From Blautia massiliensis (ex Durand et al. 2017) (GTDB lineage: Bacteria > Bacillota > Clostridia > Lachnospirales > Lachnospiraceae): DNA of 64,000 nt. Location of the stretch: assembly GCF_001487165.1 (NCBI RefSeq), contig NZ_LN913006.1:530545-594544 (forward strand), written 5' to 3'. The notes beneath the pieces were generated by a model. It was given only the letters and a program-made list of their open reading frames with translations. It did no database searches and had not been told where the DNA came from. Below, in pieces: positions 1 to 64,000 of the stretch. The translations under genes were made by a program, and so were the position numbers. The number at the start of each line of letters is the position of its first letter. Positions within the stretch are counted from its first letter, which is position 1.

Positions 1-489
1 TTCGGAAAAAGAAATATCGCATTTGTCGGCGGATTTGTTGCACTTGTCGGCCAGATTCTGTTTTTCCTGAATCCATACAGCTTCGGCTTCATGGTTATGA
101 GCTGTGTCACACGTGCCATCGGACTTGCTCCACTGAACGCAGTTGTATTCAGTATGGTTGGTGATGTGGTAGAGTTCGGACAGTGGAAAAACCATATCCG
201 TCAGGAAAGTCTGATCTTTGCAGGCGGTTCCATCGGAACAAAAGTTGGCGCAGGTCTTGCCTCCGCAGTGATCACAGGTCTTTTAAGCAGTTCCGGATAT
301 GTAAGCTCATCTGCAGGAATAACTGCACAGCCGGAAACAGCACTGGAGATGATCGTTTCTCTTTATAAATTTGGACCGATCCTCATTGCAGCAGTGATCA
401 TTGTAACGCTTTTCGGATATAAGCTTGACAAAATGTATCCGGCGATCATGCAGGAGCTTACCGAGCGCGAGGCACACGGACAGTTATAA
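1..489 (+). CDS. GPH-family sugar:cation symporter, C-terminal part (partial)
   Basis: The reading frame is open from the first base of the window and ends at TAA 487-489, so only about 162 C-terminal residues are seen. It contains hydrophobic membrane helices and the segment DVVEFGQWK, which matches the conserved cytoplasmic loop of the glycoside-pentoside-hexuronide (GPH) branch of the major facilitator superfamily. These proteins import glycosides, oligosaccharides or uronides with H+ or Na+. The substrate cannot be told from this fragment. It sits upstream of a YesM/YesN sensor pair, a context typical of sugar-utilisation loci. Confidence 0.85.
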   Translation, partial: FGKRNIAFVGGFVALVGQILFFLNPYSFGFMVMSCVTRAIGLAPLNAVVFSMVGDVVEFGQWKNHIRQESLIFAGGSIGTKVGAGLASAVITGLLSSSGYVSSSAGITAQPETALEMIVSLYKFGPILIAAVIIVTLFGYKLDKMYPAIMQELTEREAHGQL

Positions 490-522
490 ACATTTTATTG
501 TAAAACATATATTCAACCGCAA

Positions 523-571
523 ACAGGAAATCAGGCAGGGGTAGGATACTCCTGCTGTTTCCTGCGTTTAT
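523..571 (+). terminator. Hairpin after the GPH symporter
   Basis: An imperfect hairpin pairs the segment from about 523-543 with 547-571 (CAGGAAA against TTTCCTG, then a G-rich arm against TACTCCTGCTG). There is no long T run after it, so it may be a weak terminator or an mRNA-stabilising 3' end. Confidence 0.45.
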
Positions 572-623
572 GGGCATATAGCATAGAGAGGTGTATATCC
601 GCTTTACGGAAGGGAGGAGTTCT

Positions 624-2363
624 ATGTTAAAAAGTATCCGGGCAAAGATATTACTGGCGATCCTGACAGTAACCATGTTTACTGCCTGTTCTCTTACGGT
701 GGTATTTTATTTTCGGGCAGCAGGGATGATCGAAGAAAATTATTCAGGTATCCTGTATGGACGGATGCAGCAGACTATAAAAGATCTGGACGAATCCCTG
801 AAAGAGATTTATTATGTGAATACGAGAACTGCCTGGGATACAGATATACGGAATAATGCGAAGGAATACAGCTGTACAGGAAATGAAAACGGCCTGGAAA
901 ATATGGCTGGGCTTCTCCGGGAACACAGTCGGGAATATAAAGATATCAACTCCCTTTACTTTGTTTTTCCAGACAAAAAAATGGCTGTGACTTCTGAGGA
1001 ATTTCCGGTAAACAAGCAGGGGATTTCAGGAGAACATATCGAGGAATTGGAAAAAATACAGGAACTGGATTCCTTTCCGGTTCTTGTGGAATCTCCGATC
1101 CATGAAGGCGGCAGCTTTCTTTCTGTGATCCAGAAGGTAGAGGATGATAACGGAGAGATTCTGGGGTATGTTGTCGCAGACATCAGGGAACGGGCAATTT
1201 ATTACGAATATCTGGAAGCTGTCAATGACGAAAAGATCACCAGAATAGTTCTGGTAGACAGAAATGATGAAATCGTGACATCCGGAGACTACAGTGACAT
1301 TGGAAAAACATTTCCGGAGATTACAGACCAGAATGTTCCGAAAATGGAAGGCTATGCAGAAAAAAACGGTGTGATCTCTTTTTTCAGCAGAGGTAGCTTT
1401 TCAGACTGCGGCTTATATCTGGAGGTACCGAAAAAAGAAGTTTTAAGCGGACTTTCCCGGATGCGGCTCTTTCTGATCGGAATATTTGGTGCAGTTTTTG
1501 TGGCAGCTGTGCTGCTGGCACTGTGGCTCTCCAGAGTAGTCTGCGGACCGCTCAGATCCATGACTGGCACGGTTGAGAAGGTTGGTGAGGGAGATTTGAG
1601 CCTCCGTACAGAAGTGACTACTGCTGATGAGATCGGAACCCTCGGAAAAGAATTCAACCACATGCTGGATTATATCGAAGCTCTGATCGCCCAGGTGATC
1701 GAAGAGGAACAGCAGAAAAAAGATGCAGAGCTGGAAGCACTGCAGTATCAGATCACACCGCATTTTATGTATAATACATTGAACTCCATCAAATTTGCGG
1801 CATTTCTGAAAGGGGAAAAAGAGCTGGCGGGGCTTATTGGAGATTTCGTGGAGCTTCTGCAGGCCAGTATCAACAAAAAGGGAAGCTTCCTTTCTGTTGC
1901 CGATGAGATCCATATACTGAAAAATTATATCCATCTGCAGGATTTTCGCTATCAGGGAAGCTTTCAGGTGAAATATGAGATCTCTGAGGAAGCATACCGG
2001 TGCTATATTCCAAGACTGATCCTTCAGCCGCTTGTGGAGAATGCTCTTCTTCACGGGATCGACATCAAACGGCAAACAGGAAAAATCTGGATCAGCGGAA
2101 ACGTAAGTGAAGGAAAGCTGATCCTCATAGTAAAGGATAACGGCAGAGGAATGACAAAAGAGCAGATCCGAGATCTTTTTAACAGTCATGCAAAAAAAAC
2201 AAACGGACTTTCCGCAGTGGGGATTCCAAATGTAAAAGAACGCCTGGAGCTTTATTACGGGACACAGGGAGGAATGGAATACGTAAGCAGTGGAAACGGT
2301 ACAGAGGTCACGGTATTTCTGCCTGCGATCTATGATATGCCTGAAGAAGGGAGAAAAAATTAA
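624..2363 (+). CDS. Sensor histidine kinase, YesM type
   Basis: Predicted 579-residue membrane sensor kinase. TM1 spans about residues 9-29, an extracellular sensor domain of about 250 residues follows, TM2 is at about 279-301, then a HAMP linker, a His_kinase domain with the phospho-acceptor motif ITPHFMYNTLNS (His380), and an HATPase domain with the N box around Asn473 and a DNGRGM G box. This is the classic LytS/YesM architecture, which usually senses extracellular carbohydrates. The ATG at 624 is chosen over an upstream in-frame start at 591 because GGGAGGAG lies just before it. Its TAA overlaps the ATG of the response regulator by one base (TAATG), so the two are translationally coupled. 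Confidence 0.92.
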   Translation: MLKSIRAKILLAILTVTMFTACSLTVVFYFRAAGMIEENYSGILYGRMQQTIKDLDESLKEIYYVNTRTAWDTDIRNNAKEYSCTGNENGLENMAGLLREHSREYKDINSLYFVFPDKKMAVTSEEFPVNKQGISGEHIEELEKIQELDSFPVLVESPIHEGGSFLSVIQKVEDDNGEILGYVVADIRERAIYYEYLEAVNDEKITRIVLVDRNDEIVTSGDYSDIGKTFPEITDQNVPKMEGYAEKNGVISFFSRGSFSDCGLYLEVPKKEVLSGLSRMRLFLIGIFGAVFVAAVLLALWLSRVVCGPLRSMTGTVEKVGEGDLSLRTEVTTADEIGTLGKEFNHMLDYIEALIAQVIEEEQQKKDAELEALQYQITPHFMYNTLNSIKFAAFLKGEKELAGLIGDFVELLQASINKKGSFLSVADEIHILKNYIHLQDFRYQGSFQVKYEISEEAYRCYIPRLILQPLVENALLHGIDIKRQTGKIWISGNVSEGKLILIVKDNGRGMTKEQIRDLFNSHAKKTNGLSAVGIPNVKERLELYYGTQGGMEYVSSGNGTEVTVFLPAIYDMPEEGRKN

Positions 2364-3949
2364 TGTACAGAACACTGGTGGCAGATGATGATTTTCTTGT
2401 AAGGAGCTATCTCAAAACCCTGGATTCCTGGGAAAAAGCAGGATATGAGATCGTGGATGATGCAGAAGACGGGGAGGAAGCTTATGGATTCCTTCAGAAA
2501 GAAAAAATCGATGTTCTTGTGACGGATCTTACCATGCCTGTGATGGATGGAATTGAGCTGATCAGAAAGATCCGTGAGGAAAACAGGGATATCTATATTA
2601 TCGTGCTCAGCTGTCATGATGATTTTGAATATGTAAAAGAGGCCATGCGTCTTGGGGCGGATGAATATGTATTAAAGAACAGTCTGGACGAGGATAGTCT
2701 TTATGATACTCTGGAAAAATCAGCCCGGCTGATCGAGAAGCGCAGAGAAAAAAGTCAGGAACAGGCACGGACGAGAAAGCTGATCCATCTGGGAAGTCAC
2801 GCTCTGAAGTATTATTTTTTTAACGGACTGATCTCGGGGATGCTGAAAAATCAGGCACGTGAGGAAAAGCGTGTGGAAGCTGGAATCGCCGGGAAATATT
2901 TTAACAGTGCTGTGATCTGTATGTTTATGGAGAACTGGGCAGAGAGGGAAAGACAATGGACGCCGCTGGAAGTGGAACAGTATTCCCATCATTTCCGTCA
3001 CAGACTGCTGGAACGTACGGAGGAGCTTCTTGGGACAGAAAGTGAATTTACGGAAGTGGTCTATCTTGGCGCAGGGATTTTTTGCTGTTTTCTTGATCTT
3101 TCCGGAGACTGCAGGACATCGGCTATGCAGCAGAGACTGACTGAGGCAGCAGCGATCTGCTACCGGCACTGTCAGGAGGATCTTTGTGATTTTGGTATCA
3201 GTGTCAGCAGTGTCTGCATGGGAGAGGATGGGATCCGCCAGGCTTATCAGCAGGCCAGAGAAATGATGAAGCTGCATTTTTATGAGAAAAAAGAGATCCT
3301 TTATTTTGAAGGACGGAAGAAAGCGGACAGTGTTTTACCGGAAAGTGCTGAGAAGCTGGAAGGGCAGATTTCCAGGCTGAAGGCAGGGAAAGACCGAAAG
3401 AAAGCGGAGGAGCTTTGGACACAGGTTCTCGCTGACTGTCAGGATCGTTATACCGACGGAAGACTTCTGGTACAGTGGCTTAAGAAATTGAATCAGACAG
3501 CCGGAATTGAGAAAGAGCCCATCTGGTATGGAGATATTGAAAGCTTTGAGAAATTCAGGGAAAAGGGCAGTGCCTGTATTTCACAGCTTTTTGTGGGGGA
3601 AGAGGATGCTGTTCCGGAGGGGACCTCTGCTGCTGTGAAAAAAGCTCTGGAGTTTATCCGGGAACATTATGAAGCGCCGATCAGCCTTCAGGATGTAGCA
3701 GATGCGGCGGAGGTGAATCCTGCTTATCTCAGTTATCTTTTCAAACAGGAGATGAAGATCGGTTTTTCCAATTATGTGCAGGAGCTTCGGATCGACTGTG
3801 CAAAGAAGCTTCTTTCAGAGACGAACTGTAAAGTGAAGGATGTGGCATTGCGTTCCGGTTTTGGAGATTATCATTATTTTTCCAAGACATTTAAGAAGTT
3901 TACGGGCTTAAGTCCTGCGGAATACAGAAAAGAATCCGGATTATCATAG
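2363..3949 (+). CDS. Response regulator, YesN type (REC + AraC)
   Basis: A 528-residue protein. The N-terminal receiver domain has the acidic pocket D8-D10, phospho-acceptor Asp55 in VTDLTMP and the switch lysine in EYVLKN. A middle region of about 290 residues is of the poorly conserved kind found in YesN proteins. A C-terminal AraC-type pair of helix-turn-helices occupies roughly residues 430-525. It is the cognate partner of the kinase it overlaps and would activate sugar-uptake or degradation genes. Likely targets are the adjacent symporter or iol genes, but no binding site can be assigned. Confidence 0.92.
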   Translation: MYRTLVADDDFLVRSYLKTLDSWEKAGYEIVDDAEDGEEAYGFLQKEKIDVLVTDLTMPVMDGIELIRKIREENRDIYIIVLSCHDDFEYVKEAMRLGADEYVLKNSLDEDSLYDTLEKSARLIEKRREKSQEQARTRKLIHLGSHALKYYFFNGLISGMLKNQAREEKRVEAGIAGKYFNSAVICMFMENWAERERQWTPLEVEQYSHHFRHRLLERTEELLGTESEFTEVVYLGAGIFCCFLDLSGDCRTSAMQQRLTEAAAICYRHCQEDLCDFGISVSSVCMGEDGIRQAYQQAREMMKLHFYEKKEILYFEGRKKADSVLPESAEKLEGQISRLKAGKDRKKAEELWTQVLADCQDRYTDGRLLVQWLKKLNQTAGIEKEPIWYGDIESFEKFREKGSACISQLFVGEEDAVPEGTSAAVKKALEFIREHYEAPISLQDVADAAEVNPAYLSYLFKQEMKIGFSNYVQELRIDCAKKLLSETNCKVKDVALRSGFGDYHYFSKTFKKFTGLSPAEYRKESGLS

Positions 3950-3964
3950 AAAGAGGTGCTTAGT

Positions 3965-5008
3965 ATGGGAGTTACTATAAGGCAGATCGCGGAAGCTGCC
4001 GGTGTTTCCAGAGGTACTGTTGACAGAGCGTTAAATAACAGGGGCAGGATCCGTCCGGAGGTTGCTGAGAGGATCCGTGCCATCGCTGATGAGATGGGGT
4101 ATAAGCCGAATCAACTGGGCCGTGCTCTATCCATGAGCAGAAATAATATTAAGATCGGCGTGATCCTGCAGGGTGCGGAAACACCTTTTATGAAAGAAGT
4201 TCTGAAGGGAATCCAGGAGGCGTGCGCTGAGGTGGATAATCTTGGTGGTACAGTCCTGGTCCATAAGATCGAGCATCAGAATGCGGAGGATGTTATTCTC
4301 GCCATGGAGAAGATGCGGATGGAAGAGGTTCGTGGTATTGCCATGGTTCCTTTGGATGAGGAACGTGTGAAAAGGGAAATTGACCGGTTTGTAGAGGAAT
4401 TTCGGATCCCGGTGGTGACGTTTACTTCGGATGTGGAGGATACGAAACGGCTTTGTTTTGTAGGGCAGAACGGTGTGCAGTGTGGCCGTGCGGCTGCGGG
4501 GCTTATGGGGGAGCTGACCGGTGGAAAAGGAAAGGTTGTTGTGATTTCCGGCTATAGTACCAATACTTCTCTGAGTAGCAGGGTGGTTGGATTCCGTGAG
4601 GAAATTGCGCGGAAGTATCCTGGGATTGAGATCATTGGGCCGGAGTATTGCTTTGAGGAGAATGGCAGGGCCAGGGAAATTACGGAAGGGATATTTAAGG
4701 ATGTTCCGGATCTTGACGGGATATATCTTACTTCTCATGGGGAGGAAGGGGTGTGTGAGGCAATTGCCGGAGCGGGGAAAGCTGGTCAGGTGAAGATGGT
4801 TGCCAATGATTTTATGGGGCGGAATTATGAGCTGATGAGGGAAGGATTTATTCATTTCCTGATCGGGCAGGATGCCAGGATACAGGGGTATGAGCCGGTG
4901 ATGATTTTGTTCCGGCTGCTGTTTAATGGGGAAGCGCCGGAGAGGGCGAAGATTTTTACGGAAATATATATAAGGAATGAGTATACGATTCCGGAGGGGA
5001 GACACTGA
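3965..5008 (+). CDS. LacI-family transcriptional regulator (copy 1)
   Basis: A 347-residue LacI/PurR-type regulator: an N-terminal helix-turn-helix and hinge (about 1-55, IRQIAEAAGVSRGTVDRALN), followed by a periplasmic-binding-protein-like effector domain. The ATG at 3965 is preferred over an in-frame GTG at 3956 because AGAGG lies about 8 bases upstream. Only 15 bases separate it from the response regulator, so it is probably in the same transcript. It closely resembles the LacI protein at 61615, with an essentially identical recognition helix. It is upstream of iolG, whose promoter carries a palindrome that may be its operator. The inducer is unknown; an inositol-derived ligand is an inference from the neighbours. 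Confidence 0.92.
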   Translation: MGVTIRQIAEAAGVSRGTVDRALNNRGRIRPEVAERIRAIADEMGYKPNQLGRALSMSRNNIKIGVILQGAETPFMKEVLKGIQEACAEVDNLGGTVLVHKIEHQNAEDVILAMEKMRMEEVRGIAMVPLDEERVKREIDRFVEEFRIPVVTFTSDVEDTKRLCFVGQNGVQCGRAAAGLMGELTGGKGKVVVISGYSTNTSLSSRVVGFREEIARKYPGIEIIGPEYCFEENGRAREITEGIFKDVPDLDGIYLTSHGEEGVCEAIAGAGKAGQVKMVANDFMGRNYELMREGFIHFLIGQDARIQGYEPVMILFRLLFNGEAPERAKIFTEIYIRNEYTIPEGRH

Positions 5009-5029
5009 AGTGGGGTGTCTTCTTTTTTT
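5000..5029 (+). terminator. Rho-independent terminator of the YesMN-lacI operon
   Basis: AGACAC at 5000-5005 pairs with GTGTCT at 5015-5020, followed by a T-rich run to 5029. The stem begins inside the last codons of lacI. Confidence 0.75.
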
Positions 5030-5042
5030 GTGCGGAGGGACG

Positions 5043-5252
5043 CCGCGGAAGGGGATGCTGTCTGGTCTGCGGCTTCGTCGGGGGCTGGCTTCTAGGACGC
5101 CGGAAATCTGCTAAAAGCGTTTTTCAAAAGTCCGAACTCACGGCCTGCTGCCGCTCAGACAGCGGACTTTTGAAAAACAACGCAGATTCCCGCCGTCCAA
5201 GAATCAGCTCCCCTCCTGCAGAAGCAGAGCCAGACAGCATCCCCTTCCGCGG
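5043..5252. repeat. Large inverted-repeat element (hairpin family copy 1)
   Basis: The ends, 5043-5065 and 5230-5252, are perfect 23-base inverted complements. The complementarity continues inward, with mismatches and small bulges, to about 5134 and 5160. The inner part (about 5096-5197) is related to a second hairpin at 58137-58229: the right arms 5160-5197 and 58193-58230 match at 34 of 38 positions. It lies downstream of a terminator and encodes nothing recognisable. It may be a non-autonomous mobile element or a structured repeat of the genome. Confidence 0.8.
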
Positions 5253-5368
5253 CTGGTGCTTCCAGCGAGAAAAAATGTCGTTTGACGATAGGTTGTGGGT
5301 CGTCAGCGCTGCGCTGGACGACTGCAAGGGCTGAGTTTGCGCCTGTTTGCAGGGAGAGTTTGGGCATC

Positions 5369-5548
5369 GGCGCTGCGCTGGATGCTTGAAGGGATGTAAG
5401 CTGTGATGCTGTGCTGGATGCTTGAGGGGATGTGAGCTGTGATGCTGCGCTGGATGTTTGAAGGGATGTGAGCTGTGATGCTGTGCTGGATGCTGGAAGG
5501 GATGTGAGCTGTGATGCTGTGCTGGATGTTTGGAGGGTGGTGGGATGT
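5369..5548. repeat. 36-bp tandem repeat, five units
   Basis: Five contiguous 36-base units start at 5369, 5405, 5441, 5477 and 5513. Units 2 to 4 differ at only a few positions; unit 5 decays in its second half. A more diverged relative of the unit starts near 5304. The unit length is divisible by three, but most units carry stops in the frames that would give a repeated peptide, so the array is treated as non-coding. It fills the gap between the inverted repeat and the iolG promoter. Confidence 0.85.
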
Positions 5549-5689
5549 GGGATGATTAGGGTGATTGCATGGGGATGTGTTGGAGATATTTTCGGTGAAG
5601 TTAACCTAAAAATATTGCATATTGTGGCTAAAAATAGTTCTCGTCATTTTTAATAGAAAAAAGATGGTGATATTGTACAATATTAGGGG

Positions 5690-5718
5690 TTGCGATTTGT
5701 GTGTTGCGATGATATTAT
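5690..5718 (+). promoter_or_regulatory. Promoter of the iolG-iolE operon
   Basis: A sigma-A-type promoter, TTGCGA (5690-5695), 17-base spacer, TATTAT (5713-5718). Transcription would start near 5725, placing the palindrome at 5733-5748 in the initially transcribed region. Confidence 0.65.
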
Positions 5719-5732
5719 ATTAAGCATAAAGA

Positions 5733-5748
5733 GCGTGTTCGGACACGC
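5733..5748. promoter_or_regulatory. Palindrome, candidate LacI operator
   Basis: GCGTGT-TCGG-ACACGC is a perfect inverted repeat with a 4-base centre, about 15 bases after the -10 box of iolG, where a repressor would block initiation. The preceding AAAGAGCGTG is repeated exactly in front of the second lacI gene (61561-61570). Confidence 0.5.
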
Positions 5749-5792
5749 AAGGAGATTACATTGGGAAAATAAATCAAAAGGAGATCAAAACT

Positions 5793-6806
5793 ATGATTAA
5801 AGTTGGTATTATCGGAGCAGGTAGAATTGGTAGAGTTCATATTACCAGTATCACAACAAGGGTGCCGGATGCGGTGATCAAGACGGTTGCAGATCCTTTC
5901 TTAAATGATGAGACTGCTGCATGGGCTAAGAGCATGGGTGTTGAGCACACGACTAAGGATTATAAGGAGATCATCAACGACCCTGAGATTTCCGCAGTTC
6001 TGATCTGTTCTTCTACAGATACTCATTCTCCGATTTCTGTAGAGGCTATCAAGGCTGGCAAGCATGTTTTCTGTGAGAAACCGATCGATCATGACATTGC
6101 CAAGATCAAAGAGGTTATCGATGCTCTTGAGGGCACAAATCTGAAATATCAGGTTGGTTTTAACAGAAGATTCGACCATAACTTTGAGTCTCTTCAGCAG
6201 GCTGTTGCAGCTGGTAAGGTTGGTAAACCGGAGATCATCAAGATCACTTCCCGCGATCCTGAGCCGCCTAGCATTGATTATGTTAAGGTTTCCGGTGGCA
6301 TGTTCCTGGATATGACAATTCATGATTTCGATATGGTTCGTTATCTTGCAGGCTGCGATGCTACAGAGGTTTATGTTCAGAGCGCAAATCTGGTTGATCC
6401 GGCTATTGGTGAGGCTGGGGATGTTGATACAGCTGTTATCACTCTTCAGATGGAGAATGGTGCTATTGCTGTTATCGATAACTGCAGAAGAGCTTCCTAT
6501 GGCTATGATCAGAGAGCTGAGGTTTTCGGTTCTGATGGTATGGCTGCTATTTCCAATGACAGCCAGTCTTCCACAGTGATCAGCAATGCTGAGGGTGTTA
6601 CAGGTGAGAAGCCGATGTTCTTCTTCCTTGAGAGATACATGGATGCTTATGGTAAAGAGGTTGCAGCATTTATTGATGCGATCGTTAATGACAAAGAGAC
6701 ACCTCTTAATGTTTATGATGGTCTGAAACCGGTATTAATGGGTCTTGCAGCTAAGAAATCCAGTGAGGAGCACAGACCGGTTAAGATTTCTGAGATTATG
6801 GAATAA
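5793..6806 (+). CDS. iolG: Gfo/Idh/MocA oxidoreductase, inositol 2-dehydrogenase type
   Basis: A 337-residue NAD(P)-dependent dehydrogenase. It has an N-terminal Rossmann fold with GAGRIG (residues 8-13), the EKP signature with Lys96, and a C-terminal domain with the D-x3-H motif in LDMTIHDFD. Length and motifs fit IolG, which oxidises myo-inositol to 2-keto-myo-inositol (scyllo-inosose). The next gene encodes an IolE-like protein, which supports the assignment; substrate preference (myo-, scyllo- or chiro-inositol) is not visible. It has an AAGGAG ribosome site and its own promoter, and 25 bases separate it from iolE. Confidence 0.88.
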   Translation: MIKVGIIGAGRIGRVHITSITTRVPDAVIKTVADPFLNDETAAWAKSMGVEHTTKDYKEIINDPEISAVLICSSTDTHSPISVEAIKAGKHVFCEKPIDHDIAKIKEVIDALEGTNLKYQVGFNRRFDHNFESLQQAVAAGKVGKPEIIKITSRDPEPPSIDYVKVSGGMFLDMTIHDFDMVRYLAGCDATEVYVQSANLVDPAIGEAGDVDTAVITLQMENGAIAVIDNCRRASYGYDQRAEVFGSDGMAAISNDSQSSTVISNAEGVTGEKPMFFFLERYMDAYGKEVAAFIDAIVNDKETPLNVYDGLKPVLMGLAAKKSSEEHRPVKISEIME

Positions 6807-6831
6807 TTCAAATAAAAAGGAGAATTGACCA

Positions 6832-7731
6832 ATGTTTGATAAGAATAAAGTAAAGCTTGGTATTGCACCAATTGCATGGACAAATGATGATATGCCGGAT
6901 CTTGGCAAAGAGAATACTTTTGAGCAGTGCGTCAGTGAGATGGCTCTTGCCGGTTTCACAGGCTCCGAGGTGGGTAACAAGTATCCGAAGGATCCTGAGG
7001 TTCTTAAGAAGGCTCTTGAGCTTCGTGGTGTTGAGATCTGTAACCAGTGGTTCTCAAGCTTCCTGATCACCAAACCGTTTGAGGAGGTTGAGAAGGAGTT
7101 CCGTGCACAGCTTGCTTTCCTGAAAGCTATGGGCGCGAAAGTGATCGGCGCATCTGAGCAGAGCCACAGTGTTCAGGGCCAGATGGATACTCCGATTTTC
7201 GGACATAAATATGAGATGAATGACGAAGAGTGGGATACCTTCTGCACAGGTATGAACAAGCTTGGTAAGATCGCAAAAGAGGAGTATGGTATTGCTCTTA
7301 CTTTCCATCATCATATGGGTACTGTTGTACAGAGCCTTGCTGAGGTTGACCGTATGATGGAGAATACAGATCCTGAATATGTAAGTCTTCTTTTTGATAC
7401 CGGTCACTTTACATACTGTGGAGAGGATCCTCTTGAGGTTGTAAAGAAATATGTTCACAGGATCAAACATGTTCATCTGAAGGATATCCGTCCGGAAGTT
7501 GTTGAGCAGGTTAAGAAAGAAAACATGAGCTTCCTTGCAGGCGTAAGAGCCGGTGCCTTCACGATTCCGGGAGATGGATGCATCAACTATGATCCAATCT
7601 TCAAGGTTCTCGAGGATGCAGGCTACGAGGGATATATGGTTGTTGAGGCTGAGCAGGATCCGGCTAAGGCTAATCCGCTTGAGTATGCGATCCGTGCAAG
7701 AAAATTCATTGCTGAGAAGACAGGCTTATAA
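6832..7731 (+). CDS. iolE: IolE-like inosose dehydratase / sugar isomerase
   Basis: A 299-residue TIM-barrel protein of the xylose isomerase-like (AP endonuclease 2) superfamily. The N-terminal GIAPIAWTNDDMPDLG is the hallmark opening of IolE, the 2-keto-myo-inositol dehydratase. HVHLKDIRPEV and the later GDGCINY carry expected metal and substrate ligands. In the classical pathway it acts just after IolG. The hydrolase IolD and kinase IolC are not nearby, so it could instead serve as an inosose isomerase in a variant pathway. It is co-transcribed with iolG. Confidence 0.87.
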   Translation: MFDKNKVKLGIAPIAWTNDDMPDLGKENTFEQCVSEMALAGFTGSEVGNKYPKDPEVLKKALELRGVEICNQWFSSFLITKPFEEVEKEFRAQLAFLKAMGAKVIGASEQSHSVQGQMDTPIFGHKYEMNDEEWDTFCTGMNKLGKIAKEEYGIALTFHHHMGTVVQSLAEVDRMMENTDPEYVSLLFDTGHFTYCGEDPLEVVKKYVHRIKHVHLKDIRPEVVEQVKKENMSFLAGVRAGAFTIPGDGCINYDPIFKVLEDAGYEGYMVVEAEQDPAKANPLEYAIRARKFIAEKTGL

Positions 7732-7798
7732 TTACGACAGGGAAATAGGTGCATGCTGATGTACAGTTAAGCGGAATAAAGATGTCCGCTTTGCATAG

Positions 7799-7840
7799 AA
7801 AAAGCGGTATCAGCCAGTAGTGCTTTGACACCGCTTTTTT
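7799..7840 (+). terminator. Terminator after iolE
   Basis: AAAGCGGT (7801-7808) pairs with ACCGCTTT (7830-7837), followed by a T run. A second small hairpin, AAGCGGA/TCCGCTT, precedes it at 7769-7791. Confidence 0.75.
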
Positions 7841-7891
7841 CTGTAAGAAGATGCAAACAGTGTACGATAAACAGGACAGGAGGGCCGAATC

Positions 7892-8737
7892 ATGGCACTT
7901 GTGAAAATGAAAGATCTGCTGAGACGTGCCGAAGAGAAAAATATTGGCTGCGGTGCTTTCAGTGTTGGTAATATGGAAATGGTAAGAGGTGCGATCCGTG
8001 CAGCAGAAGAACTGGATACTCCGATCATCCTTCAGATCGCGGAGGTGCGTTTGAAAAATTCTCCGCTTCACCTGATGGGACCGATGATGGTACAGGCTGC
8101 AAAGGAGGCTAAGGTGGATGTGGCTGTCCATCTGGATCATGGTCTTACTTTTGAGACGGTTGACAAGGCTCTGGAGCTTGGCTTTACATCGGTTATGCTG
8201 GATGCTTCTACGCTTCCTTTTGAAGAAAACATCGCCAGAGTAAAGGCCGTTGTGGAGAAAGCACGTAAATACGGCGCTACAGTTGAGGCTGAGCTGGGAC
8301 TTGTGGGCGGAAGTGAGGATGGAAGTTGTGACCACGGTATCCGCTGCACAGATCCGGATGATGCGGTCGTTTACGCAAGAGAGACAGGTATTGATGCGCT
8401 TGCAGTTGCCATCGGGAATGCCCATGGTAATTATCCGGTAGCGCCGACGCTTGCTTTTGATGTATTGGAGAAGATCCATGAGAAAGTGGATATTCCGCTG
8501 GTTCTTCATGGCGGCAGTGGCATCACCGATAAAGATTTCCAGAAGGCGATCTCTCTTGGCATCCGTAAGGTGAATATTGCCACAGCAAGCTTTAACAGCC
8601 TGACAGCTCATGTGGAGAAATATATGGAATCAACAGACAAGCATAATTTCTTTGACCTCAATGAGGCTATGGTCCAGGGTACTTACGAGAATGTGAAGAG
8701 ACATATTCTTGTATTTAATAAGCCATATCAGGAGTAG
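7892..8737 (+). CDS. Class II ketose-bisphosphate aldolase (IolJ/GatY/Fba-like)
   Basis: A 281-residue zinc-dependent class II aldolase. HLDHG (80-84) supplies the catalytic Asp82 and a zinc ligand His83; further zinc histidines lie in NAHGNY and VLHGGSG. The family cleaves fructose 1,6-bisphosphate, tagatose 1,6-bisphosphate or, for IolJ, 6-phospho-5-dehydro-2-deoxygluconate. Directly following iolG-iolE, an IolJ-like role is attractive. However, a terminator separates it from iolE, and the sequence alone does not exclude a tagatose or fructose bisphosphate aldolase. An AGGAGGG ribosome site precedes the ATG. Confidence 0.85.
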   Translation: MALVKMKDLLRRAEEKNIGCGAFSVGNMEMVRGAIRAAEELDTPIILQIAEVRLKNSPLHLMGPMMVQAAKEAKVDVAVHLDHGLTFETVDKALELGFTSVMLDASTLPFEENIARVKAVVEKARKYGATVEAELGLVGGSEDGSCDHGIRCTDPDDAVVYARETGIDALAVAIGNAHGNYPVAPTLAFDVLEKIHEKVDIPLVLHGGSGITDKDFQKAISLGIRKVNIATASFNSLTAHVEKYMESTDKHNFFDLNEAMVQGTYENVKRHILVFNKPYQE

Positions 8738-8774
8738 GCCAAGGATTTTCTTGTAAAAAAAGAAAAGGTCTGAT

Positions 8775-8813
8775 AAGATGTTCTCAGTGAAAATAACTGG
8801 GAACATCTTTTTT
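8775..8813 (+). terminator. Terminator after the aldolase gene
   Basis: AGATGTTC (8776-8783) pairs with GAACATCT (8801-8808), with an additional inner CAGT/ACTG pairing, followed by T residues to 8813. Confidence 0.85.
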
Positions 8814-8839
8814 GTGCCCATAAAAGAGGAGAGATAAAA

Positions 8840-10012
8840 ATGGAACAGAAAGAGACTGTCTGTTCAGTTGCGAAGAAATGCGGCGGTTGCCGTTATCAGG
8901 GTGTATCCTATCAGGAGCAGCTTCGCAGGAAACAGAGAATTACAGAAGGCCTTCTGAAAAAATTCGGAAAAGTAGAGCCGATCATTGGAATGGAAGATCC
9001 TTATTATTACAGAAACAAAGTTCATGCAGCCTTTGGCCGTGACCGGAAGGGAAACGTAATTTCCGGGATTTATGAGGAGAAGAGTCATAGGATCGTTTCC
9101 GTAGATGACTGTATGATCGAAGATAAAAAAAGTCAGGAGATCATCCGTACCATACGTGGTATGCTGAAATCCTTTAAGATCAAGACCTATGATGAGGATA
9201 CAGGATATGGACTTCTCCGCCATGTGCTTGTGCGGAGAGGCTTTTCCACAGGAGAGATTATGGTGGTATTAGTTACGGTTTCTCCAATATTTCCATCTAA
9301 GAATAACTTTGTAAAAGCTCTCCGTAAAGAGCATCCGGAGATCACTACGGTGGTTCTCAATGTCAATGACAGACAGACAAGCATGGTACTTGGAGACCGC
9401 AATATCGTACTTTACGGACCGGGATTCATCAAAGATCGACTTATGGGACTGACCTTCCGTATTTCTCCATCTTCTTTTTATCAGGTAAATCCTGTGCAGA
9501 CAGAAGTACTTTACGGAAAGGCTATGGAGTTTGCGGCAATGACAGGAAAAGAGAGGGTGATCGATGCTTACTGCGGCACAGGTACTATCGGGATCATCGC
9601 TTCCGGGAATGCCAGGGATGTCATTGGTGTAGAACTGAACCGTGATGCTATCCGTGATGCCAGAATGAATGCCAGGGAAAACAAGATCCGTAATGTTCGT
9701 TTTGTTCCGGGAGATGCAGGATGGTTTATGGAAGGAATGGCAGCAGAGGGAGAGAAGGTGGAGGTTGTTCTCATGGATCCGCCACGTTCCGGAAGTGACC
9801 GTAAATTCCTTCACTCCCTTTTGACTCTTTCACCGGAAAAAATTGTTTATGTATCCTGCAACCCGGAAACCCTGGCAAGAGATCTTGCCTGCCTTACTAA
9901 GAGAGATTACCTGGTAAAGAAGATGCAGCCGGTTGATATGTTCCCACTCACCGATTCAGTGGAGGTTGTTTGCCTTCTGGAGAATCGTAGGACCAGACCG
10001 GGAAGAGCTTAG
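8840..10012 (+). CDS. rlmD: 23S rRNA (uracil-5-)-methyltransferase, RlmD/RumA family
   Basis: A 390-residue SAM-dependent methyltransferase of the RumA/TrmA family. Near the N-terminus Cys8, Cys14 and Cys17 (CGGC), with a later cysteine in DDCMIE, form the probable [4Fe-4S] site. The Rossmann part has DAYCGTGTIG for SAM and MDPPRSG; VSCNPETLARDL carries the catalytic cysteine. The N-terminal TRAM domain of longer members is absent. It would methylate U1939 and/or U747-type positions of 23S rRNA; which one cannot be read from sequence. Its TAG overlaps the TAA of the convergent eutJ-like gene. Confidence 0.88.
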   Translation: MEQKETVCSVAKKCGGCRYQGVSYQEQLRRKQRITEGLLKKFGKVEPIIGMEDPYYYRNKVHAAFGRDRKGNVISGIYEEKSHRIVSVDDCMIEDKKSQEIIRTIRGMLKSFKIKTYDEDTGYGLLRHVLVRRGFSTGEIMVVLVTVSPIFPSKNNFVKALRKEHPEITTVVLNVNDRQTSMVLGDRNIVLYGPGFIKDRLMGLTFRISPSSFYQVNPVQTEVLYGKAMEFAAMTGKERVIDAYCGTGTIGIIASGNARDVIGVELNRDAIRDARMNARENKIRNVRFVPGDAGWFMEGMAAEGEKVEVVLMDPPRSGSDRKFLHSLLTLSPEKIVYVSCNPETLARDLACLTKRDYLVKKMQPVDMFPLTDSVEVVCLLENRRTRPGRA

Positions 10013-10833
10013 ATTTTTGGCAGCTCACAGTGATATGCGATGCCAAGAGGCGTAACAAGAAGCGGATGGACCGGACGGTATACCGGAAGCTTCAGCCTCT
10101 TTTCAAAAACGGTAGTAAATTCCTTAAACATGGAAGAACCGCCAACTACATAAACAGCCGGAACCTGATAGCCCTTTAGAAATTTCTCGGTGATCACAGC
10201 CATTTTTTCTACAGTGGCCTTGATCACAGGGAAAATTTCGTCTTCTTTTTCCGGAGTAGTTTTCAATACTTCGGCTTCCTCATAAGGGATCTTATAGTGA
10301 CCGGCGACTGTCATGGTCATATGGCTGCCGCCAGTAGCCTCATCATCGGTGTAGATAACTTTTCCGTCTTTCAGGATGCTGATACCGGTTGTGCCGCCAC
10401 CCACATCCACAACAGCACCGTCTGTGATCTTAAGGACAGCAGCTGCGGCAGTAGGCTCGTCCACGATATTTGTAACCTCGAAACCGGCACCCTCCAGAAC
10501 ATAGCCGATGCTTTTGACACTGCCCTCAGAAACTCCTGGAGGGATGGCAGCAGCACCGTAAATAAGTTCTGTGCCAAGCCTTTCCTCCAGCTCATTTTTA
10601 AGCTTTGTCACAAGCTGGACAGATTCATAGTAATTGACGATCACTCCATCCTGGATCGCATGGGATGGTGCGGAAATTCCGGCTATGGGACGGTTATTCC
10701 GGTCGACAACGGCAAGAACGGTATTGGCAGTACCAAGGTCGATGCCTGTCTTCAGACGACCGCGGAATTTTTTACATTCACCTGTTTCTACAAGTTCTGC
10801 AAAATTGGACAAAGTTCTGTTTTTTAATTCCAT
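10009..10833 (-). CDS. eutJ: EutJ-family chaperone-like protein
   Basis: A 274-residue protein of the actin/Hsp70 ATPase fold. The phosphate-1 loop is GIDLGTANT, phosphate-2 VVDVGGGTTGIS, and the adenosine loop YVVGGSSM. Length and motifs fit EutJ of ethanolamine-utilisation operons, a putative chaperone lacking the Hsp70 substrate-binding domain. No other eut or microcompartment gene is in the window, so it is an orphan here and its role is uncertain. It converges on the rRNA methyltransferase gene with overlapping stop codons and no intervening terminator. The start follows a short leader after glgX on the same strand. Confidence 0.82.
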   Translation of the reverse strand: MELKNRTLSNFAELVETGECKKFRGRLKTGIDLGTANTVLAVVDRNNRPIAGISAPSHAIQDGVIVNYYESVQLVTKLKNELEERLGTELIYGAAAIPPGVSEGSVKSIGYVLEGAGFEVTNIVDEPTAAAAVLKITDGAVVDVGGGTTGISILKDGKVIYTDDEATGGSHMTMTVAGHYKIPYEEAEVLKTTPEKEDEIFPVIKATVEKMAVITEKFLKGYQVPAVYVVGGSSMFKEFTTVFEKRLKLPVYRPVHPLLVTPLGIAYHCELPKI

Positions 10834-10892
10834 TCAAAATACTCCATTTCTTTCAGACAGGGACAAAAAGAATTTTGCCCCTGATATAAATT

Positions 10893-13025
10893 CTAATAAT
10901 TGCGGCCGGTAAAGATGGCAACGGATCTGGGCCGCATGCAGAAATCGTGTTCAATGCGTGGCTCCTGGCCTTTTTCGTAGAAATAACGGCCATTTCCGTC
11001 ACCGAACGTGTTGACACAGAGATACCATGCACCGGGACGGGCAAGCTCCGGAAGTGTGACCGTTACGTCCTCCCAGTATGCGTTGATCACAATGTAGATC
11101 AGGTCATCAGTGCCTTTGCTCTTATCATAGCCTGCAAAGCTTACAGCGAAGGTGTGGGCATCTCTTGGAATGGTCACATCCCTTGCGTCAATGTTATGAG
11201 TGTGGATATTTTCCATACCGCATACTGCGTTGGGAAGCTTCCGGGAGATAACAGGGTGGTCTTTACGGAACCGGATCATAAATTTGAAAAATTCAAAAAG
11301 ATCGTGATTTTTCTCCAGAAGCTTCCAGTTGATCCATGAGGTTTCGTTATCCTGACAGTAGGTATTGTTATTTCCGTGTTTTGTGTTTCCGAATTCATCA
11401 CCTGCAAGGAACATCGGGGTTCCGCGGCTGGACATCAGTACAGCACAGGCATTTCGTATCATGCGGAAGCGGAGGGAGAGCACTTCGGGGTTGGTGGAAT
11501 CGCCCTCTTCTCCACAGTTCCAGCTGCGGTTATCGTTGGAACCGTCGGTGTTATTCCAGCCGTTTGCTTCGTTGTGTTTTTCATTGTAGGAATAAAGATC
11601 ATACATGGTGAAGCCATCGTGGCAGGTAAGGAAATTGACACAGGAATTGTATCCTGCATAATTGTCATTATGATCAGAATAAAAGCCTCCGTACAGATCA
11701 CCGGAACCGGAAATACTCCATGCAGCGTCCCAGGCATTCCAGAAATCTCCCTTCAGGAAGGAACGGAGGCAGTCACGGTAACGGCCATTCCATTCAGCCC
11801 ATCTGCGGCTGGCGGGGAAAGAACCAACCTGATACAGCCCGCCGGCATCCCAGGCTTCTGCGATCAGTTTGACATTTCTAAGGACCGGATCGTAAGCGAG
11901 AAGCTCCAGAAGGGGCGGATTGTTAAGTGGAGAACCGTCCTCATGGCGTCCGAGAATGCTGGCAAGATCGAAGCGGAAGCCGTCCACACGGTAGTTGATG
12001 GTCCAGTAACGTAAGCATTCAAGGATCATCTGACGTACAATGGGATGGTTACAGTTCAGAGTATTTCCACATCCGCTAAAATTGTAGTAATTTCCCTCTG
12101 GAGTCAGCATATAATAAACCTTATTGTCAAAGCCCTTAAAGCAGAAGGTTTTTCCCAGCTCGTTTCCTTCGGCGGTATGATTGAATACAACATCAAGAAT
12201 TACTTCGATGCCATTTTCGTGGAGCTCACGGATCAGCTCTTTCAGCTCAGTTCCCTCACAGTTATGCTCCGGCTTGGAAGCATAGCTGGTGTTTGGAGAA
12301 AAGAAGTTGACAGAATTGTATCCCCAGTATTCCAGAAGCCGTTTGCCATTTACAGTACGGGCATTCATATTCTCGTCGAACTCGAAGATCGGCATCAGCT
12401 CTACGGCGTTGATCCCCAGTTCCTTGAGATAAGGGATCTTTTCACGAAGACCGGCAAAGGTTCCCGGGTGCATAACACCGGAAGAAGAATCCTGTGTAAA
12501 GCCGCGGACGTGAAGCTCATAGATGATCAGGTCACTGATCTTACGGGTGGACTGCGGCATGTCTTCCCAGTCAAAGGAATCACGTACCACACGGGCATGA
12601 TAGCTTCCGATCTTTTGCTGGCCCCATTCACGCTGACCGGCAACGGCTTTGGCATAAGGATCAAGAAGAACCTTTGTCTTATCGAAGATGTGACCCTTTT
12701 CCGGTTCGTAAGGACCGTCAATGTGGTAGCCGTACTCCAGATCTTCGATGTCCAGTCCCATGACGATCATGGAGTAGACATCACCGATACGACAGGCATT
12801 GGGAAAAGGAAGGACTGCGAAGGGTTCCTCTTCTCCGGAGTGGAAAAGAAGAAGCTCGCAGGATGTACCGTGGCGGGTATGTGCGGTAAAGTTGACTCCG
12901 TTGGAAAGAGGAGTAGCGCCATTTAATTCAAAAAACCCGGGACGTACAGGAAATCCCGCAATAATATCTGTGGGCCGGGATGTCAGTGTATTCTCAGAGA
13001 GCATAGTCTGATTCTGTGTTTTCAT
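10893..13025 (-). CDS. glgX: Glycogen debranching enzyme, GlgX/isoamylase type
   Basis: A 710-residue GH13 enzyme with an N-terminal CBM48-like domain and an alpha-amylase barrel. The nucleophile lies in DGFRFDLASILG, the acid/base Glu in AEAWDAGG and the third acidic residue in FLTCHDG. It hydrolyses alpha-1,6 branches of glycogen or amylopectin. The ATG at 13025 is chosen over an in-frame start at 13064 because AAGGAGG lies 9-10 bases before it. It is upstream of the eutJ-like gene on the same strand with a 59-base gap; a functional link between them is not evident. Its partner glgA is about 37 kb away. Confidence 0.92.
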   Translation of the reverse strand: MKTQNQTMLSENTLTSRPTDIIAGFPVRPGFFELNGATPLSNGVNFTAHTRHGTSCELLLFHSGEEEPFAVLPFPNACRIGDVYSMIVMGLDIEDLEYGYHIDGPYEPEKGHIFDKTKVLLDPYAKAVAGQREWGQQKIGSYHARVVRDSFDWEDMPQSTRKISDLIIYELHVRGFTQDSSSGVMHPGTFAGLREKIPYLKELGINAVELMPIFEFDENMNARTVNGKRLLEYWGYNSVNFFSPNTSYASKPEHNCEGTELKELIRELHENGIEVILDVVFNHTAEGNELGKTFCFKGFDNKVYYMLTPEGNYYNFSGCGNTLNCNHPIVRQMILECLRYWTINYRVDGFRFDLASILGRHEDGSPLNNPPLLELLAYDPVLRNVKLIAEAWDAGGLYQVGSFPASRRWAEWNGRYRDCLRSFLKGDFWNAWDAAWSISGSGDLYGGFYSDHNDNYAGYNSCVNFLTCHDGFTMYDLYSYNEKHNEANGWNNTDGSNDNRSWNCGEEGDSTNPEVLSLRFRMIRNACAVLMSSRGTPMFLAGDEFGNTKHGNNNTYCQDNETSWINWKLLEKNHDLFEFFKFMIRFRKDHPVISRKLPNAVCGMENIHTHNIDARDVTIPRDAHTFAVSFAGYDKSKGTDDLIYIVINAYWEDVTVTLPELARPGAWYLCVNTFGDGNGRYFYEKGQEPRIEHDFCMRPRSVAIFTGRNY

Positions 13026-13165
13026 TTCCGGTATCCTCCTTGGCGAAAATTTTTTTACAAACAAAAATATTATAACTGATTTTCAGAAAAAAGTACAGGC
13101 TGGGTTGTTGAGAACAAAGTGAACAGCAGCATTCTAATAACGCGGGAACCTTCGGGAAAATCTTC

Positions 13166-13194
13166 TTGAGGTTTTTGACGGGAAGGCTTACAAT
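13166..13194 (+). promoter_or_regulatory. Promoter of the rhodanese-ttcA gene
   Basis: TTGAGG (13166-13171), 17-base spacer, TACAAT (13189-13194), about 45 bases before the start codon, in the region divergent from glgX. Confidence 0.5.
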
Positions 13195-13239
13195 ATGAAC
13201 CAGAAACTTTGAAAATATAAGGAAAGGAATAATAGCAGT

Positions 13240-14421
13240 ATGAATGAAGAAACACTGGAGATTTCTTTTGACCAGATAGAGAAAGAACGGGGGAAATATC
13301 TTCTGATAGATACCCGTGATAAAGTAACTGTAGAATATGGAATGATCCCGGGAGCAATCTCTGTTCCGGAACAGGAACTGGAAGAGCGGGCAGAAGAACT
13401 GAGGGGGAATAAGATACCGGTCCTTTACTGTACAAGAGGGCTTTTCAGCCAGGAGGGTGCAGAGATGCTCCGGGAAAAAGGAATTCCCGCACTGAGCCTG
13501 AAAGGTGGATATACAGGATGGCTTTTTCAGCAGATGCAGAAAGAATCCGGTAAAGAGAACAGTGAAGAAGAGGAAAATGATGCAATGGAACAGCGGCGGA
13601 AGGATATCGAGCTGAGTATCCGCAAAAAGTTCCATAAGCAGCTGTTTTCCAGATTTGCCAGGGGAATCAACGATTATGAGCTGGTGAAGCCGGGAGATAA
13701 GATAGCAGTCTGTATTTCCGGTGGTAAGGATTCCATGCTGATGGCCAAACTGTTCCAGGAACTGAAGCGTCATAACAAGTTTCCCTTTGAACTGGTGTTT
13801 CTTGTGATGGATCCGGGATATAATGAGGCAAACCGTGCGGTGATCGAGCACAATGCCAGGCTTCTCGGGATTCCGATCACAGTGTTTGAGACTGAGATCT
13901 TCGATGCGGTTTATAATATAGAAAAATCCCCATGCTATCTCTGTGCCCGTATGAGAAGGGGCTATCTTTACAGCAAGGCAAAGGAGCTTGGCTGCAACAA
14001 GATCGCTCTTGGACATCACTATGATGATGTGATCGAGACGATCCTGATGGGAATGCTTTACGGAGCGCAGGTACAGACTATGATGCCGAAGCTCCATAGT
14101 ACAAATTTTGAGGGAATGCAGCTGATCCGTCCTATGTATCTGATCCGGGAGGCAGATATCAAACACTGGAGAGATTATAATGACCTTCATTTTATCCAGT
14201 GTGCATGTAAATTTACCGATACCTGTACTACCTGCCGTACAGATGGTACCAGTGTTTCCAAGAGAATGGAGATCAAGAATCTGATTGCAGAACTTAAGAA
14301 GGTAAATCCACATGTAGAAAGTAATATTTTCCGAAGTGTGGAAAATGTTAATCTTCATACAGTTATCGCATACAAAAAAGATGGAGTGAAACATTCTTTT
14401 CTGGAAGGGTATGAGGACTGA
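13240..14421 (+). CDS. Rhodanese-TtcA fusion, tRNA thiolation-type ATPase
   Basis: A 393-residue two-domain protein. Residues 1-105 form a rhodanese domain with active-site Cys64 in LYCTRG. From about 125 on there is a PP-loop ATPase of the TtcA/TtuA group: SGGKDS (160-165), a Cys pair C232/C235, the GHHYDD segment, and a C-terminal cysteine cluster CACKFTDTCTTC. Known TtcA proteins thiolate C32 of tRNA using an Fe-S cluster. A fused rhodanese could hand over the persulfide sulfur. The exact tRNA position is not determined by sequence. Confidence 0.85.
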   Translation: MNEETLEISFDQIEKERGKYLLIDTRDKVTVEYGMIPGAISVPEQELEERAEELRGNKIPVLYCTRGLFSQEGAEMLREKGIPALSLKGGYTGWLFQQMQKESGKENSEEEENDAMEQRRKDIELSIRKKFHKQLFSRFARGINDYELVKPGDKIAVCISGGKDSMLMAKLFQELKRHNKFPFELVFLVMDPGYNEANRAVIEHNARLLGIPITVFETEIFDAVYNIEKSPCYLCARMRRGYLYSKAKELGCNKIALGHHYDDVIETILMGMLYGAQVQTMMPKLHSTNFEGMQLIRPMYLIREADIKHWRDYNDLHFIQCACKFTDTCTTCRTDGTSVSKRMEIKNLIAELKKVNPHVESNIFRSVENVNLHTVIAYKKDGVKHSFLEGYED

Positions 14422-14432
14422 CAGATATAAAT

Positions 14433-14466
14433 AAAAGCTGCTCAGGCGTTAGCCCGGGCAGCTTTT
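14433..14466. terminator. Bidirectional terminator shared with the end of the downstream gene
   Basis: AAAAGCTGC (14433-14441) pairs with GCAGCTTTT (14458-14466). The stem serves the plus-strand ttcA-like gene. Its right half is the last coding bases of the minus-strand gene ending at 14442. Confidence 0.7.
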
Positions 14467-14810
14467 ACTTTTTCCCGCTGTTTGGTAAGATCATAATATT
14501 CATCAGAGATGATCCCGCGACTGGAAAGTGCTTCGTAGGTTTTCTGCTGTGCGGGGGTCATCTTCATTCCGATAGTGGAATTGACATCGGTCAGTACGCA
14601 GCTTGTTTTTTCTACCAGCCAGAAAAGTGCGGAATCATCATCGGGGATCATTTTCCAGATTTCGTTTTCTGTATATGGAAGAAGGGACATGAGAGTTTTT
14701 AAGTGTCCATCCTGGATCAGACGGTAATCCCCGTCCGGCATGATGATGCCATCGCCATAGAGTTCTTTTTTCTGTTCCATTTTCTGCAGAAGTTTTTCTG
14801 TGAGTTTCAT
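14442..14810 (-). CDS. Hypothetical protein, 122 residues
   Basis: Not recognised. The protein is soluble, with a charged N-terminal helix (MKLTEKLLQKMEQKKELYG), a central DGD...DGHLKTLMSLLPYTENEIW region and a basic C-terminal tail ending KAARANA. No signal peptide, membrane segment or catalytic motif is apparent. The ATG at 14810 is chosen because AAGGAG lies a few bases upstream, whereas the upstream in-frame extension to 14921 is AT-rich and lacks a ribosome site. It stands alone, converging on the rhodanese-ttcA gene with a shared hairpin. Confidence 0.7.
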   Translation of the reverse strand: MKLTEKLLQKMEQKKELYGDGIIMPDGDYRLIQDGHLKTLMSLLPYTENEIWKMIPDDDSALFWLVEKTSCVLTDVNSTIGMKMTPAQQKTYEALSSRGIISDEYYDLTKQREKVKAARANA

Positions 14811-15073
14811 GATCGGCTCCTTGATCTTTATTATTTCAACAGTTTTCAGGCACTGCTTTTTTATGAAGTTAAAAAAATAACAATCAGCGTCTATTGTATG
14901 AAGCGGCGACAAAAATGTCAAGAGGTTAAAAAGATTTTCGATGCTTATGAATGAATTTTGTTGTGCAATTTGTTTGCTTTTGTGAGGCTAAAGGTTAAAA
15001 TTATGTAAAAATTATCGTAAAATAAGATCTTCTGTGGTATAATATGAATATTTAAAAAATTCAAGGAAGGACG

Positions 15074-16552
15074 ATGCAGATGTTGAAAAACTGGAACCCG
15101 GAACAGATTCGGGAAAAAGAGGATATCAAAGTGCGTTTAAGCGCTGCAAGAACCAGATTATATGAATTGCAGATGGCTCTGAAAGAGCATAAGATTCCGG
15201 TGATCGTGCTGTTTGAAGGCTGGGGAGCTTCCGGAAAAGGAAGTACCATAAGTAAGGTGATCAAGAATATCGATCCTCGTTTCTTCAAAGTTGCGACTAT
15301 GTCAGCACCTACAGAGGAAGACCTTCGGAAACCATTTCTTTACCGATATTTCAGGGAAATCCCGGAAGCGGGCAAGTTTACATTCCTGGATTCAGGATGG
15401 ATGGATCAGACCTGTCGTGAACGTATGGATAAAAAGCTGAAGGGTGACAATTATTCAAAACGGATTGACAGTATCCGGAGATTTGAACGTCAGCTGACGG
15501 ATAATGGATATGTACTCCTGAAATTTTTTATGCAGATCGATCGGAAAGAACAGGAAAAACGTATGGGCATCCTTCTGGAAAGCAAGGATACCAGATGGAG
15601 AGTCAATGAATATGATCTCTGGCAGAATGATCATTATAAGAAGTGCAGAAAGATTTTCGACCAGTATATGCAGGATACCAATACATCTGCGGCTCCATGG
15701 TATATTGTCGATGCCGGTGACCGGAAGTGGGCAGAACTGCAGGTACTGGAAACCATGATCAGCAATATAGAGGTTGCCATGGAAAACAGCAAACATGCAG
15801 TGCCGATCCTACAGAATGTTTTTCCTCTGGTGGAGATGCCCAGATTAAGCGAGATTCCTCTGGATGGAAAAGAAGTGGGGGATGAAGAGTACAAGGCAGA
15901 GCTTAAGGAACTGCAGGCAAAACTTGGAAGCCTGCATAACCGTCTTTACCGAAAAAGAGTGCCTGTGATCATCACCTATGAAGGCTGGGATGCTGCCGGA
16001 AAGGGAGGAAATATCAAGAGGATCACGGAGGCTCTTGATCCCCGTGGATTTGAGGTACATCCTATCGCAAGTCCGGAGCCTCATGAAAAAGCCCGTCATT
16101 ATCTGTGGCGTTTCTGGACAAGGCTTCCCAAGGATGGTCACATTGCCATTTTTGACCGGACGTGGTACGGAAGAGTGATGGTAGAACGTCTGGAGGGCTT
16201 CTGCAGCGAGAATGACTGGAGACGTGCCTACAATGAGATCAATGAATTTGAGAAGGAGCTTTCTGACTGGGGCGCTGTGATCGTGAAATTCTGGGTCCAC
16301 ATTGATAAGGACACCCAGCTTGCCAGGTTCAACGACCGCCAGAGCAATCCGGAAAAACAGTGGAAGATCACGGATGAGGACTGGAGAAACCGTGAAAAAT
16401 GGGATCAGTATGAAACAGCAGTAGATGAGATGCTTCAGAAAACTAGTACTGCTTATGCACCATGGCACATTCTGGAATCCGTAGATAAGAAATATGCAAG
16501 GCTGAAGGCGCTTCGGATCGTGATCGAAGAAATTGAGAAAGCGCTGAAATAA
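15074..16552 (+). CDS. Two-domain PPK2, polyphosphate:AMP phosphotransferase type
   Basis: A 492-residue protein with two tandem polyphosphate kinase 2 domains. The first has Walker A GWGASGKGS (49-57) and the degenerate lid SGWMDQTCRERM; the second has GWDAAGKGG (304-312) and a canonical DRTWYGRVMVERLEG lid. This fused arrangement is that of class II PPK2 enzymes (PAP), which make ADP from AMP and polyphosphate, with the C-terminal half being catalytic. Here the N-terminal domain keeps a plausible P-loop. AAGGAAGG at 15063-15070 favours the second in-frame ATG at 15080 by spacing; both are possible. The gene is monocistronic with its own terminator. Confidence 0.88.
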   Translation: MQMLKNWNPEQIREKEDIKVRLSAARTRLYELQMALKEHKIPVIVLFEGWGASGKGSTISKVIKNIDPRFFKVATMSAPTEEDLRKPFLYRYFREIPEAGKFTFLDSGWMDQTCRERMDKKLKGDNYSKRIDSIRRFERQLTDNGYVLLKFFMQIDRKEQEKRMGILLESKDTRWRVNEYDLWQNDHYKKCRKIFDQYMQDTNTSAAPWYIVDAGDRKWAELQVLETMISNIEVAMENSKHAVPILQNVFPLVEMPRLSEIPLDGKEVGDEEYKAELKELQAKLGSLHNRLYRKRVPVIITYEGWDAAGKGGNIKRITEALDPRGFEVHPIASPEPHEKARHYLWRFWTRLPKDGHIAIFDRTWYGRVMVERLEGFCSENDWRRAYNEINEFEKELSDWGAVIVKFWVHIDKDTQLARFNDRQSNPEKQWKITDEDWRNREKWDQYETAVDEMLQKTSTAYAPWHILESVDKKYARLKALRIVIEEIEKALK

Positions 16553-16557
16553 GAGAT

Positions 16558-16599
16558 AAAAGCTGCGGCAGGATAACAGATATTCTGCTGCAGCTTTTT
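16558..16599 (+). terminator. Terminator after PPK2
   Basis: AAAGCTGCGGCAG pairs with CTGCTGCAGCTTT with one mismatch, followed by T residues. It lies 18 bases from the end of the convergent sigG and may serve both. Confidence 0.8.
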
Positions 16600-16616
16600 G
16601 TCTGAAGAGAGATGAA

Positions 16617-17396
16617 TCAATTCCGGAGATAGTTTCGCATACTGCGAAGAGCATGTTTTTCCAGTCGGCTGACCTGAGCCTGGGAGATACCAATCTCATC
16701 AGCTACCTCCATTTGGGTTTTTCCCTCGTAGAAGCGGAGATCGATAATGTGACGTTCACGCTCTCCAAGCCGGTTCATGGCATCTCGAAGAGAAATATCC
16801 TCCACCCAGTTTTCTTCCAGGTTCTTTTTATCACTGATCTGATCCATAACATATAGGGTATCTCCGCCTTCGGAATACACGGGCTCAAAAAGGCTTACCG
16901 GGCTCTGGATCGCATCCATGGCATAGACGATCATTTCCTTGTCGATACCGATCTCATCAGCGATTTCTGCAATGGTAGGCTCTTTGAGATGCTGCCGCAT
17001 ATAGTTTTCCCGGGTATAGATGGTTTTGTAAGCGATATCCCGCAGAGAACGGCTGACCCGTATGCTGTTGTTATCACGGAGATATCTTCGGATCTCTCCG
17101 ATGATCATGGGAACTGCATAGGTGGAAAATTTTACCTGAAGAGTGGTGTCGAAATTATCGATCGCTTTGATCAGGCCGATGCAGCCGATCTGAAAAAGGT
17201 CATCCGGATTTTCACTGCTGTTCTGAAAACGCCGGATCACGCTTAAAACAAGCCGCAGATTGCCTTTGATGTACAATTCCCTGGCTTCTTCATCGCCAGC
17301 TTTGATTCTTTTAAAGAGCTCCGCCTTTTCTTCCTGATCGAGAATGGGAAGGGTTGAGGTATTTACTCCGCAGATTTCAACTTTATTCAGTGCCAT
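16617..17396 (-). CDS. sigG: Forespore sigma factor SigG
   Basis: A 259-residue sigma-70-family factor. The N-terminal NKVEICGVNTSTLPIL is characteristic of sigma-G. Region 2 includes NLRLVLSVIRRF and the DLFQIGCIGLIKAIDNFD core-binding segment; region 4 has the helix-turn-helix TQMEVADEIGISQAQVSRLE. Sigma-G drives late forespore gene expression. AAGGAGG lies 8 bases before the ATG. The ylmC-like gene is just upstream on the same strand. The motif CATCTTA overlaps the leader on the coding strand and resembles a sigma-F/G -10, but no well-spaced -35 was found. Confidence 0.95.
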   Translation of the reverse strand: MALNKVEICGVNTSTLPILDQEEKAELFKRIKAGDEEARELYIKGNLRLVLSVIRRFQNSSENPDDLFQIGCIGLIKAIDNFDTTLQVKFSTYAVPMIIGEIRRYLRDNNSIRVSRSLRDIAYKTIYTRENYMRQHLKEPTIAEIADEIGIDKEMIVYAMDAIQSPVSLFEPVYSEGGDTLYVMDQISDKKNLEENWVEDISLRDAMNRLGERERHIIDLRFYEGKTQMEVADEIGISQAQVSRLEKHALRSMRNYLRN

Positions 17397-17509
17397 CTTA
17401 GAATCCTCCTTGTCTTGTCAGTACATTAAGATGATTCTCAGAGGGCGGCTGAAATATACTTTTTCAGGGAAAATATAAAAAATAAAGGGCCTTGACAATA
17501 AGGAGGTAT

Positions 17510-17764
17510 TTATTCTCCGGACAGCAGTTTTTCATTACGGAAATCAACAAGGATGATATCTTCGCCGATCTGGCGGATGCAGTCCCATGGAATGGAATAT
17601 TCATTTTCTTTGGAAAAACACCAGCAAAATTTTCCAGGTTCCGGCATGATCAGGGCTTTCAGACGTGCGGTTTCACAGCAGAATTCCACATCAAGAGGGC
17701 AGCCAAGACTGCGGCAGGTATGGATATTGATCACTTCTTTTTGTTTCAGCTCACAGATGCGCAT
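17510..17764 (-). CDS. YlmC/YmxH-family sporulation protein (PRC-barrel)
   Basis: An 84-residue single-domain protein matching the YlmC/YmxH family: small PRC-barrel proteins often found next to sigG or other sporulation genes. It has no signal peptide and several cysteines (C4, C17 and C21 region, CCE, CWC). An AGGTGATG ribosome site precedes ATG 17764. It lies directly upstream of sigG with a 113-base gap. Function is unknown beyond the sporulation association. Confidence 0.8.
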   Translation of the reverse strand: MRICELKQKEVINIHTCRSLGCPLDVEFCCETARLKALIMPEPGKFCWCFSKENEYSIPWDCIRQIGEDIILVDFRNEKLLSGE

Positions 17765-17823
17765 AAATTCATCACCTGGTATGATTTTATGGAAAATCTG
17801 TAAAATTTATGCAAGTCCGATTA

Positions 17824-17853
17824 TTGACACATTATGTGCATTTATTTTATAAT
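17824..17853 (+). promoter_or_regulatory. Promoter of nrdR
   Basis: TTGACA (17824-17829), 18-base spacer, TATAAT (17848-17853), about 50 bases before the nrdR start. Confidence 0.75.
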
Positions 17854-17902
17854 AAAAACGAATTTAGTAATGATTTACTGATCCGGAAAGGGGGAGAGTT
17901 CC

Positions 17903-18352
17903 GTGAGATGTCCGTTCTGTAACCAGGATAATACAAGAGTTGTAGATTCCAGACCTGTAGAGGATACCAATTCCATCCGCCGCCGCCGTCTCTGTGATGC
18001 CTGCGGAAAGCGTTTTACAACTTATGAGAAGGTGGAAACGATTCCGCTGACTGTGATCAAGAAGGATCAGAACCGGGAAAGCTATAAACGTTCCAAGATC
18101 CAGGATGGTGTTCTTCGTGCCTGCTATAAGCGCCCCATTCCCATTGAGAGAGTGGAAGAGATGATCGATTCCATAGAAGGAGATATTTTCCGGTCAGAAG
18201 ACCGTGAGATCAGCAGTACCAAGATCGGAGAGATCGTTATGGAGCATCTGAAGGATCTGGATGCGGTGGCGTATGTACGCTTTGCGTCTGTATACAGAGA
18301 GTTTAAAGATGTCAGTACCTTTATGGATGAGCTGAAGAAGCTGATCAATTAA
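17903..18352 (+). CDS. nrdR: Transcriptional repressor NrdR
   Basis: A 149-residue protein with an N-terminal zinc ribbon (RCPFC...CDACGKRF) and a C-terminal ATP-cone domain, the full NrdR layout. It senses dATP/ATP and represses ribonucleotide reductase genes by binding NrdR boxes. It starts at GTG 17903 (GGGGGAGAG upstream); the GTG start places the zinc-ribbon cysteine at residue 3, as in family members. No ribonucleotide reductase gene is in the window. Confidence 0.95.
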   Translation: MRCPFCNQDNTRVVDSRPVEDTNSIRRRRLCDACGKRFTTYEKVETIPLTVIKKDQNRESYKRSKIQDGVLRACYKRPIPIERVEEMIDSIEGDIFRSEDREISSTKIGEIVMEHLKDLDAVAYVRFASVYREFKDVSTFMDELKKLIN

Positions 18353-18389
18353 GAGATTAAATGAATAGACCGCAAATGCAGGAGATTTC

Positions 18390-18422
18390 AGGCCGATTGT
18401 CAAAAGACAACCGGCCTTTTTT
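18390..18422 (+). terminator. Terminator of nrdR
   Basis: AGGCCG-A-TTGTC pairs with GACAA-CCGGCCT around an AAAA loop, followed by six T. Confidence 0.85.
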
Positions 18423-18465
18423 GAAACATGAATGTTCGATTTTTCAGAGATCGTAAAAGTGGATA

Positions 18466-18510
18466 CAAAAAAACAGGAACCGCCTGGGAAAAATCCTCTG
18501 CGGTCCCTGC
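18466..18510 (-). terminator. Terminator of gdhA
   Basis: Read on the minus strand, GCAGGGACCGC pairs with GGCGGTTCCTG and is followed by a run of T (the A run at 18466-18473 on the plus strand). Confidence 0.8.
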
Positions 18511-18543
18511 TATAAATATACATTAATGATTCAGGAAACTTAA

Positions 18544-20000
<1,457 letters not shown>

Positions 20001-20014
<14 letters not shown>

Positions 20015-20029
20015 GTGAGATGATATAGA
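20001..20029 (+). promoter_or_regulatory. Promoter of the aminotransferase gene
   Basis: TTGAAA (20001-20006), 17-base spacer, TATAGA (20024-20029). Confidence 0.6.
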
Positions 20030-20098
20030 ATAAATATTTTTTGACTATGAAATTAAAATGGTTAAATAATAGTGAAAATTAGAAGAGGAGTGGTTTTT

Positions 20099-21316
20099 AT
20101 GAGAACATTCGGGAAATCATCAAAGCTTGACAACGTGCTGTACGATGTGCGCGGACCGGTTGTGGATGAGGCTGCCAGAATGGAAGAAGATGGAATGGAG
20201 ATTCTGAAGCTGAATATTGGTAATCCGTATCCATTTGGGTTTTCAGCACCTCAGGAAGTGATCCTGGATATGCTGAGTAATGTTCGTACTTCCCAGGGAT
20301 ATTCCGATTCCAAGGGCATTTTTTCTGCAAGAAAAGCGATCATGCAGTATGCACAGCTTCGCGGGATCCCGGGAGTTACCATTAATGATATTTATACGGG
20401 AAATGGTGTCAGTGAACTGATCAACCTCTGTATGCAGGCGCTGCTTGATAACGGGGATGAGATCCTGATCCCGGCTCCGGATTATCCGCTGTGGACAGCT
20501 ACTGCAACACTGGCAGGCGGAAATGTAGTTCATTATATCTGTGACGAACAGTCTGACTGGTATCCGGATATTGAGGATATCAAGAGCAAGATCACACCAA
20601 GGACCAAGGCGATCGTTATCATCAATCCCAATAACCCTACAGGTGCAGTATATCCGAAGGAGATCCTGGAACAGATTGCAGACATTGCAAGAGAAAATGA
20701 GCTGATCATCTTTTCTGATGAGATCTATGACCGTCTTGTTATGGATGGATATAAACATACATCGATTGCATCCCTTGCACCCGATGTGTTCTGTGTAACA
20801 TTTTCAGGATTGTCCAAGTCTCATATGATCGCAGGTTTCCGCATCGGATGGATGATTTTAAGTGGTGCAAAAAGTAAGGCGAAGGGTTATATAGAGGGAA
20901 TCAATATGCTCTCTTCCATGCGTCTCTGTTCAAATGTTCCGGCACAGTCCATTGTACAGACTGCACTTGGCGGATATCAGAGTGTCAATGAATATACGCA
21001 GCCGGGCGGACGTGTTTATGAGCAGAGAGACTTTATTTACAAGGCACTGAATGATATTCCGGGAATTTCCGTTGTAAAACCACATGCGGCATTTTATATA
21101 TTCCCGAAGATCGATACTGAGAAATTCAATATTTTCAATGATGAACAGTTTGCTTTGGATTTTCTTCATGAGAAACAGGTGCTTGTTGTTCCGGGCAAGG
21201 GATTCAACTGGAACCAGCCGGATCACTTCCGTATTGTTTATCTGCCGGATATCCGCCAGCTTGACAAGGCAATGAAGAAGATGAAAGAGTTCTTTGCTAC
21301 ATATAAGCAGGGCTGA
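20099..21316 (+). CDS. PLP-dependent aminotransferase, AlaA-like
   Basis: A 405-residue class I/II fold-type I aminotransferase. Visible motifs are LNIGNPYPFGF at the N-terminus, NPNNPTGAVY, SDEIYDRLV and the PLP lysine in SGLSKSHMIAGFRIGW. The nearest characterised relatives are AlaA/AlaT alanine aminotransferases, which exchange amino groups between glutamate/alanine and 2-oxoacids. ATG 20099 is preferred over an in-frame GTG at 20072 because AGAGGAG lies at 20083-20089. Divergence from gdhA supports a role in nitrogen distribution from glutamate. Confidence 0.88.
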   Translation: MRTFGKSSKLDNVLYDVRGPVVDEAARMEEDGMEILKLNIGNPYPFGFSAPQEVILDMLSNVRTSQGYSDSKGIFSARKAIMQYAQLRGIPGVTINDIYTGNGVSELINLCMQALLDNGDEILIPAPDYPLWTATATLAGGNVVHYICDEQSDWYPDIEDIKSKITPRTKAIVIINPNNPTGAVYPKEILEQIADIARENELIIFSDEIYDRLVMDGYKHTSIASLAPDVFCVTFSGLSKSHMIAGFRIGWMILSGAKSKAKGYIEGINMLSSMRLCSNVPAQSIVQTALGGYQSVNEYTQPGGRVYEQRDFIYKALNDIPGISVVKPHAAFYIFPKIDTEKFNIFNDEQFALDFLHEKQVLVVPGKGFNWNQPDHFRIVYLPDIRQLDKAMKKMKEFFATYKQG

Positions 21317-21409
21317 TCGCAGATAGACAAGAAGAGATTTGCGATCCGCATTCGCTGCCTGCTCATAACCGATAAACTGTAAAGCAGGTATTCGGTTATA
21401 TTTTCGGCA

Positions 21410-21438
21410 TAGACCGGAACCGAAAAAAATGTTATAAT
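21410..21438 (+). promoter_or_regulatory. Promoter of citrate synthase
   Basis: TATAAT at 21433-21438 with a weak -35 (TAGACC, 21410-21415) 17 bases upstream. Confidence 0.5.
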
Positions 21439-21447
21439 ATATCTGAA

Positions 21448-21474
21448 ATATCCCGGCCAGCTACGCCGGGATAT
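21448..21474 (+). promoter_or_regulatory. Leader hairpin of citrate synthase
   Basis: A perfect 10-bp stem, ATATCCCGGC / GCCGGGATAT, with a 7-base loop, begins about 10 bases after the -10 box. It would form at the very 5' end of the mRNA or act as an operator. No T run follows. Confidence 0.55.
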
Positions 21475-21563
21475 ACAAATAAGACCAGAATTGCTTGAGA
21501 GGGGAATGAGGAGGGACCGTTATCGAACAGCAATAAAACAGAAATCGAAAGGGGAAATAACTG

Positions 21564-22925
21564 ATGAGCAAATTCAACATGAAAGTGACACCTGAGATTG
21601 AGAAACTTACCCAGATCTGTCGTGAGAATGACAAACTGGATCTGTCTTTATATGGTAAATACGATGTCAAGCGAGGCTTGCGTGACCTGAATGGAAAGGG
21701 TGTCCTTGCAGGACTGACCCAGATCTCCAATGTCCAGGCAACGAAGATCGTGGACGGAAAAGAGGTTCCCTGCGCAGGTAAGCTTTCTTATCGCGGGTAT
21801 GACATTAAGGATCTGACAAATGGTTTTATCAATGACCGGCGCTTCGGCTTTGAGGAAGTAACCTATCTGCTTCTTTTCGGAAAGCTTCCGGATCAGGAAG
21901 AACTGAATGGATTTTCCGGGATTCTTGCGAACCAGCGTATGCTTCCGCGGAATTTTGTAAGGGATGTCATTATGAAGGCACCATCCAGAGATATTATGAA
22001 CGCTCTGTCAAGAAGCGTGCTGACACTTTATTCCTACGACAAAGACCCGGATAATATTGAACTGGAGAATGTGCTCCGTCAGTGTATCAACCTGATCAGT
22101 GTTTTCCCGCTGTTATCTGTTTATGCATATCAGGCCTATAACCACTATGAGAGAGGCGAGAGTCTTTATATCCATCAGCCTAAAAAGGAGCTTTCCACAG
22201 CTGAGAATATCCTGCGTCTGTTAAGACCGGATAAGAAGTATACGGCACTGGAGGCAGAGATCCTTGATATTGCTCTGATCCTTCATATGGAGCATGGCGG
22301 TGGTAATAACTCTACTTTTACTACACATGTGGTTTCCTCTTCCGGGACAGATACGTATTCTGCGATCGCGGCAGCACTAGGTTCTCTGAAAGGCCCGAAA
22401 CACGGCGGTGCCAACATCAAAGTCGTAAAAATGTTTAACGATATGCGTAAACACGTACATGACTACAGTGATGAAGAGGAGATCAGTGCATACCTTAAGA
22501 AGCTTCTTCATAAAGAGGCCTTTGATAAACGTGGACTGATCTATGGTATGGGACATGCGATCTATTCTGTTTCAGATCCACGTGCAGAAGTCTTTAAAGG
22601 CTATGTGGAACAGCTTGCAAGAGAAAAGGGCAGAATGAAGGATTATCAGCTGTATGCTGCAGTAGAGCGTCTTGCACCAAAGGTTATCGCAGAGGAGCGT
22701 AAGATCTATAAGGGTGTCAGTGCCAATGTGGATTTTTACAGCGGATTTGTTTACAGCATGCTGGATCTGCCGCTGGAGCTTTACACACCGATGTTTGCTA
22801 TTGCACGTATCGTAGGCTGGAGCGCACATCGTATGGAAGAGCTTATCAATGTGGATAAGATCATCCGTCCCGCATATAAGAATGTCCTTCCGGAAGCAGA
22901 GTATATTCCTCTTTGCGAGCGATAG
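21564..22925 (+). CDS. gltA: Citrate synthase
   Basis: A 453-residue citrate synthase. Catalytic histidine regions are seen in ILHMEHGGGNNSTFT and MGHAIYSVSDPRAEV, with the aspartate segment DFYSGFVYSMLDLPLELYT near the C-terminus. It condenses oxaloacetate and acetyl-CoA. In Lachnospiraceae it feeds an incomplete TCA branch toward 2-oxoglutarate and glutamate, fitting the nearby gdhA. The length is slightly above the usual 430 because of an N-terminal extension. GGGG precedes the ATG. yqeG and aroK follow closely. Confidence 0.93.
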   Translation: MSKFNMKVTPEIEKLTQICRENDKLDLSLYGKYDVKRGLRDLNGKGVLAGLTQISNVQATKIVDGKEVPCAGKLSYRGYDIKDLTNGFINDRRFGFEEVTYLLLFGKLPDQEELNGFSGILANQRMLPRNFVRDVIMKAPSRDIMNALSRSVLTLYSYDKDPDNIELENVLRQCINLISVFPLLSVYAYQAYNHYERGESLYIHQPKKELSTAENILRLLRPDKKYTALEAEILDIALILHMEHGGGNNSTFTTHVVSSSGTDTYSAIAAALGSLKGPKHGGANIKVVKMFNDMRKHVHDYSDEEEISAYLKKLLHKEAFDKRGLIYGMGHAIYSVSDPRAEVFKGYVEQLAREKGRMKDYQLYAAVERLAPKVIAEERKIYKGVSANVDFYSGFVYSMLDLPLELYTPMFAIARIVGWSAHRMEELINVDKIIRPAYKNVLPEAEYIPLCER

Positions 22926-22946
22926 GAAAGGACTGAGGTGGAATAG

Positions 22947-23453
22947 ATGTTCAGATGCTTTTTTCCGGATGAATATCTGGATTCTGCGTATGGGATCGAT
23001 TATGAGAAGCTTTACAGAGAAGGATACAGAGGGCTGCTCTTTGATATCGATAATACCATTGTTCCCCACGGGGCACCGGCAGATGACCGGGCAAAGAAAC
23101 TGTTTGAAAAGCTGAGGACTCTCGGGTTTCGATACTGTTTTGTATCCAATAACCAGAAACCTCGTGTGGAGCCCTTTGCCAAAGCAGTAGAGGGGGATTT
23201 TATAGAAAATGCCCATAAACCGGCTGTGAAAAATTATAAAAAAGCCTGCCAGGTGATCGGAATCGATCTTGACAGGACGATCTTTATAGGAGATCAGTTG
23301 TTTACGGATATTTATGGAGCAAAGAGAGCAGGGATCCGGACGATCCTTGTGAAACCGATTCATCCAAAAGAGGAGATCCAGATCGTACTGAAGCGATATC
23401 TGGAAAAAATAGTATTACATTTTTACCAAAAAGAGGAGGGAAAGAATTCATGA
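22947..23453 (+). CDS. YqeG-family HAD phosphatase
   Basis: A 168-residue HAD-superfamily (IIIA) protein. Motif I is LFDIDNTIVPH with the nucleophile Asp, motif II lies in FVSNNQK, and motif III in FIGDQLFTDIYGAKRAG. YqeG proteins are conserved in Firmicutes, with a phosphatase role of uncertain substrate. Its stop overlaps the ATG of aroK (ATGA), so the genes are coupled. Confidence 0.88.
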   Translation: MFRCFFPDEYLDSAYGIDYEKLYREGYRGLLFDIDNTIVPHGAPADDRAKKLFEKLRTLGFRYCFVSNNQKPRVEPFAKAVEGDFIENAHKPAVKNYKKACQVIGIDLDRTIFIGDQLFTDIYGAKRAGIRTILVKPIHPKEEIQIVLKRYLEKIVLHFYQKEEGKNS

Positions 23454-23959
23454 ACCATATTGTAATCATCGGCTTTATGGGTTCAGGAAAGACACGAGTT
23501 GGAAAGAGACTGGCGAAGGACCTGGGGCTTCCGTTTATTGACGTGGACAGACTGATCGTGAAAAAAATGAACATGTCAGTAAAGGAGGTATTTGAACGCT
23601 TTGGAGAAGCATTTTACCGTGCGCTGGAGACTATGGCAGTCAAGGAACTGTCCACAGACAGCGAACGGAAGGTAATCTCTGTAAGTGCGGGATTGCCTCT
23701 TCAGGAGCAGAACCAGAAATATCTCCAGAGTATGGGAACGATCATCTATCTGAAGGGATCTGCTGCAACGTTGATCAAACGTCTGGAAGGAAGTAACAAT
23801 CCCACATTGGAAGGAACTGAGAATAAAGAAGAGAAGATCAAGAAACTTCTGAAACAGAGAGATCCGGTTTATGAGAAGTTTGCGGACATTAAAGTTGTCA
23901 CAGGAGTGAAGCCTTTTGATGAGCTGATCGCAGAAATTGAAGAAAAATTGAAGGCTTAA
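23450..23959 (+). CDS. aroK: Shikimate kinase
   Basis: A 169-residue P-loop kinase: GFMGSGKT (8-15), DVDRLIVKKMNMSVKEVFERFGE for shikimate binding, the GLPLQ segment where most members have a GGG motif, and a lid region around RDPVYEKFADI. It phosphorylates shikimate at O3 in aromatic amino-acid synthesis. The usual GG(G) in the shikimate-binding loop reads VSAGLPLQ here, a small deviation. It overlaps yqeG by 4 bases. Confidence 0.85.
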   Translation: MNHIVIIGFMGSGKTRVGKRLAKDLGLPFIDVDRLIVKKMNMSVKEVFERFGEAFYRALETMAVKELSTDSERKVISVSAGLPLQEQNQKYLQSMGTIIYLKGSAATLIKRLEGSNNPTLEGTENKEEKIKKLLKQRDPVYEKFADIKVVTGVKPFDELIAEIEEKLKA

Positions 23960-24045
23960 ACAAAAAAACAGTTGAAAAATGGCAAAAGGTATTATAGAAT
24001 AATCCATAGCGAAAAAGAACCGCATATATTAAGGAGGAAATATTT

Positions 24046-24603
24046 ATGATTTCAGCAGGTGATTTCAAAAATGGTATCACACTTGAAATTGATGGAAACG
24101 TATGTCAGATCGTTGAATTCCAGCATGTAAAACCAGGAAAAGGCGCAGCCTTTGTAAGAACAAAATACAAGAACATTATCACAGGCTCTGTAGTAGAGAA
24201 ATCCTTCCGTCCTACAGAGAAATTCCCGGCAGCACGTATTGAGCGTGTAGATATGCAGTATCTGTATCAGGATGGTGGTTTATACTACTTCATGAATACA
24301 GAGACATATGATCAGGTTGGTCTTACAGAGGAGCAGGTTGGCGATTCTCTGAAATTTGTTAAGGATAATGAGATGGTTAAGGTTTGCTCTCATAACGGAG
24401 AGGTATTCGCAATCGAGCCACCTCTTTTTGTAGAGCTTGAGGTTATTGAGACAGAGCCAGGATTCGCAGGAAATACAGCACAGGGTGCTACCAAACCGGC
24501 AACTGTTGAGACAGGTGCACAGGTTCAGGTTCCTCTGTTCGTAAACCAGGGCGACAAACTGAAGATCGATACAAGAACAGGTGAGTATCTCTCACGTGTA
24601 TAA
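24046..24603 (+). CDS. efp: Translation elongation factor P
   Basis: A 185-residue EF-P with the three beta-barrel domains: KOW-like domain I with the tip loop [10 protein letters not shown] domains II and III, and the C-terminal signature region ending [17 protein letters not shown]. It relieves ribosome stalling at polyproline. AAGGAGG lies 6-7 bases before the ATG. It ends with a strong terminator. Confidence 0.96.
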
Positions 24604-24609
24604 TGCAGC

Positions 24610-24636
24610 AAAAAACCCGCGTAAGCGGGTTTTTTT
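24610..24636 (+). terminator. Terminator of efp
   Basis: AAACCCGC and GCGGGTTT around a GTAA loop, followed by a T run. Confidence 0.88.
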
Positions 24637-24698
24637 GTGCCATAAAATTAAAAGATCATTTTGATAGTATTTAAAATACCAAAGTTTGAATGCATATT

Positions 24699-24743
24699 CC
24701 AGACTGTACAGGTAAGAAAAACTGTACAGTCTGGACTTTTTTT
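24699..24743 (+). terminator. Second hairpin terminator between efp and ssrA
   Basis: CCAGACTGTACAG (24699-24711) and CTGTACAGTCTGG (24722-24734) are perfect 13-base inverted complements; AC and seven T follow. Confidence 0.75.
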
Positions 24744-24752
24744 GAAATATCC

Positions 24753-24780
24753 TTGACACGAAAAATCATTCTGGTATAAT
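24753..24780 (+). promoter_or_regulatory. Promoter of ssrA
   Basis: TTGACA (24753-24758), 16-base spacer, TATAAT (24775-24780). Both boxes are perfect consensus, fitting an abundant RNA. Confidence 0.8.
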
Positions 24781-24863
24781 TAAACCCAGTCAAAAAACTG
24801 ACTAAGAAGTTCGTCTGTCCACCAGAGATGACCGGAAATGATCCTGTCACAGAAGTCTTTTAA

Positions 24864-25206
24864 GGGCTTGTACTGGTTTCGACGGGGGCTTTGAAGTTAG
24901 GGAAGCCATCCGCAGACTCCTGGACTGCGTACCAACCGGGAACTAAATATAAACGCAGACGAAAAGTTAGCGTTAGCAGCCTAAGCTGCTCGTCAGCCCC
25001 GTTGCACTCACACATCGGGAATCTGGCGTCGACCATGTGAGAAACCTTGCCGGGTAAGCTTTGCCCCGGTAGATGTATCATGAAGCTACTGAAGCAGTAA
25101 GCCTGTCGGTGGGCGTACTGCTGAGGGAATGTTAAATCAGCGACTGTGATGGGAGATGCCTTAAGGGATAGGCTTTCGGACAGGGGTTCGATTCCCCTCA
25201 GGTCCA
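24864..25206 (+). ncRNA. ssrA: tmRNA (ssrA)
   Basis: The 5' GGGCTTG pairs with CAGGTCC at the 3' end (25199-25205) to form the acceptor stem. TACTGGTTTCGACGGGGGC is the conserved 5' segment, and GGGGTTCGATTCCCC forms the T arm. The CCA end is not encoded. The tag reading frame starts at GCA 24955 and gives ADEKLALAA before TAA 24982-24984, ending in the usual LAA degron. It rescues stalled ribosomes with SmpB, which is not encoded in the window. It has its own consensus promoter and a terminator at 25218-25260. Confidence 0.95.
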
Positions 25207-25217
25207 TTTATGGAACG

Positions 25218-25260
25218 TCCCGGAAAGACAGCATTTATGCGGCTTTCCGGGAATTTTTTT
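25218..25260 (+). terminator. Terminator of ssrA
   Basis: TCCCGGAAAG (25218-25227) pairs with CTTTCCGGGA (25243-25252), followed by a T run. Confidence 0.85.
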
Positions 25261-25325
25261 TACTTTCTTTATTACTCGTGGATATCAGGAAATTCTTCGC
25301 AGATACAGAAAGCGATGGTGATAGA

Positions 25326-26486
25326 ATGAAAAAAACTCTGCTTAACAGAAAAAAGCAGAATAAGAAATCTGATTATTATGATTATAATCTGGTAGCTGTT
25401 ATTGTACTGCTGGTGTGCTTTGGACTGGTCATGCTTTACAGCACCAGTTCATATATGGCAGAAGTGAATTATGGCAACGATATGTTTTATTTTAAGAAAC
25501 AGGCACTGATCAGTGCAGCATGTCTGATCGGAGCGTTATTTATTTCAAAAATACTGGATTATCATATCCTTCTTCCTTTTACAACTGCGTTGTATGTGGC
25601 TTCGCTGATCTTTATGGGACTTGTGCGGACTCCGCTGGGACATTCCTCTCATGGTGCTACCAGATGGCTGTATATCGGACCGATCAACTTTCAGCCTGCC
25701 GAGCTGGCAAAGATCGCGGTTATTATCATGATGGCTTACATGATCGGAAAAATGGGACGAAAGGTGAAAACTTTAAAGAGCTGTATGATCCTGGGACTTC
25801 CGGGGGCAGGACTTGCGCTTGCGGCTTATATACTTACAGATAACCTGAGTACAGCCATGATCATTTTGGGAATAACAGTTGGAATGGTGTTTGTGGCACA
25901 TCCGGATATGCGTCCGTTTATTGCTGTGGCAGCGGCAGGAGTGATCCTTATTGTGATCGGAGTACTTTTTCTGGTTGCGACGACCAAGAATAGTGACAGC
26001 TTCCGTGTTATGCGAGTACTTGTATGGCTTCAGCCTGAGAAATATTCCGATGAAGGCGGTTATCAGACGCTGCAGGCATTGTATGCCATTGGCTCCGGAG
26101 GGCTTTTTGGCCGCGGGCTTGGAAATAGTATCCAGAAGCTTGGAAGTGTTCCGGAAGCACAAAATGATATGATCTTTTCCATTATCTGTGAGGAGCTTGG
26201 AATTTTCGGAGGGATTTTTGTACTGATCCTGTTCGGATATCTTTTGTACAGGTTGTTTTTTATTGCGCAGAATGCACCGGATCTGTTTGGCTCACTGATC
26301 GTTACCGGGATTTTTATACATATTGCGCTGCAGGTGATCCTTAACATTGCTGTTGTATTGAATCTGATGCCCAATACAGGTGTTACCTTGCCCTTTATCA
26401 GTTACGGAGGAACGTCCATTGTGTTCCTGATGCTGGAGATGGCAATAGCTCTCAGCGTGGCCCGTCAGATAAAATTTCAAGAGTAA
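25326..26486 (+). CDS. FtsW/RodA/SpoVE-family peptidoglycan polymerase
   Basis: A 386-residue SEDS-family membrane protein with about ten transmembrane helices and the conserved C-terminal PFISYGGTSIVFLM. SEDS proteins are lipid II glycosyltransferases acting with a class B PBP in division (FtsW), elongation (RodA) or cortex synthesis (SpoVE). Sequence alone does not choose among these. ATG 25326 is used because the in-frame upstream extension runs into the tmRNA gene; its ribosome site (GGTGAT) is weak. No cognate PBP or other cell-division gene is adjacent. Confidence 0.9.
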   Translation: MKKTLLNRKKQNKKSDYYDYNLVAVIVLLVCFGLVMLYSTSSYMAEVNYGNDMFYFKKQALISAACLIGALFISKILDYHILLPFTTALYVASLIFMGLVRTPLGHSSHGATRWLYIGPINFQPAELAKIAVIIMMAYMIGKMGRKVKTLKSCMILGLPGAGLALAAYILTDNLSTAMIILGITVGMVFVAHPDMRPFIAVAAAGVILIVIGVLFLVATTKNSDSFRVMRVLVWLQPEKYSDEGGYQTLQALYAIGSGGLFGRGLGNSIQKLGSVPEAQNDMIFSIICEELGIFGGIFVLILFGYLLYRLFFIAQNAPDLFGSLIVTGIFIHIALQVILNIAVVLNLMPNTGVTLPFISYGGTSIVFLMLEMAIALSVARQIKFQE

Positions 26487-26542
26487 AATAGTTTTAAAAT
26501 CAAAATATTTTTGCTCTGGAGCCATTTTTTGGGAAAATCCTC

Positions 26543-26571
26543 TTGACAACTGTTTTTGCAGACTATATACT
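26543..26571 (+). promoter_or_regulatory. Promoter of acpP
   Basis: TTGACA (26543-26548), 17-base spacer, TATACT (26566-26571). Confidence 0.75.
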
Positions 26572-26588
26572 TTGCTCAAAAAGAGGAA

Positions 26589-26603
26589 ACAGATTCGATC
26601 TGT
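26589..26603. promoter_or_regulatory. Palindrome in the acpP leader
   Basis: ACAGAT-TCG-ATCTGT, an inverted repeat just downstream of the predicted transcription start. It could be an operator or a small leader hairpin. Confidence 0.4.
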
Positions 26604-26626
26604 AATGATTAAAGGAGAAAAAAGAC

Positions 26627-26860
26627 ATGTTAGAAAAAATGAAAGAAATGCTTGCAGAGCAGTTAAATTGTGAGGCATCAACAATTACACCGGAGACATC
26701 TTTCAAGGATGATCTTGGAGCAGATTCTCTTGACCTGTTTGAGCTGGTTATGGCTCTTGAGGATGAGTACAATGTTGAGATCCCGGCAGAGGAGCTTACA
26801 GATCTGAACACAGTTGGAGATGTGATCGATTATCTTAAGAACAAAGGCGTAGAAGCATAA
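26627..26860 (+). CDS. acpP: Acyl carrier protein
   Basis: A 77-residue acidic four-helix ACP with the phosphopantetheine attachment motif GADSLDLFEL (Ser34). It carries acyl intermediates in fatty-acid synthesis. It is monocistronic, with its own promoter, an AAAGGAG ribosome site and a terminator. A phosphopantetheinyl transferase is encoded 3.5 kb downstream. Confidence 0.95.
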   Translation: MLEKMKEMLAEQLNCEASTITPETSFKDDLGADSLDLFELVMALEDEYNVEIPAEELTDLNTVGDVIDYLKNKGVEA

Positions 26861-26871
26861 ACAGGAATCAA

Positions 26872-26910
26872 GGATCCTCTGGGACGACGGTGTCTCAGAG
26901 GATTTTTTTT
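26872..26910 (+). terminator. Terminator of acpP
   Basis: ATCCTCTG (26874-26881) pairs with CAGAGGAT (26896-26903), followed by eight T. Confidence 0.85.
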
Positions 26911-27034
26911 GTATATGCGAAGATACATGAGAGGGATGGCAGGGTATTCCGCCGGAAAACCTATGGACATTTTGAAGGATTTGGGTATATAATAGCACCT
27001 ATAAAGAGAAACAACAAAAACGAGGAGAAAAGAA

Positions 27035-28489
27035 ATGACAAAGATCAGAACAAGATTTGCACCGAGCCCTACAGGAAGAATGCATGTGGGTAATTTAAGA
27101 ACAGCTCTTTATGCTTATTTGATCACAAAACATGAAGGCGGAGATTTTATCCTCCGTATTGAAGATACAGACCAGGAACGTTATGTGGAGGGAGCTGTAG
27201 ATATCATCTACCGTACTCTTGAGAAAACAGGACTTCTCCATGATGAGGGACCGGACAAGGATGGCGGATTTGGCCCGTATGTACAGAGCGAGCGTCAGGC
27301 AACAGGCATGTATCTGAAATATGCCAAACAGCTTATTGAGCAGGGAGATGCATATTACTGCTTCTGCGGCAAGGAAGAACTGGAAAGCATGAAACGTACT
27401 GTTGCAGGTAAGGAGATCTCTATTTATGACAAGAGATGTCTCCATCTTTCCAAGGAAGAGGTTCAGCGCCGTCTGGATGCAGGTGAGCCGCATGTTATCC
27501 GCTTTAATATGCCAACAGAGGGAACCACTACATTCCATGATGTTATTTACGGAGATATCACCGTTAACAATGAGGAGATGGAGGATTTGATCCTGATCAA
27601 ATCTGACGGTTATCCGACCTACAACTTCGCAAATGTAATTGATGATCACCTTATGGGAATCACACATGTTGTAAGAGGTAACGAATACCTTTCCTCTTCA
27701 CCGAAGTATAATCGTATTTATGAGGCATTCGGATGGGAAATCCCGACCTATGTTCACTGTCCGCTGATCACAGACGAGACACATCAGAAGCTTTCCAAGA
27801 GATGTGGACATTCTTCCTATGAAGATCTGATCGATCAGGGATTTGTGACAGAGGCAGTGATCAACTATGTTGCACTCCTTGGATGGAGCCCGGCAGACAA
27901 CCGTGAGATCTTTTCTCTTCCGGAGCTTGTGGAGGCATTTGATTATCATCATATCAACAAATCACCGGCAGTTTTTGACATTGCCAAGCTGAAATGGATG
28001 AATGGTGAGTATATCAAGAAGATGGATCCGGAGGCATTCTATGAGAGAGCACTTCCGTATCTGAAAGAAGTTCTGAAAAAAGACTTTGATCTTAAGAAGA
28101 TCGCAGGAATGGCTCAGACCAGAATTGAAGTATTCCCGGATATTCCGGAGCTTGTAGATTTCTTTGAGGCAGTTCCGGAGTATGACAGTGCGATGTACCG
28201 CCACAAAAAGATGAAAACAACAGAGGAGACTTCTCTTGCAGTTCTCAAGGAAGTGCTTCCGGTACTGGAAGCACAGGAGGATTATACCAATGATCCGCTG
28301 TATGCATCTTTAAGCGCTTTTGTAAAGGAGCACGGATATAAGAATGGTTATGTTATGTGGCCGCTTCGTACAGCAGTATCCGGCAAGCAGATGACACCGG
28401 CCGGTGCAACAGAGATCATGGAGATCATTGGCAAGGAAGAGACACTGAAACGTGTACATGCAGCAATCGAAAAGCTTGAAAATAAATAA
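27035..28489 (+). CDS. gltX: Glutamyl-tRNA synthetase
   Basis: A 484-residue class I aminoacyl-tRNA synthetase. The HIGH-type motif is [14 protein letters not shown] and the KMSKS-type motif is QKLSKRCG. It is of the standard bacterial length, with an alpha-helical anticodon-binding C-terminus. A GAGGAG site precedes ATG 27035. The helicase gene follows almost immediately. Confidence 0.96.
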
Positions 28490-28511
28490 GAGTGTGATCG
28501 ATAATCCAGTT

Positions 28512-30338
28512 ATGAAACGAAATCCATCTCAGAAAAGGGCGATCGCCCACCTGTCAGGACCTATGATGGTTCTGGCAGGCCCCGGTTCGGGGAAAACTTC
28601 CGTCATAGTAGAAAGAACAGCACATATGATCCAGGAAGGGAAGATACCGGCTTCCTCTGTTCTTGTTGTGACTTTTTCCAGGGCAGCAGCAGTGGAAATG
28701 AAAGAACGGTTTCTGAAATTTACCGGTGTTCAGCGAACCGGCGTTACTTTCGGGACTTTTCACGGAGTGTTTTACGGGATCCTCAAACAGGCTTATGGTC
28801 TGAATGGAGGAAATATCCTGTCCGAAGAAGAAAAATATGCGATCTTAAGAGAACTGGTGGTAAACTGTGCTGCAGAACAGTCCCAGGAAGGGGATTTTGT
28901 GGAAGATATTGCCAAGGAGATCAGTGTTGTAAAGGGTGGAAGGATCGCTCTGGAGCATTATTATTCTTCCTGCTGCCCGGATGAAGTGTTCCGACAGATC
29001 TTTCAGGGATATCGAAAAGTCCTGAATGAAAGAAGAAAACTTGACTTTGATGATATGCTGTTGAGCTGTTATGAACTTCTGAAAAAACGAAAAGATATTC
29101 TGTCTGCATGGCAGAAAAAGTTTCACTATATTCTGGTGGATGAGTTTCAGGATATCAATCATCTTCAGTATGATATCGTGAAGATGCTGGCAGCACCGGA
29201 GAACAATCTGTTTGTGGTGGGAGATGATGATCAGTCTATCTATCATTTCCGTGGCGCTCGCCCGGAGATCATGCTGAATTTCCCGGAAGATTTTAAAAAT
29301 GCGGAGACAGTGATCCTGAATATCAATTACCGGTGCAGTGGAAATATCCTGGATACAGCTATGAAGGTGATCAATTACAATGAAAACCGTTATGCAAAAA
29401 AACTTTCCACACCAAATGAACCGGGAGAGCCGGTGCAGATAAAAGAATTTCGAAATCCCAGAGACGAATATATGGCAGTTGCAAGCCTGTTGCGGAACCG
29501 GATGGAAGAAGGGGATAATATTGAAGATACAGCGCTGCTTTTCAGGACTAATCAGGAAACCGAAGGACTGGTCGCTGCGTTGATGGAGTATGGGGTTCCT
29601 TTCACTATGAAGGAAAAACTGCCCAACCTGTTCCGACACTGGATCTGCCGGAATATGATCGCTTATTTGAAAATGGCAGAAGGAGACCGGAGCCGCAGTA
29701 CATTTCTGGAGATCATGAACCGGCCAAACCGATACATAGCCAGAGATGCTCTGACAGAAAAAAACGTTGATTTTAAAGCATTGGGAGAGTTTTACAAAGA
29801 CAAAGACTGGATGTGTGACAGGATCACAACGATGGAGACACATCTTCGGATCTTAAAGACTATGGCCCCTTATGCAGCTATTAATTTTATCCGGAATGGC
29901 ATGGGATACGAAGAATACTTGCAGGAATATGCAAGGTATCGTAAAATAAAACCGGAAGAGCTTATGGAAACCCTGAACCGGATCCATGAAAGTGCCAGAG
30001 GAATGAAAACATTGGAAGAATGGATGGCCTATATGGACGAGTATACCAGAAAGCTGGAAGAACAGGCGAAGAAACAGGATGTGAAACGGGAAGGAGTGGT
30101 GATATCCACTCTTCATGCGGTCAAAGGTCTGGAATATGACAATGTATATATCATGAATGTAAATGAAGGCAGCATGCCTTATCGGAAGGCAGTCCTGGAG
30201 GCACATCTGGAGGAAGAACGGAGGCTTTTCTACGTTGGTATGACACGGGCAAAGAAGAAACTCTGCCTGTATTATGTAAGACAGCAGTATGAGAAGGAAC
30301 GGGAACCGTCCCGTTTTCTTGAGGAGGCCGGATTATGA
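28512..30338 (+). CDS. UvrD/PcrA-family ATP-dependent helicase
   Basis: A 608-residue superfamily 1A helicase. It has motif Q at NPSQKRAI, Walker A GPGSGKTS, motif Ia TFSRAAAVEM, motif II VDEFQDIN, motif III GDDDQSIYHFRGA, and C-terminal motifs STLHAVKGLEYDNVYI and YVGMTRAKKKLCLYY. It is about 100 residues shorter than PcrA/UvrD, so it belongs to a compact UvrD-like group; the specific role in repair or replication is not determined. ATG 28512 is the likely start; an in-frame GTG at 28452 would overlap gltX. It overlaps the following gene by 4 bases (ATGA). Confidence 0.88.
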   Translation: MKRNPSQKRAIAHLSGPMMVLAGPGSGKTSVIVERTAHMIQEGKIPASSVLVVTFSRAAAVEMKERFLKFTGVQRTGVTFGTFHGVFYGILKQAYGLNGGNILSEEEKYAILRELVVNCAAEQSQEGDFVEDIAKEISVVKGGRIALEHYYSSCCPDEVFRQIFQGYRKVLNERRKLDFDDMLLSCYELLKKRKDILSAWQKKFHYILVDEFQDINHLQYDIVKMLAAPENNLFVVGDDDQSIYHFRGARPEIMLNFPEDFKNAETVILNINYRCSGNILDTAMKVINYNENRYAKKLSTPNEPGEPVQIKEFRNPRDEYMAVASLLRNRMEEGDNIEDTALLFRTNQETEGLVAALMEYGVPFTMKEKLPNLFRHWICRNMIAYLKMAEGDRSRSTFLEIMNRPNRYIARDALTEKNVDFKALGEFYKDKDWMCDRITTMETHLRILKTMAPYAAINFIRNGMGYEEYLQEYARYRKIKPEELMETLNRIHESARGMKTLEEWMAYMDEYTRKLEEQAKKQDVKREGVVISTLHAVKGLEYDNVYIMNVNEGSMPYRKAVLEAHLEEERRLFYVGMTRAKKKLCLYYVRQQYEKEREPSRFLEEAGL

Positions 30339-30883
30339 ATGGGATTATTTATTATACGAAGATCAGAGATGAATATAACAGCAAGAACATGGAGCATATG
30401 ATCGGGGAAAAGCTTCTGGAAATCGGACTTGAGCGGGAATTTGGACGGAAGCTTGCTTTTGAGCCTCGGTCAAAGGGGGAACATGGGAAACCGTTTTTTA
30501 CCCTGCTTCCAAGAATTCATTATAATATCACACATTCCGGAAAATATGTGATGTGTCTGTTTGCCGGAGAAGAGGTGGGCATTGATGTGCAGATCCACAA
30601 GAAGGTAAATTACGAACGGCTCCTTGAAAGAATGGTACCGGCAGATATGATACGGGAAATCCTGGATGCAGATGATATGGAGAAAGCCTTTTTTGCCCAG
30701 TGGGTTTTGAGAGAGGCATATATCAAATGGACCGGAGAGGGATTGTCCAGGGATCTGCGTACGATTTCCATGGATAAGGGAAATTACATAATGCTGGAGC
30801 TGGAACCGGGATACAGTGGTGCGATTTGGTCCAGGGACAGCCTGGAATTACGATTTGAATACGAAGACATCATTTTGAAATAG
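30335..30883 (+). CDS. 4'-phosphopantetheinyl transferase, Sfp type
   Basis: A 182-residue protein with GEEVGIDVQIH (Mg2+-binding Asp) and WVLREAYIKWTGEGL, the two hallmark motifs of Sfp/AcpT-type phosphopantetheinyl transferases. It attaches the CoA-derived arm to carrier proteins. A compact N-terminal half contains HYNITHSGKYVMC, the usual substrate histidine region. Its ATG overlaps the helicase stop. The nearby acpP is a possible substrate, although AcpS usually serves fatty-acid ACP. Confidence 0.87.
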   Translation: MNGIIYYTKIRDEYNSKNMEHMIGEKLLEIGLEREFGRKLAFEPRSKGEHGKPFFTLLPRIHYNITHSGKYVMCLFAGEEVGIDVQIHKKVNYERLLERMVPADMIREILDADDMEKAFFAQWVLREAYIKWTGEGLSRDLRTISMDKGNYIMLELEPGYSGAIWSRDSLELRFEYEDIILK

Positions 30884-30900
30884 CAAATAGAGACGATAAA

Positions 30901-32049
30901 ATGAACAAAGAGATGAAACACAGCTTCAGGATTTTCATTCTGAAGATCCTGGCAGTTGTTTTTGTGCTGTGCATATGTTATTTTTTATATGCATTTGTTT
31001 ACCGTGCAAAAACTGAGCTGCCCACAAAAGCTGTGGTGACAAACCGAGGTGCTGCAGTGTATACACTGCGGGGACAGAAACAGATGCTTTCCCAGAAAGA
31101 GGATTTTTCTTATTTTGCCTTTGATGGGAGAGAAAAAGAGAAGGAATATGGAACATATGTCATTCCCGGGCTGAAGAATACCAGGACGCTGCTCACAAAA
31201 AAGGGTGCCACTCCTGCCATGTGTACATCCATGACGCCTCAGGGACTGGCGGTTACAGAGGATTATGTGCTGGTCAGCGCTTACTGCAGCACACAGAAAC
31301 ATAATTCGGTCATTTATGTGATCGATAAGGAAAATCATAATTTTATTAAAGAAGTGATACTGCCTGGGCAGCCTCATGTGGGAGGACTTGCCTATGACCC
31401 GGAGCATAAGTTATTATGGTATTCCTCCAATATCAACGGGATCGCACAGGCAGTGAGTATAAAGATGGATACAATAGAAGCCTACGATTATGATGACAGC
31501 CATCTGCCGGTGGATACTTTCCAGATAGTCAGTCTTTATGGGATCGTGAGAGATTCTTTTATGACCTTTTATGAGGGGTGTCTGTATGTAGGCTGCTTTG
31601 AAAAATATAACGAAAGTGTAATTGCACGATACGGAGTTGACGAAGAGGGAAAACTGATCAATACCATGGACGAGAAACTGGGCATGGATTTTGAAATGGC
31701 AGTTCCGTTGGATTATTCCACCATATCGGAGCAGGTTCAGGGAATTGCTTTTTATAATGATAAGCTTTTGATCTCTCATTCTTTTGGAATCCTGCCATCC
31801 AGGCTGGTGTTTTATGAACAATCCGATAAGCGTTTGTATGTAAACGAGAATTCTGCCAGAACTTATCGTTTTCCGGAACGACTGGAACAGATCGTGGTGG
31901 AGGGTGACAGTCTTTATGTGATGTTTGAATCCTGTGCCTATGCATACCGTGCGTCCTCCGTAAATATTGTGGATCGGGTCCTGAAGCTGAATCTTTCGAA
32001 GATGGAGACCTATGACGAAGAAGAAAGTCTTTTTTTTCTGTCGGAATAA
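30901..32049 (+). CDS. Membrane-anchored propeller-like protein of unknown function
   Basis: A 382-residue protein with a short basic N-terminus and one transmembrane helix (about residues 9-29), then a long extracytoplasmic part. The latter shows repeated short blocks such as TPQGLAVTEDYVLVSAYC, QPHVGGLAYDPEHKLLWY, EQVQGIAFYNDKLLISHS and VEGDSLYVMFE, spaced like blades of a beta-propeller. No catalytic residues stand out. It lies between the phosphopantetheinyl transferase gene and spoIIIAA on the same strand, 17 bases after the former. A role in the cell envelope is inferred only from topology. Confidence 0.7.
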   Translation: MNKEMKHSFRIFILKILAVVFVLCICYFLYAFVYRAKTELPTKAVVTNRGAAVYTLRGQKQMLSQKEDFSYFAFDGREKEKEYGTYVIPGLKNTRTLLTKKGATPAMCTSMTPQGLAVTEDYVLVSAYCSTQKHNSVIYVIDKENHNFIKEVILPGQPHVGGLAYDPEHKLLWYSSNINGIAQAVSIKMDTIEAYDYDDSHLPVDTFQIVSLYGIVRDSFMTFYEGCLYVGCFEKYNESVIARYGVDEEGKLINTMDEKLGMDFEMAVPLDYSTISEQVQGIAFYNDKLLISHSFGILPSRLVFYEQSDKRLYVNENSARTYRFPERLEQIVVEGDSLYVMFESCAYAYRASSVNIVDRVLKLNLSKMETYDEEESLFFLSE

Positions 32050-32133
32050 AGAAAAAACGAGAGAGCATCAAAAAAGACAACAGGTACTAAATCCGGCATG
32101 TCCGCAATATATTTAAGTGTAAGAGGTGAAAAC

Positions 32134-33066
32134 ATGGACGCAAACCAGATCCAGAACCTGTTTGCCAGTAATGTCCGCCAGCTTCTGGTGGATGCAGACC
32201 TTGATTATGATAAATTATATGAGATACGTCTCCGCGTGGGAAGACCTCTGTTCCTCACTTATGATGGGGGAGAATGTTTCCTCCGGCAAAAAGATACAGA
32301 ACCTTATCTGGTTACGCGGGAAGATCTTAAGGAAACACTGGAGTATGTCAGCGGCTATTCCCTGTATGCTTATGAAGATGAGATTCGCCAGGGGTTTTTG
32401 AGTGTACAGGGTGGGCACCGTGTAGGAGTTACCGGAAAGGTGATCCTGGACGGAAACCGTATCCGTGGGATGAAATATATTTCCTGCATCAATGTCCGTC
32501 TGGCACATGAAATCCAGGGATGTGCAGAAGAAGTGCTGCCATATATCCAGACAAGAGAGCAGATCATGCATACCTTGATCGTTTCTCCGCCCAGATGTGG
32601 GAAGACCACGCTTCTTCGGGATATCATCCGGCAGATGAGTAATGGATGGGGAAATATTTCCGGTGTTACGGTAGGAGTAGTCGATGAGCGCAGTGAGCTG
32701 GCCGGATGCTATCAGGGGATCCCTCAGAATGACCTTGGAATGCGTACGGATATCCTTGACGGCTGTCCGAAAGCAGAAGGGATGCAGATGCTGATCCGCT
32801 CAATGTCGCCGGTTGTGGTTGCTGTGGATGAACTTGGAAAAGAAGAAGATTTCAAGGCTGTGGAATCAGTTATCCACTGTGGATGTCGTCTGATCGCAAC
32901 TGCACATGGAGCTTCCATGGAAGAAACATTATCCCAGCCGTTTTTCCGGAAATTGTGGGAAGCGCGGGTTTTCCAGAGATATATTTTTCTGGGAAAGCAT
33001 GAACGTGCAGGAATCGTGGAAGGAATCTATGATGAAAATGGGAAATGCCTATGTACCGGATTGTAG
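32134..33066 (+). CDS. spoIIIAA: Stage III sporulation protein AA (ATPase)
   Basis: A 310-residue secretion-type ATPase with Walker A PPRCGKTT (152-159), Walker B region PVVVAVDELGKEED and GVVDERSELAG. SpoIIIAA powers the SpoIIIA-SpoIIQ channel connecting mother cell and forespore. ATG 32134 follows AAGAGGTG; an in-frame start at 32098 is less likely. It overlaps spoIIIAB. Expression in other species is from a sigma-E promoter; none could be assigned confidently here. Confidence 0.94.
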   Translation: MDANQIQNLFASNVRQLLVDADLDYDKLYEIRLRVGRPLFLTYDGGECFLRQKDTEPYLVTREDLKETLEYVSGYSLYAYEDEIRQGFLSVQGGHRVGVTGKVILDGNRIRGMKYISCINVRLAHEIQGCAEEVLPYIQTREQIMHTLIVSPPRCGKTTLLRDIIRQMSNGWGNISGVTVGVVDERSELAGCYQGIPQNDLGMRTDILDGCPKAEGMQMLIRSMSPVVVAVDELGKEEDFKAVESVIHCGCRLIATAHGASMEETLSQPFFRKLWEARVFQRYIFLGKHERAGIVEGIYDENGKCLCTGL

Positions 33067-33569
33067 GATGTATTCTGGTAGTGGCGGCAGGAGCCGGAAT
33101 GGGATTTTCCGGAAGTATGAGACTTTCGGAGCAGATCCGTATACTGGAAAAACTGCTTCAGATGGTGATCTGCCTGAAAGGCGAGATCCGCTGCGGGAAT
33201 GCATCACTGCCGGATGCTTTTTATGGAGCAGCAGGAAGAATGAATGGAAAATACAGAGAGTTTCTCATCAGTGCCGCGGACAGGATGAAAGCGGGAACAG
33301 GAGAAAAACTTTCACAGATATGCAGGGAATGTGCGGAAAGCGCCCTGAAAAAAAGCTGCCTTACCCATGGGGAAAAGGACGCTTTTTTTTCTTTCGGAGA
33401 ATATCTGGGCTATATGGATCTGGAAATGCAGATGCGACAGCTTTCCCTGTATGAAAATAATTTGGAAGCAGAGATCTTGAAGCGGAAAGCGGAGGTTTCC
33501 GGAAAGAAAAAACTGTACCAGGGAATTGGGATTCTTGGAGGCCTGCTGCTTGCGGTTCTCCTGGTATAG
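33045..33569 (+). CDS. spoIIIAB: Stage III sporulation protein AB
   Basis: A 174-residue protein with an N-terminal and a C-terminal hydrophobic segment (GGLLLAVLLV at the end) flanking a helical domain, like the type II secretion GspF-like SpoIIIAB. It begins inside spoIIIAA with a 22-base overlap. A second ATG at 33051 is equally placed for GGGAA. It is part of the SpoIIIA channel in the mother-cell membrane. Confidence 0.92.
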   Translation: MPMYRIVGCILVVAAGAGMGFSGSMRLSEQIRILEKLLQMVICLKGEIRCGNASLPDAFYGAAGRMNGKYREFLISAADRMKAGTGEKLSQICRECAESALKKSCLTHGEKDAFFSFGEYLGYMDLEMQMRQLSLYENNLEAEILKRKAEVSGKKKLYQGIGILGGLLLAVLLV

Positions 33570-33627
33570 TATTGTTTATCAGACAGTAGTAAGAAGGACA
33601 GGCTTTCAGAAGAAAAGGAGGGATCAT

Positions 33628-33822
33628 TTGGAGGTCAGTATCATATTTAAGATCGGTGCAGTAGGGATCCTGGTCTCTGTTCTTTCTCAGATCCTGAAAC
33701 ATAGCGGAAGGGAGGAACAGGCTTTTCTGGTGAGTTTTTCAGGACTTCTTTTAGTACTGTTCTGGATCGTGCCGTATATTTATGAGCTTTTTAAAAATAT
33801 CCAGCAGCTTTTTGTACTGTAG
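33628..33822 (+). CDS. spoIIIAC: Stage III sporulation protein AC
   Basis: A 64-residue, two-helix membrane protein, matching the usual SpoIIIAC size of about 65-68. It starts at TTG 33628, chosen because AAGGAGG lies 6 bases upstream and because the longer in-frame extension has no family resemblance. It starts 58 bases after the spoIIIAB stop and ends 15 bases before spoIIIAD. Confidence 0.9.
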   Translation: MEVSIIFKIGAVGILVSVLSQILKHSGREEQAFLVSFSGLLLVLFWIVPYIYELFKNIQQLFVL

Positions 33823-33837
33823 GGGAGGGAAAGAACC

Positions 33838-34224
33838 GTGGATATTCTGAAGATTTCTGTTCTGGGAACAGCGGGGGTTCTTCTGGGAATTCTTCTGAAA
33901 GACCGTGCGCCGGAGTATGTAAGCCTTGTTACGATGGGAATAGGTCTTGTGATACTGGGATTAGCGGTAGGGAAGATCAGCTATCTGTTCCAGTCCCTGG
34001 AGAGACTGAAACAGAGTCTCCCGATTGATGGAAGCTATATCACTACTTTGCTGAAGATGATCGGGATCACCTATATCGGACAATTTTCATCCGGTATATG
34101 CAGAGATGCAGGATATTCCTCCACTGGTGCACAGATCGAACTGTTCTGCCGGTTATCTGTAATGGTTTTAAGTATGCCGGTTCTTCTGGCACTGCTGGAT
34201 ACTATACAGGGATTTCTTGCATGA
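33838..34224 (+). CDS. spoIIIAD: Stage III sporulation protein AD
   Basis: A 128-residue membrane protein with several hydrophobic helices and the segment IGITYIGQFSSGICRDAGYSS, conserved in SpoIIIAD. GTG start at 33838 after GGGGAGGG. Its TGA overlaps the spoIIIAE ATG. Confidence 0.92.
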   Translation: MDILKISVLGTAGVLLGILLKDRAPEYVSLVTMGIGLVILGLAVGKISYLFQSLERLKQSLPIDGSYITTLLKMIGITYIGQFSSGICRDAGYSSTGAQIELFCRLSVMVLSMPVLLALLDTIQGFLA

Positions 34225-35363
34225 AAAGATATTGGTCAGAGATTTGTGCAGCCCTGTTTCTGGCTGTAGTTATAAACTGTTTTGGCGGTGTGATCGTTTA
34301 TGCTTCTTCGGCGGAACAACAGATCACAGATCAGATGGAGCTTACCAACCTGCAGTCCATGGTAGATGAGATGCTTGGAGAAAAAACATTTTCTGTTACA
34401 GAAGCGTTTCACAGACTGTTGTCAGGGGAAGAGGTGCTTTCGGAGGAGAGTGTGCGGGAATTTTTGCACAGTCTCCTTTTTTATGGCATTGAAAGAGAAA
34501 AAGAGCTGATCGTGAAGTTACTGCTTCTGCTGTTGTTCGCTGCCGTTTTTTCCGGGTTTGCCGGTGCCTTTGATAACGGGCAGGTGGGAGAGATCAGTTT
34601 TTATGTGGTGTATCTTCTTGTTTTTACTCTTCTGATGAACAGTTTTTCCGGTTTGAGTGCATCACTGCTTTCAATACTTGCGTGGATCACGGAGTTTATG
34701 AAGGAACTCTCACCGGTGTATTTTATGGCAGTGGCAGCAGCGTCAGGTGCATCCAGTGCAGCTGCTTTTTATCAGGGAGTACTGCTTCTGGTGTGGCTTT
34801 TTCAATGGATCCTGGAACGAGTACTGCTTCCCGGAGTGAGTTTATATATTCTTCTGAGATTTGTAAATCATCTTTCCAGGGAAGAAATGCTGGGAAAAAT
34901 GGCTGAGCTGATCGAGACGGTGATCTCCTGGGGGCTTCGGACATTACTTGGAGTGGCAGCAGGACTGCAGGTGGTGCGTGGGCTTGTAGCTCCGGTAATG
35001 GATTCTCTGAAGCGGAGTGCTGTGGGAAAAACTGCCGGTGCTCTTCCTGGGATCGGGAGCGCGGTAAATGCAGTTACGGAACTGGTCCTTACCACAGCTG
35101 TTCTTGTAAGAAACAGTCTGGGCATTGCGCTTTTACTGGTGATCCTGGCGGTGGGGGCGGGGCCATTGGTCCGATATGGACTTTTGTCACTGACTTATCG
35201 CTTTCTGGCGGCTGCGGCGCAGCCTGTATCAGACAAACGGCTGGTAGAAGCCTTTGGTACCATGGCAGAGGGATGTGCACTTCTGATGAGAATCCTGTTT
35301 ACTGCGGAAATTTTATGTATGCTTACATTTCTGATCCTGATGGCAGGAGGAGGCTTGGGATGA
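34221..35363 (+). CDS. spoIIIAE: Stage III sporulation protein AE
   Basis: A 380-residue protein with a signal peptide (about 1-30, cleavage near VIVYASS) and multiple transmembrane helices from about residue 95 on. ATG 34221 overlaps spoIIIAD by 4 bases. It is a large membrane component of the SpoIIIA channel. Confidence 0.93.
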   Translation: MKRYWSEICAALFLAVVINCFGGVIVYASSAEQQITDQMELTNLQSMVDEMLGEKTFSVTEAFHRLLSGEEVLSEESVREFLHSLLFYGIEREKELIVKLLLLLLFAAVFSGFAGAFDNGQVGEISFYVVYLLVFTLLMNSFSGLSASLLSILAWITEFMKELSPVYFMAVAAASGASSAAAFYQGVLLLVWLFQWILERVLLPGVSLYILLRFVNHLSREEMLGKMAELIETVISWGLRTLLGVAAGLQVVRGLVAPVMDSLKRSAVGKTAGALPGIGSAVNAVTELVLTTAVLVRNSLGIALLLVILAVGAGPLVRYGLLSLTYRFLAAAAQPVSDKRLVEAFGTMAEGCALLMRILFTAEILCMLTFLILMAGGGLG

Positions 35364-35929
35364 GAACAGAACTTTATCAGTGGATGAAAAGCCTGGCTTT
35401 TTTTCATGTACTTACTACAGCACTTCTGCATATTCTGCCTGATAAGCGTTATGAGCAGTATATACGGCTGTTTATGGGGCTTCTGTTGGTGCTTTTGATC
35501 TGTACACCTATATTTGCCGTAGTGGGAAAAAGTGAAGAACTTCTGTCCGGATTCAGCAATAATTATGGGAGAGAAGAACAGGTACGTATGGAGACAGAAG
35601 CAGAAGGAATAAGGGAAACATTTCTTAAAGGAGCATATGAACAGGAGTTGAAGGATCAGGTTCAGGGTATCCTCAGGAAAGAAGGGGTTTTTTCGGCAAA
35701 AACAGAAGTAGATATGGAGAAAGAGCTTCAGCTGACCATAACACTTTATGGAACAGTCACAGAAAAACAGAGGGAGGCGGTGAAAAATGAGCTCGAAAGA
35801 ATCTGCGGACTCAGGAAAGGACAGTATCAGATCCTGGCTTCTGAGGATGGGATGGAAGGAGTGGGGAGTTTTCCTTCTTCTGGGAATCCTTCTTCTGGTG
35901 GCAGGACTTCCGGTAACCCGAAAGAATAG
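35360..35929 (+). CDS. spoIIIAF: Stage III sporulation protein AF
   Basis: A 189-residue protein with two N-terminal membrane helices and an extracytoplasmic domain. ATG 35360 overlaps the spoIIIAE stop by 4 bases. Its last 48 codons or so overlap spoIIIAG in another frame. The Ser/Gly-rich tail SFPSSGNPSSGGRTSG reads like translation of the membrane-anchor coding region of spoIIIAG rather than a selected domain. Confidence 0.9.
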   Translation: MRTELYQWMKSLAFFHVLTTALLHILPDKRYEQYIRLFMGLLLVLLICTPIFAVVGKSEELLSGFSNNYGREEQVRMETEAEGIRETFLKGAYEQELKDQVQGILRKEGVFSAKTEVDMEKELQLTITLYGTVTEKQREAVKNELERICGLRKGQYQILASEDGMEGVGSFPSSGNPSSGGRTSGNPKE

Positions 35930-36212
35930 TAAAACAGCAGAGGATCAGAATGCGGAGAAAACCCGCCTGGAGAGCCGCCTTGAGGAACTGCTTTCCAATG
36001 TGGAAGGAGTCGGAGAAGTGGAAGTGATCATTATGACCGGGGATGAGGGAAATACGGAAAACTTTTCCATAAGCAGCAAAAATGAAGTTACCGGTGTGCT
36101 GGTGGCGGCCCAGGGAGCAGGCAGCGCAGTGACAGTCCAGAATATTCAGCAGGCAATTATGGCATTATTTCAGATCGACGCTAATAAAATTAGAATAATG
36201 AAAATGAAATGA
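35787..36212 (+). CDS. spoIIIAG: Stage III sporulation protein AG
   Basis: A 141-residue protein: a short cytosolic N-terminus, one membrane helix (about 27-43, GVFLLLGILLLVAGLPV) and a ring-building motif domain with VEGVGEVEVIIM. It is shorter than the B. subtilis protein (229 residues). ATG 35787 is supported by AGGGAGG at 35771-35777; an alternative ATG at 35847 would shorten the overlap with spoIIIAF. SpoIIIAG forms a multimeric ring of the channel. Confidence 0.88.
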   Translation: MSSKESADSGKDSIRSWLLRMGWKEWGVFLLLGILLLVAGLPVTRKNSKTAEDQNAEKTRLESRLEELLSNVEGVGEVEVIIMTGDEGNTENFSISSKNEVTGVLVAAQGAGSAVTVQNIQQAIMALFQIDANKIRIMKMK

Positions 36213-36223
36213 GGAGAGTAGAA

Positions 36224-37048
36224 GTGAAAAAGATCATGAAGAAAAATCAGGTAATCATCACCTCGCTGGCCATTCTCATTGCTGTGGCCGGATATCTGAA
36301 TTTCGCAGATGTGGATCTGGGATTTAAGGATAAGGAGACGAGTACAGACAGCAGCAGTATCCTGGATGACGTGGATTATGACCTGACCGATGAAACAGCC
36401 CTTCTGGATGAGAACGGGGCAGATGGCACAACCCAGTCGGAGGTGATGGATACCGCATCCCCGGGCGAGGCCGTACTTACCGGTGCTTCGGATTTTGCAG
36501 CACAGGCAAAAGTCAGCAGGGAGCAGGTGCGTTCCCAGAACAAAGCGGACCTGCAGGCGATCATCAGTAATAAAGACATCAGCGAAGAGGAAAAACAGAA
36601 TGCTATTAACACAATGGTTTCCATGACAGATCTTACAGAAAAAGAGGCGGCTGCAGAGCTTCTTCTGGAGGCGAAGGGCTTTGAAAATGTGATCGTAAAT
36701 CTAACGGGTGAAACTGCGGATGTTGTGGTGCCGGATGCAGATCTGGAGGATGCAAAACGTGCACAGATCGAGGATATTGTAAAGAGGAAAACCGGTGTGG
36801 CAGCAGAGAGCATTGTGATCACGCCTCTGAGTCAAAGTAAAAATGCATCGGATGTCATAAATACTGCAGATGAAGCTGAAAAAAATACGGGAGGTGCAGA
36901 GGATAATGCGGAAAGTACAGGTGAGGAGGTGCAGGATACCGCTGCATCTGTGGAAAGCGATTCGGCGGATCAAACATCTGAGGACGCAGAGACGGCTGCA
37001 GATATCCAGAACGATCAGACTATTGATACAGAGGGAATTTACGACTGA
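36224..37048 (+). CDS. spoIIIAH: Stage III sporulation protein AH
   Basis: A 274-residue protein with one N-terminal membrane helix (VIITSLAILIAVAGYLNF), a low-complexity acidic linker, a YscJ/FliF-like ring domain (VSREQVRSQNKADLQAII through VVVPDADLEDAKRAQIED) and a long acidic C-terminal tail rich in E, D, A and T. In other species SpoIIIAH binds forespore SpoIIQ. GTG 36224 has GAGGAG with ideal spacing; ATG 36209, overlapping the spoIIIAG stop, is an alternative. The acidic tail is longer than usual. Confidence 0.88.
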   Translation: MKKIMKKNQVIITSLAILIAVAGYLNFADVDLGFKDKETSTDSSSILDDVDYDLTDETALLDENGADGTTQSEVMDTASPGEAVLTGASDFAAQAKVSREQVRSQNKADLQAIISNKDISEEEKQNAINTMVSMTDLTEKEAAAELLLEAKGFENVIVNLTGETADVVVPDADLEDAKRAQIEDIVKRKTGVAAESIVITPLSQSKNASDVINTADEAEKNTGGAEDNAESTGEEVQDTAASVESDSADQTSEDAETAADIQNDQTIDTEGIYD

Positions 37049-37054
37049 ATTGCC

Positions 37055-37084
37055 TTGACAGCAAAGCCTTGTCTATACTAGAAT
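37055..37084 (+). promoter_or_regulatory. Promoter of prfC
   Basis: TTGACA (37055-37060), 18-base spacer, TAGAAT (37079-37084), just after the spoIIIAH stop. Confidence 0.55.
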
Positions 37085-37135
37085 AGGAAAGGTTATAGTA
37101 AAATAGAGATATCAGAGAATATACAGGAGGCTCAC

Positions 37136-38725
37136 GTGTCGAAGTATACGAAAGAAATAGAAAAAAGAAGAACATTTGCCATCATCTCTCATCCGGATGC
37201 TGGTAAAACAACATTAACAGAAAAATTTCTGCTGTATGGAGGGGCCATCAATCTGGCCGGAAGTGTAAAGGGTAAGGCTACGGCCCGCCATGCAGTATCA
37301 GACTGGATGGAGATCGAGAAGGAAAGAGGTATTTCCGTTACTTCATCCGTTCTTCAGTTCCATTATGACGGATATTGTATAAACATTCTGGATACACCTG
37401 GACATCAGGATTTCTCCGAGGATACCTACCGTACATTGATGGCTGCGGATTCAGCAGTTATGGTCATCGATGGATCCAAGGGTGTTGAGGCACAGACCCG
37501 TAAGCTTTTCAAGGTCTGTGTTATGAGACACATTCCGATCTTTACTTTTATCAATAAGATGGACAGAGATGCCAACGATACTTTTGATCTTTTGGATGAG
37601 ATCGAAAAAGAGCTTGGTATTGCAACCTGTCCGATCAACTGGCCAATCGGTTCCGGTAAGAAATTCCGGGGTGTGTTTGATCGTAATACAAAGAAGATCC
37701 TTACCTTTTCCGATACACAGAAGGGCACCAAGGAAGGTGTGATAGAAGAGATTGATATTAATGATCCCCGTGCAGATGATGTCATGGATCCTGAGCAGAA
37801 AGAGCAGCTGATGGAAGAAATCGAGCTTCTGGATGGTGCAAGCGCGGAGTTTTCTCAGGAAGAGGTCAGCAAAGGACAGCTGACACCGGTATTTTTCGGT
37901 TCTGCTCTTACCAACTTTGGTGTGGAAACATTTCTGGAGCATTTCCTGAAGATGACCACTTCTCCGCTTCCGAGAACTGCAGACTGCGGACCGGTAGATC
38001 CTATGAGTGATGATTTTTCAGCCTTTGTATTTAAGATTCAGGCGAATATGAACAAGGCTCACAGAGACCGTATCGCATTTATGAGGATCTGTTCAGGCAA
38101 GTTTGATGCGACCAAAGAGGTTTATCATGTGCAGGGAGACAAGAAGATGCGACTTCTTCAGCCGCAGCAGATGATGGCAGAATCCCGTCATGTTGTGGAG
38201 GAGGCGTATGCAGGTGATATCATCGGTGTCTTTGACCCGGGTATTTTTTCTATTGGAGATACCATCTGCGCACCTGGAAAGAAATTTGCCTTTGAGGGGA
38301 TCCCGACCTTCGCGCCGGAGCATTTCGCACGTGTGCGTCAGATCGATACCATGAAGAGAAAACAGTTTGTAAAAGGTATCAACCAGATCGCTCAGGAAGG
38401 TGCAATCCAGATATTCCAGGAGTTTAACACCGGTATGGAAGAGATCATTGTGGGTGTTGTAGGTATCCTGCAATTTGATGTCCTGAAATACCGTCTGGAG
38501 AATGAGTATAATGTAGATATCCGCCTGGAAACACTTCCATATGAGCATATCCGCTGGATTGCCAACAAGGAGACTGTAAAAGTAGACAAGATCGTGGGAA
38601 CTTCTGATATGAAGAAAGTCACAGACCTTAAGGGAAATCCGTTGCTGCTCTTTGTCAATGCATGGAGTGTTGGCATGGTTGAGGACAGAAACCCTGATCT
38701 GGTACTGACAGAATTCAGTAAATAA
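37136..38725 (+). CDS. prfC: Peptide chain release factor 3
   Basis: A 529-residue translational GTPase: G1 HPDAGKTT (19-26), switch and G3 DTPGHQDFSEDTYR, G4 NKMDRD, and the RF3-specific C-terminus. It recycles RF1 and RF2 after termination. GTG start 37136 after AGGAGG. It occupies the position between spoIIIAH and asp23 where B. subtilis carries accB/accC. Confidence 0.95.
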   Translation: MSKYTKEIEKRRTFAIISHPDAGKTTLTEKFLLYGGAINLAGSVKGKATARHAVSDWMEIEKERGISVTSSVLQFHYDGYCINILDTPGHQDFSEDTYRTLMAADSAVMVIDGSKGVEAQTRKLFKVCVMRHIPIFTFINKMDRDANDTFDLLDEIEKELGIATCPINWPIGSGKKFRGVFDRNTKKILTFSDTQKGTKEGVIEEIDINDPRADDVMDPEQKEQLMEEIELLDGASAEFSQEEVSKGQLTPVFFGSALTNFGVETFLEHFLKMTTSPLPRTADCGPVDPMSDDFSAFVFKIQANMNKAHRDRIAFMRICSGKFDATKEVYHVQGDKKMRLLQPQQMMAESRHVVEEAYAGDIIGVFDPGIFSIGDTICAPGKKFAFEGIPTFAPEHFARVRQIDTMKRKQFVKGINQIAQEGAIQIFQEFNTGMEEIIVGVVGILQFDVLKYRLENEYNVDIRLETLPYEHIRWIANKETVKVDKIVGTSDMKKVTDLKGNPLLLFVNAWSVGMVEDRNPDLVLTEFSK

Positions 38726-38805
38726 GCCCTTTTATTTCATAACTTTTTTTGATATAATAGTATAAAATTACGAACAAAAATATTATATCCGTAGGAGGGT
38801 TTCCC

Positions 38806-39192
38806 ATGGCAGAAAAAAGAACAACATATAAGATACAGGATTTGGGCGGAATCGGTGAAGTTCACATTGCAGATGAAGTTGTTGCGATCGTTGCAGGACT
38901 TGCAGCAACAGATGTGGATGGAGTTGCTTCCATGGCAGGAAATATCACCAATGAGCTGGTAAGTAAACTTGGAAAGAAGAATCTGTCCAAGGGCGTGAGA
39001 GTAACCATTCTGGAAGGAGTCGTTACCGTGGATCTGTCACTGAATATCGAGTATGGCAGAAACATTCTTGAGACAAGCAAGAAGGTTCAGGAGAAGGTTA
39101 AATCCGCTATTGAGAATATGACAGGACTTGAGGTTGCAGATGTAAATATTCATATTGCCAGCGTGGATATGGAGAACGAAAAAGGAAAGTAA
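38806..39192 (+). CDS. Asp23/Gls24-family protein (YqhY-like)
   Basis: A 128-residue Asp23 protein with GEVHIADEVVAIVAGLAA and VRVTILEGVVTVDLSLNIEYG. YqhY-type members are conserved upstream of nusB in Firmicutes and linked to fatty-acid/acetyl-CoA carboxylase control in B. subtilis. TAGGAGGG precedes the ATG. It begins a tightly packed operon with nusB, xseA, xseB, ispA and dxs. Confidence 0.9.
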   Translation: MAEKRTTYKIQDLGGIGEVHIADEVVAIVAGLAATDVDGVASMAGNITNELVSKLGKKNLSKGVRVTILEGVVTVDLSLNIEYGRNILETSKKVQEKVKSAIENMTGLEVADVNIHIASVDMENEKGK

Positions 39193-39224
39193 ACCTTTCC
39201 TTTTTTCCGTCTTAGGAGGAAATT

Positions 39225-39701
39225 ATGAGAAGAAGAGAACAGAGAGAACATGTATTTAAACTTATGTTTATGACAGAGTTTAATTCAGAAGAAGAGATGA
39301 CAGAACAGCTCTCTCTTTATTTTGAAGGTCTTGGAGAACTTTCAGAACAGGACCAGGAATATATGAAGAAGAAGTACGCACATGTGAAAGAACATCTGGA
39401 AGAGATCGATGCACAGCTGAACAGTGCAAGCCGTGGATGGAAGACAAAGCGTATGAGCCGTGTGGATCTTGCGGCACTTCGTCTGGCAGTATATGAGATG
39501 GAATATGATGCAGACGTACCGACAGGAGTAGCTATCAACGAAGCGGTAGAACTTGCCAAAAGATTTGGCGGAGATGCTTCCGGCTCCTTTGTAAATGGAG
39601 TACTGGGTAAGATCGCATCTGAGAAGGATGAGAAGAAAAACGAGGAGGAGACTGCTGATACAGAAGAGAAGGCAGCAGAAGCCCCGGAAGAGAACGCATG
39701 A
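39225..39701 (+). CDS. nusB: Transcription antitermination factor NusB
   Basis: A 158-residue all-helical NusB: REHVFKLMFM at the N-terminus and the hallmark PTGVAINEAVELAKRFGGDASGSFVNGVLGKI. It binds boxA RNA with NusE. An unusual acidic tail of about 25 residues (EEETADTEEKAAEAPEE) follows the domain. Its stop overlaps the xseA ATG. Confidence 0.94.
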   Translation: MRRREQREHVFKLMFMTEFNSEEEMTEQLSLYFEGLGELSEQDQEYMKKKYAHVKEHLEEIDAQLNSASRGWKTKRMSRVDLAALRLAVYEMEYDADVPTGVAINEAVELAKRFGGDASGSFVNGVLGKIASEKDEKKNEEETADTEEKAAEAPEENA

Positions 39702-40903
39702 GAAATGTCTATTCTGTCGGTCAGGTAAACCATTATGTCAAAAATATGTTTACCCAGGATTACTTTCTCCGGAAAGTCTATGTAAAGGGAGAGGTATCCA
39801 ACTGTAAATACCATACCAGCGGACATATTTATTTTTCCCTGAAGGATGAAACAGGCACATTAAGCTGTGTGATGTTTGCGGGACACCGTAGGGGTCTTGC
39901 TTTTCGCATGAAGGACGGGGATAAGGTAGTTGCAGGCGGAATTGTAGACGTATATGAGAGAGACGGGCGTTATCAGCTTTATGCAAAAGAGATCACACTG
40001 GAGGGTGCTGGTGCCCTCTATGAGCGGTATCTGGCACTGAAACAGGAACTTGAGGATATGGGGATGTTTGCCCAGGAATATAAGCAGCCCATTCCTCATT
40101 TTATTCATACCCTTGGCGTGGTGACAGCACCTACTGGTGCAGCAGTACAGGATATCCGCAATATTGCAGGCAGAAGGAATCCATATCTGCAGGTGATCCT
40201 TTATCCGGCACTTGTGCAGGGAGAGGGAGCGGCGCAGAGTATCGTAAAGGGAATCCGGATGCTGGATGAAGCAGGGGTGGACGTGATCATCGTCGGCCGT
40301 GGAGGTGGCTCTATTGAAGATCTCTGGGCCTTTAACGAGGAGAGCGTTGCCCGTGCTATTTTTGAGTGCAGGACACCGGTGATCTCGGCAGTGGGACATG
40401 AGACGGATTTTACCATTGCGGATTTTGTAGCAGATCTGCGGGCACCTACACCATCTGCTGCAGCAGAGCTGGCAGTGGATGATTTTCGCAGTGTTCTGGA
40501 GAGCTTTCATATGTACGGAGACCGTCTGCAGCGTGCCATGAACAGTAAGACAGAACTTTTTGCCGCAAAACTTAAGGCCTATGAGAACAGATTCCAGTAT
40601 CTGAGCCCGGAGTCCATGTTACGTGAAAAACGTCAGTATGCATCGGAGCTGGAGGAATGCCTGCGTTCTTCCATGGAACAAAAGCTTACAGAGAAAAGAC
40701 ATGAACTGGCAATATGGATCCAGCGGTTTGAGGGACTTTCTCCATTAAGAAAGCTAAATGGAGGATATGCATTTGTGTCCGACTTAGGCGGACATGCGGT
40801 GACAGAGATCAGTCAGATAAAAAAAGGTGACAGGATCTCCATTGCAGTAACCGATGGAGTCATAGAAGCAGTTGCGGATCGCATCAGGAAGGAAGAGCGA
40901 TAA
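39698..40903 (+). CDS. xseA: Exodeoxyribonuclease VII large subunit
   Basis: A 401-residue XseA with an N-terminal OB fold and the catalytic-domain motif IIVGRGGGSIEDLWAFN. With XseB it degrades single-stranded DNA. It overlaps nusB by 4 bases and xseB by 1. Confidence 0.95.
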   Translation: MRNVYSVGQVNHYVKNMFTQDYFLRKVYVKGEVSNCKYHTSGHIYFSLKDETGTLSCVMFAGHRRGLAFRMKDGDKVVAGGIVDVYERDGRYQLYAKEITLEGAGALYERYLALKQELEDMGMFAQEYKQPIPHFIHTLGVVTAPTGAAVQDIRNIAGRRNPYLQVILYPALVQGEGAAQSIVKGIRMLDEAGVDVIIVGRGGGSIEDLWAFNEESVARAIFECRTPVISAVGHETDFTIADFVADLRAPTPSAAAELAVDDFRSVLESFHMYGDRLQRAMNSKTELFAAKLKAYENRFQYLSPESMLREKRQYASELEECLRSSMEQKLTEKRHELAIWIQRFEGLSPLRKLNGGYAFVSDLGGHAVTEISQIKKGDRISIAVTDGVIEAVADRIRKEER

Positions 40904-41121
40904 TGGCAGAAGCAAAGAAAGAAGAGAAATCCATAGAAGATACTTTTGGGGAGCTTGATCTGCTTGCCCGGAAGCTGGAGGATAAAGAAACACCTCTTGA
41001 GGAGTCTTTCCGCCTCTACAGACAGGGAATGGAGCTCCTAAAGGATCTGAACGGAAGACTGGATACTGTAGAAAAAAAGATGCTTCAGATGAATGAGGAT
41101 GGGACATTTCGTGAATTTTAA
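40903..41121 (+). CDS. xseB: Exodeoxyribonuclease VII small subunit
   Basis: A 72-residue helical protein with the family pattern LEDKETPLEESFRLYRQGMELL. It is the small subunit partner of XseA. Its 3' end overlaps the start of ispA. Confidence 0.94.
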   Translation: MAEAKKEEKSIEDTFGELDLLARKLEDKETPLEESFRLYRQGMELLKDLNGRLDTVEKKMLQMNEDGTFREF

Positions 41122-41998
41122 AGAAGAACTGAAAAGAAGAACAGAAGAAGCAGAACATGTGATCCGGGAATATCTTCCGGAAGAATCCGGTTTTGCAAAA
41201 ACCATGGCAGAGGCCATGAATTACAGTATGACGGCAGGTGGAAAGAGACTTCGCCCGATCCTGATCAGGGAAACCTACGAGCTGTTTGGAGGAAAGGATA
41301 AGCTTTGTGAGCCTTTTATGGCGGCTATGGAGATGATCCATACACATTCGTTGATCCATGATGATCTCCCTGCACTGGATAACGATGATTACCGAAGGGG
41401 AAGGCTGACCACACATAAAGTATACGGAGAAGCCATGGGTGTTTTAAGCGGCGTGGCACTCCTTAACAGGGCTTACGAAGTGATGCTTTCCGCCTTTGAT
41501 CTGACCGGGGATAAAGACCGTGTGATAGCCGCCATGCGGATCATTGCAGATAAGACCGGCATCAACGGTATGCTTGGTGGACAGAGTGTTGATGTGGAGA
41601 ATGATGGGAAACCTCTGGAACACAAGATGCTGGATTATATTTACAAAAACAAGACCTCCGCATTGATCGAGGCTTCCATGATGACCGGTGCTGTGCTGGC
41701 AGGGGCATCTGAGAAAGAACTTAAGGTTGTGGAGCAGGCTGCAGAAAACATCGGGCTGGCTTTTCAGATCCAGGATGATATCCTTGATGTGACCAGTACC
41801 CAGGAGGAACTGGGAAAACCGATCCACAGTGATGAAAAAAACAACAAGGTTACCTATGTAAGCCTTGTTGGAGCCCCGGCAGCAGCCAGCAGGGTTAAAG
41901 AACTTTCTGACCATGCGGTAGAACTTTTAGACGACCTTGACAGGAAGAACGGATTTCTGGATCTTCTTGTGGAAAGTCTTGTCAGCCGCAGGAAATAG
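41111..41998 (+). CDS. ispA: Polyprenyl (farnesyl/geranyl) diphosphate synthase
   Basis: A 295-residue trans-isoprenyl diphosphate synthase. The first aspartate-rich motif is LIHDDLPALDNDDYRRG and the second is FQIQDDILD. It condenses isopentenyl diphosphate with allylic diphosphates, supplying precursors for undecaprenyl phosphate and quinones. GTG 41111 is the likely start (family N-terminus MNFKEELKRR); ATG 41093 is an alternative. dxs follows 22 bases later. Confidence 0.92.
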   Translation: MNFKEELKRRTEEAEHVIREYLPEESGFAKTMAEAMNYSMTAGGKRLRPILIRETYELFGGKDKLCEPFMAAMEMIHTHSLIHDDLPALDNDDYRRGRLTTHKVYGEAMGVLSGVALLNRAYEVMLSAFDLTGDKDRVIAAMRIIADKTGINGMLGGQSVDVENDGKPLEHKMLDYIYKNKTSALIEASMMTGAVLAGASEKELKVVEQAAENIGLAFQIQDDILDVTSTQEELGKPIHSDEKNNKVTYVSLVGAPAAASRVKELSDHAVELLDDLDRKNGFLDLLVESLVSRRK

Positions 41999-42020
41999 AA
42001 AGAACAAAGGAAGGGTACAA

Positions 42021-43907
42021 ATGATTCTGGAAAAAATTAAAAAGCCAAATGATATTCATAAAGTTTCATTGGAGGATTTTCCGCGTCTTGCCGAGGAAAT
42101 CAGGAGCTTTTTGATCCAGAGTGTAAGTGAGACAGGTGGCCATCTGGCATCCAATCTGGGTGTGGTGGAGCTGACTCTTGCTCTGCATAATGTGCTTGAT
42201 CTTCCACAGGATAAGCTGATCTGGGATGTGGGACATCAGGCTTATACACATAAAATCCTTACAGGAAGAAAAGACGGCTTTAAGGATCTTCGTAAAGAAG
42301 GAGGTTTAAGCGGTTTTCCAAAAAGGAATGAAAGTGACTGTGATTCGTTTGATACCGGACACAGTTCCAATTCCATTTCCGCAGGACTTGGCTATGTCCG
42401 TGCCAGAGACCTGATGGGAGAGAAATACCATGTGGTTTCCGTGATCGGAGATGGTGCGCTTACCGGTGGGATGGCTTATGAAGCATTGAACAATGCGGCT
42501 GAGCTGAAGACTAATTTTATTATTATCATCAATGATAATAACATGTCTATTTCCAAGAACGTAGGAGGAATGTCCACCTATTTAAGCGCTCTGCGTACAG
42601 CTGAGACTTATACAGGAATGAAGATCGGCGTGACAAAAACACTCAAAAAGATTCCCCATGTTGGAACCGCCGTGGTAGATACGGTCCGAAAGACCAAGAG
42701 CAGCATCAAGCAGTTGATCATTCCCGGAATGCTTTTTGAAAATATGGGGCTGACTTATCTGGGACCGGTAGATGGCCATAATATGCGCCAGATGATGAAG
42801 CTTTTTAATGAGGCAAAGAGAGTGGAGGGACCGGTTATTGTCCATGTCCTTACAGAAAAAGGCAGAGGCTATGGACCGGCATCTTCCCATCCGGAGCGTT
42901 TTCACGGAACAGGTCCTTTTGACATCCAGAGTGGCAGACCTCTTGCAGCAAAAACAGCGCCGACATATACGGATCATTTTTCCGGTGCAATATGTTCTTT
43001 GGCAGAGAAGAACAAAAAAGTAGTTGCTATTACAGCTGCTATGCCAGATGGAACCGGACTGAACCGATTCCGGAAGAAATTCCCGGAGCGTTTTTTTGAT
43101 GTGGGTATTGCGGAAGAACATGCAGTAACCTTTGCGGCAGGCATGGCACTTGGGGGAATGATCCCGGTTTTTGCGGTATATTCTTCGTTCCTGCAGAGAG
43201 GGATCGATCAGATCCTTCACGATGTATGTATGCAGGATCTTCATGTGATCTTTGCCATTGACAGGGCAGGATTTGTCGGAGCAGATGGTGAAACACATCA
43301 TGGATGCTTTGATTTTTCCTATCTGTCCATGATTCCCAATATGACAGTTATGGCTCCCAAGAATGGAAAAGAGCTTGAGGAGATGTTGAAATTTGCAGTA
43401 GAAGAGCTGGATGGTCCCTGTGCGATCCGATATCCGAAAGGATCGGCATGTACCGATATGGAAGAATGTCATGAGCCACTTAAGAAGGGAAGAAGTGAAG
43501 TGATCACTCCAGGCAGTGAGATTGCAGTTCTCGGGGTTGGCAGCATGGTTTCTGTCTGTCAGAAGGTCTGTGAAGAGATAAGAGATCACAAAATAGCAGG
43601 AGCTACGTTTGTCAATGTCCGTTTTGTAAAGCCTCTGGATACAGAGCTTCTTGATCGGCTTTCGCAGAACCACAGTCTTTTGGTCACTGTGGAGGAGAAT
43701 GTAAAAAGCGGTGGGTTCGGAGAACATGTATCTGCTTATATGGAAGCCTGTCATCCGGAAGTAAGAGTTCTTCCACTGGCAATACCGGATCATTTTATTG
43801 AGCATGGAACGGTGGACCGTCAGCGAATGAAAATAGGTTTAAATGTACAGGGAATCCTGGATGCGGTAGAACAGAGCTGGGAAAATCTTGTGAATAACAG
43901 AAAATAA
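42021..43907 (+). CDS. dxs: 1-deoxy-D-xylulose-5-phosphate synthase
   Basis: A 628-residue thiamine-diphosphate enzyme. The ThDP motif is GDGALTGGMAYEALNNAA...NDNN, the N-terminal part has GHLASNLGVVELTLALH and WDVGHQAYTHK, and the transketolase C-domain has FVGADGETHHG. It makes DXP from pyruvate and glyceraldehyde 3-phosphate, the first step of the MEP pathway. ATG 42021 follows AAGGAAGGG; the in-frame upstream extension lies in ispA. Confidence 0.96.
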   Translation: MILEKIKKPNDIHKVSLEDFPRLAEEIRSFLIQSVSETGGHLASNLGVVELTLALHNVLDLPQDKLIWDVGHQAYTHKILTGRKDGFKDLRKEGGLSGFPKRNESDCDSFDTGHSSNSISAGLGYVRARDLMGEKYHVVSVIGDGALTGGMAYEALNNAAELKTNFIIIINDNNMSISKNVGGMSTYLSALRTAETYTGMKIGVTKTLKKIPHVGTAVVDTVRKTKSSIKQLIIPGMLFENMGLTYLGPVDGHNMRQMMKLFNEAKRVEGPVIVHVLTEKGRGYGPASSHPERFHGTGPFDIQSGRPLAAKTAPTYTDHFSGAICSLAEKNKKVVAITAAMPDGTGLNRFRKKFPERFFDVGIAEEHAVTFAAGMALGGMIPVFAVYSSFLQRGIDQILHDVCMQDLHVIFAIDRAGFVGADGETHHGCFDFSYLSMIPNMTVMAPKNGKELEEMLKFAVEELDGPCAIRYPKGSACTDMEECHEPLKKGRSEVITPGSEIAVLGVGSMVSVCQKVCEEIRDHKIAGATFVNVRFVKPLDTELLDRLSQNHSLLVTVEENVKSGGFGEHVSAYMEACHPEVRVLPLAIPDHFIEHGTVDRQRMKIGLNVQGILDAVEQSWENLVNNRK

Positions 43908-43951
43908 AGGACATAGCCTTTGCAGAAGAATACGAAGCTGTGAGGCATTTT

Positions 43952-43980
43952 ACAGCCCGGCACATAAAGAGCCGGGCTGT
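43952..43980. other. Hairpin between dxs and tlyA without a T run
   Basis: ACAGCCCGGC pairs perfectly with GCCGGGCTGT around a 9-base loop, ending one base before the tlyA ribosome site GGAGG. Lacking a U tract it would not be a classical terminator; it could set relative expression or stability of the two parts of the transcript. Confidence 0.6.
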
Positions 43981-43991
43981 TGGAGGATAAT

Positions 43992-44801
43992 ATGAAAAAA
44001 AGACTGGATATCATGATGGTGGAACAGGGACTTGCACCGTCACGCGAAAAAGCAAAAGCGTATATCATGGCCGGGGAAGTATATGTCAACGGTCAGAAGG
44101 AAGACAAGGCTGGCTCCATGTTTGCTGAGACTGCCAAGCTGGAGGTAAGAGGAAAGACTCTTCCTTATGTCAGCAGAGGCGGACTGAAGCTGGAAAAAGC
44201 CATGAAAAATTTTGGCGTGACGCTGAAGGATAAGGTGTGCATGGATGTAGGCGCATCCACCGGCGGTTTCACAGATTGTATGCTTCAGAACGGAGCGGTC
44301 AAAGTCTATTCCATTGATGTGGGATATGGACAGCTGGACTGGAAACTCAGGAATGATCCAAGAGTTGTATGCATGGAAAAAACAAATATCCGCTATGTGG
44401 TACCGGAAGATCTGGAAGGTCCGGCAGCATTTTCTTCGATCGATGTTTCTTTTATCTCCCTTACAAAAGTGCTTCTTCCTGTAAGAAACCTTCTCACAGA
44501 GGACGGAGAGATCGTATGTCTCATCAAACCTCAGTTTGAGGCCGGCAGAGAAAAAGTCGGAAAAAAAGGCGTTGTCCGTGATCCGAAGGTCCATGAAGAA
44601 GTCATTGAGAAAGTCAGAGATTATGCCATGAGCATTTTTATGGAGCCCTGTCATCTTTCCTTTTCTCCCATCAAGGGACCTGAAGGAAATATTGAATATC
44701 TCCTTCATCTGAAAAAACATCCGGAAGGAACAGAAGTACCTGTGAGTCTTGACGTATCCGTAGAGGATGTGGTAAAGGAAGCCCACGGACAGCTGGACTG
44801 A
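43992..44801 (+). CDS. tlyA: TlyA-family rRNA 2'-O-methyltransferase / hemolysin-like
   Basis: A 269-residue protein with an N-terminal S4 RNA-binding domain (LAPSREKAKAYIMAGEVYVN) and an FtsJ-like SAM domain (MDVGASTGGFTDCML, SIDVGYGQLDWKLR). TlyA methylates cytidines in 16S/23S rRNA in some bacteria. ATG 43992 after GGAGG. It is part of the conserved dxs-tlyA-nadK-argR-recN order. Confidence 0.92.
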   Translation: MKKRLDIMMVEQGLAPSREKAKAYIMAGEVYVNGQKEDKAGSMFAETAKLEVRGKTLPYVSRGGLKLEKAMKNFGVTLKDKVCMDVGASTGGFTDCMLQNGAVKVYSIDVGYGQLDWKLRNDPRVVCMEKTNIRYVVPEDLEGPAAFSSIDVSFISLTKVLLPVRNLLTEDGEIVCLIKPQFEAGREKVGKKGVVRDPKVHEEVIEKVRDYAMSIFMEPCHLSFSPIKGPEGNIEYLLHLKKHPEGTEVPVSLDVSVEDVVKEAHGQLD

Positions 44802-44824
44802 TGTTTGGAAAGGACTGAAGCAAT

Positions 44825-45685
44825 ATGGACAGATTTTATATAATTCCAAACAGTGCCAAGGATCCGGAACTGACATTTTCTAATAGGATCATTGCCTATC
44901 TGGAGAAGCATGGTGCCAGGTGTCATGTGCAGAAGATCACCGAAAAAATGGAAGGACCGTATCATTATACGGACCCGGATGGGATTCCGCAGGATACACA
45001 GTGCATTATTGTACTGGGTGGAGATGGAACACTTCTGCAGGCTGCAAGGGATGTGGTGCATCTGGATATCCCTCTTCTTGGAATCAATCTGGGAACTCTG
45101 GGATTTCTTGCCGAGGTGGATAAAAATTCCGTGTATCCGGCTCTGGATCGGCTTTTGTCAGATGACTATGAGCTGGAAGATCGTATGATGCTGGAAGGAA
45201 AGATCTATCGGGGAGAAGAACTTATTGGAAAAGATATCGCATTAAATGATATTGTGATCGGAAGAGAAGGACATCTCCGTGTGATCCGTTTCAAGAATTA
45301 TGTTAATGATGCATATATGAATTCATACAATGCAGATGGTATCATCATTTCCACTCCGACCGGTTCTACCGGATATAGTCTGTCAGCGGGAGGTCCCGTG
45401 GTTTCTCCCAGTGCCAGTATGATGATCATGACCCCCATCGCTCCCCATACCATGAACACCCGAAGTATCATTCTTTCCGGGGAAGAGGCAGTTACAGTAG
45501 AGATCGGTGAGGGAAGACATAATACCATTGAGAAAGCGGTGGCCTCTTTCGACGGGGATACCCAGATATCCATGGTCACCGGTGACCGGATCGTGATCCG
45601 GAAAGCCACAGTCAGGACAAAAATCCTCAAGCTGAACCATCTGAGCTTTGTGGAGGTTCTGAGACAGAAAATGAGTAACAGCTGA
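44825..45685 (+). CDS. nadK: NAD kinase
   Basis: A 286-residue ATP-NAD kinase with VLGGDGTLLQAAR, the NE-like switch replaced by LNDIVIGREG, and STPTGSTGYSLSAGGP...TPIAPHTMNTRS. It makes NADP+. Located between tlyA and argR, a common clostridial arrangement. Confidence 0.94.
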   Translation: MDRFYIIPNSAKDPELTFSNRIIAYLEKHGARCHVQKITEKMEGPYHYTDPDGIPQDTQCIIVLGGDGTLLQAARDVVHLDIPLLGINLGTLGFLAEVDKNSVYPALDRLLSDDYELEDRMMLEGKIYRGEELIGKDIALNDIVIGREGHLRVIRFKNYVNDAYMNSYNADGIIISTPTGSTGYSLSAGGPVVSPSASMMIMTPIAPHTMNTRSIILSGEEAVTVEIGEGRHNTIEKAVASFDGDTQISMVTGDRIVIRKATVRTKILKLNHLSFVEVLRQKMSNS

Positions 45686-45701
45686 TGCAGGAGGTTCAAT
45701 T

Positions 45702-46163
45702 TTGAAAGTAGCAAGACATGAAAAAATTATCGAACTGATCCGTCAGTACGAGATCGATACACAGGAAGAACTTGCAGCAAGACTAAATGAGGCCGGTTTT
45801 AAGGTTACGCAGGCTACCGTATCCAGAGATATCCGTGCTCTGAAAATGACAAAGGTTGCAGGCAGCAACGGAAAGTCCAGATATGCGATCCTGGAAGAAC
45901 ATACACCGGATGTGTTAAGTGATAAATATTCCAGAGTTCTGAAAGATGCAGTGATCGCTATGAACATCGGACAGAATATCGTAGTGGTAAAAACAATTCC
46001 GGGAATGGCCATGGCGGCAGCAGCAGCTCTTGATGCTATGAAATGGCCGGAAATCCTGGGATGTATTGCCGGAGATGATACCATTATGTGTGTGGTGAAA
46101 ACCTCTGAACAGGCACCGGGTGTAGTTCAGAAGCTTGGCGGGATCTTATCCAGAGGAAAATAA
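45702..46163 (+). CDS. argR: Arginine repressor ArgR
   Basis: A 153-residue ArgR: N-terminal winged helix with TQEELAARLNEAGFKVTQAT and SRDIRALKM, and a C-terminal oligomerisation and arginine-binding domain with GDDTIMCVVKT. TTG start at 45702 after CAGGAGG. It senses arginine; in this conserved locus it may also act on the sporulation/recN neighbourhood, which is not shown by the sequence. Confidence 0.94.
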   Translation: MKVARHEKIIELIRQYEIDTQEELAARLNEAGFKVTQATVSRDIRALKMTKVAGSNGKSRYAILEEHTPDVLSDKYSRVLKDAVIAMNIGQNIVVVKTIPGMAMAAAAALDAMKWPEILGCIAGDDTIMCVVKTSEQAPGVVQKLGGILSRGK

Positions 46164-46205
46164 AATGACAGAATATGTAAATGCTTTATACCAGAAAGGA
46201 AATCA

Positions 46206-47891
46206 ATGTTAGTACATCTGCATGTAAAAAATCTTGCACTGATAGAGGAATCAGAGGTGGAATTCGGACCAGGCTTAAATATCTTAACTGGTGAGACCGG
46301 AGCCGGAAAATCCATTCTGTTAGGATCCATACAGCTTATCCTTGGTGGAAAAACTTCCAGAAGCATGATTCGTGAAAATGCTTCCTATGCCCTGGTAGAG
46401 TTGCTGTTTCAGGTTGAAAACACGAAAGCCAGAGAGTCCCTTGCGGCGCTTGACATCTATCCGGAAGACGGACAGGTGCTGATGTCCCGCAAGATCATGG
46501 ACGGCAGAAGTATCAACAAGATCAACGGAGAGACAAGTACTGTCAGCCAGATGAAAGCAGCAGCAGCCTGTCTTCTGGACATTCACGGACAGCATGAGCA
46601 TCAGTCACTTCTTTATGGAGACCGCCAGCTGGCTATTTTGGATGTATATGGAAAGGAACAGATCCTTCCTGCCAGGGAGAAGGTCCGGAAAGCTTATCAG
46701 GAGTATCGGGACTGTGTGGATCAGCTGAAAGCACTGGATATGGATGAGGAACAGCGCAACCGTGAAAAAGCCTTTCTGGAATTTGAGATCAATGAGATCG
46801 AGGAGGCAGCTCTTATTCCAGGAGAGGACGAAACACTGGAGGACCGCTACCGGAAGCTGAGCAACGCCAGAAGGATCATGGAAACAGCACAAATGGTTCG
46901 TGGGATGACCGGATATGAACAGGGCGCCGCAGATATGACCGGAAATGCCCTGAAAGAGTTTTCAAGAATTGCAGATTACGATAAGGATCTTGCACCTTTA
47001 CAGGAAGCTCTTATGGAAATCGATTCACTTCTCAGTGACTTCTGCCGTGATCTGTCCTCTTATATGGATAGTTTGACTTTTGACGAAGAAACTTTTTTTG
47101 AAACAGAAAAAAGACTGGATCTGATCAATAGTCTGAAGGCAAAGTATGGACAGACGATCCATGAAATTTTGTCTTATCAGAAGGAACAGCAGGAAAAATT
47201 AGAAAAACTTCAAAGATTCGAAGAAAATTTCCGGTTACTGAAAGAAAAACTTATGCAGGCAGAAAAGATTCTTGAGGAAGCTTCGCATGAACTTTCAGAG
47301 ATACGGAAAGAATACAGTAAGCAGCTGGATGAAAAGATTATCGAAGGATTGAAGGAACTGAATTTTGAGGATGTGGATTTTTCTATCCGTTTTGACCGCA
47401 GAAAAAATTATACAGATAATGGTTATGATGCGGTGGAATATGAGATTTCCACAAATCCAGGTGAGAGCAGAAAACCGCTGGGACAGATCGTATCCGGTGG
47501 TGAGCTTTCCAGGATCATGCTTGCCATCAAAGCGATCCTTGCAGATAAAGATCAGATCGATACACTGATCTTTGATGAGATCGATACAGGGATCAGTGGG
47601 CGTACTGCACAGAAGGTCTCTGAAAAAATGGCAGTGATCGGACAGCACAGGCAGGTGCTTTGTATCACACATCTTCCACAGATCGCAGCAATGGCAGATA
47701 CCCATTTTGAGATTGAGAAACATGTAGAAGGAACAGAAACCATCACCCAGATCCATCCTCTGGAAGGAGAGGAATCTGTTCGTGAGCTTGCCAGACTTCT
47801 GGGCGGTGCCCAGATCACGCCGGCTGTTCTTGGAAATGCAAGAGAGATGAAGGAATTGGCACAGCAACAAAAAAATACAAGACTGAAATAA
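46206..47891 (+). CDS. recN: DNA repair protein RecN
   Basis: A 561-residue SMC-like ATPase: Walker A GETGAGKS (29-36), ABC signature VSGGELSRIMLAIKA, Walker B DTLIFDEIDTGISG, and coiled-coil arms between. It acts in double-strand break repair. The ORF follows argR by 42 bases and is closed by a terminator. Confidence 0.96.
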   Translation: MLVHLHVKNLALIEESEVEFGPGLNILTGETGAGKSILLGSIQLILGGKTSRSMIRENASYALVELLFQVENTKARESLAALDIYPEDGQVLMSRKIMDGRSINKINGETSTVSQMKAAAACLLDIHGQHEHQSLLYGDRQLAILDVYGKEQILPAREKVRKAYQEYRDCVDQLKALDMDEEQRNREKAFLEFEINEIEEAALIPGEDETLEDRYRKLSNARRIMETAQMVRGMTGYEQGAADMTGNALKEFSRIADYDKDLAPLQEALMEIDSLLSDFCRDLSSYMDSLTFDEETFFETEKRLDLINSLKAKYGQTIHEILSYQKEQQEKLEKLQRFEENFRLLKEKLMQAEKILEEASHELSEIRKEYSKQLDEKIIEGLKELNFEDVDFSIRFDRRKNYTDNGYDAVEYEISTNPGESRKPLGQIVSGGELSRIMLAIKAILADKDQIDTLIFDEIDTGISGRTAQKVSEKMAVIGQHRQVLCITHLPQIAAMADTHFEIEKHVEGTETITQIHPLEGEESVRELARLLGGAQITPAVLGNAREMKELAQQQKNTRLK

Positions 47892-47910
47892 TTTATACGT
47901 TACATACTAA

Positions 47911-47943
47911 GAGAGGACGGCCGAAAGGTCGGTCCTCTTTTTT
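47911..47943 (+). terminator. Terminator of the dxs-recN operon
   Basis: AGAGGAC-GGCC pairs with GGTC-GGTCCTCT around GAAA, followed by six T. Confidence 0.88.
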
Positions 47944-47960
47944 AACCGAATCAAGTCAGT

Positions 47961-47996
47961 CCCCTGCTTCAGTTGCGAAAAGCAATAAGCAGTGGG
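47961..47996 (+). other. Leader hairpin upstream of spoIVB
   Basis: CCCCTGCTT-(CAG)-TTGC and GCAA-(T)-AAGCAGTGGG form a long imperfect stem with a GAAA-type loop, about 45 bases before spoIVB. No T run follows. Confidence 0.45.
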
Positions 47997-48041
47997 TGGG
48001 GATTTGCTTGTATCAGAAAATTACAAAGGATGTGACGTAAG

Positions 48042-49247
48042 ATGAACAGAAAAAGAAAATATCGATGTTGGCTCCTTGTATTTCTTGCGCTGGATCTGAT
48101 TCTGATGGGATGGCTGGGCTACCGGCTTCTGGACAGAAAGATCCCGGATCAGATCCTGGTGGATCATGAGGACAGCCGGGAAGTAGCCAATCTTCTTAAA
48201 CGCCCTTTTATCAGCTTTGATGATGCGATCACCGTTTCAGGAAAAGACAGCTATAAGTTGCACTGCAGACTCTTGGGAGTGATCCCTTTTAAGGATGTGA
48301 AGGTAAAAAATATAACTGCAAAAGAAGTATATGCAAGCGGAGATGCAGTAGGTATTTATATGCAGACGAAAGGAGTTCTGATCATTGATACAGGCGAGAT
48401 CCTTTCGGAAAGTGGTGAGATGGAAGAACCGGCCCGGGACATTGTAAAGCCGGGAGATTATATTGTGGCTTTTGATCAGAACCGGATTCAGTGCAAGCAG
48501 GATCTTTTGGAGGATCTTGCAGATCTTTGCGGAGAATCTGTAACACTGAAGGTCCGCCGGGGAAAAGAGATGATTCCCCTGTCCCTGACGCCGGTGAAAG
48601 ATGAAAAAGGAAAATACAAGCTTGGAATCTGGGTGAGGGACGATACACAGGGAATCGGAACCCTGACTTATGTGGACGAAAATGGAGGGTTCGGTGCTCT
48701 TGGTCACGGGATCAGCGATGTGGATACCGGCGAACTTTTAAGTATCGCAGATGGAAATCTTTACAACGCCCAGATCCTGGGGATCCGGAAAGGTGAAAAA
48801 GGAAATCCCGGAGAACTATCTGGTCTGATCCGATACGAAGCTGACAATATCCTGGGTGAGATTTCCGAAAACAGTAAAAACGGCATTTTTGGAACTGTGG
48901 ATGCTGATCAGGTGAAAAATCTGGATCTGAAGAAGATTCCTGTAGGTTACAAACAGGATCTGAAAATTGGACCCGCATCTGTTCTCTGCTGCACAGACGG
49001 CGAAGTAAAAGAATATGCCGCAGAGATCACCAGGATTGATATGAACCATGAGGATTCTAATAAGAGCTTCGTGATCCAGATCACAGATAAAGAACTCCTG
49101 GAAAAAACAGGTGGGATTGTTCAGGGAATGTCTGGAAGTCCTGTGCTTCAGAACGGAAAACTCTTTGGTGCTGTGACTCATGTATTTGTGCAGGATTCTA
49201 CCGGCGGATATGGGATTTTTATTGAAAATATGACAGGCAATGCATAA
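48042..49247 (+). CDS. spoIVB: SpoIVB serine peptidase
   Basis: A 401-residue secreted S55 peptidase. An N-terminal membrane anchor (about 8-28), a PDZ domain (about 105-190, KPGDYIVAFDQNRI), and a catalytic domain with His222 in GALGHGISD and Ser366 in GMSGSPVLQ. Made in the forespore, it crosses to trigger pro-sigma-K processing. It directly precedes spo0A as in other spore formers. Confidence 0.95.
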   Translation: MNRKRKYRCWLLVFLALDLILMGWLGYRLLDRKIPDQILVDHEDSREVANLLKRPFISFDDAITVSGKDSYKLHCRLLGVIPFKDVKVKNITAKEVYASGDAVGIYMQTKGVLIIDTGEILSESGEMEEPARDIVKPGDYIVAFDQNRIQCKQDLLEDLADLCGESVTLKVRRGKEMIPLSLTPVKDEKGKYKLGIWVRDDTQGIGTLTYVDENGGFGALGHGISDVDTGELLSIADGNLYNAQILGIRKGEKGNPGELSGLIRYEADNILGEISENSKNGIFGTVDADQVKNLDLKKIPVGYKQDLKIGPASVLCCTDGEVKEYAAEITRIDMNHEDSNKSFVIQITDKELLEKTGGIVQGMSGSPVLQNGKLFGAVTHVFVQDSTGGYGIFIENMTGNA

Positions 49248-49261
49248 TCTGCAGTTGAGGA

Positions 49262-49309
49262 AAGAGGCACAAAAACATGGAAAAAGTCCGGGAAAAGTGC
49301 CTCTTTTTT
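49262..49309 (+). terminator. Terminator of spoIVB
   Basis: GAGGCAC (49264-49270) pairs with GTGCCTC (49297-49303), followed by six T. Confidence 0.8.
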
Positions 49310-49383
49310 ATATGGGGAAAAATGCCGGATACAGATGGAAATACCTGCATTTTGGTGAATTTTGTGATATATAAGAGAAAAAA

Positions 49384-49390
49384 TGTCGAA
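49384..49390 (+). promoter_or_regulatory. 0A box upstream of spo0A
   Basis: TGTCGAA is an exact match to the core Spo0A binding site. It lies about 40 bases before the -35 of the spo0A promoter, consistent with autoregulation. Confidence 0.6.
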
Positions 49391-49430
49391 AAATATCGTA
49401 CGAAAGTGTGATAAAATAACTACTTTTATC

Positions 49431-49460
49431 TTGATTTTACTACAGGATTTCCACTATAAT
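49431..49460 (+). promoter_or_regulatory. Promoter of spo0A
   Basis: TTGATT (49431-49436), 18-base spacer, TATAAT (49455-49460), giving a leader of about 100 bases that contains the stem GGCAGCTAAC/GGTTA-CTGCC at 49490-49515. Confidence 0.6.
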
Positions 49461-49571
49461 AATTTTGTCGCCAGCAAGGGGAAAGCGCAGGCAGCTAACA
49501 GTGTCGGTTACTGCCGTGGTGACAGGGGGTATGTCTGGAAACCCAAGGAGATAGAAGTTAGGAGGGTCCTC

Positions 49572-50378
49572 ATGGACAAATTAAATGTTGCAATTGCTGA
49601 TGATAACGCGAAAATGACAGACATGCTCGGTCAGATGATCGAAGAAGATAAAGACCTTGAACTGGTCGGAAAAGCACACAACGGAGAAGAAATCTGTAAC
49701 ATAATCAAAGATAAGGAGCCGGATGTGGTGATTCTCGACATCATTATGCCGAAGATGGACGGTCTTTCCGTTATGGAGAAATTTTCCCATAACGCAAATG
49801 TCAAAAAAGTTCCAGTGTTTATCGTATTATCTGCAATTGGACAGGAGAGGATTACAGAGGATGCATTCAGTCTTGGAGCAGACTATTATGTTTTGAAGCC
49901 TTTTGACAACACCACACTTTTAAACCGGATCAAACATATTCGGAAGATTGGGGACAGAAGAGTGCGGGAGATTGCAAGGCCAGGTATCACAGAAACCAAA
50001 AAGCCTCAGCCGGAGAGGAATCTGGAAACCGATGTGACGAATATCATTCATGAGATCGGAGTTCCGGCACACATCAAGGGGTATCAGTATTTAAGGGATG
50101 CGATCATTTTGTCTGTCAATGACATGGAAATGCTCAATTCCATTACCAAGGTATTATATCCAACCATTGCGAAACGCCATCAGACAACACCGAGCAGAGT
50201 GGAGCGGGCGATCCGACATGCGATCGAGGTGGCATGGAGCCGGGGAAAGATGGATACCATTGATGAATTGTTTGGATATACTGTAAGCACCGGAAAAGGG
50301 AAACCCACGAATTCTGAATTTATAGCACTGATCGCAGATAAAATCAGACTAGAATATAAAAATCGGTCTTTAAATTAG
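49572..50378 (+). CDS. spo0A: Sporulation master regulator Spo0A
   Basis: A 268-residue Spo0A. The receiver domain has D10/D11 and phospho-acceptor Asp56 ([13 protein letters not shown]); the C-terminal DNA-binding domain has the conserved [22 protein letters not shown] recognition region. It initiates sporulation and represses or activates targets through 0A boxes. ATG 49572 after GGAGGG; an in-frame upstream extension to 49383 is non-homologous. No phosphorelay kinase is nearby. Confidence 0.97.
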
Positions 50379-50436
50379 ATGAATTTTGGAGTATAATCAT
50401 AAATAAAAACGGGTGTACCCAGGGAGGGGAATACAG

Positions 50437-51882
50437 ATGAAAAAAATTCTGTTTGCTACATCAGAAGCAGTACCTTTTATCAAAACAGGAGGACTCGCTG
50501 ATGTTGCCGGCTCACTGCCTAAGTGCTTTGACAAAAAATATTTTGATATCCGCGTGATTTTACCGAAATATGCCTGTATGAAACAGGAATGGAAAGACAA
50601 AATGGAGTATGTGACCCATTTTTATATGGATCTGGGATTTAAGAACTGCTATGTAGGCATTATGCAGATGCAGTATGACGGGATCCAGTTTTACTTCATT
50701 GACAATGAATATTATTTCAGCGGTCCGAAACCATATGACAGCGCACCATGGGATCTTGAGAAATTTGCTTTCTTTTCCAAAGCTGTGTTATCGGTTCTTC
50801 CGGTGATCGGATTCAGACCGGATATCATCCACTGTCATGACTGGCAGACAGGACTTGTTCCGGTTTACCTTCACGATTCTTTCCAGGAGAATGAATTCTT
50901 CCGTGGAATCAAGACTGTTATGACAATACATAACCTGAAATTTCAGGGTGTATGGGATGTTAAGACTGTTAAGGATATCACAGGCCTTTCCGATTACTAC
51001 TTTGCGCCGGATAAACTGGAAGCATACAAGGACGCAAACTTCCTGAAGGGCGGTATGGTATTTGCAGATGCCATTACCACAGTAAGTAATACCTATGCAG
51101 AAGAGATCAAGACACCGTTTTATGGTGAGAAGCTGGACGGACTTCTCAATGCGAGAGCCAACAGCCTGCGTGGTATTGTAAATGGTATTGATTACAATGA
51201 ATTCAATCCGGAGACAGATCCGAATATCACCAAGAACTACAATGCAAAGAACTTCCGCAAGGAGAAGATCAAGAACAAGATCCAGCTTCAGAAAGATCTT
51301 GGACTTGAGCAGGATCCGAAAGCTATGATGATCGGTATTGTATCCCGCCTGACAGATCAGAAGGGATTTGATCTGATCGCTTATATTATGGACGAACTGT
51401 GTCAGGATGCGGTTCAGATCGTTGCTCTTGGTACCGGTGAGGAACGTTATGAGAATATGTTCCGTCATTTTGACTGGAAGTATCATGGCAAGGTATCTGC
51501 ACAGATCTACTATGATGAGGCAATGTCTCACAGAATTTATGCAGCATCTGACGCATTTCTGATGCCGTCACTGTTTGAGCCATGTGGCTTAAGCCAGCTG
51601 ATGAGCCTTCGTTATGGAACTCTTCCGATCGTCAGAGAGACCGGTGGTCTGAAGGATACAGTTGTCCCGTACAATGAATTCGAGGGAACCGGAACAGGAT
51701 TCTCCTTCGTAAATTACAATGCACATGAAATGCTTGCTACGATCCGTTATGCAGAGAGTGTATATTATGACAAGAAACGTGAATGGAATAAAATGGTAGA
51801 TCGCGCGATGGCTGCAGATTTTTCCTGGAACAATTCCGCGCGTCAGTATGAGGAAATGTACAATTGGTTAATTGGTGAGTAA
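50437..51882 (+). CDS. glgA: Glycogen synthase, ADP-glucose type
   Basis: A 481-residue GT5 glycosyltransferase. The N-terminal KTGGLADVAGSLPK binds ADP-glucose, and the C-domain has EPCGLSQLMSLRYGTLPIVRETGGL with the catalytic Glu. It elongates alpha-1,4-glucan. ATG 50437 after GGGAGGGG; the ORF could start at 50413 but the family N-terminus is at 50437. The -10 TATAAT at 50392-50397 suggests its own promoter. glgC, glgB and glgP are not in the window. Confidence 0.94.
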   Translation: MKKILFATSEAVPFIKTGGLADVAGSLPKCFDKKYFDIRVILPKYACMKQEWKDKMEYVTHFYMDLGFKNCYVGIMQMQYDGIQFYFIDNEYYFSGPKPYDSAPWDLEKFAFFSKAVLSVLPVIGFRPDIIHCHDWQTGLVPVYLHDSFQENEFFRGIKTVMTIHNLKFQGVWDVKTVKDITGLSDYYFAPDKLEAYKDANFLKGGMVFADAITTVSNTYAEEIKTPFYGEKLDGLLNARANSLRGIVNGIDYNEFNPETDPNITKNYNAKNFRKEKIKNKIQLQKDLGLEQDPKAMMIGIVSRLTDQKGFDLIAYIMDELCQDAVQIVALGTGEERYENMFRHFDWKYHGKVSAQIYYDEAMSHRIYAASDAFLMPSLFEPCGLSQLMSLRYGTLPIVRETGGLKDTVVPYNEFEGTGTGFSFVNYNAHEMLATIRYAESVYYDKKREWNKMVDRAMAADFSWNNSARQYEEMYNWLIGE

Positions 51883-51902
51883 GGATTCACCGAAGCGGTT
51901 CT

Positions 51903-51957
51903 CGCAATAAAAAGGCGCAGACGACAGATAATATGTCGTTTGCGCTTTTTTATTGCG
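51903..51957 (+). terminator. Strong terminator of glgA
   Basis: GCGCA-ACGACA and TGTCGT-TGCGC form the inner stem. The T run pairs further with an upstream A run and the outer CGCAATAAAAA / TTTTTTATTGCG, giving a very long stem. Confidence 0.88.
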
Positions 51958-52152
51958 GGAATATACATGGATGTTATTGTATGTCTGCAAAAAAAATATG
52001 AAGGTGTTTGTTTATCAAACAGGAATTGTGTTAAAGTGAGAAAAAATATAAATGTTAATGATAAATAACTTTTGAATTGGTATTATTTGTACGAAACTTA
52101 TCAGATTAATCAGTTATTGTCAAATAACTTAAATTGTGTTACATTTATATTA
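51958..52152 (+). other. AT-rich region before feoAB
   Basis: No ORF. It holds a -35/-10 pair TTGTCA (52117-52122), 17-base spacer, TACATT (52140-52145), and a Fur-like AT-rich stretch around 52051-52070 (AATGTTAATGATAAATAAC). The predicted start point falls at the first base of the following hairpin. Confidence 0.4.
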
Positions 52153-52230
52153 GTACATCGTTTTTGAAATAACTATACCATTCACTTGTCTGTGAATCCG
52201 ATTGATATAGTTATTTACGAAACGATGTAC
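52153..52230 (+). promoter_or_regulatory. Long 5' leader hairpin of feoAB
   Basis: Arms 52153-52177 and 52206-52230 are complementary at 22 of 25 positions, with all mismatches in one 3-base internal bulge. The 28-base centre holds a second stem, ATTCAC/GTGAAT. The hairpin sits at the predicted 5' end of the feoAB mRNA. It may be an RNA stabiliser, an iron-linked regulatory element or a palindromic miniature element. Confidence 0.65.
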
Positions 52231-52291
52231 CAGTGGATAATACAGATATATGTATTGACCATGTAAATTGTACTTATGATGAGGTGACAAT

Positions 52292-54670
52292 ATGACACTG
52301 GACAAATTAAAGACTGGAGAATGTGGCAGAATCATCAGTGTTCGTGGCGAGGGGGAGCTGAGACATCATCTTCTGGATATGGGGCTTACACCGGGGACAG
52401 AAGTGTCTCTTCGTAAAACAGCTCCTATGGGAGATCCGGTACAGCTTGTGCTGCGCGGATATGAGCTGACATTGCGGCTGGCGGAAGCTGCAAAGATTGA
52501 GATCGTATCGATCGAATCCATGACGGAAACGAAGAAAGAAAATGAACGGCATCAGCCGATTGCTCATCCTGGTGTGGGAGAACTTGGAAAGGCTCGAGAT
52601 TATCGCAAGAACCGGATCGGTGATACGATTCCCAAAGGGGAACCGATCACGTTTGCACTGGCAGGTAATCAGAACTGTGGAAAGACAACTCTTTTTAATC
52701 AGCTGACAGGCTCCAATCAGCATGTTGGTAACTTTCCGGGTGTAACTGTTGACAAGAAAGAAGGAAGCATCCGGAGGCATCCGGAGGCAACGGTAACGGA
52801 TCTTCCTGGAATCTATTCACTTTCCCCGTATTCCAGCGAGGAGATCGTAACAAGAGATTTTCTGCTGAATGAGAAGCCGACAGGAATCATTAATATTGTA
52901 GATGCTTCCAATATTGAGAGAAATCTTTATCTTACCATGCAGCTGATGGAGCTTGGAATCCCAATGGTGCTGGCCTTAAATATGATGGATGAGGTAAGGG
53001 CAAATGGAGGCTCTGTTCGGATCAATGAACTGGAGGAGATTTTAGGAATTCCGGTTGTACCTATTTCAGCAGCGAAGAATGAAGGAATTGATGAGCTGAT
53101 CGATCATGCAGTCCATGTTGCAAGATACAGAGAAGCACCAGGAAGAATTGATTTCTGTACTGACAATCAGTCACCGAAGGATCCGGTAGGCGCACTTCAC
53201 AGATGTATCCATGCAGCCGTACATCTGATCGAACCCTATGCAAAAAAAGCAGGACTTCCTGTACGTTTTGCAGCTACGAAGATCGTAGAGAAAGATTCTC
53301 TGATCGAAAAACGTCTGGCTTTGCCTGAAGGTGAAAAAAAGGTTCTTGATGGGCTGGTACATGTTATGGAGAAGGATGGCGGTCTGGACCGTGAGGCAGC
53401 TCTTGCGAACATGCGCTTCAATTTTATTGAAAAGCTTTGTGAGAAAACTGTGGTAAAACCGGCAGAAAGCCGTGAGCATAAACGAAGTGTCGCCATAGAT
53501 CGTATCCTTACCGGAAAATATACAGCAATTCCCTGTTTTGTAGGAATTATGGCAATTGTATTTGTGATGACGTTTAATTATCTGGGAGCCTGGCTTTCAG
53601 ACGGAATGACTATGGTCGTGAACTGGGTAATTGCACTTATTGGCAGGGGACTGGAGGTGGCAGGTGTCAGCTCAGTACTGCAGTCACTGGTTGTGGATGG
53701 AATTTTAAGCGGTATCGGAAGCGTGATCGGATTTCTTCCTACGATCGTTACTTTGTTTTTCTTCCTGTCAATCCTGGAAGATACCGGATATATGGCTCGT
53801 GTAGCCTTTGTTATGGACAAGCTCCTTCGAAAGATCGGACTTTCCGGAAGAAGCTTTGTGCCGATGCTGATCGGATTCGGCTGTTCGGTGCCGGCCATTA
53901 TGGCAACCAGAACATTATCCAGTGAACGTGACCGGAAAATGACGATCCTGATTACTCCGTTTATGAGCTGCAGTGCCAAGCTTCCAATCTACGGACTTCT
54001 CACCAGTGCATTTTTCCCGAAGCAGTGGAGAGGAGTTGTGATGATCAGCCTTTATTTTGCAGGAATTCTCTGCGGGATCCTGTATGCGCTGATCCTGAAA
54101 AAGACGAAATATAAGGGAGAGCCGGTTCCGTTTGTCATGGAGCTTCCCAATTACCGGCTTCCTTCTGCAAAAAGTGTAGGACAGCTGATCTGGGAAAAGG
54201 CGAAGGACTTTATCCAGAAAGCGTTTACAATTATTTTTGCGGCAACGCTGATCGTGTGGTTCCTGCAGAACTTTGATGCAGGTCTTAACCTTGTTACCAG
54301 CACAGATCAGAGCCTTCTGGCACAGATCGGAAGCATCGTGGCACCACTTTTTGCTCCGCTGGGCTTTGGTGACTGGAGAGTATCCACCGCATTGATCACG
54401 GGCTTTATGGCAAAAGAGAGTGTTGTGTCTACGCTGACAGTCCTTCTGGGCGGAAATACGGCGTTGCTTCAGACGTTGTTTACACCGTTTACTGCTTACG
54501 TATTTTTGATCTTTACCTTGCTCTATACACCCTGTGTTGCAGCTATTGCAACTGTGCGTCGGGAGATGGGAACTGTAAGAGCTGCCGCTGGTATTGTAGC
54601 AGTACAGTGTGCCACTGCATGGATCGTTGCGTTTGCGGTACATGGTGTGGGAATGATGCTTGGATTATAG
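52292..54670 (+). CDS. feoB: FeoA-FeoB fusion, ferrous iron transporter
   Basis: A 792-residue protein. Residues 1-75 are a FeoA SH3-like domain. From about 120 lies the GTPase domain with G1 GNQNCGKTT (from residue 125), the G2/switch region HVGNFPGVTVD, G3 DLPGIYSLSP and G4 NMMD. From about 410 on are the transmembrane helices with Gate motifs (GFGCSVPAIMATR, MSCSAKLPIYGLL). It imports Fe2+ across the inner membrane. The FeoA-FeoB fusion is known in several Firmicutes. The start follows GAGGTGAC. Confidence 0.95.
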   Translation: MTLDKLKTGECGRIISVRGEGELRHHLLDMGLTPGTEVSLRKTAPMGDPVQLVLRGYELTLRLAEAAKIEIVSIESMTETKKENERHQPIAHPGVGELGKARDYRKNRIGDTIPKGEPITFALAGNQNCGKTTLFNQLTGSNQHVGNFPGVTVDKKEGSIRRHPEATVTDLPGIYSLSPYSSEEIVTRDFLLNEKPTGIINIVDASNIERNLYLTMQLMELGIPMVLALNMMDEVRANGGSVRINELEEILGIPVVPISAAKNEGIDELIDHAVHVARYREAPGRIDFCTDNQSPKDPVGALHRCIHAAVHLIEPYAKKAGLPVRFAATKIVEKDSLIEKRLALPEGEKKVLDGLVHVMEKDGGLDREAALANMRFNFIEKLCEKTVVKPAESREHKRSVAIDRILTGKYTAIPCFVGIMAIVFVMTFNYLGAWLSDGMTMVVNWVIALIGRGLEVAGVSSVLQSLVVDGILSGIGSVIGFLPTIVTLFFFLSILEDTGYMARVAFVMDKLLRKIGLSGRSFVPMLIGFGCSVPAIMATRTLSSERDRKMTILITPFMSCSAKLPIYGLLTSAFFPKQWRGVVMISLYFAGILCGILYALILKKTKYKGEPVPFVMELPNYRLPSAKSVGQLIWEKAKDFIQKAFTIIFAATLIVWFLQNFDAGLNLVTSTDQSLLAQIGSIVAPLFAPLGFGDWRVSTALITGFMAKESVVSTLTVLLGGNTALLQTLFTPFTAYVFLIFTLLYTPCVAAIATVRREMGTVRAAAGIVAVQCATAWIVAFAVHGVGMMLGL

Positions 54671-54680
54671 AAAAAATACC

Positions 54681-55556
54681 TTACATATGGCTTTTCACAA
54701 ACTGCAGAAAACATTCTGCAGAGGTTGTGAGAGCCATATTTTTTTTATGGGCAATTCCAACAGATAGCTTTTCCAGTCCATTAACCGGGATAGCAACAAG
54801 CGAAGGCTGACGAAAGAACTGAAAGCTGCTTTCTGTAAGAAGACTGATCCCTTCGCCAATTTCCACTGCGCTGACAATAGATTCTGCACGGGCAGTACGC
54901 AGAAGCTGAGGGTGGATCCCTGCATTATGAAAACTTTGCATACAGAAACGGTAAATGGAAGTGTGCGGAGGCATCAGGATAAAAGATTCTTTTTTCAGTT
55001 CGGAAAGAGAGACCGATTTTTTGGACGCAGAGGGATGAGCTTCAGGAAAAACAGCAACCAGACGGTCTGCTGTGAGAGCATGAAAAGTATAGAGTTCCGG
55101 GTCTATCATGTGTTTTCGTACAAAGATCAGATTAAAAAAGTCTTTTTCAAGACCGGAAAGAAGTTCTTCGTCTTCTACCTCTTTCAGAGAAAAAGAAAGC
55201 TCCGGGTGTGTATCACAAAAACTGTGTATCACAGAAGTAAGACGGTACTGAGAAAGAAAAGGAAGTGTTCCAATATGAAGTGCCTGGAGCTTACTGTCCT
55301 TAAAATGGTACACTGCTTCCAGAGAACGATGATACTGTCTGGAAATCTTAAGTGCTTCTTTGTAAAAAAACTCTCCTTCAGGAGTAAGCACAGCAGTACG
55401 CTTGCTGCGGTCCCATAAGGTAAGCTCCAGTTCTTTTTCCAGTTTCATGATCTGCTTGGAAAGGGAGGACTGGGAGATATGCATAGCTTCTGCAGCATCA
55501 AAAAAAGTCCGGGACTGAGCTGCACAGATAAAATAGTCGATCTGTTCAAGAGTCAT
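54681..55556 (-). CDS. LysR-family transcriptional regulator
   Basis: A 291-residue LysR regulator: N-terminal winged helix (LEQIDYFICAAQSRTFFDAAEAMHISQSSLSKQIMKLE), then a substrate-binding domain. It is divergent from the ubiD-type gene and is its likely activator, as LysR regulators often face decarboxylase operons; the aromatic effector is unknown. Its 3' end overlaps the feoAB terminator (54685-54746), so the last 20 codons are also a hairpin in the opposite direction. Confidence 0.9.
   Translation of the reverse strand: MTLEQIDYFICAAQSRTFFDAAEAMHISQSSLSKQIMKLEKELELTLWDRSKRTAVLTPEGEFFYKEALKISRQYHRSLEAVYHFKDSKLQALHIGTLPFLSQYRLTSVIHSFCDTHPELSFSLKEVEDEELLSGLEKDFFNLIFVRKHMIDPELYTFHALTADRLVAVFPEAHPSASKKSVSLSELKKESFILMPPHTSIYRFCMQSFHNAGIHPQLLRTARAESIVSAVEIGEGISLLTESSFQFFRQPSLVAIPVNGLEKLSVGIAHKKNMALTTSAECFLQFVKSHM
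54685..54746 (+). terminator. feoAB terminator inside the LysR coding end
   Basis: ATATGGCT...CACAA-CTGCAGA pairs with TCTGCAG...TTGTG...AGCCATAT, followed by eight T. The whole element is in the last codons of the convergent LysR gene. Confidence 0.85.
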
Positions 55557-55727
55557 GGTAACACCTGCCTTTTAGAAAATAGTGACGAATCATTCCATAT
55601 TGGAAACAATTATATCATAGAAAGAATTGATTCACCATGTAAAAAAGAGATAAAATAACATAAGAAAATAAAGATGTTACTGAGAACGGAGTGAACAGTA
55701 ATATAAAGATAACGCAGGAGGTTTTTT

Positions 55728-57194
55728 ATGGCAGAAAAAGTAAGAGATCTGAGAAGTGCTCTGGCACTTCTGGAGCAGATGCCAGATCAGCTGATCGAAA
55801 CAGAGGTGGAAGTTGATCCGATGGCAGAGCTTGCAGGGGTATATCGTTATGTAGGAGCCGGTGGAACGGTGAAGCGTCCCACAAAGGAAGGACCTGCCAT
55901 GATCTTTAATCGTATAAAAGGACACCCGGATGCAAAGGTAGCTATCGGTCTTCTGGCAAGCAGAAAAAGAGTTGCTGCTTTACTTGACACTCAGCCGGAA
56001 AATCTTGGAAAGATGCTCTGCAAAAGCGTGGAGAATCCAATTCCACCAGTCGATCTTGAAGGCGATGCACCGTGTCAGCAGGTGGTGCATAAGGCAGCAG
56101 ATCCAGATTTTGACCTCTATAAGCTGGTTCCTGCGCCAACGAACACACCGGATGATGCGGGCCCGTATATCACACTTGGCATGTGCTACGCCACACACCC
56201 GGATACTGGAGTTCACGATGTGACCATTCATCGTCTTTGCATTCAGGGAAAAGATGAGCTTTCCATTTTCTTTACACCTGGTGCCAGACATATCGGAGCA
56301 ATGGCAGAGCGTGCTGAGGAGCTGGGACAAAGGCTGCCTATTTCTATCAGTATCGGAGTTGATCCTGCTATTGAGATCGGTTCCTGTTTTGAGCCACCTA
56401 CAACACCACTGGGGTATGATGAGCTGTCTGTAGCCGGTGCACTGCGCAAAGAGCCGGTGAAACTCTGTAAATGTTTAACCGTTAACGAGCGTGCCATCGC
56501 CAATGCGGAATACGTGATCGAGGGAGAAGTGATCCCGGGTGTGCGTGTAAAGGAAGATCAGAACAGCAATACCGGATACGCCATGCCGGAGTTTCCGGGA
56601 TATACAGGGCCTGCAAGTGATCAGTGCTGGCTGATCAAGGTTACAGCAGTGACACATCGTGAAAATCCGATCATGCAGACCTGTATCGGGCCAAGTGAGG
56701 AGCACGTATCCATGGCGGGAATCCCTACAGAGGCCAGCATCTATGGCATGGTGGAAAAAGCAATGCCTGGAAGACTTCAGAACGTATACTGCAGCAGTGC
56801 CGGAGGTGGAAAGTATATGGCTGTCCTTCAGTTTAAAAAGCTTTCTCAAAGTGATGAGGGAAGACAGCGTCAGGCTGCACTTCTTGCATTTTCCGCCTTC
56901 AGTGAGCTGAAAAATGTATTTCTGGTAGATGAAGATGTGGACTGCTTTGATATGAATGACGTACTTTGGGCGATGAATACGAGATTCCAGGGGGATGTGG
57001 ATGTGATCACCATTCCGGGTGTCCGTTGTCATCCTCTTGATCCGTCCAATGATCCTGCATTTTCTCCAAGTATTCGTGATCATGGAATTGCATGCAAGAC
57101 TATTTTTGACTGTACGGTGCCTTATGATCTGAAGGAAGATTTTCACAGAGCCCGTTTTATGGAACTGGATCCGGAGAAATGGCTGAAAAAATGA
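55728..57194 (+). CDS. UbiD-family decarboxylase (gallate/hydroxyarylate, LpdC-like)
   Basis: A 488-residue UbiD-superfamily enzyme using prenylated FMN. N-terminal part VYRYVGAGGTVKRPTKEGPAMIFN is typical of non-oxidative hydroxyarylate decarboxylases. Later segments such as GIPTEASIYG and RCHPLDPSNDPAF carry conserved acid and prFMN contacts. It would decarboxylate a phenolic acid; gallate, protocatechuate and vanillate enzymes belong to this group. ATG 55728 after AGGAGG. It is the first gene of a ubiD-ubiX-lpdD operon. Confidence 0.88.
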   Translation: MAEKVRDLRSALALLEQMPDQLIETEVEVDPMAELAGVYRYVGAGGTVKRPTKEGPAMIFNRIKGHPDAKVAIGLLASRKRVAALLDTQPENLGKMLCKSVENPIPPVDLEGDAPCQQVVHKAADPDFDLYKLVPAPTNTPDDAGPYITLGMCYATHPDTGVHDVTIHRLCIQGKDELSIFFTPGARHIGAMAERAEELGQRLPISISIGVDPAIEIGSCFEPPTTPLGYDELSVAGALRKEPVKLCKCLTVNERAIANAEYVIEGEVIPGVRVKEDQNSNTGYAMPEFPGYTGPASDQCWLIKVTAVTHRENPIMQTCIGPSEEHVSMAGIPTEASIYGMVEKAMPGRLQNVYCSSAGGGKYMAVLQFKKLSQSDEGRQRQAALLAFSAFSELKNVFLVDEDVDCFDMNDVLWAMNTRFQGDVDVITIPGVRCHPLDPSNDPAFSPSIRDHGIACKTIFDCTVPYDLKEDFHRARFMELDPEKWLKK

Positions 57195-57760
57195 AAAAGA
57201 GAATTATAGTTGGTGCGACAGGTGCAAGCGGCCTGCCGCTCCTTGTAAAATGTCTGGAGATCATCCGGGAGAATCCGGATTTTGAGTCTTATCTGATCAT
57301 GAGTTCCAGTGCAGAGCTGACTCTTCGCCAGGAGACGGAGCTGGAACCGGAGGATGTGAAACGATTGGCAGATCATGTATGTGCACCGGGAGAAATTGGG
57401 GCAAAACCGGCCAGTGGTTCTTTCAAAACAGAGGGGATGCTGATCGTGCCCTGCAGCATGAAGACGATCGCGGGGATCCACAGTGGCTATGCAGATAATC
57501 TTATTCTGCGTGCGGCAGATGTGACGGTCAAGGAACAGAGAATACTGGTGCTGGCAGCCAGAGAAACACCGTTAAGCGGGATTCATCTCCGAAATCTTTA
57601 TGAGCTTTCCATGCTTCCGGGAGTGCGGATCATTCCGCCGATGCTGACGTTTTATCATAAACCGGAGAGCATTGATGATATGGTGTATCATATTGCAGCA
57701 AAGCTTTTGGAACCGTTTGGGATCGAAGCAAAGGAGTATCGCAGATGGAATGGATTATAA
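57191..57760 (+). CDS. UbiX-family flavin prenyltransferase (LpdB-like)
   Basis: A 189-residue flavoprotein with IIVGATGASG at the N-terminus and MLIVPCSMKTIAGIHSGYADNLILRAADV, then LVLAARETPLSGIHLRN. UbiX makes the prenyl-FMN cofactor for UbiD. ATG 57191 overlaps the ubiD stop (ATGA); an in-frame ATG at 57179 is also possible. It overlaps the next gene by 16 bases. Confidence 0.88.
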   Translation: MKKRIIVGATGASGLPLLVKCLEIIRENPDFESYLIMSSSAELTLRQETELEPEDVKRLADHVCAPGEIGAKPASGSFKTEGMLIVPCSMKTIAGIHSGYADNLILRAADVTVKEQRILVLAARETPLSGIHLRNLYELSMLPGVRIIPPMLTFYHKPESIDDMVYHIAAKLLEPFGIEAKEYRRWNGL

Positions 57761-58125
57761 AAGAGTGTGTGGAGACTGCAGGCTGTGAGCTGGAGGTCAG
57801 TGCTGCATTTATCGGAGAGGATGTGCTTATCTGTCTGAAAGGCGGAGAGAGACCTCATCTGGGATGTGTGGTGCAGACGGAACCGAGAGTGTCTCTGACA
57901 GGGGATGGTTCTGTGAGTGCGACTTCTTCAGTTTTGAATTTTCCGGGACATAAGGACGAGGTGATCTGCCGGTGGATGGCGGAGAAGGTTTCGAAAGAGC
58001 TGGGAAAGAGAGTGGTTTGCACCGGGGGATTTCATAAGGATGGTATTTCGGAGAAAGAGATCCGGGAGGTGCAGGGAAGTGTTGTGCGTCTGACAGAGAT
58101 GGTGATAGAAGGACTGCAGCGGTAG
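57745..58125 (+). CDS. LpdD-like small subunit / prFMN chaperone
   Basis: A 126-residue protein with no membrane segment and a conserved look: LKGGERPHLGCVVQTEPR, TSSVLNFPGHKDEVICRWMAEKVS. It matches the LpdD/VdcD group encoded with LpdB/LpdC in lactic and other bacteria and thought to deliver or maintain the cofactor of the decarboxylase. The triad order UbiD-UbiX-LpdD supports this. Confidence 0.8.
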   Translation: MEWIIKECVETAGCELEVSAAFIGEDVLICLKGGERPHLGCVVQTEPRVSLTGDGSVSATSSVLNFPGHKDEVICRWMAEKVSKELGKRVVCTGGFHKDGISEKEIREVQGSVVRLTEMVIEGLQR

Positions 58126-58136
58126 TTGAGTAACGA

Positions 58137-58229
58137 ACGGCTGGAACCTGCTAAAGTTATTTTCCAAAAGTCCGAAACTTTCTTCGCTCAAACAGCGAAT
58201 TTTTGAAAAATAACGCAGATTCCAGCCGT
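58137..58229. repeat. Inverted-repeat element (hairpin family copy 2)
   Basis: ACGGCTGGAA at 58137-58146 and TTCCAGCCGT at 58220-58229 form the outer stem. The inner arms CAAAAGTCCGAA and the complementary GAATTTTTG close a 20-base loop. The arms are near-identical to the core of the element at 5043-5252. Lying between convergent genes, it may also act as a bidirectional terminator. Confidence 0.78.
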
Positions 58230-58247
58230 CTAAAATGTTTCTGTATT

Positions 58248-59621
58248 CTATTTATTTTCAAATATATTCTCGCGGGTAATATTCTTAGCCCACTTCCCAC
58301 TGAGATACCTTTTGATCACCCATGGCCACTTCACAAATTCATCCGTACAGAGCAGAAAATACACCCACATAACCGGCAGCTTCAGTACAAAAGCAGTGAA
58401 GAATCCAAGGGGTACTGCATATACCCACATATCAATGGTATCACAGATCAGACCAAACTTTGTATCACCACCTGCCCGGAACACACCAGCGATCAGGGTT
58501 GTATTTACGGCAGACCCCATAATATAGTAGCTGTTGATCAGAAGCATATATTTCAGATAATGCATGGCAGTGGGTGTCAGGGACGCAAATCTCATTACGA
58601 ACGGTGTGATGGCAAGAACGATAAGTCCGCCCAAAAAACCTGCAATAACAGTAAGCTTCAGTGTTTTGGAAGCATAACGCCTGGAACGTTCCAGATCGCC
58701 CTGCCCCATAACATTGCCTAGAAGGATACCTCCTGCACTGGCAATACCAAAACAGAAAACAGAGCCGATATTACGGACTACTACAACCAGAGAATTGGCA
58801 GCAACCGCATCCGTACCAAGATGCCCCAGGATCACAGAGTACATGGAAAAACCAATACTCCAGGAAATATCATTGCCAAGAGCCGGCAGGGAAAGCCGCA
58901 CGAAATCACTGAACAGCAGTTTGTTTTTTGTGAACATACATCGGAGATCCAGTCGGACATTTTTGCTGAAAGCAGAAACAATAAAACAGGCGATCAGCTC
59001 GATCATTCTGGAAAGTGCAGTAGCAATAGCTACACCGGTAGCACCAAGCTTGGGTGCTCCGAACAATCCGAAGATAAAAGTCGCATTCAAAAGGATATTC
59101 AGTCCAAAGGCCAGCATATTCATCGCCATGCTGGTAGTCACCCGTCCAATGCTTCGAAGAACAGCCAGATAAACCTCCGTCATACCCCAGCAGATATAGG
59201 TGATACCCATAATGCGGATATAGGAAGAACCAATGGCCAGAAGCTTCGGATCATTGGTGAACAGTTTCATCATCATCTGCGGCATGGTAAATGCAACGAG
59301 CGCCACGAGAACAGAGATGATCATGGAAAAACGAAGAGCGATTCCCTCGATGATCTGAATGGCTTTGTAATCTCCCTTTCCATAATACTGGGCACAAAGC
59401 AGGGTGGCTCCCGTACCAAGACCGTAATATACCATAAACAGGACATTGGAATAATTCGCTGCTAGAGATACTGCGGAGATGGATGACTGACCTACAAAGT
59501 TCAGCATGATAACATCGGCAGAATTTACTGCTGCACTTAGCAGGTTCTGAATGATGATGGGGATGACAAGCTTAACGATCTGTGGATAAAAATCATCCCG
59601 CTGTGAAAGTTGATTTCTCAT
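58248..59621 (-). CDS. MATE-family efflux transporter
   Basis: A 457-residue protein with about 12 membrane helices. The opening IVKLVIPIIIQNLLSAAVNSADVIMLNFVG is typical MATE. It exchanges drugs or metabolites for Na+ or H+. ATG 59621 is chosen because GGGAGGAGGAA precedes it, and the 44-residue upstream extension lacks homology. Its substrate is unknown; the neighbouring phenolic decarboxylase operon is convergent, so a link is only contextual. Confidence 0.9.
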   Translation of the reverse strand: MRNQLSQRDDFYPQIVKLVIPIIIQNLLSAAVNSADVIMLNFVGQSSISAVSLAANYSNVLFMVYYGLGTGATLLCAQYYGKGDYKAIQIIEGIALRFSMIISVLVALVAFTMPQMMMKLFTNDPKLLAIGSSYIRIMGITYICWGMTEVYLAVLRSIGRVTTSMAMNMLAFGLNILLNATFIFGLFGAPKLGATGVAIATALSRMIELIACFIVSAFSKNVRLDLRCMFTKNKLLFSDFVRLSLPALGNDISWSIGFSMYSVILGHLGTDAVAANSLVVVVRNIGSVFCFGIASAGGILLGNVMGQGDLERSRRYASKTLKLTVIAGFLGGLIVLAITPFVMRFASLTPTAMHYLKYMLLINSYYIMGSAVNTTLIAGVFRAGGDTKFGLICDTIDMWVYAVPLGFFTAFVLKLPVMWVYFLLCTDEFVKWPWVIKRYLSGKWAKNITRENIFENK

Positions 59622-59899
59622 TTCCTCCTCCCAAAAAATACAATTACAATGACGTGAAAAACAGTAGATCACATACATGGTAACTGTGTCAGCTTTTGTA
59701 AAAAATGAAAGCAGACATGATTGCACGATAACATAGTTTACAGGCAGTGTCAATCGGCAAACTGTGGAACTGTTTAAACAACTTACGGGAAAATGACGAA
59801 TATAAAAAATGCATAAAAAACCATATCAGCAGTTGTTGAGATTTCCAATCCATGATAAACTGAATGAAGATATTTTTCAGAGAAAGAGGAGTAAAAAAT

Positions 59900-61390
59900 A
59901 TGCCAGTTTTTGATTTCAGCGCAGCGCCGGCAGATAAAAAAGAGACAAAAAGCCAGTGCACATATACAACATTTCGTTCTAATGAAACAAAAGCCACACC
60001 GGAGAAACCGGTGCTGATCCTGGATAACAGCAAAAGAGAGTGGAAACATCATTCCTGCGGATATTTTTCCAATCCTGCGAAGCAGACTGCATTTGAGTTT
60101 AAGGAAGAGGACGGTGTTTTTCCGGCAGACATCCTGAAGATCGATTCCCGTTTTACAAGCCTGATCAAATGGCTCGGAGAAAATCATATCAACATCCGTC
60201 TTTCAGGACAGAATACAGAAGAAGGATATGCCGTTTACAAAATCCGCGAGATCGCTTTTGGCGGAGGCACCAAGCTTTCTGCTGAGGACGGATTTCTTCA
60301 GTTTATGATCGAGCGTCTGTTTGCAAGCAGTGCGCCGGCAGAAGAAAATGAGAACGATGAGGAGGAAGAAGACGGTGACGATATGAAGCTTACCAGTATT
60401 CAGAGTATCACCGACTTTATGAACTGTGCCGGAAAGACTATGCCGGATAATATCCGTCTCTGGGCAAGAAGAAATCTGGCAGTTGCCCGTTCTCATGAGG
60501 TTTCTCAGGAGGAAAGACGCCATGCCCAGAGAGCACTTTCCATCATGATGAATATTCAGTGGAAGCATAATTATTTTGAGTCTATTGATCCGAAGGAAGC
60601 ACGCCGTATCCTGGATGAGGAGCTTTATGGAATGGAGCGTGTAAAACAGAGGATCATTGAGACGATCATTCAGATTAATCGTACTCATACACTTCCTGCC
60701 TACGGACTGCTTCTTGTAGGACCTGCAGGTACCGGTAAATCTCAGATCGCTTATGCAGTTGCAAGAATCCTGAAAATGCCGTGGACAACCCTGGATATGA
60801 GTTCGATCAATGATCCGGAACAGCTTACAGGAAGCTCTCGTGTTTATGCAAATGCCAAGCCTGGAATCATCATGGAGGCTTTTTCCATGGCAGGAGAATC
60901 CAATCTGGTATTTATCATCAATGAGCTTGACAAGGCTGCATCAGGTAAAGGAAACGGAAATCCGGCAGACGTGCTTCTGACACTGCTGGATAATCTTGGT
61001 TTTACAGATAACTATATGGAATGTATGGTTCCGACAGTTGGTGTCTATCCTATTGCCACAGCCAATGATAAGGCACAGATCAGCGCACCTCTGATGTCAC
61101 GTTTTGCAGTGATCGATATTCCTGATTACACACCGGAGGAAAAGAAGATCATCTTTTCCAGATTTGCGCTTCCCAAGGTTCTGAAACGTATGAGCCTGAA
61201 ACAGGAAGAATGTATCGTAACAGATGAGGCGCTGGACGCAGTAATTAAGAAATTTGAAGATACCACAGGAATCCGTGATCTGGAGCAGGCTGCGGAGCAT
61301 ATTGCGGCCAATGCCCTGTATCAGATCGAGGTGGATCATGTGAAGGCTGTAACCTTTACTCCCGAGATGGTACAGGAGCTTTTGGACTGA
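59900..61390 (+). CDS. Lon-like AAA+ ATPase without protease domain
   Basis: A 496-residue protein. Residues 1-155 are a novel N-terminal region, followed by an acidic stretch (EENENDEEEEDGDD), a helical segment (about 165-230) and a Lon-type AAA+ module with LDEELYGMERVKQRIIE, Walker A GPAGTGKS (274-281), sensor 1 PIATAND, the arginine-finger segment LMSRFAVIDIPDYT and sensor 2 GIRDLEQ. The Walker B reads FIINELDK, with Asn341 where Lon has Asp and Glu342 retained. The Lon Ser-Lys protease domain is absent. It may be a remodelling ATPase; its partner is unknown. ATG 59900 after AGAGGAG. Confidence 0.85.
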   Translation: MPVFDFSAAPADKKETKSQCTYTTFRSNETKATPEKPVLILDNSKREWKHHSCGYFSNPAKQTAFEFKEEDGVFPADILKIDSRFTSLIKWLGENHINIRLSGQNTEEGYAVYKIREIAFGGGTKLSAEDGFLQFMIERLFASSAPAEENENDEEEEDGDDMKLTSIQSITDFMNCAGKTMPDNIRLWARRNLAVARSHEVSQEERRHAQRALSIMMNIQWKHNYFESIDPKEARRILDEELYGMERVKQRIIETIIQINRTHTLPAYGLLLVGPAGTGKSQIAYAVARILKMPWTTLDMSSINDPEQLTGSSRVYANAKPGIIMEAFSMAGESNLVFIINELDKAASGKGNGNPADVLLTLLDNLGFTDNYMECMVPTVGVYPIATANDKAQISAPLMSRFAVIDIPDYTPEEKKIIFSRFALPKVLKRMSLKQEECIVTDEALDAVIKKFEDTTGIRDLEQAAEHIAANALYQIEVDHVKAVTFTPEMVQELLD

Positions 61391-61414
61391 CAAAGGGATC
61401 TGTTTTGCAATGAT

Positions 61415-61450
61415 AAAAATGCTTCCGGAGATTTTTTCGGAAGCATTTTT
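61415..61450 (+). terminator. Terminator of the AAA+ gene
   Basis: AAAAATGCTTCCG and CGGAAGCATTTTT pair perfectly; the second arm ends in a T run. Confidence 0.85.
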
Positions 61451-61526
61451 GGCTGAGGGAATGCACCTGTTTATGCCGGGCCTGTCTGATCGTAAAGGAA
61501 AATTATAAAAATAATGAAATCAGGGA

Positions 61527-61555
61527 TTGCCTGAGAAAGTGTAAATGTGTATAAT
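61527..61555 (+). promoter_or_regulatory. Promoter of lacI copy 2
   Basis: TTGCCT (61527-61532), 17-base spacer, TATAAT (61550-61555). Confidence 0.65.
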
Positions 61556-61565
61556 GGGACAAAGA

Positions 61566-61590
61566 GCGTGCGCGTGAACACAAAGCGCAC
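61566..61590. promoter_or_regulatory. Candidate LacI autoregulatory operator
   Basis: GTGCGC (61568-61573) and GCGCAC (61585-61590) are inverted repeats with an internal GAACAC. They share AAAGAGCGTG and the GTGTTC half-site with the iolG palindrome, and lie just after the -10 box. Confidence 0.5.
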
Positions 61591-61614
61591 AGGAGAGGTT
61601 TTGGAGGGTAAAAT

Positions 61615-62646
61615 ATGGCAGTAACATTACAACAGATTGCGGAAGCAGCAGGAGTTTCAAGAGGCACTGTGGACAGGGCACTGAACAACAGAGGCCGTAT
61701 CCGCCCGGAAGTAGAGGAAAGGATCAAAAGGATCGCCCGGGAGATGGGATACCAGCCCAGCCGTGCCGGTCGTGCTCTTGCCATGGCAAAGAGAAAGATC
61801 CGTATCGGTGTGATCCTTCAGTATATGGAGACTCCTTTTATGCAGCAGGTTTTAAATGGGGTCCTGGAAGCAAAAGAAGAAGTGGAGAGCTTTGGCGGAA
61901 CAGTAAAGATCTATGAGATCGAAGGTGTGGAACCGGAAAAAGTAATGGCTGCAATGGAAGAACTCCGGGAAAAGGGGTTTAATGGAATCGCGCTGACTCC
62001 ATCAGAGGATCAGCTTTTGAGAGCGAGGATCGATCAGTATCAGGAAGAGTATGGAATTCCGATAGTTACCTTTAATGCGGATCTGGAAGATACAAAAAGG
62101 TTATGCTTTGTGGGACAGGATACCTTTCAGGCCGGTCGTACGGCAGCAGGCCTGATGTGGGAGATGACAGGCGGAAACGGGCAGGTTGCCATAATTTCCG
62201 GACAGGTTGCCAATCCTGGTCTGATCAGCAGGCAGAAAGGATTTACGACAGAGATTAAAGAAAGCTTTCCGGGAATCGAGATCGTGGATATAAGGTATTC
62301 TTATGATGACGAATGGGTGGCATCCAAGATCGTGGAAGAATTTCTGGAGCTTTATCCGGAGCTGACCGGGATCTATATTACGGGTCATGGTGTAAAGGGT
62401 GTCTGCCAGACCTTGCAGAAGCTTGGAAAGGATAAAACCATGCATGTGATCGCCAATGATTTCCTGGAAGAAAATCTGAAATGGCTGAAAGAGGGGACGA
62501 TCAATTTCCTTATCGGTCAGGATGCGGCTGTACAGGGACATTCTCCGGTGATTATTTTGTTCCAGCTTCTCTTTGACAGCAAGGCACCGGAAAAGGAATA
62601 CCAGTATACAGATATTGTGATCCGGACGAAATATAATATGGATTAA
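61615..62646 (+). CDS. LacI-family transcriptional regulator (copy 2)
   Basis: A 343-residue LacI protein paralogous to the one at 3965: the same helix-turn-helix core (QIAEAAGVSRGTVDRALNN, then RGRIRPEV) and a matching binding domain (VTFNADLEDTKRLCFVGQD against VTFTSDVEDTKRLCFVGQN). GGAGGG precedes the ATG. It is monocistronic or weakly linked to the gamma-carbonic anhydrase gene 88 bases downstream. Likely autoregulated through the palindrome in its own leader. Confidence 0.92.
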   Translation: MAVTLQQIAEAAGVSRGTVDRALNNRGRIRPEVEERIKRIAREMGYQPSRAGRALAMAKRKIRIGVILQYMETPFMQQVLNGVLEAKEEVESFGGTVKIYEIEGVEPEKVMAAMEELREKGFNGIALTPSEDQLLRARIDQYQEEYGIPIVTFNADLEDTKRLCFVGQDTFQAGRTAAGLMWEMTGGNGQVAIISGQVANPGLISRQKGFTTEIKESFPGIEIVDIRYSYDDEWVASKIVEEFLELYPELTGIYITGHGVKGVCQTLQKLGKDKTMHVIANDFLEENLKWLKEGTINFLIGQDAAVQGHSPVIILFQLLFDSKAPEKEYQYTDIVIRTKYNMD

Positions 62647-62733
62647 AAAGGAATTGCTGTTGCGTATAGAACCCATGATCAGAAATATCATATGGCAGAA
62701 TCCTGTACAGGGAAAGCAGATTCAGGAGGAAAA

Positions 62734-63237
62734 ATGAATTATAAAAATGTAAAGATCGCAGAAGGTGCCAGGATCGCAAAGCAGTCTGTGATCCTTGGAA
62801 ATGTAACGATCGGCCGTGACAGCTGTGTATTATATTATGCGGTGATCCGCGGGGATGATGCGCCGGTAGTGATCGGAGAAGAAACAAATATCCAGGAAAA
62901 CTGTACCATTCATGTGAGCCACAACATGCCGGTCCATATCGGAAACAACGTTACTGTGGGACATAATGCGGTGATCCATGGATGTACCATCGGAGACCGG
63001 ACATTGATCGGAATGGGAGCCGTGATCCTGGATGGTGCAAAGATCGGAAACGACTGTATCATAGGAGCCGGCAGTCTTGTGACTAAAAATGCGGTGATCC
63101 CGGATGGTTCTCTGGTAATGGGAAGTCCGGCCAGGATCAAACGAAATCTTACCTGGGAAGAGAAGCTTGGTATCGTGGAAAACAGCAAAGAATATCTTGC
63201 TGTGTCCGAAGAGATGAAAGCACAGGATGTATTATAA
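62734..63237 (+). CDS. Gamma-carbonic anhydrase-like hexapeptide protein
   Basis: A 167-residue left-handed beta-helix protein. Probable zinc ligands are His60, His77 and His82 (TIHVSHN, VGHNAVIHGC), with Arg39 and Asp41 of IRGDDAPV also in place, as in the YrdA/PaaY/CamH-type gamma-CA group. It may hydrate CO2 or act as a thioesterase-like protein. ATG 62734 after CAGGAGG. Confidence 0.88.
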   Translation: MNYKNVKIAEGARIAKQSVILGNVTIGRDSCVLYYAVIRGDDAPVVIGEETNIQENCTIHVSHNMPVHIGNNVTVGHNAVIHGCTIGDRTLIGMGAVILDGAKIGNDCIIGAGSLVTKNAVIPDGSLVMGSPARIKRNLTWEEKLGIVENSKEYLAVSEEMKAQDVL

Positions 63238-63264
63238 AAAAGTGAAGAAGACATTTGTAAACGG

Positions 63265-63307
63265 ACAGCTCCGACTGCTTTGTAATATGAGAAGCAGTCG
63301 GAGCTGT
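63265..63307. terminator. Perfect hairpin between convergent genes
   Basis: ACAGCTCCGACTGCTT and AAGCAGTCGGAGCTGT form a perfect 16-bp stem with an 11-base loop. The T run is weak on both strands; it probably serves both the gamma-CA-like gene and the symporter gene. Confidence 0.6.
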
Positions 63308-63344
63308 AACTTTGTTATATAAAATGCTTATATTTATCGTTTTT

Positions 63345-64000
63345 TTATTTATCGATCACTTCCACCGGTGTGTCATCCCGTGCATCCAGATCGTTGATAT
63401 ATTTTTTGGTCTCTTTTACGATCACATTGGAAAGCAGTAGTACTGCGATCAGGTTTGGAATAGCCATCAGTGCATTCAGGATATCCGCTACGGTCCATAC
63501 CAGGTTCAGAGAAATAACAGGGGAGATGGCAGCTACCGCAATATACAGCACACGATAGGGGATGAGTCCCTTTTTGCCGGAGAAATACTCCACGCACCGC
63601 TCGCCATAATATGCCCATCCAAGGACTGTAGAATATGCGAAGGAAATGATACCCACTACAAGGATCACAGGACCAAGAACCGGGATCTGCTGAAAAGCCA
63701 GTGTAGTAAGAACACCGCCATCAGTGATATTTCCCATGTCGATCGAAGGATTTTTCATAATACTGGTTACCAGAACAAGACCGGTCATCAGACATACCAC
63801 AACGGTATCCCAGAATGTACCGGTGCTGGAAACGAGAGCCTGACGAACCGGATTTCTTGTCTGTGCGGCAGCAGCGGCGATGGGGGCAGAACCCATACCG
63901 GATTCATTGGAAAAAAGTCCTCTTGCGATTCCATACTGCATGGCCATCATGATACCACGTCCTACAAGACCTCCTGCAGCAGCACCAGGGGTAAAAGCAA
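63345..64000 (-). CDS. AGCS-family alanine/glycine:cation symporter (partial)
   Basis: C-terminal part of a sodium:alanine symporter: the frame stays open to the window edge, and the visible segment QYGIARGLFSNESGMGSAPI is the family hallmark. Several membrane helices follow, ending in a charged tail NDLDARDDTPVEVIDK. It imports alanine or glycine with Na+. The N-terminal half lies beyond the window. Confidence 0.9.
   Translation of the reverse strand, partial: AFTPGAAAGGLVGRGIMMAMQYGIARGLFSNESGMGSAPIAAAAAQTRNPVRQALVSSTGTFWDTVVVCLMTGLVLVTSIMKNPSIDMGNITDGGVLTTLAFQQIPVLGPVILVVGIISFAYSTVLGWAYYGERCVEYFSGKKGLIPYRVLYIAVAAISPVISLNLVWTVADILNALMAIPNLIAVLLLSNVIVKETKKYINDLDARDDTPVEVIDK

Follow-up and report, generated by a model that had tools for sequence, protein, structure and literature searches.

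The gene at positions 59900 to 61390 of the window (by which is meant the whole 64,000-nucleotide stretch of DNA analysed) encodes a Lon-clade AAA+ protein that ends at the helical lid of its ATPase module, and yet it is no Lon protease as defined, because the protease domain was tested for and is absent. Its Walker B motif has Asn341 in place of the Asp, and this exchange is the rule of its family. Whether it acts as a stand-alone, probably hexameric, ATP-driven protein-remodelling AAA+ ATPase from a Lon ancestor seems an evenly balanced question, and of the explanations weighed below this is the one preferred. The features are these:

59900..61390, plus strand: coding sequence of the Lon-derived AAA+ ATPase without protease, 496 aa (stop codon 61388-61390)
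59900..59956, plus strand: N-terminal tail, residues 1-19, MPVFDF then low-confidence residues (pLDDT ~40)
59954..60334, plus strand: N-terminal domain, residues 19-145, compact in the model
60335..60382, plus strand: acidic linker, residues 146-161, from composition and alignment
60386..60574, plus strand: three-helix bundle as in LonA, residues 163-225 (3m6a match from residue 163)
60575..61129, plus strand: AAA+ alpha/beta domain, residues 226-410, from the Lon-type match and structure comparison
60719..60742, plus strand: Walker A GPAGTGKS, residues 274-281, with Ser281 where Lon has Thr
60845..60847, plus strand: pore-loop-1 tyrosine Y316, 26 residues before the Walker B Glu
60911..60934, plus strand: Walker B FIINELDK, residues 338-345, with the Asn341 codon at 60920-60922
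61130..61387, plus strand: Lon-type helical lid, residues 411-496, from structure and a Lon_lid match at E 0.004, below cut-off
61414-61451, plus strand: intrinsic terminator hairpin with T run (-20.7 kcal/mol, z -4.7)

The gene, its Lon-type core and its N-terminal domain

A Shine-Dalgarno sequence of good quality precedes the start at 59900, which is preferred over a worse candidate, the in-frame ATG at 59864, because the MPVFDF start peptide is common to 77 of 78 aligned rows. These are the window protein and 77 of 80 named relatives (three were left out), the 80 being the best of at least 562 confirmed matches; the pattern ATG-x-V-F-D-F occurs once genome-wide. Only 1 of 200 shuffles gave a hairpin as good as the terminator, which is absent from the output of a pattern scan for terminators. 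With a divergent frame upstream (58248-59753, MATE-transporter-like by eye) and a LacI-type regulator downstream (start 61615), the gene is a single-gene unit, and the strong terminator bears out the sequence-only reading, made before any database search, on this point. A motif search of 76 upstream regions (the window and 75 of the best 80 of at least 562 relatives) returned merely A/T-rich words and a -10-like TATAAT.

Lon is recognisable throughout the core, which is ~30% identical to it. A PDB search gave B. subtilis Lon at E 5.1e-45 over residues 163-494, and structure comparison a best Z of 21.9 to LonA chain 4ypl (265 residues, rmsd 3.3). The same reading had seen a Lon-type AAA+ core without the Ser-Lys protease, and so it is; what needed revision was its extent, for the likeness begins near residue 163 and takes in the three-helix bundle, the helices of which are predicted at 167-180, 183-197 and 203-217 in a full-length model of moderate quality (pLDDT 69, five models ranging from 69.0 to 54.6, pore loops <50). 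The Lon_lid match exceeds its cut-off in one relative, L072. The NCBIfam lon model scores 188 bits over residues 178-479 against a cut-off of 608 bits, and so falls short. The GPSAG motif is present in 22 of 22 Lon loci detected by the motif test (24 Lon loci were examined), and the window's genome also encodes a full-length Lon (770 aa) in a gene of its own.

Ahead of the core, a Pfam scan of residues 1-167 found no Lon N-terminal domain, its one match being a chance model at E 0.3. The claim that the N-terminal domain is novel stands: residues 1-167 have no match at E <= 1 in PHROGs and PADLOC, and a profile of the domain has none at E <= 10 among PDB sequences. Structure prediction and profile searching, which had been suggested for this part of the protein, place it in no family. 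A model of residues 18-149 (pLDDT 84.8, pTM 0.80) shows five main strands, the third and fourth connected through a helix, and a second helix after them, and the order strand-strand-strand-helix-strand-strand is that of the OB fold. No Foldseek match in PDB or BFVD fell below E 0.001 (the best was 0.026), and closer alignment of the candidates reached Z values up to 4.5, a figure lying below the tool's typical value for models without a clear match. They are mainly OB-fold proteins, and the weak matches include SSB, eIF5A and HIRAN chains; the modelled domain is thus possibly OB-like, its matches being weak throughout. Its residues G54, D82 and R84 are invariant in 20 diverse members, and a search with the domain in 14 carrier genomes gave 16 strong matches, all within the family, and two further marginal ones (E 0.017 and 0.12). 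The domain is near neutral (pI 6.35, net -1). The linker was rightly called acidic, its net charge running from -12 to -5 across the 78 aligned rows (relatives from the best 80 of at least 562), and the tail residues after MPVFDF are probably disordered, to judge from the model.

Long-type relatives with extra N-terminal sequence were seen at 13 loci (L072, L074, L077, L080, L085, L087, L089, L091, L092, L093, L095, L096 and L097). The extra part includes a ~60-aa piece, helical by eye, with the rough pattern 'ILRENxLRF..FW....SDAEIDxVL', and it has no match over cut-off in a Pfam scan of 5 of the 13.

Asn341 and the Mg2+ site

The Asn341 codon is confirmed, and a check across the family, which the sequence-only reading had proposed, makes Asn the rule. 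Distinct rows above 300 bits, window included, number 165, of which 164 cover the site and all 164 carry Asn; the remaining row comes from a gene that one assembly has broken in two, and the other piece bears the Asn. That other piece and 25 Lon-level rows make up the 26 rows below 300 bits, and each of those 25 has Asp at the site. Asp in all relatives had been named as the finding that would point to a sequencing error or a decayed gene, and it is not what the relatives have.

The other catalytic residues that were checked are intact. The Lys of Walker A, the Glu of Walker B, the Asn of sensor 1, the Arg finger, the Arg of sensor 2 and the pore Tyr are kept, and each of E342, N389, R401 and R459 is found in all 164 family rows that cover its position. 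The pore Tyr also keeps its distance from the Walker B Glu, a spacing the same as that between Y565 and E591 of human LONP1 in the portion of the source available (PMC8163871). When 20 diverse members are compared with 24 Lons, 47 positions are common, including K280, Y316, E342, N389, R401 and R459, and 26 are fixed or nearly fixed differently (>=95% and 90% agreement inside the two groups). The latter include P276A and T281S in Walker A and D341N in Walker B, and Ser281 is, like Asn341, a rule of the family. The pattern suggests that the Mg2+ site was re-tuned in a concerted way while the rest of the ATPase stayed complete.

Precedent for what such a change does comes from engineered proteins. 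In PspF the D107A variant has a Vmax of 0.23 against 39.5 per min, in the section of the paper available (PMC3419264), and in McrB the change of the Walker B Asp to Ala or Asn hurts oligomer formation, the accessible text adding that in most AAA+ proteins mutation of this Asp is said to hit hydrolysis and not binding (PMC6344862). Since a Walker B Asp change usually cripples hydrolysis, as PspF and McrB illustrate, the protein may by analogy bind ATP and barely turn it over, which is the counterpoint to remodelling taken up below.

Descent, distribution and genomic setting

A tree built from the 20 members and 24 Lons sets the family apart from the Lons by a long branch supported at 100/100, and the two stems that flank the midpoint root together amount to ~6.2 changes per column. 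Comparison of the window protein's gene with seven relatives gives dN/dS of 0.014-0.073, of which 0.014 and 0.031 are the firm values, dS exceeding 1.3 in five of the seven, and by these ratios the gene is under strong purifying selection. It also ranks above Lon in conservation: in 25 of 25 genomes its identity to the window copy is greater than that of Lon to the Lon of the window's genome (83% against 54% in G317, for example), a comparison to be read as a ranking and not a rate, the identities being local and some of the Lons maybe paralogs. The 25 are what is left of 40 carriers once 12 without a Lon match, the window genome itself and two lacking a family identity value are taken away.

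Carriers make up 25 of 37 genomes in the genus sample and 103 of 347 in the sample of the taxonomic family (E <= 1e-60). The order sample has 33 in 294, all from the gene's own taxonomic family and with a score gap from 749.9 to 213.5 bits; the class sample has 8 in 392, and the phylum sample 2 in 299. Two of the carriers in the class sample belong to another taxonomic family, f177, with copies 66-67% identical, and so strict restriction to one family is refuted; the gene is rarely found outside its own. The f177 copies (L251 7140-8627 and L252 7824-9371) are each adjoined by an argG-like frame on the opposite strand. Horizontal transfer is a possible source of them.

Major commensals of the gut include Lachnospiraceae such as Blautia, Roseburia, Coprococcus and Anaerostipes. 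Among the matches listed, relatives come from Blautia, Coprococcus, Roseburia, Anaerostipes and Enterocloster, and the closest named one, from the best 80 of at least 562, is Blautia schinkii MSK.6.26 at 96%, which makes a Blautia the probable source of the window. A second copy is present in 8 of the 103 carriers (nine show two matches, one being the split gene). A phage search gave 9 records, none with 80% query coverage and all below 60% identity, an IMG/VR search one 6.4-kb contig, and a plasmid search 57 records, one of them with >=80% coverage. This is a 243-kb plasmid of Roseburia sp. 831b, on which a 77% identical copy lies at L245 8001-9485 (NZ_CP135163.1).

No conserved neighbour was found within six genes on each side at 116 of 121 loci, as counted with a crude longest-frame gene picker on a set that includes loci truncated at contig ends and genomes represented twice. 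The commonest neighbour cluster, ABC-transporter ATPases by eye, is at 19 of the 116 in scattered positions, and argG (by eye) is within two genes at 5 of 116. As general neighbours dnaK and dnaJ were considered and set aside: both are near the gene at one of the 116 loci and at one f177 locus, with a weaker DnaJ-like frame six genes off in another.

Co-occurrence was assessed in 40 carriers and 40 non-carriers, a non-random set picked for completeness from the taxonomic family and order samples. Of the 40 carriers, 28 have a Lon match at E <= 1e-100 and 21 have SpoIVA, and for the 40 non-carriers the counts are 30 and 26; HslV was found in 0 of the 80 genomes, where a control was found in 10 of 14. 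A second search, with the Lon protease model, went over the 12 carriers in which Lon had not matched. It brought up a lon gene in G115 that is spread over two overlapping frames of 557 and 226 aa (L240 3310-5597), through a genuine split or a fault of assembly, and in G618 the end of a lon gene where a contig stops. Of the 40 near-complete carriers this leaves 10 with no Lon detected by either search, from genera g165, g215, g199 and g254 of the own taxonomic family. Their remaining matches to the Lon model are below 47 bits, in frames of 455-553 aa that by size are presumably RadA or ComM. By these gene counts the ATPase depends on neither Lon nor HslV and does not track the sporulation gene.

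A proposed remodeller and the competing explanations

Set beside LonA protease, the protein shares the three-helix bundle, the AAA+ alpha/beta domain and the lid, together with the Walker A Lys, Walker B Glu, sensors, Arg finger and pore Tyr. It differs in having a new N-terminal domain and no recognisable Lon N-domain or Ser-Lys protease, and in the Asp to Asn and Thr to Ser changes at the Mg2+ site among the 26 (nearly) fixed differences. The route proposed is that a Lon ancestor lost its protease domain and Lon N-domain, and that a new N-domain of ~125 residues, which might form an OB-like ring, came to be placed before the three-helix bundle. In the remodelling cycle the N-domain and MPVFDF tail would bind a substrate or adaptor, ATP would close the ring, and Tyr316 would pull on a disordered segment of the substrate. 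Hydrolysis would be slower or altered in its Mg2+ dependence, because both of the Mg2+-positioning side chains are changed, and the substrate would be released remodelled and not degraded, because no protease chamber follows. A dead enzyme is unlikely, because every other catalytic residue checked is kept. The unfoldase role once suggested from the sequence is plausible in so far as we infer it from the pore Tyr and the kept catalytic residues, and the companion suggestion of a regulatory ATPase for a partner finds no support, with no neighbour conserved in 116 loci and the gene kept in the 10 carriers in which no Lon was detected.

The main rival is a slow or locked ATP clamp, which we think unlikely on the whole although it deserves serious weight. 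Here Asn341 would nearly abolish hydrolysis and the ring would serve as an ATP-bound scaffold, switch, clamp or holdase, as is consistent with Asn at every covered site, with the binding said to be spared in most AAA+ proteins and with the damage done to hydrolysis in PspF (change to Ala) and to assembly in McrB (to Ala or Asn). Against it stand the four residues E342, N389, R401 and R459, invariant in 164 rows, where drift in some would be expected without hydrolysis. Unfoldases serving a separate protease are common, and the kept pore Tyr would suit an unfolding subunit for ClpP, HslV, Lon or another peptidase, but such a role is improbable here. No proteasome-fold peptidase was found in the HslV search of 80 genomes, Lon goes undetected in a quarter of the 40 carriers, and no neighbour is conserved. 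In contrast to ClpX and HslU, the span between sensor 1 and the Arg finger is as long as in Lon, with no insert at what we take to be the site of the ClpP-docking loop of ClpX; LGF (366-368) was considered as such a loop and rejected, as it aligns with a pre-sensor-1 segment of Lon. In the proteasome-type ATPases PAN, Mpa and Rpt an OB ring comes before the AAA+ ring, and the possible OB-like domain ahead of the core resembles this (the weak matches include human 26S regulatory particle chain 8jti_C, Z 2.7), but the core is Lon-type and the C terminus has the HbYX ending, which we take to mark such ATPases, in 0 of 20 members.

A DNA or RNA motor is also a poor prospect. It would draw on the OB-like strand order with its SSB, eIF5A and HIRAN matches, and on BrxL of BREX, a DNA-binding, MCM-like protein with a Lon-derived name, which in the accessible part of its description likewise pairs an AAA+ core with a ~146-residue N-domain of no known homology and has no conserved Lon protease site (PMC10164562). 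Yet the N-domain here is near neutral and the linker strongly acidic, the Lon pore Tyr is kept, and the core is closer to Lon, at ~30% identity against <20% given for BrxL in the same excerpt (PMC10164562). BrxL as described there also has a Lon/RadA-like C-terminal domain, DNA binding and a BREX operon, whereas this protein ends at the lid and has no BREX neighbour that was seen; the 10 PADLOC models with a match at E <= 1 do not include BrxL. That the protein regulates Lon or joins it in mixed rings would fit their common core fold, the interfaces of which could mix, and the Lon in the window's genome, but retention of the gene in carriers with no detected Lon and the near-equal Lon counts in carriers and non-carriers make it very improbable. 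A decayed Lon fragment or sequencing error, to which the missing protease and changed Asp might point, is refuted for practical purposes by the low dN/dS, the Asn in every covering row and the conserved N-domain.

Returning to the remodeller, its most specific form is that of a Lachnospiraceae-private, housekeeping-grade Lon-derived remodelling ring, with proteolysis given up, a new OB-like or hitherto unseen N-domain and an active Asn-Walker B/Ser-Walker A Mg2+ site. As a package this is tentative, and we would sooner doubt it than adopt it. If it is true, the Mg2+ site would be unusual and active, not dead. The family would then exemplify an AAA+ protease reduced to a remodeller and would offer a natural test of the requirement for the Walker B Asp. 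A close homologue with known function, which would have told against the first reading, was not found; the one annotated relative seen is named 'AAA family ATPase', and the papers listed by searches of open-licence literature include none on this family. A protein better conserved than Lon, and annotated merely in this way where annotation was seen, is a clear gap.

Elsewhere in the window, at 55728-58125, lies a three-gene run of a UbiD decarboxylase, a UbiX-like flavoprotein and a small protein that matches PAC_bac ('bacterial proteasome assembling chaperone-like') at E 2.8e-31, an odd companion for a decarboxylase.
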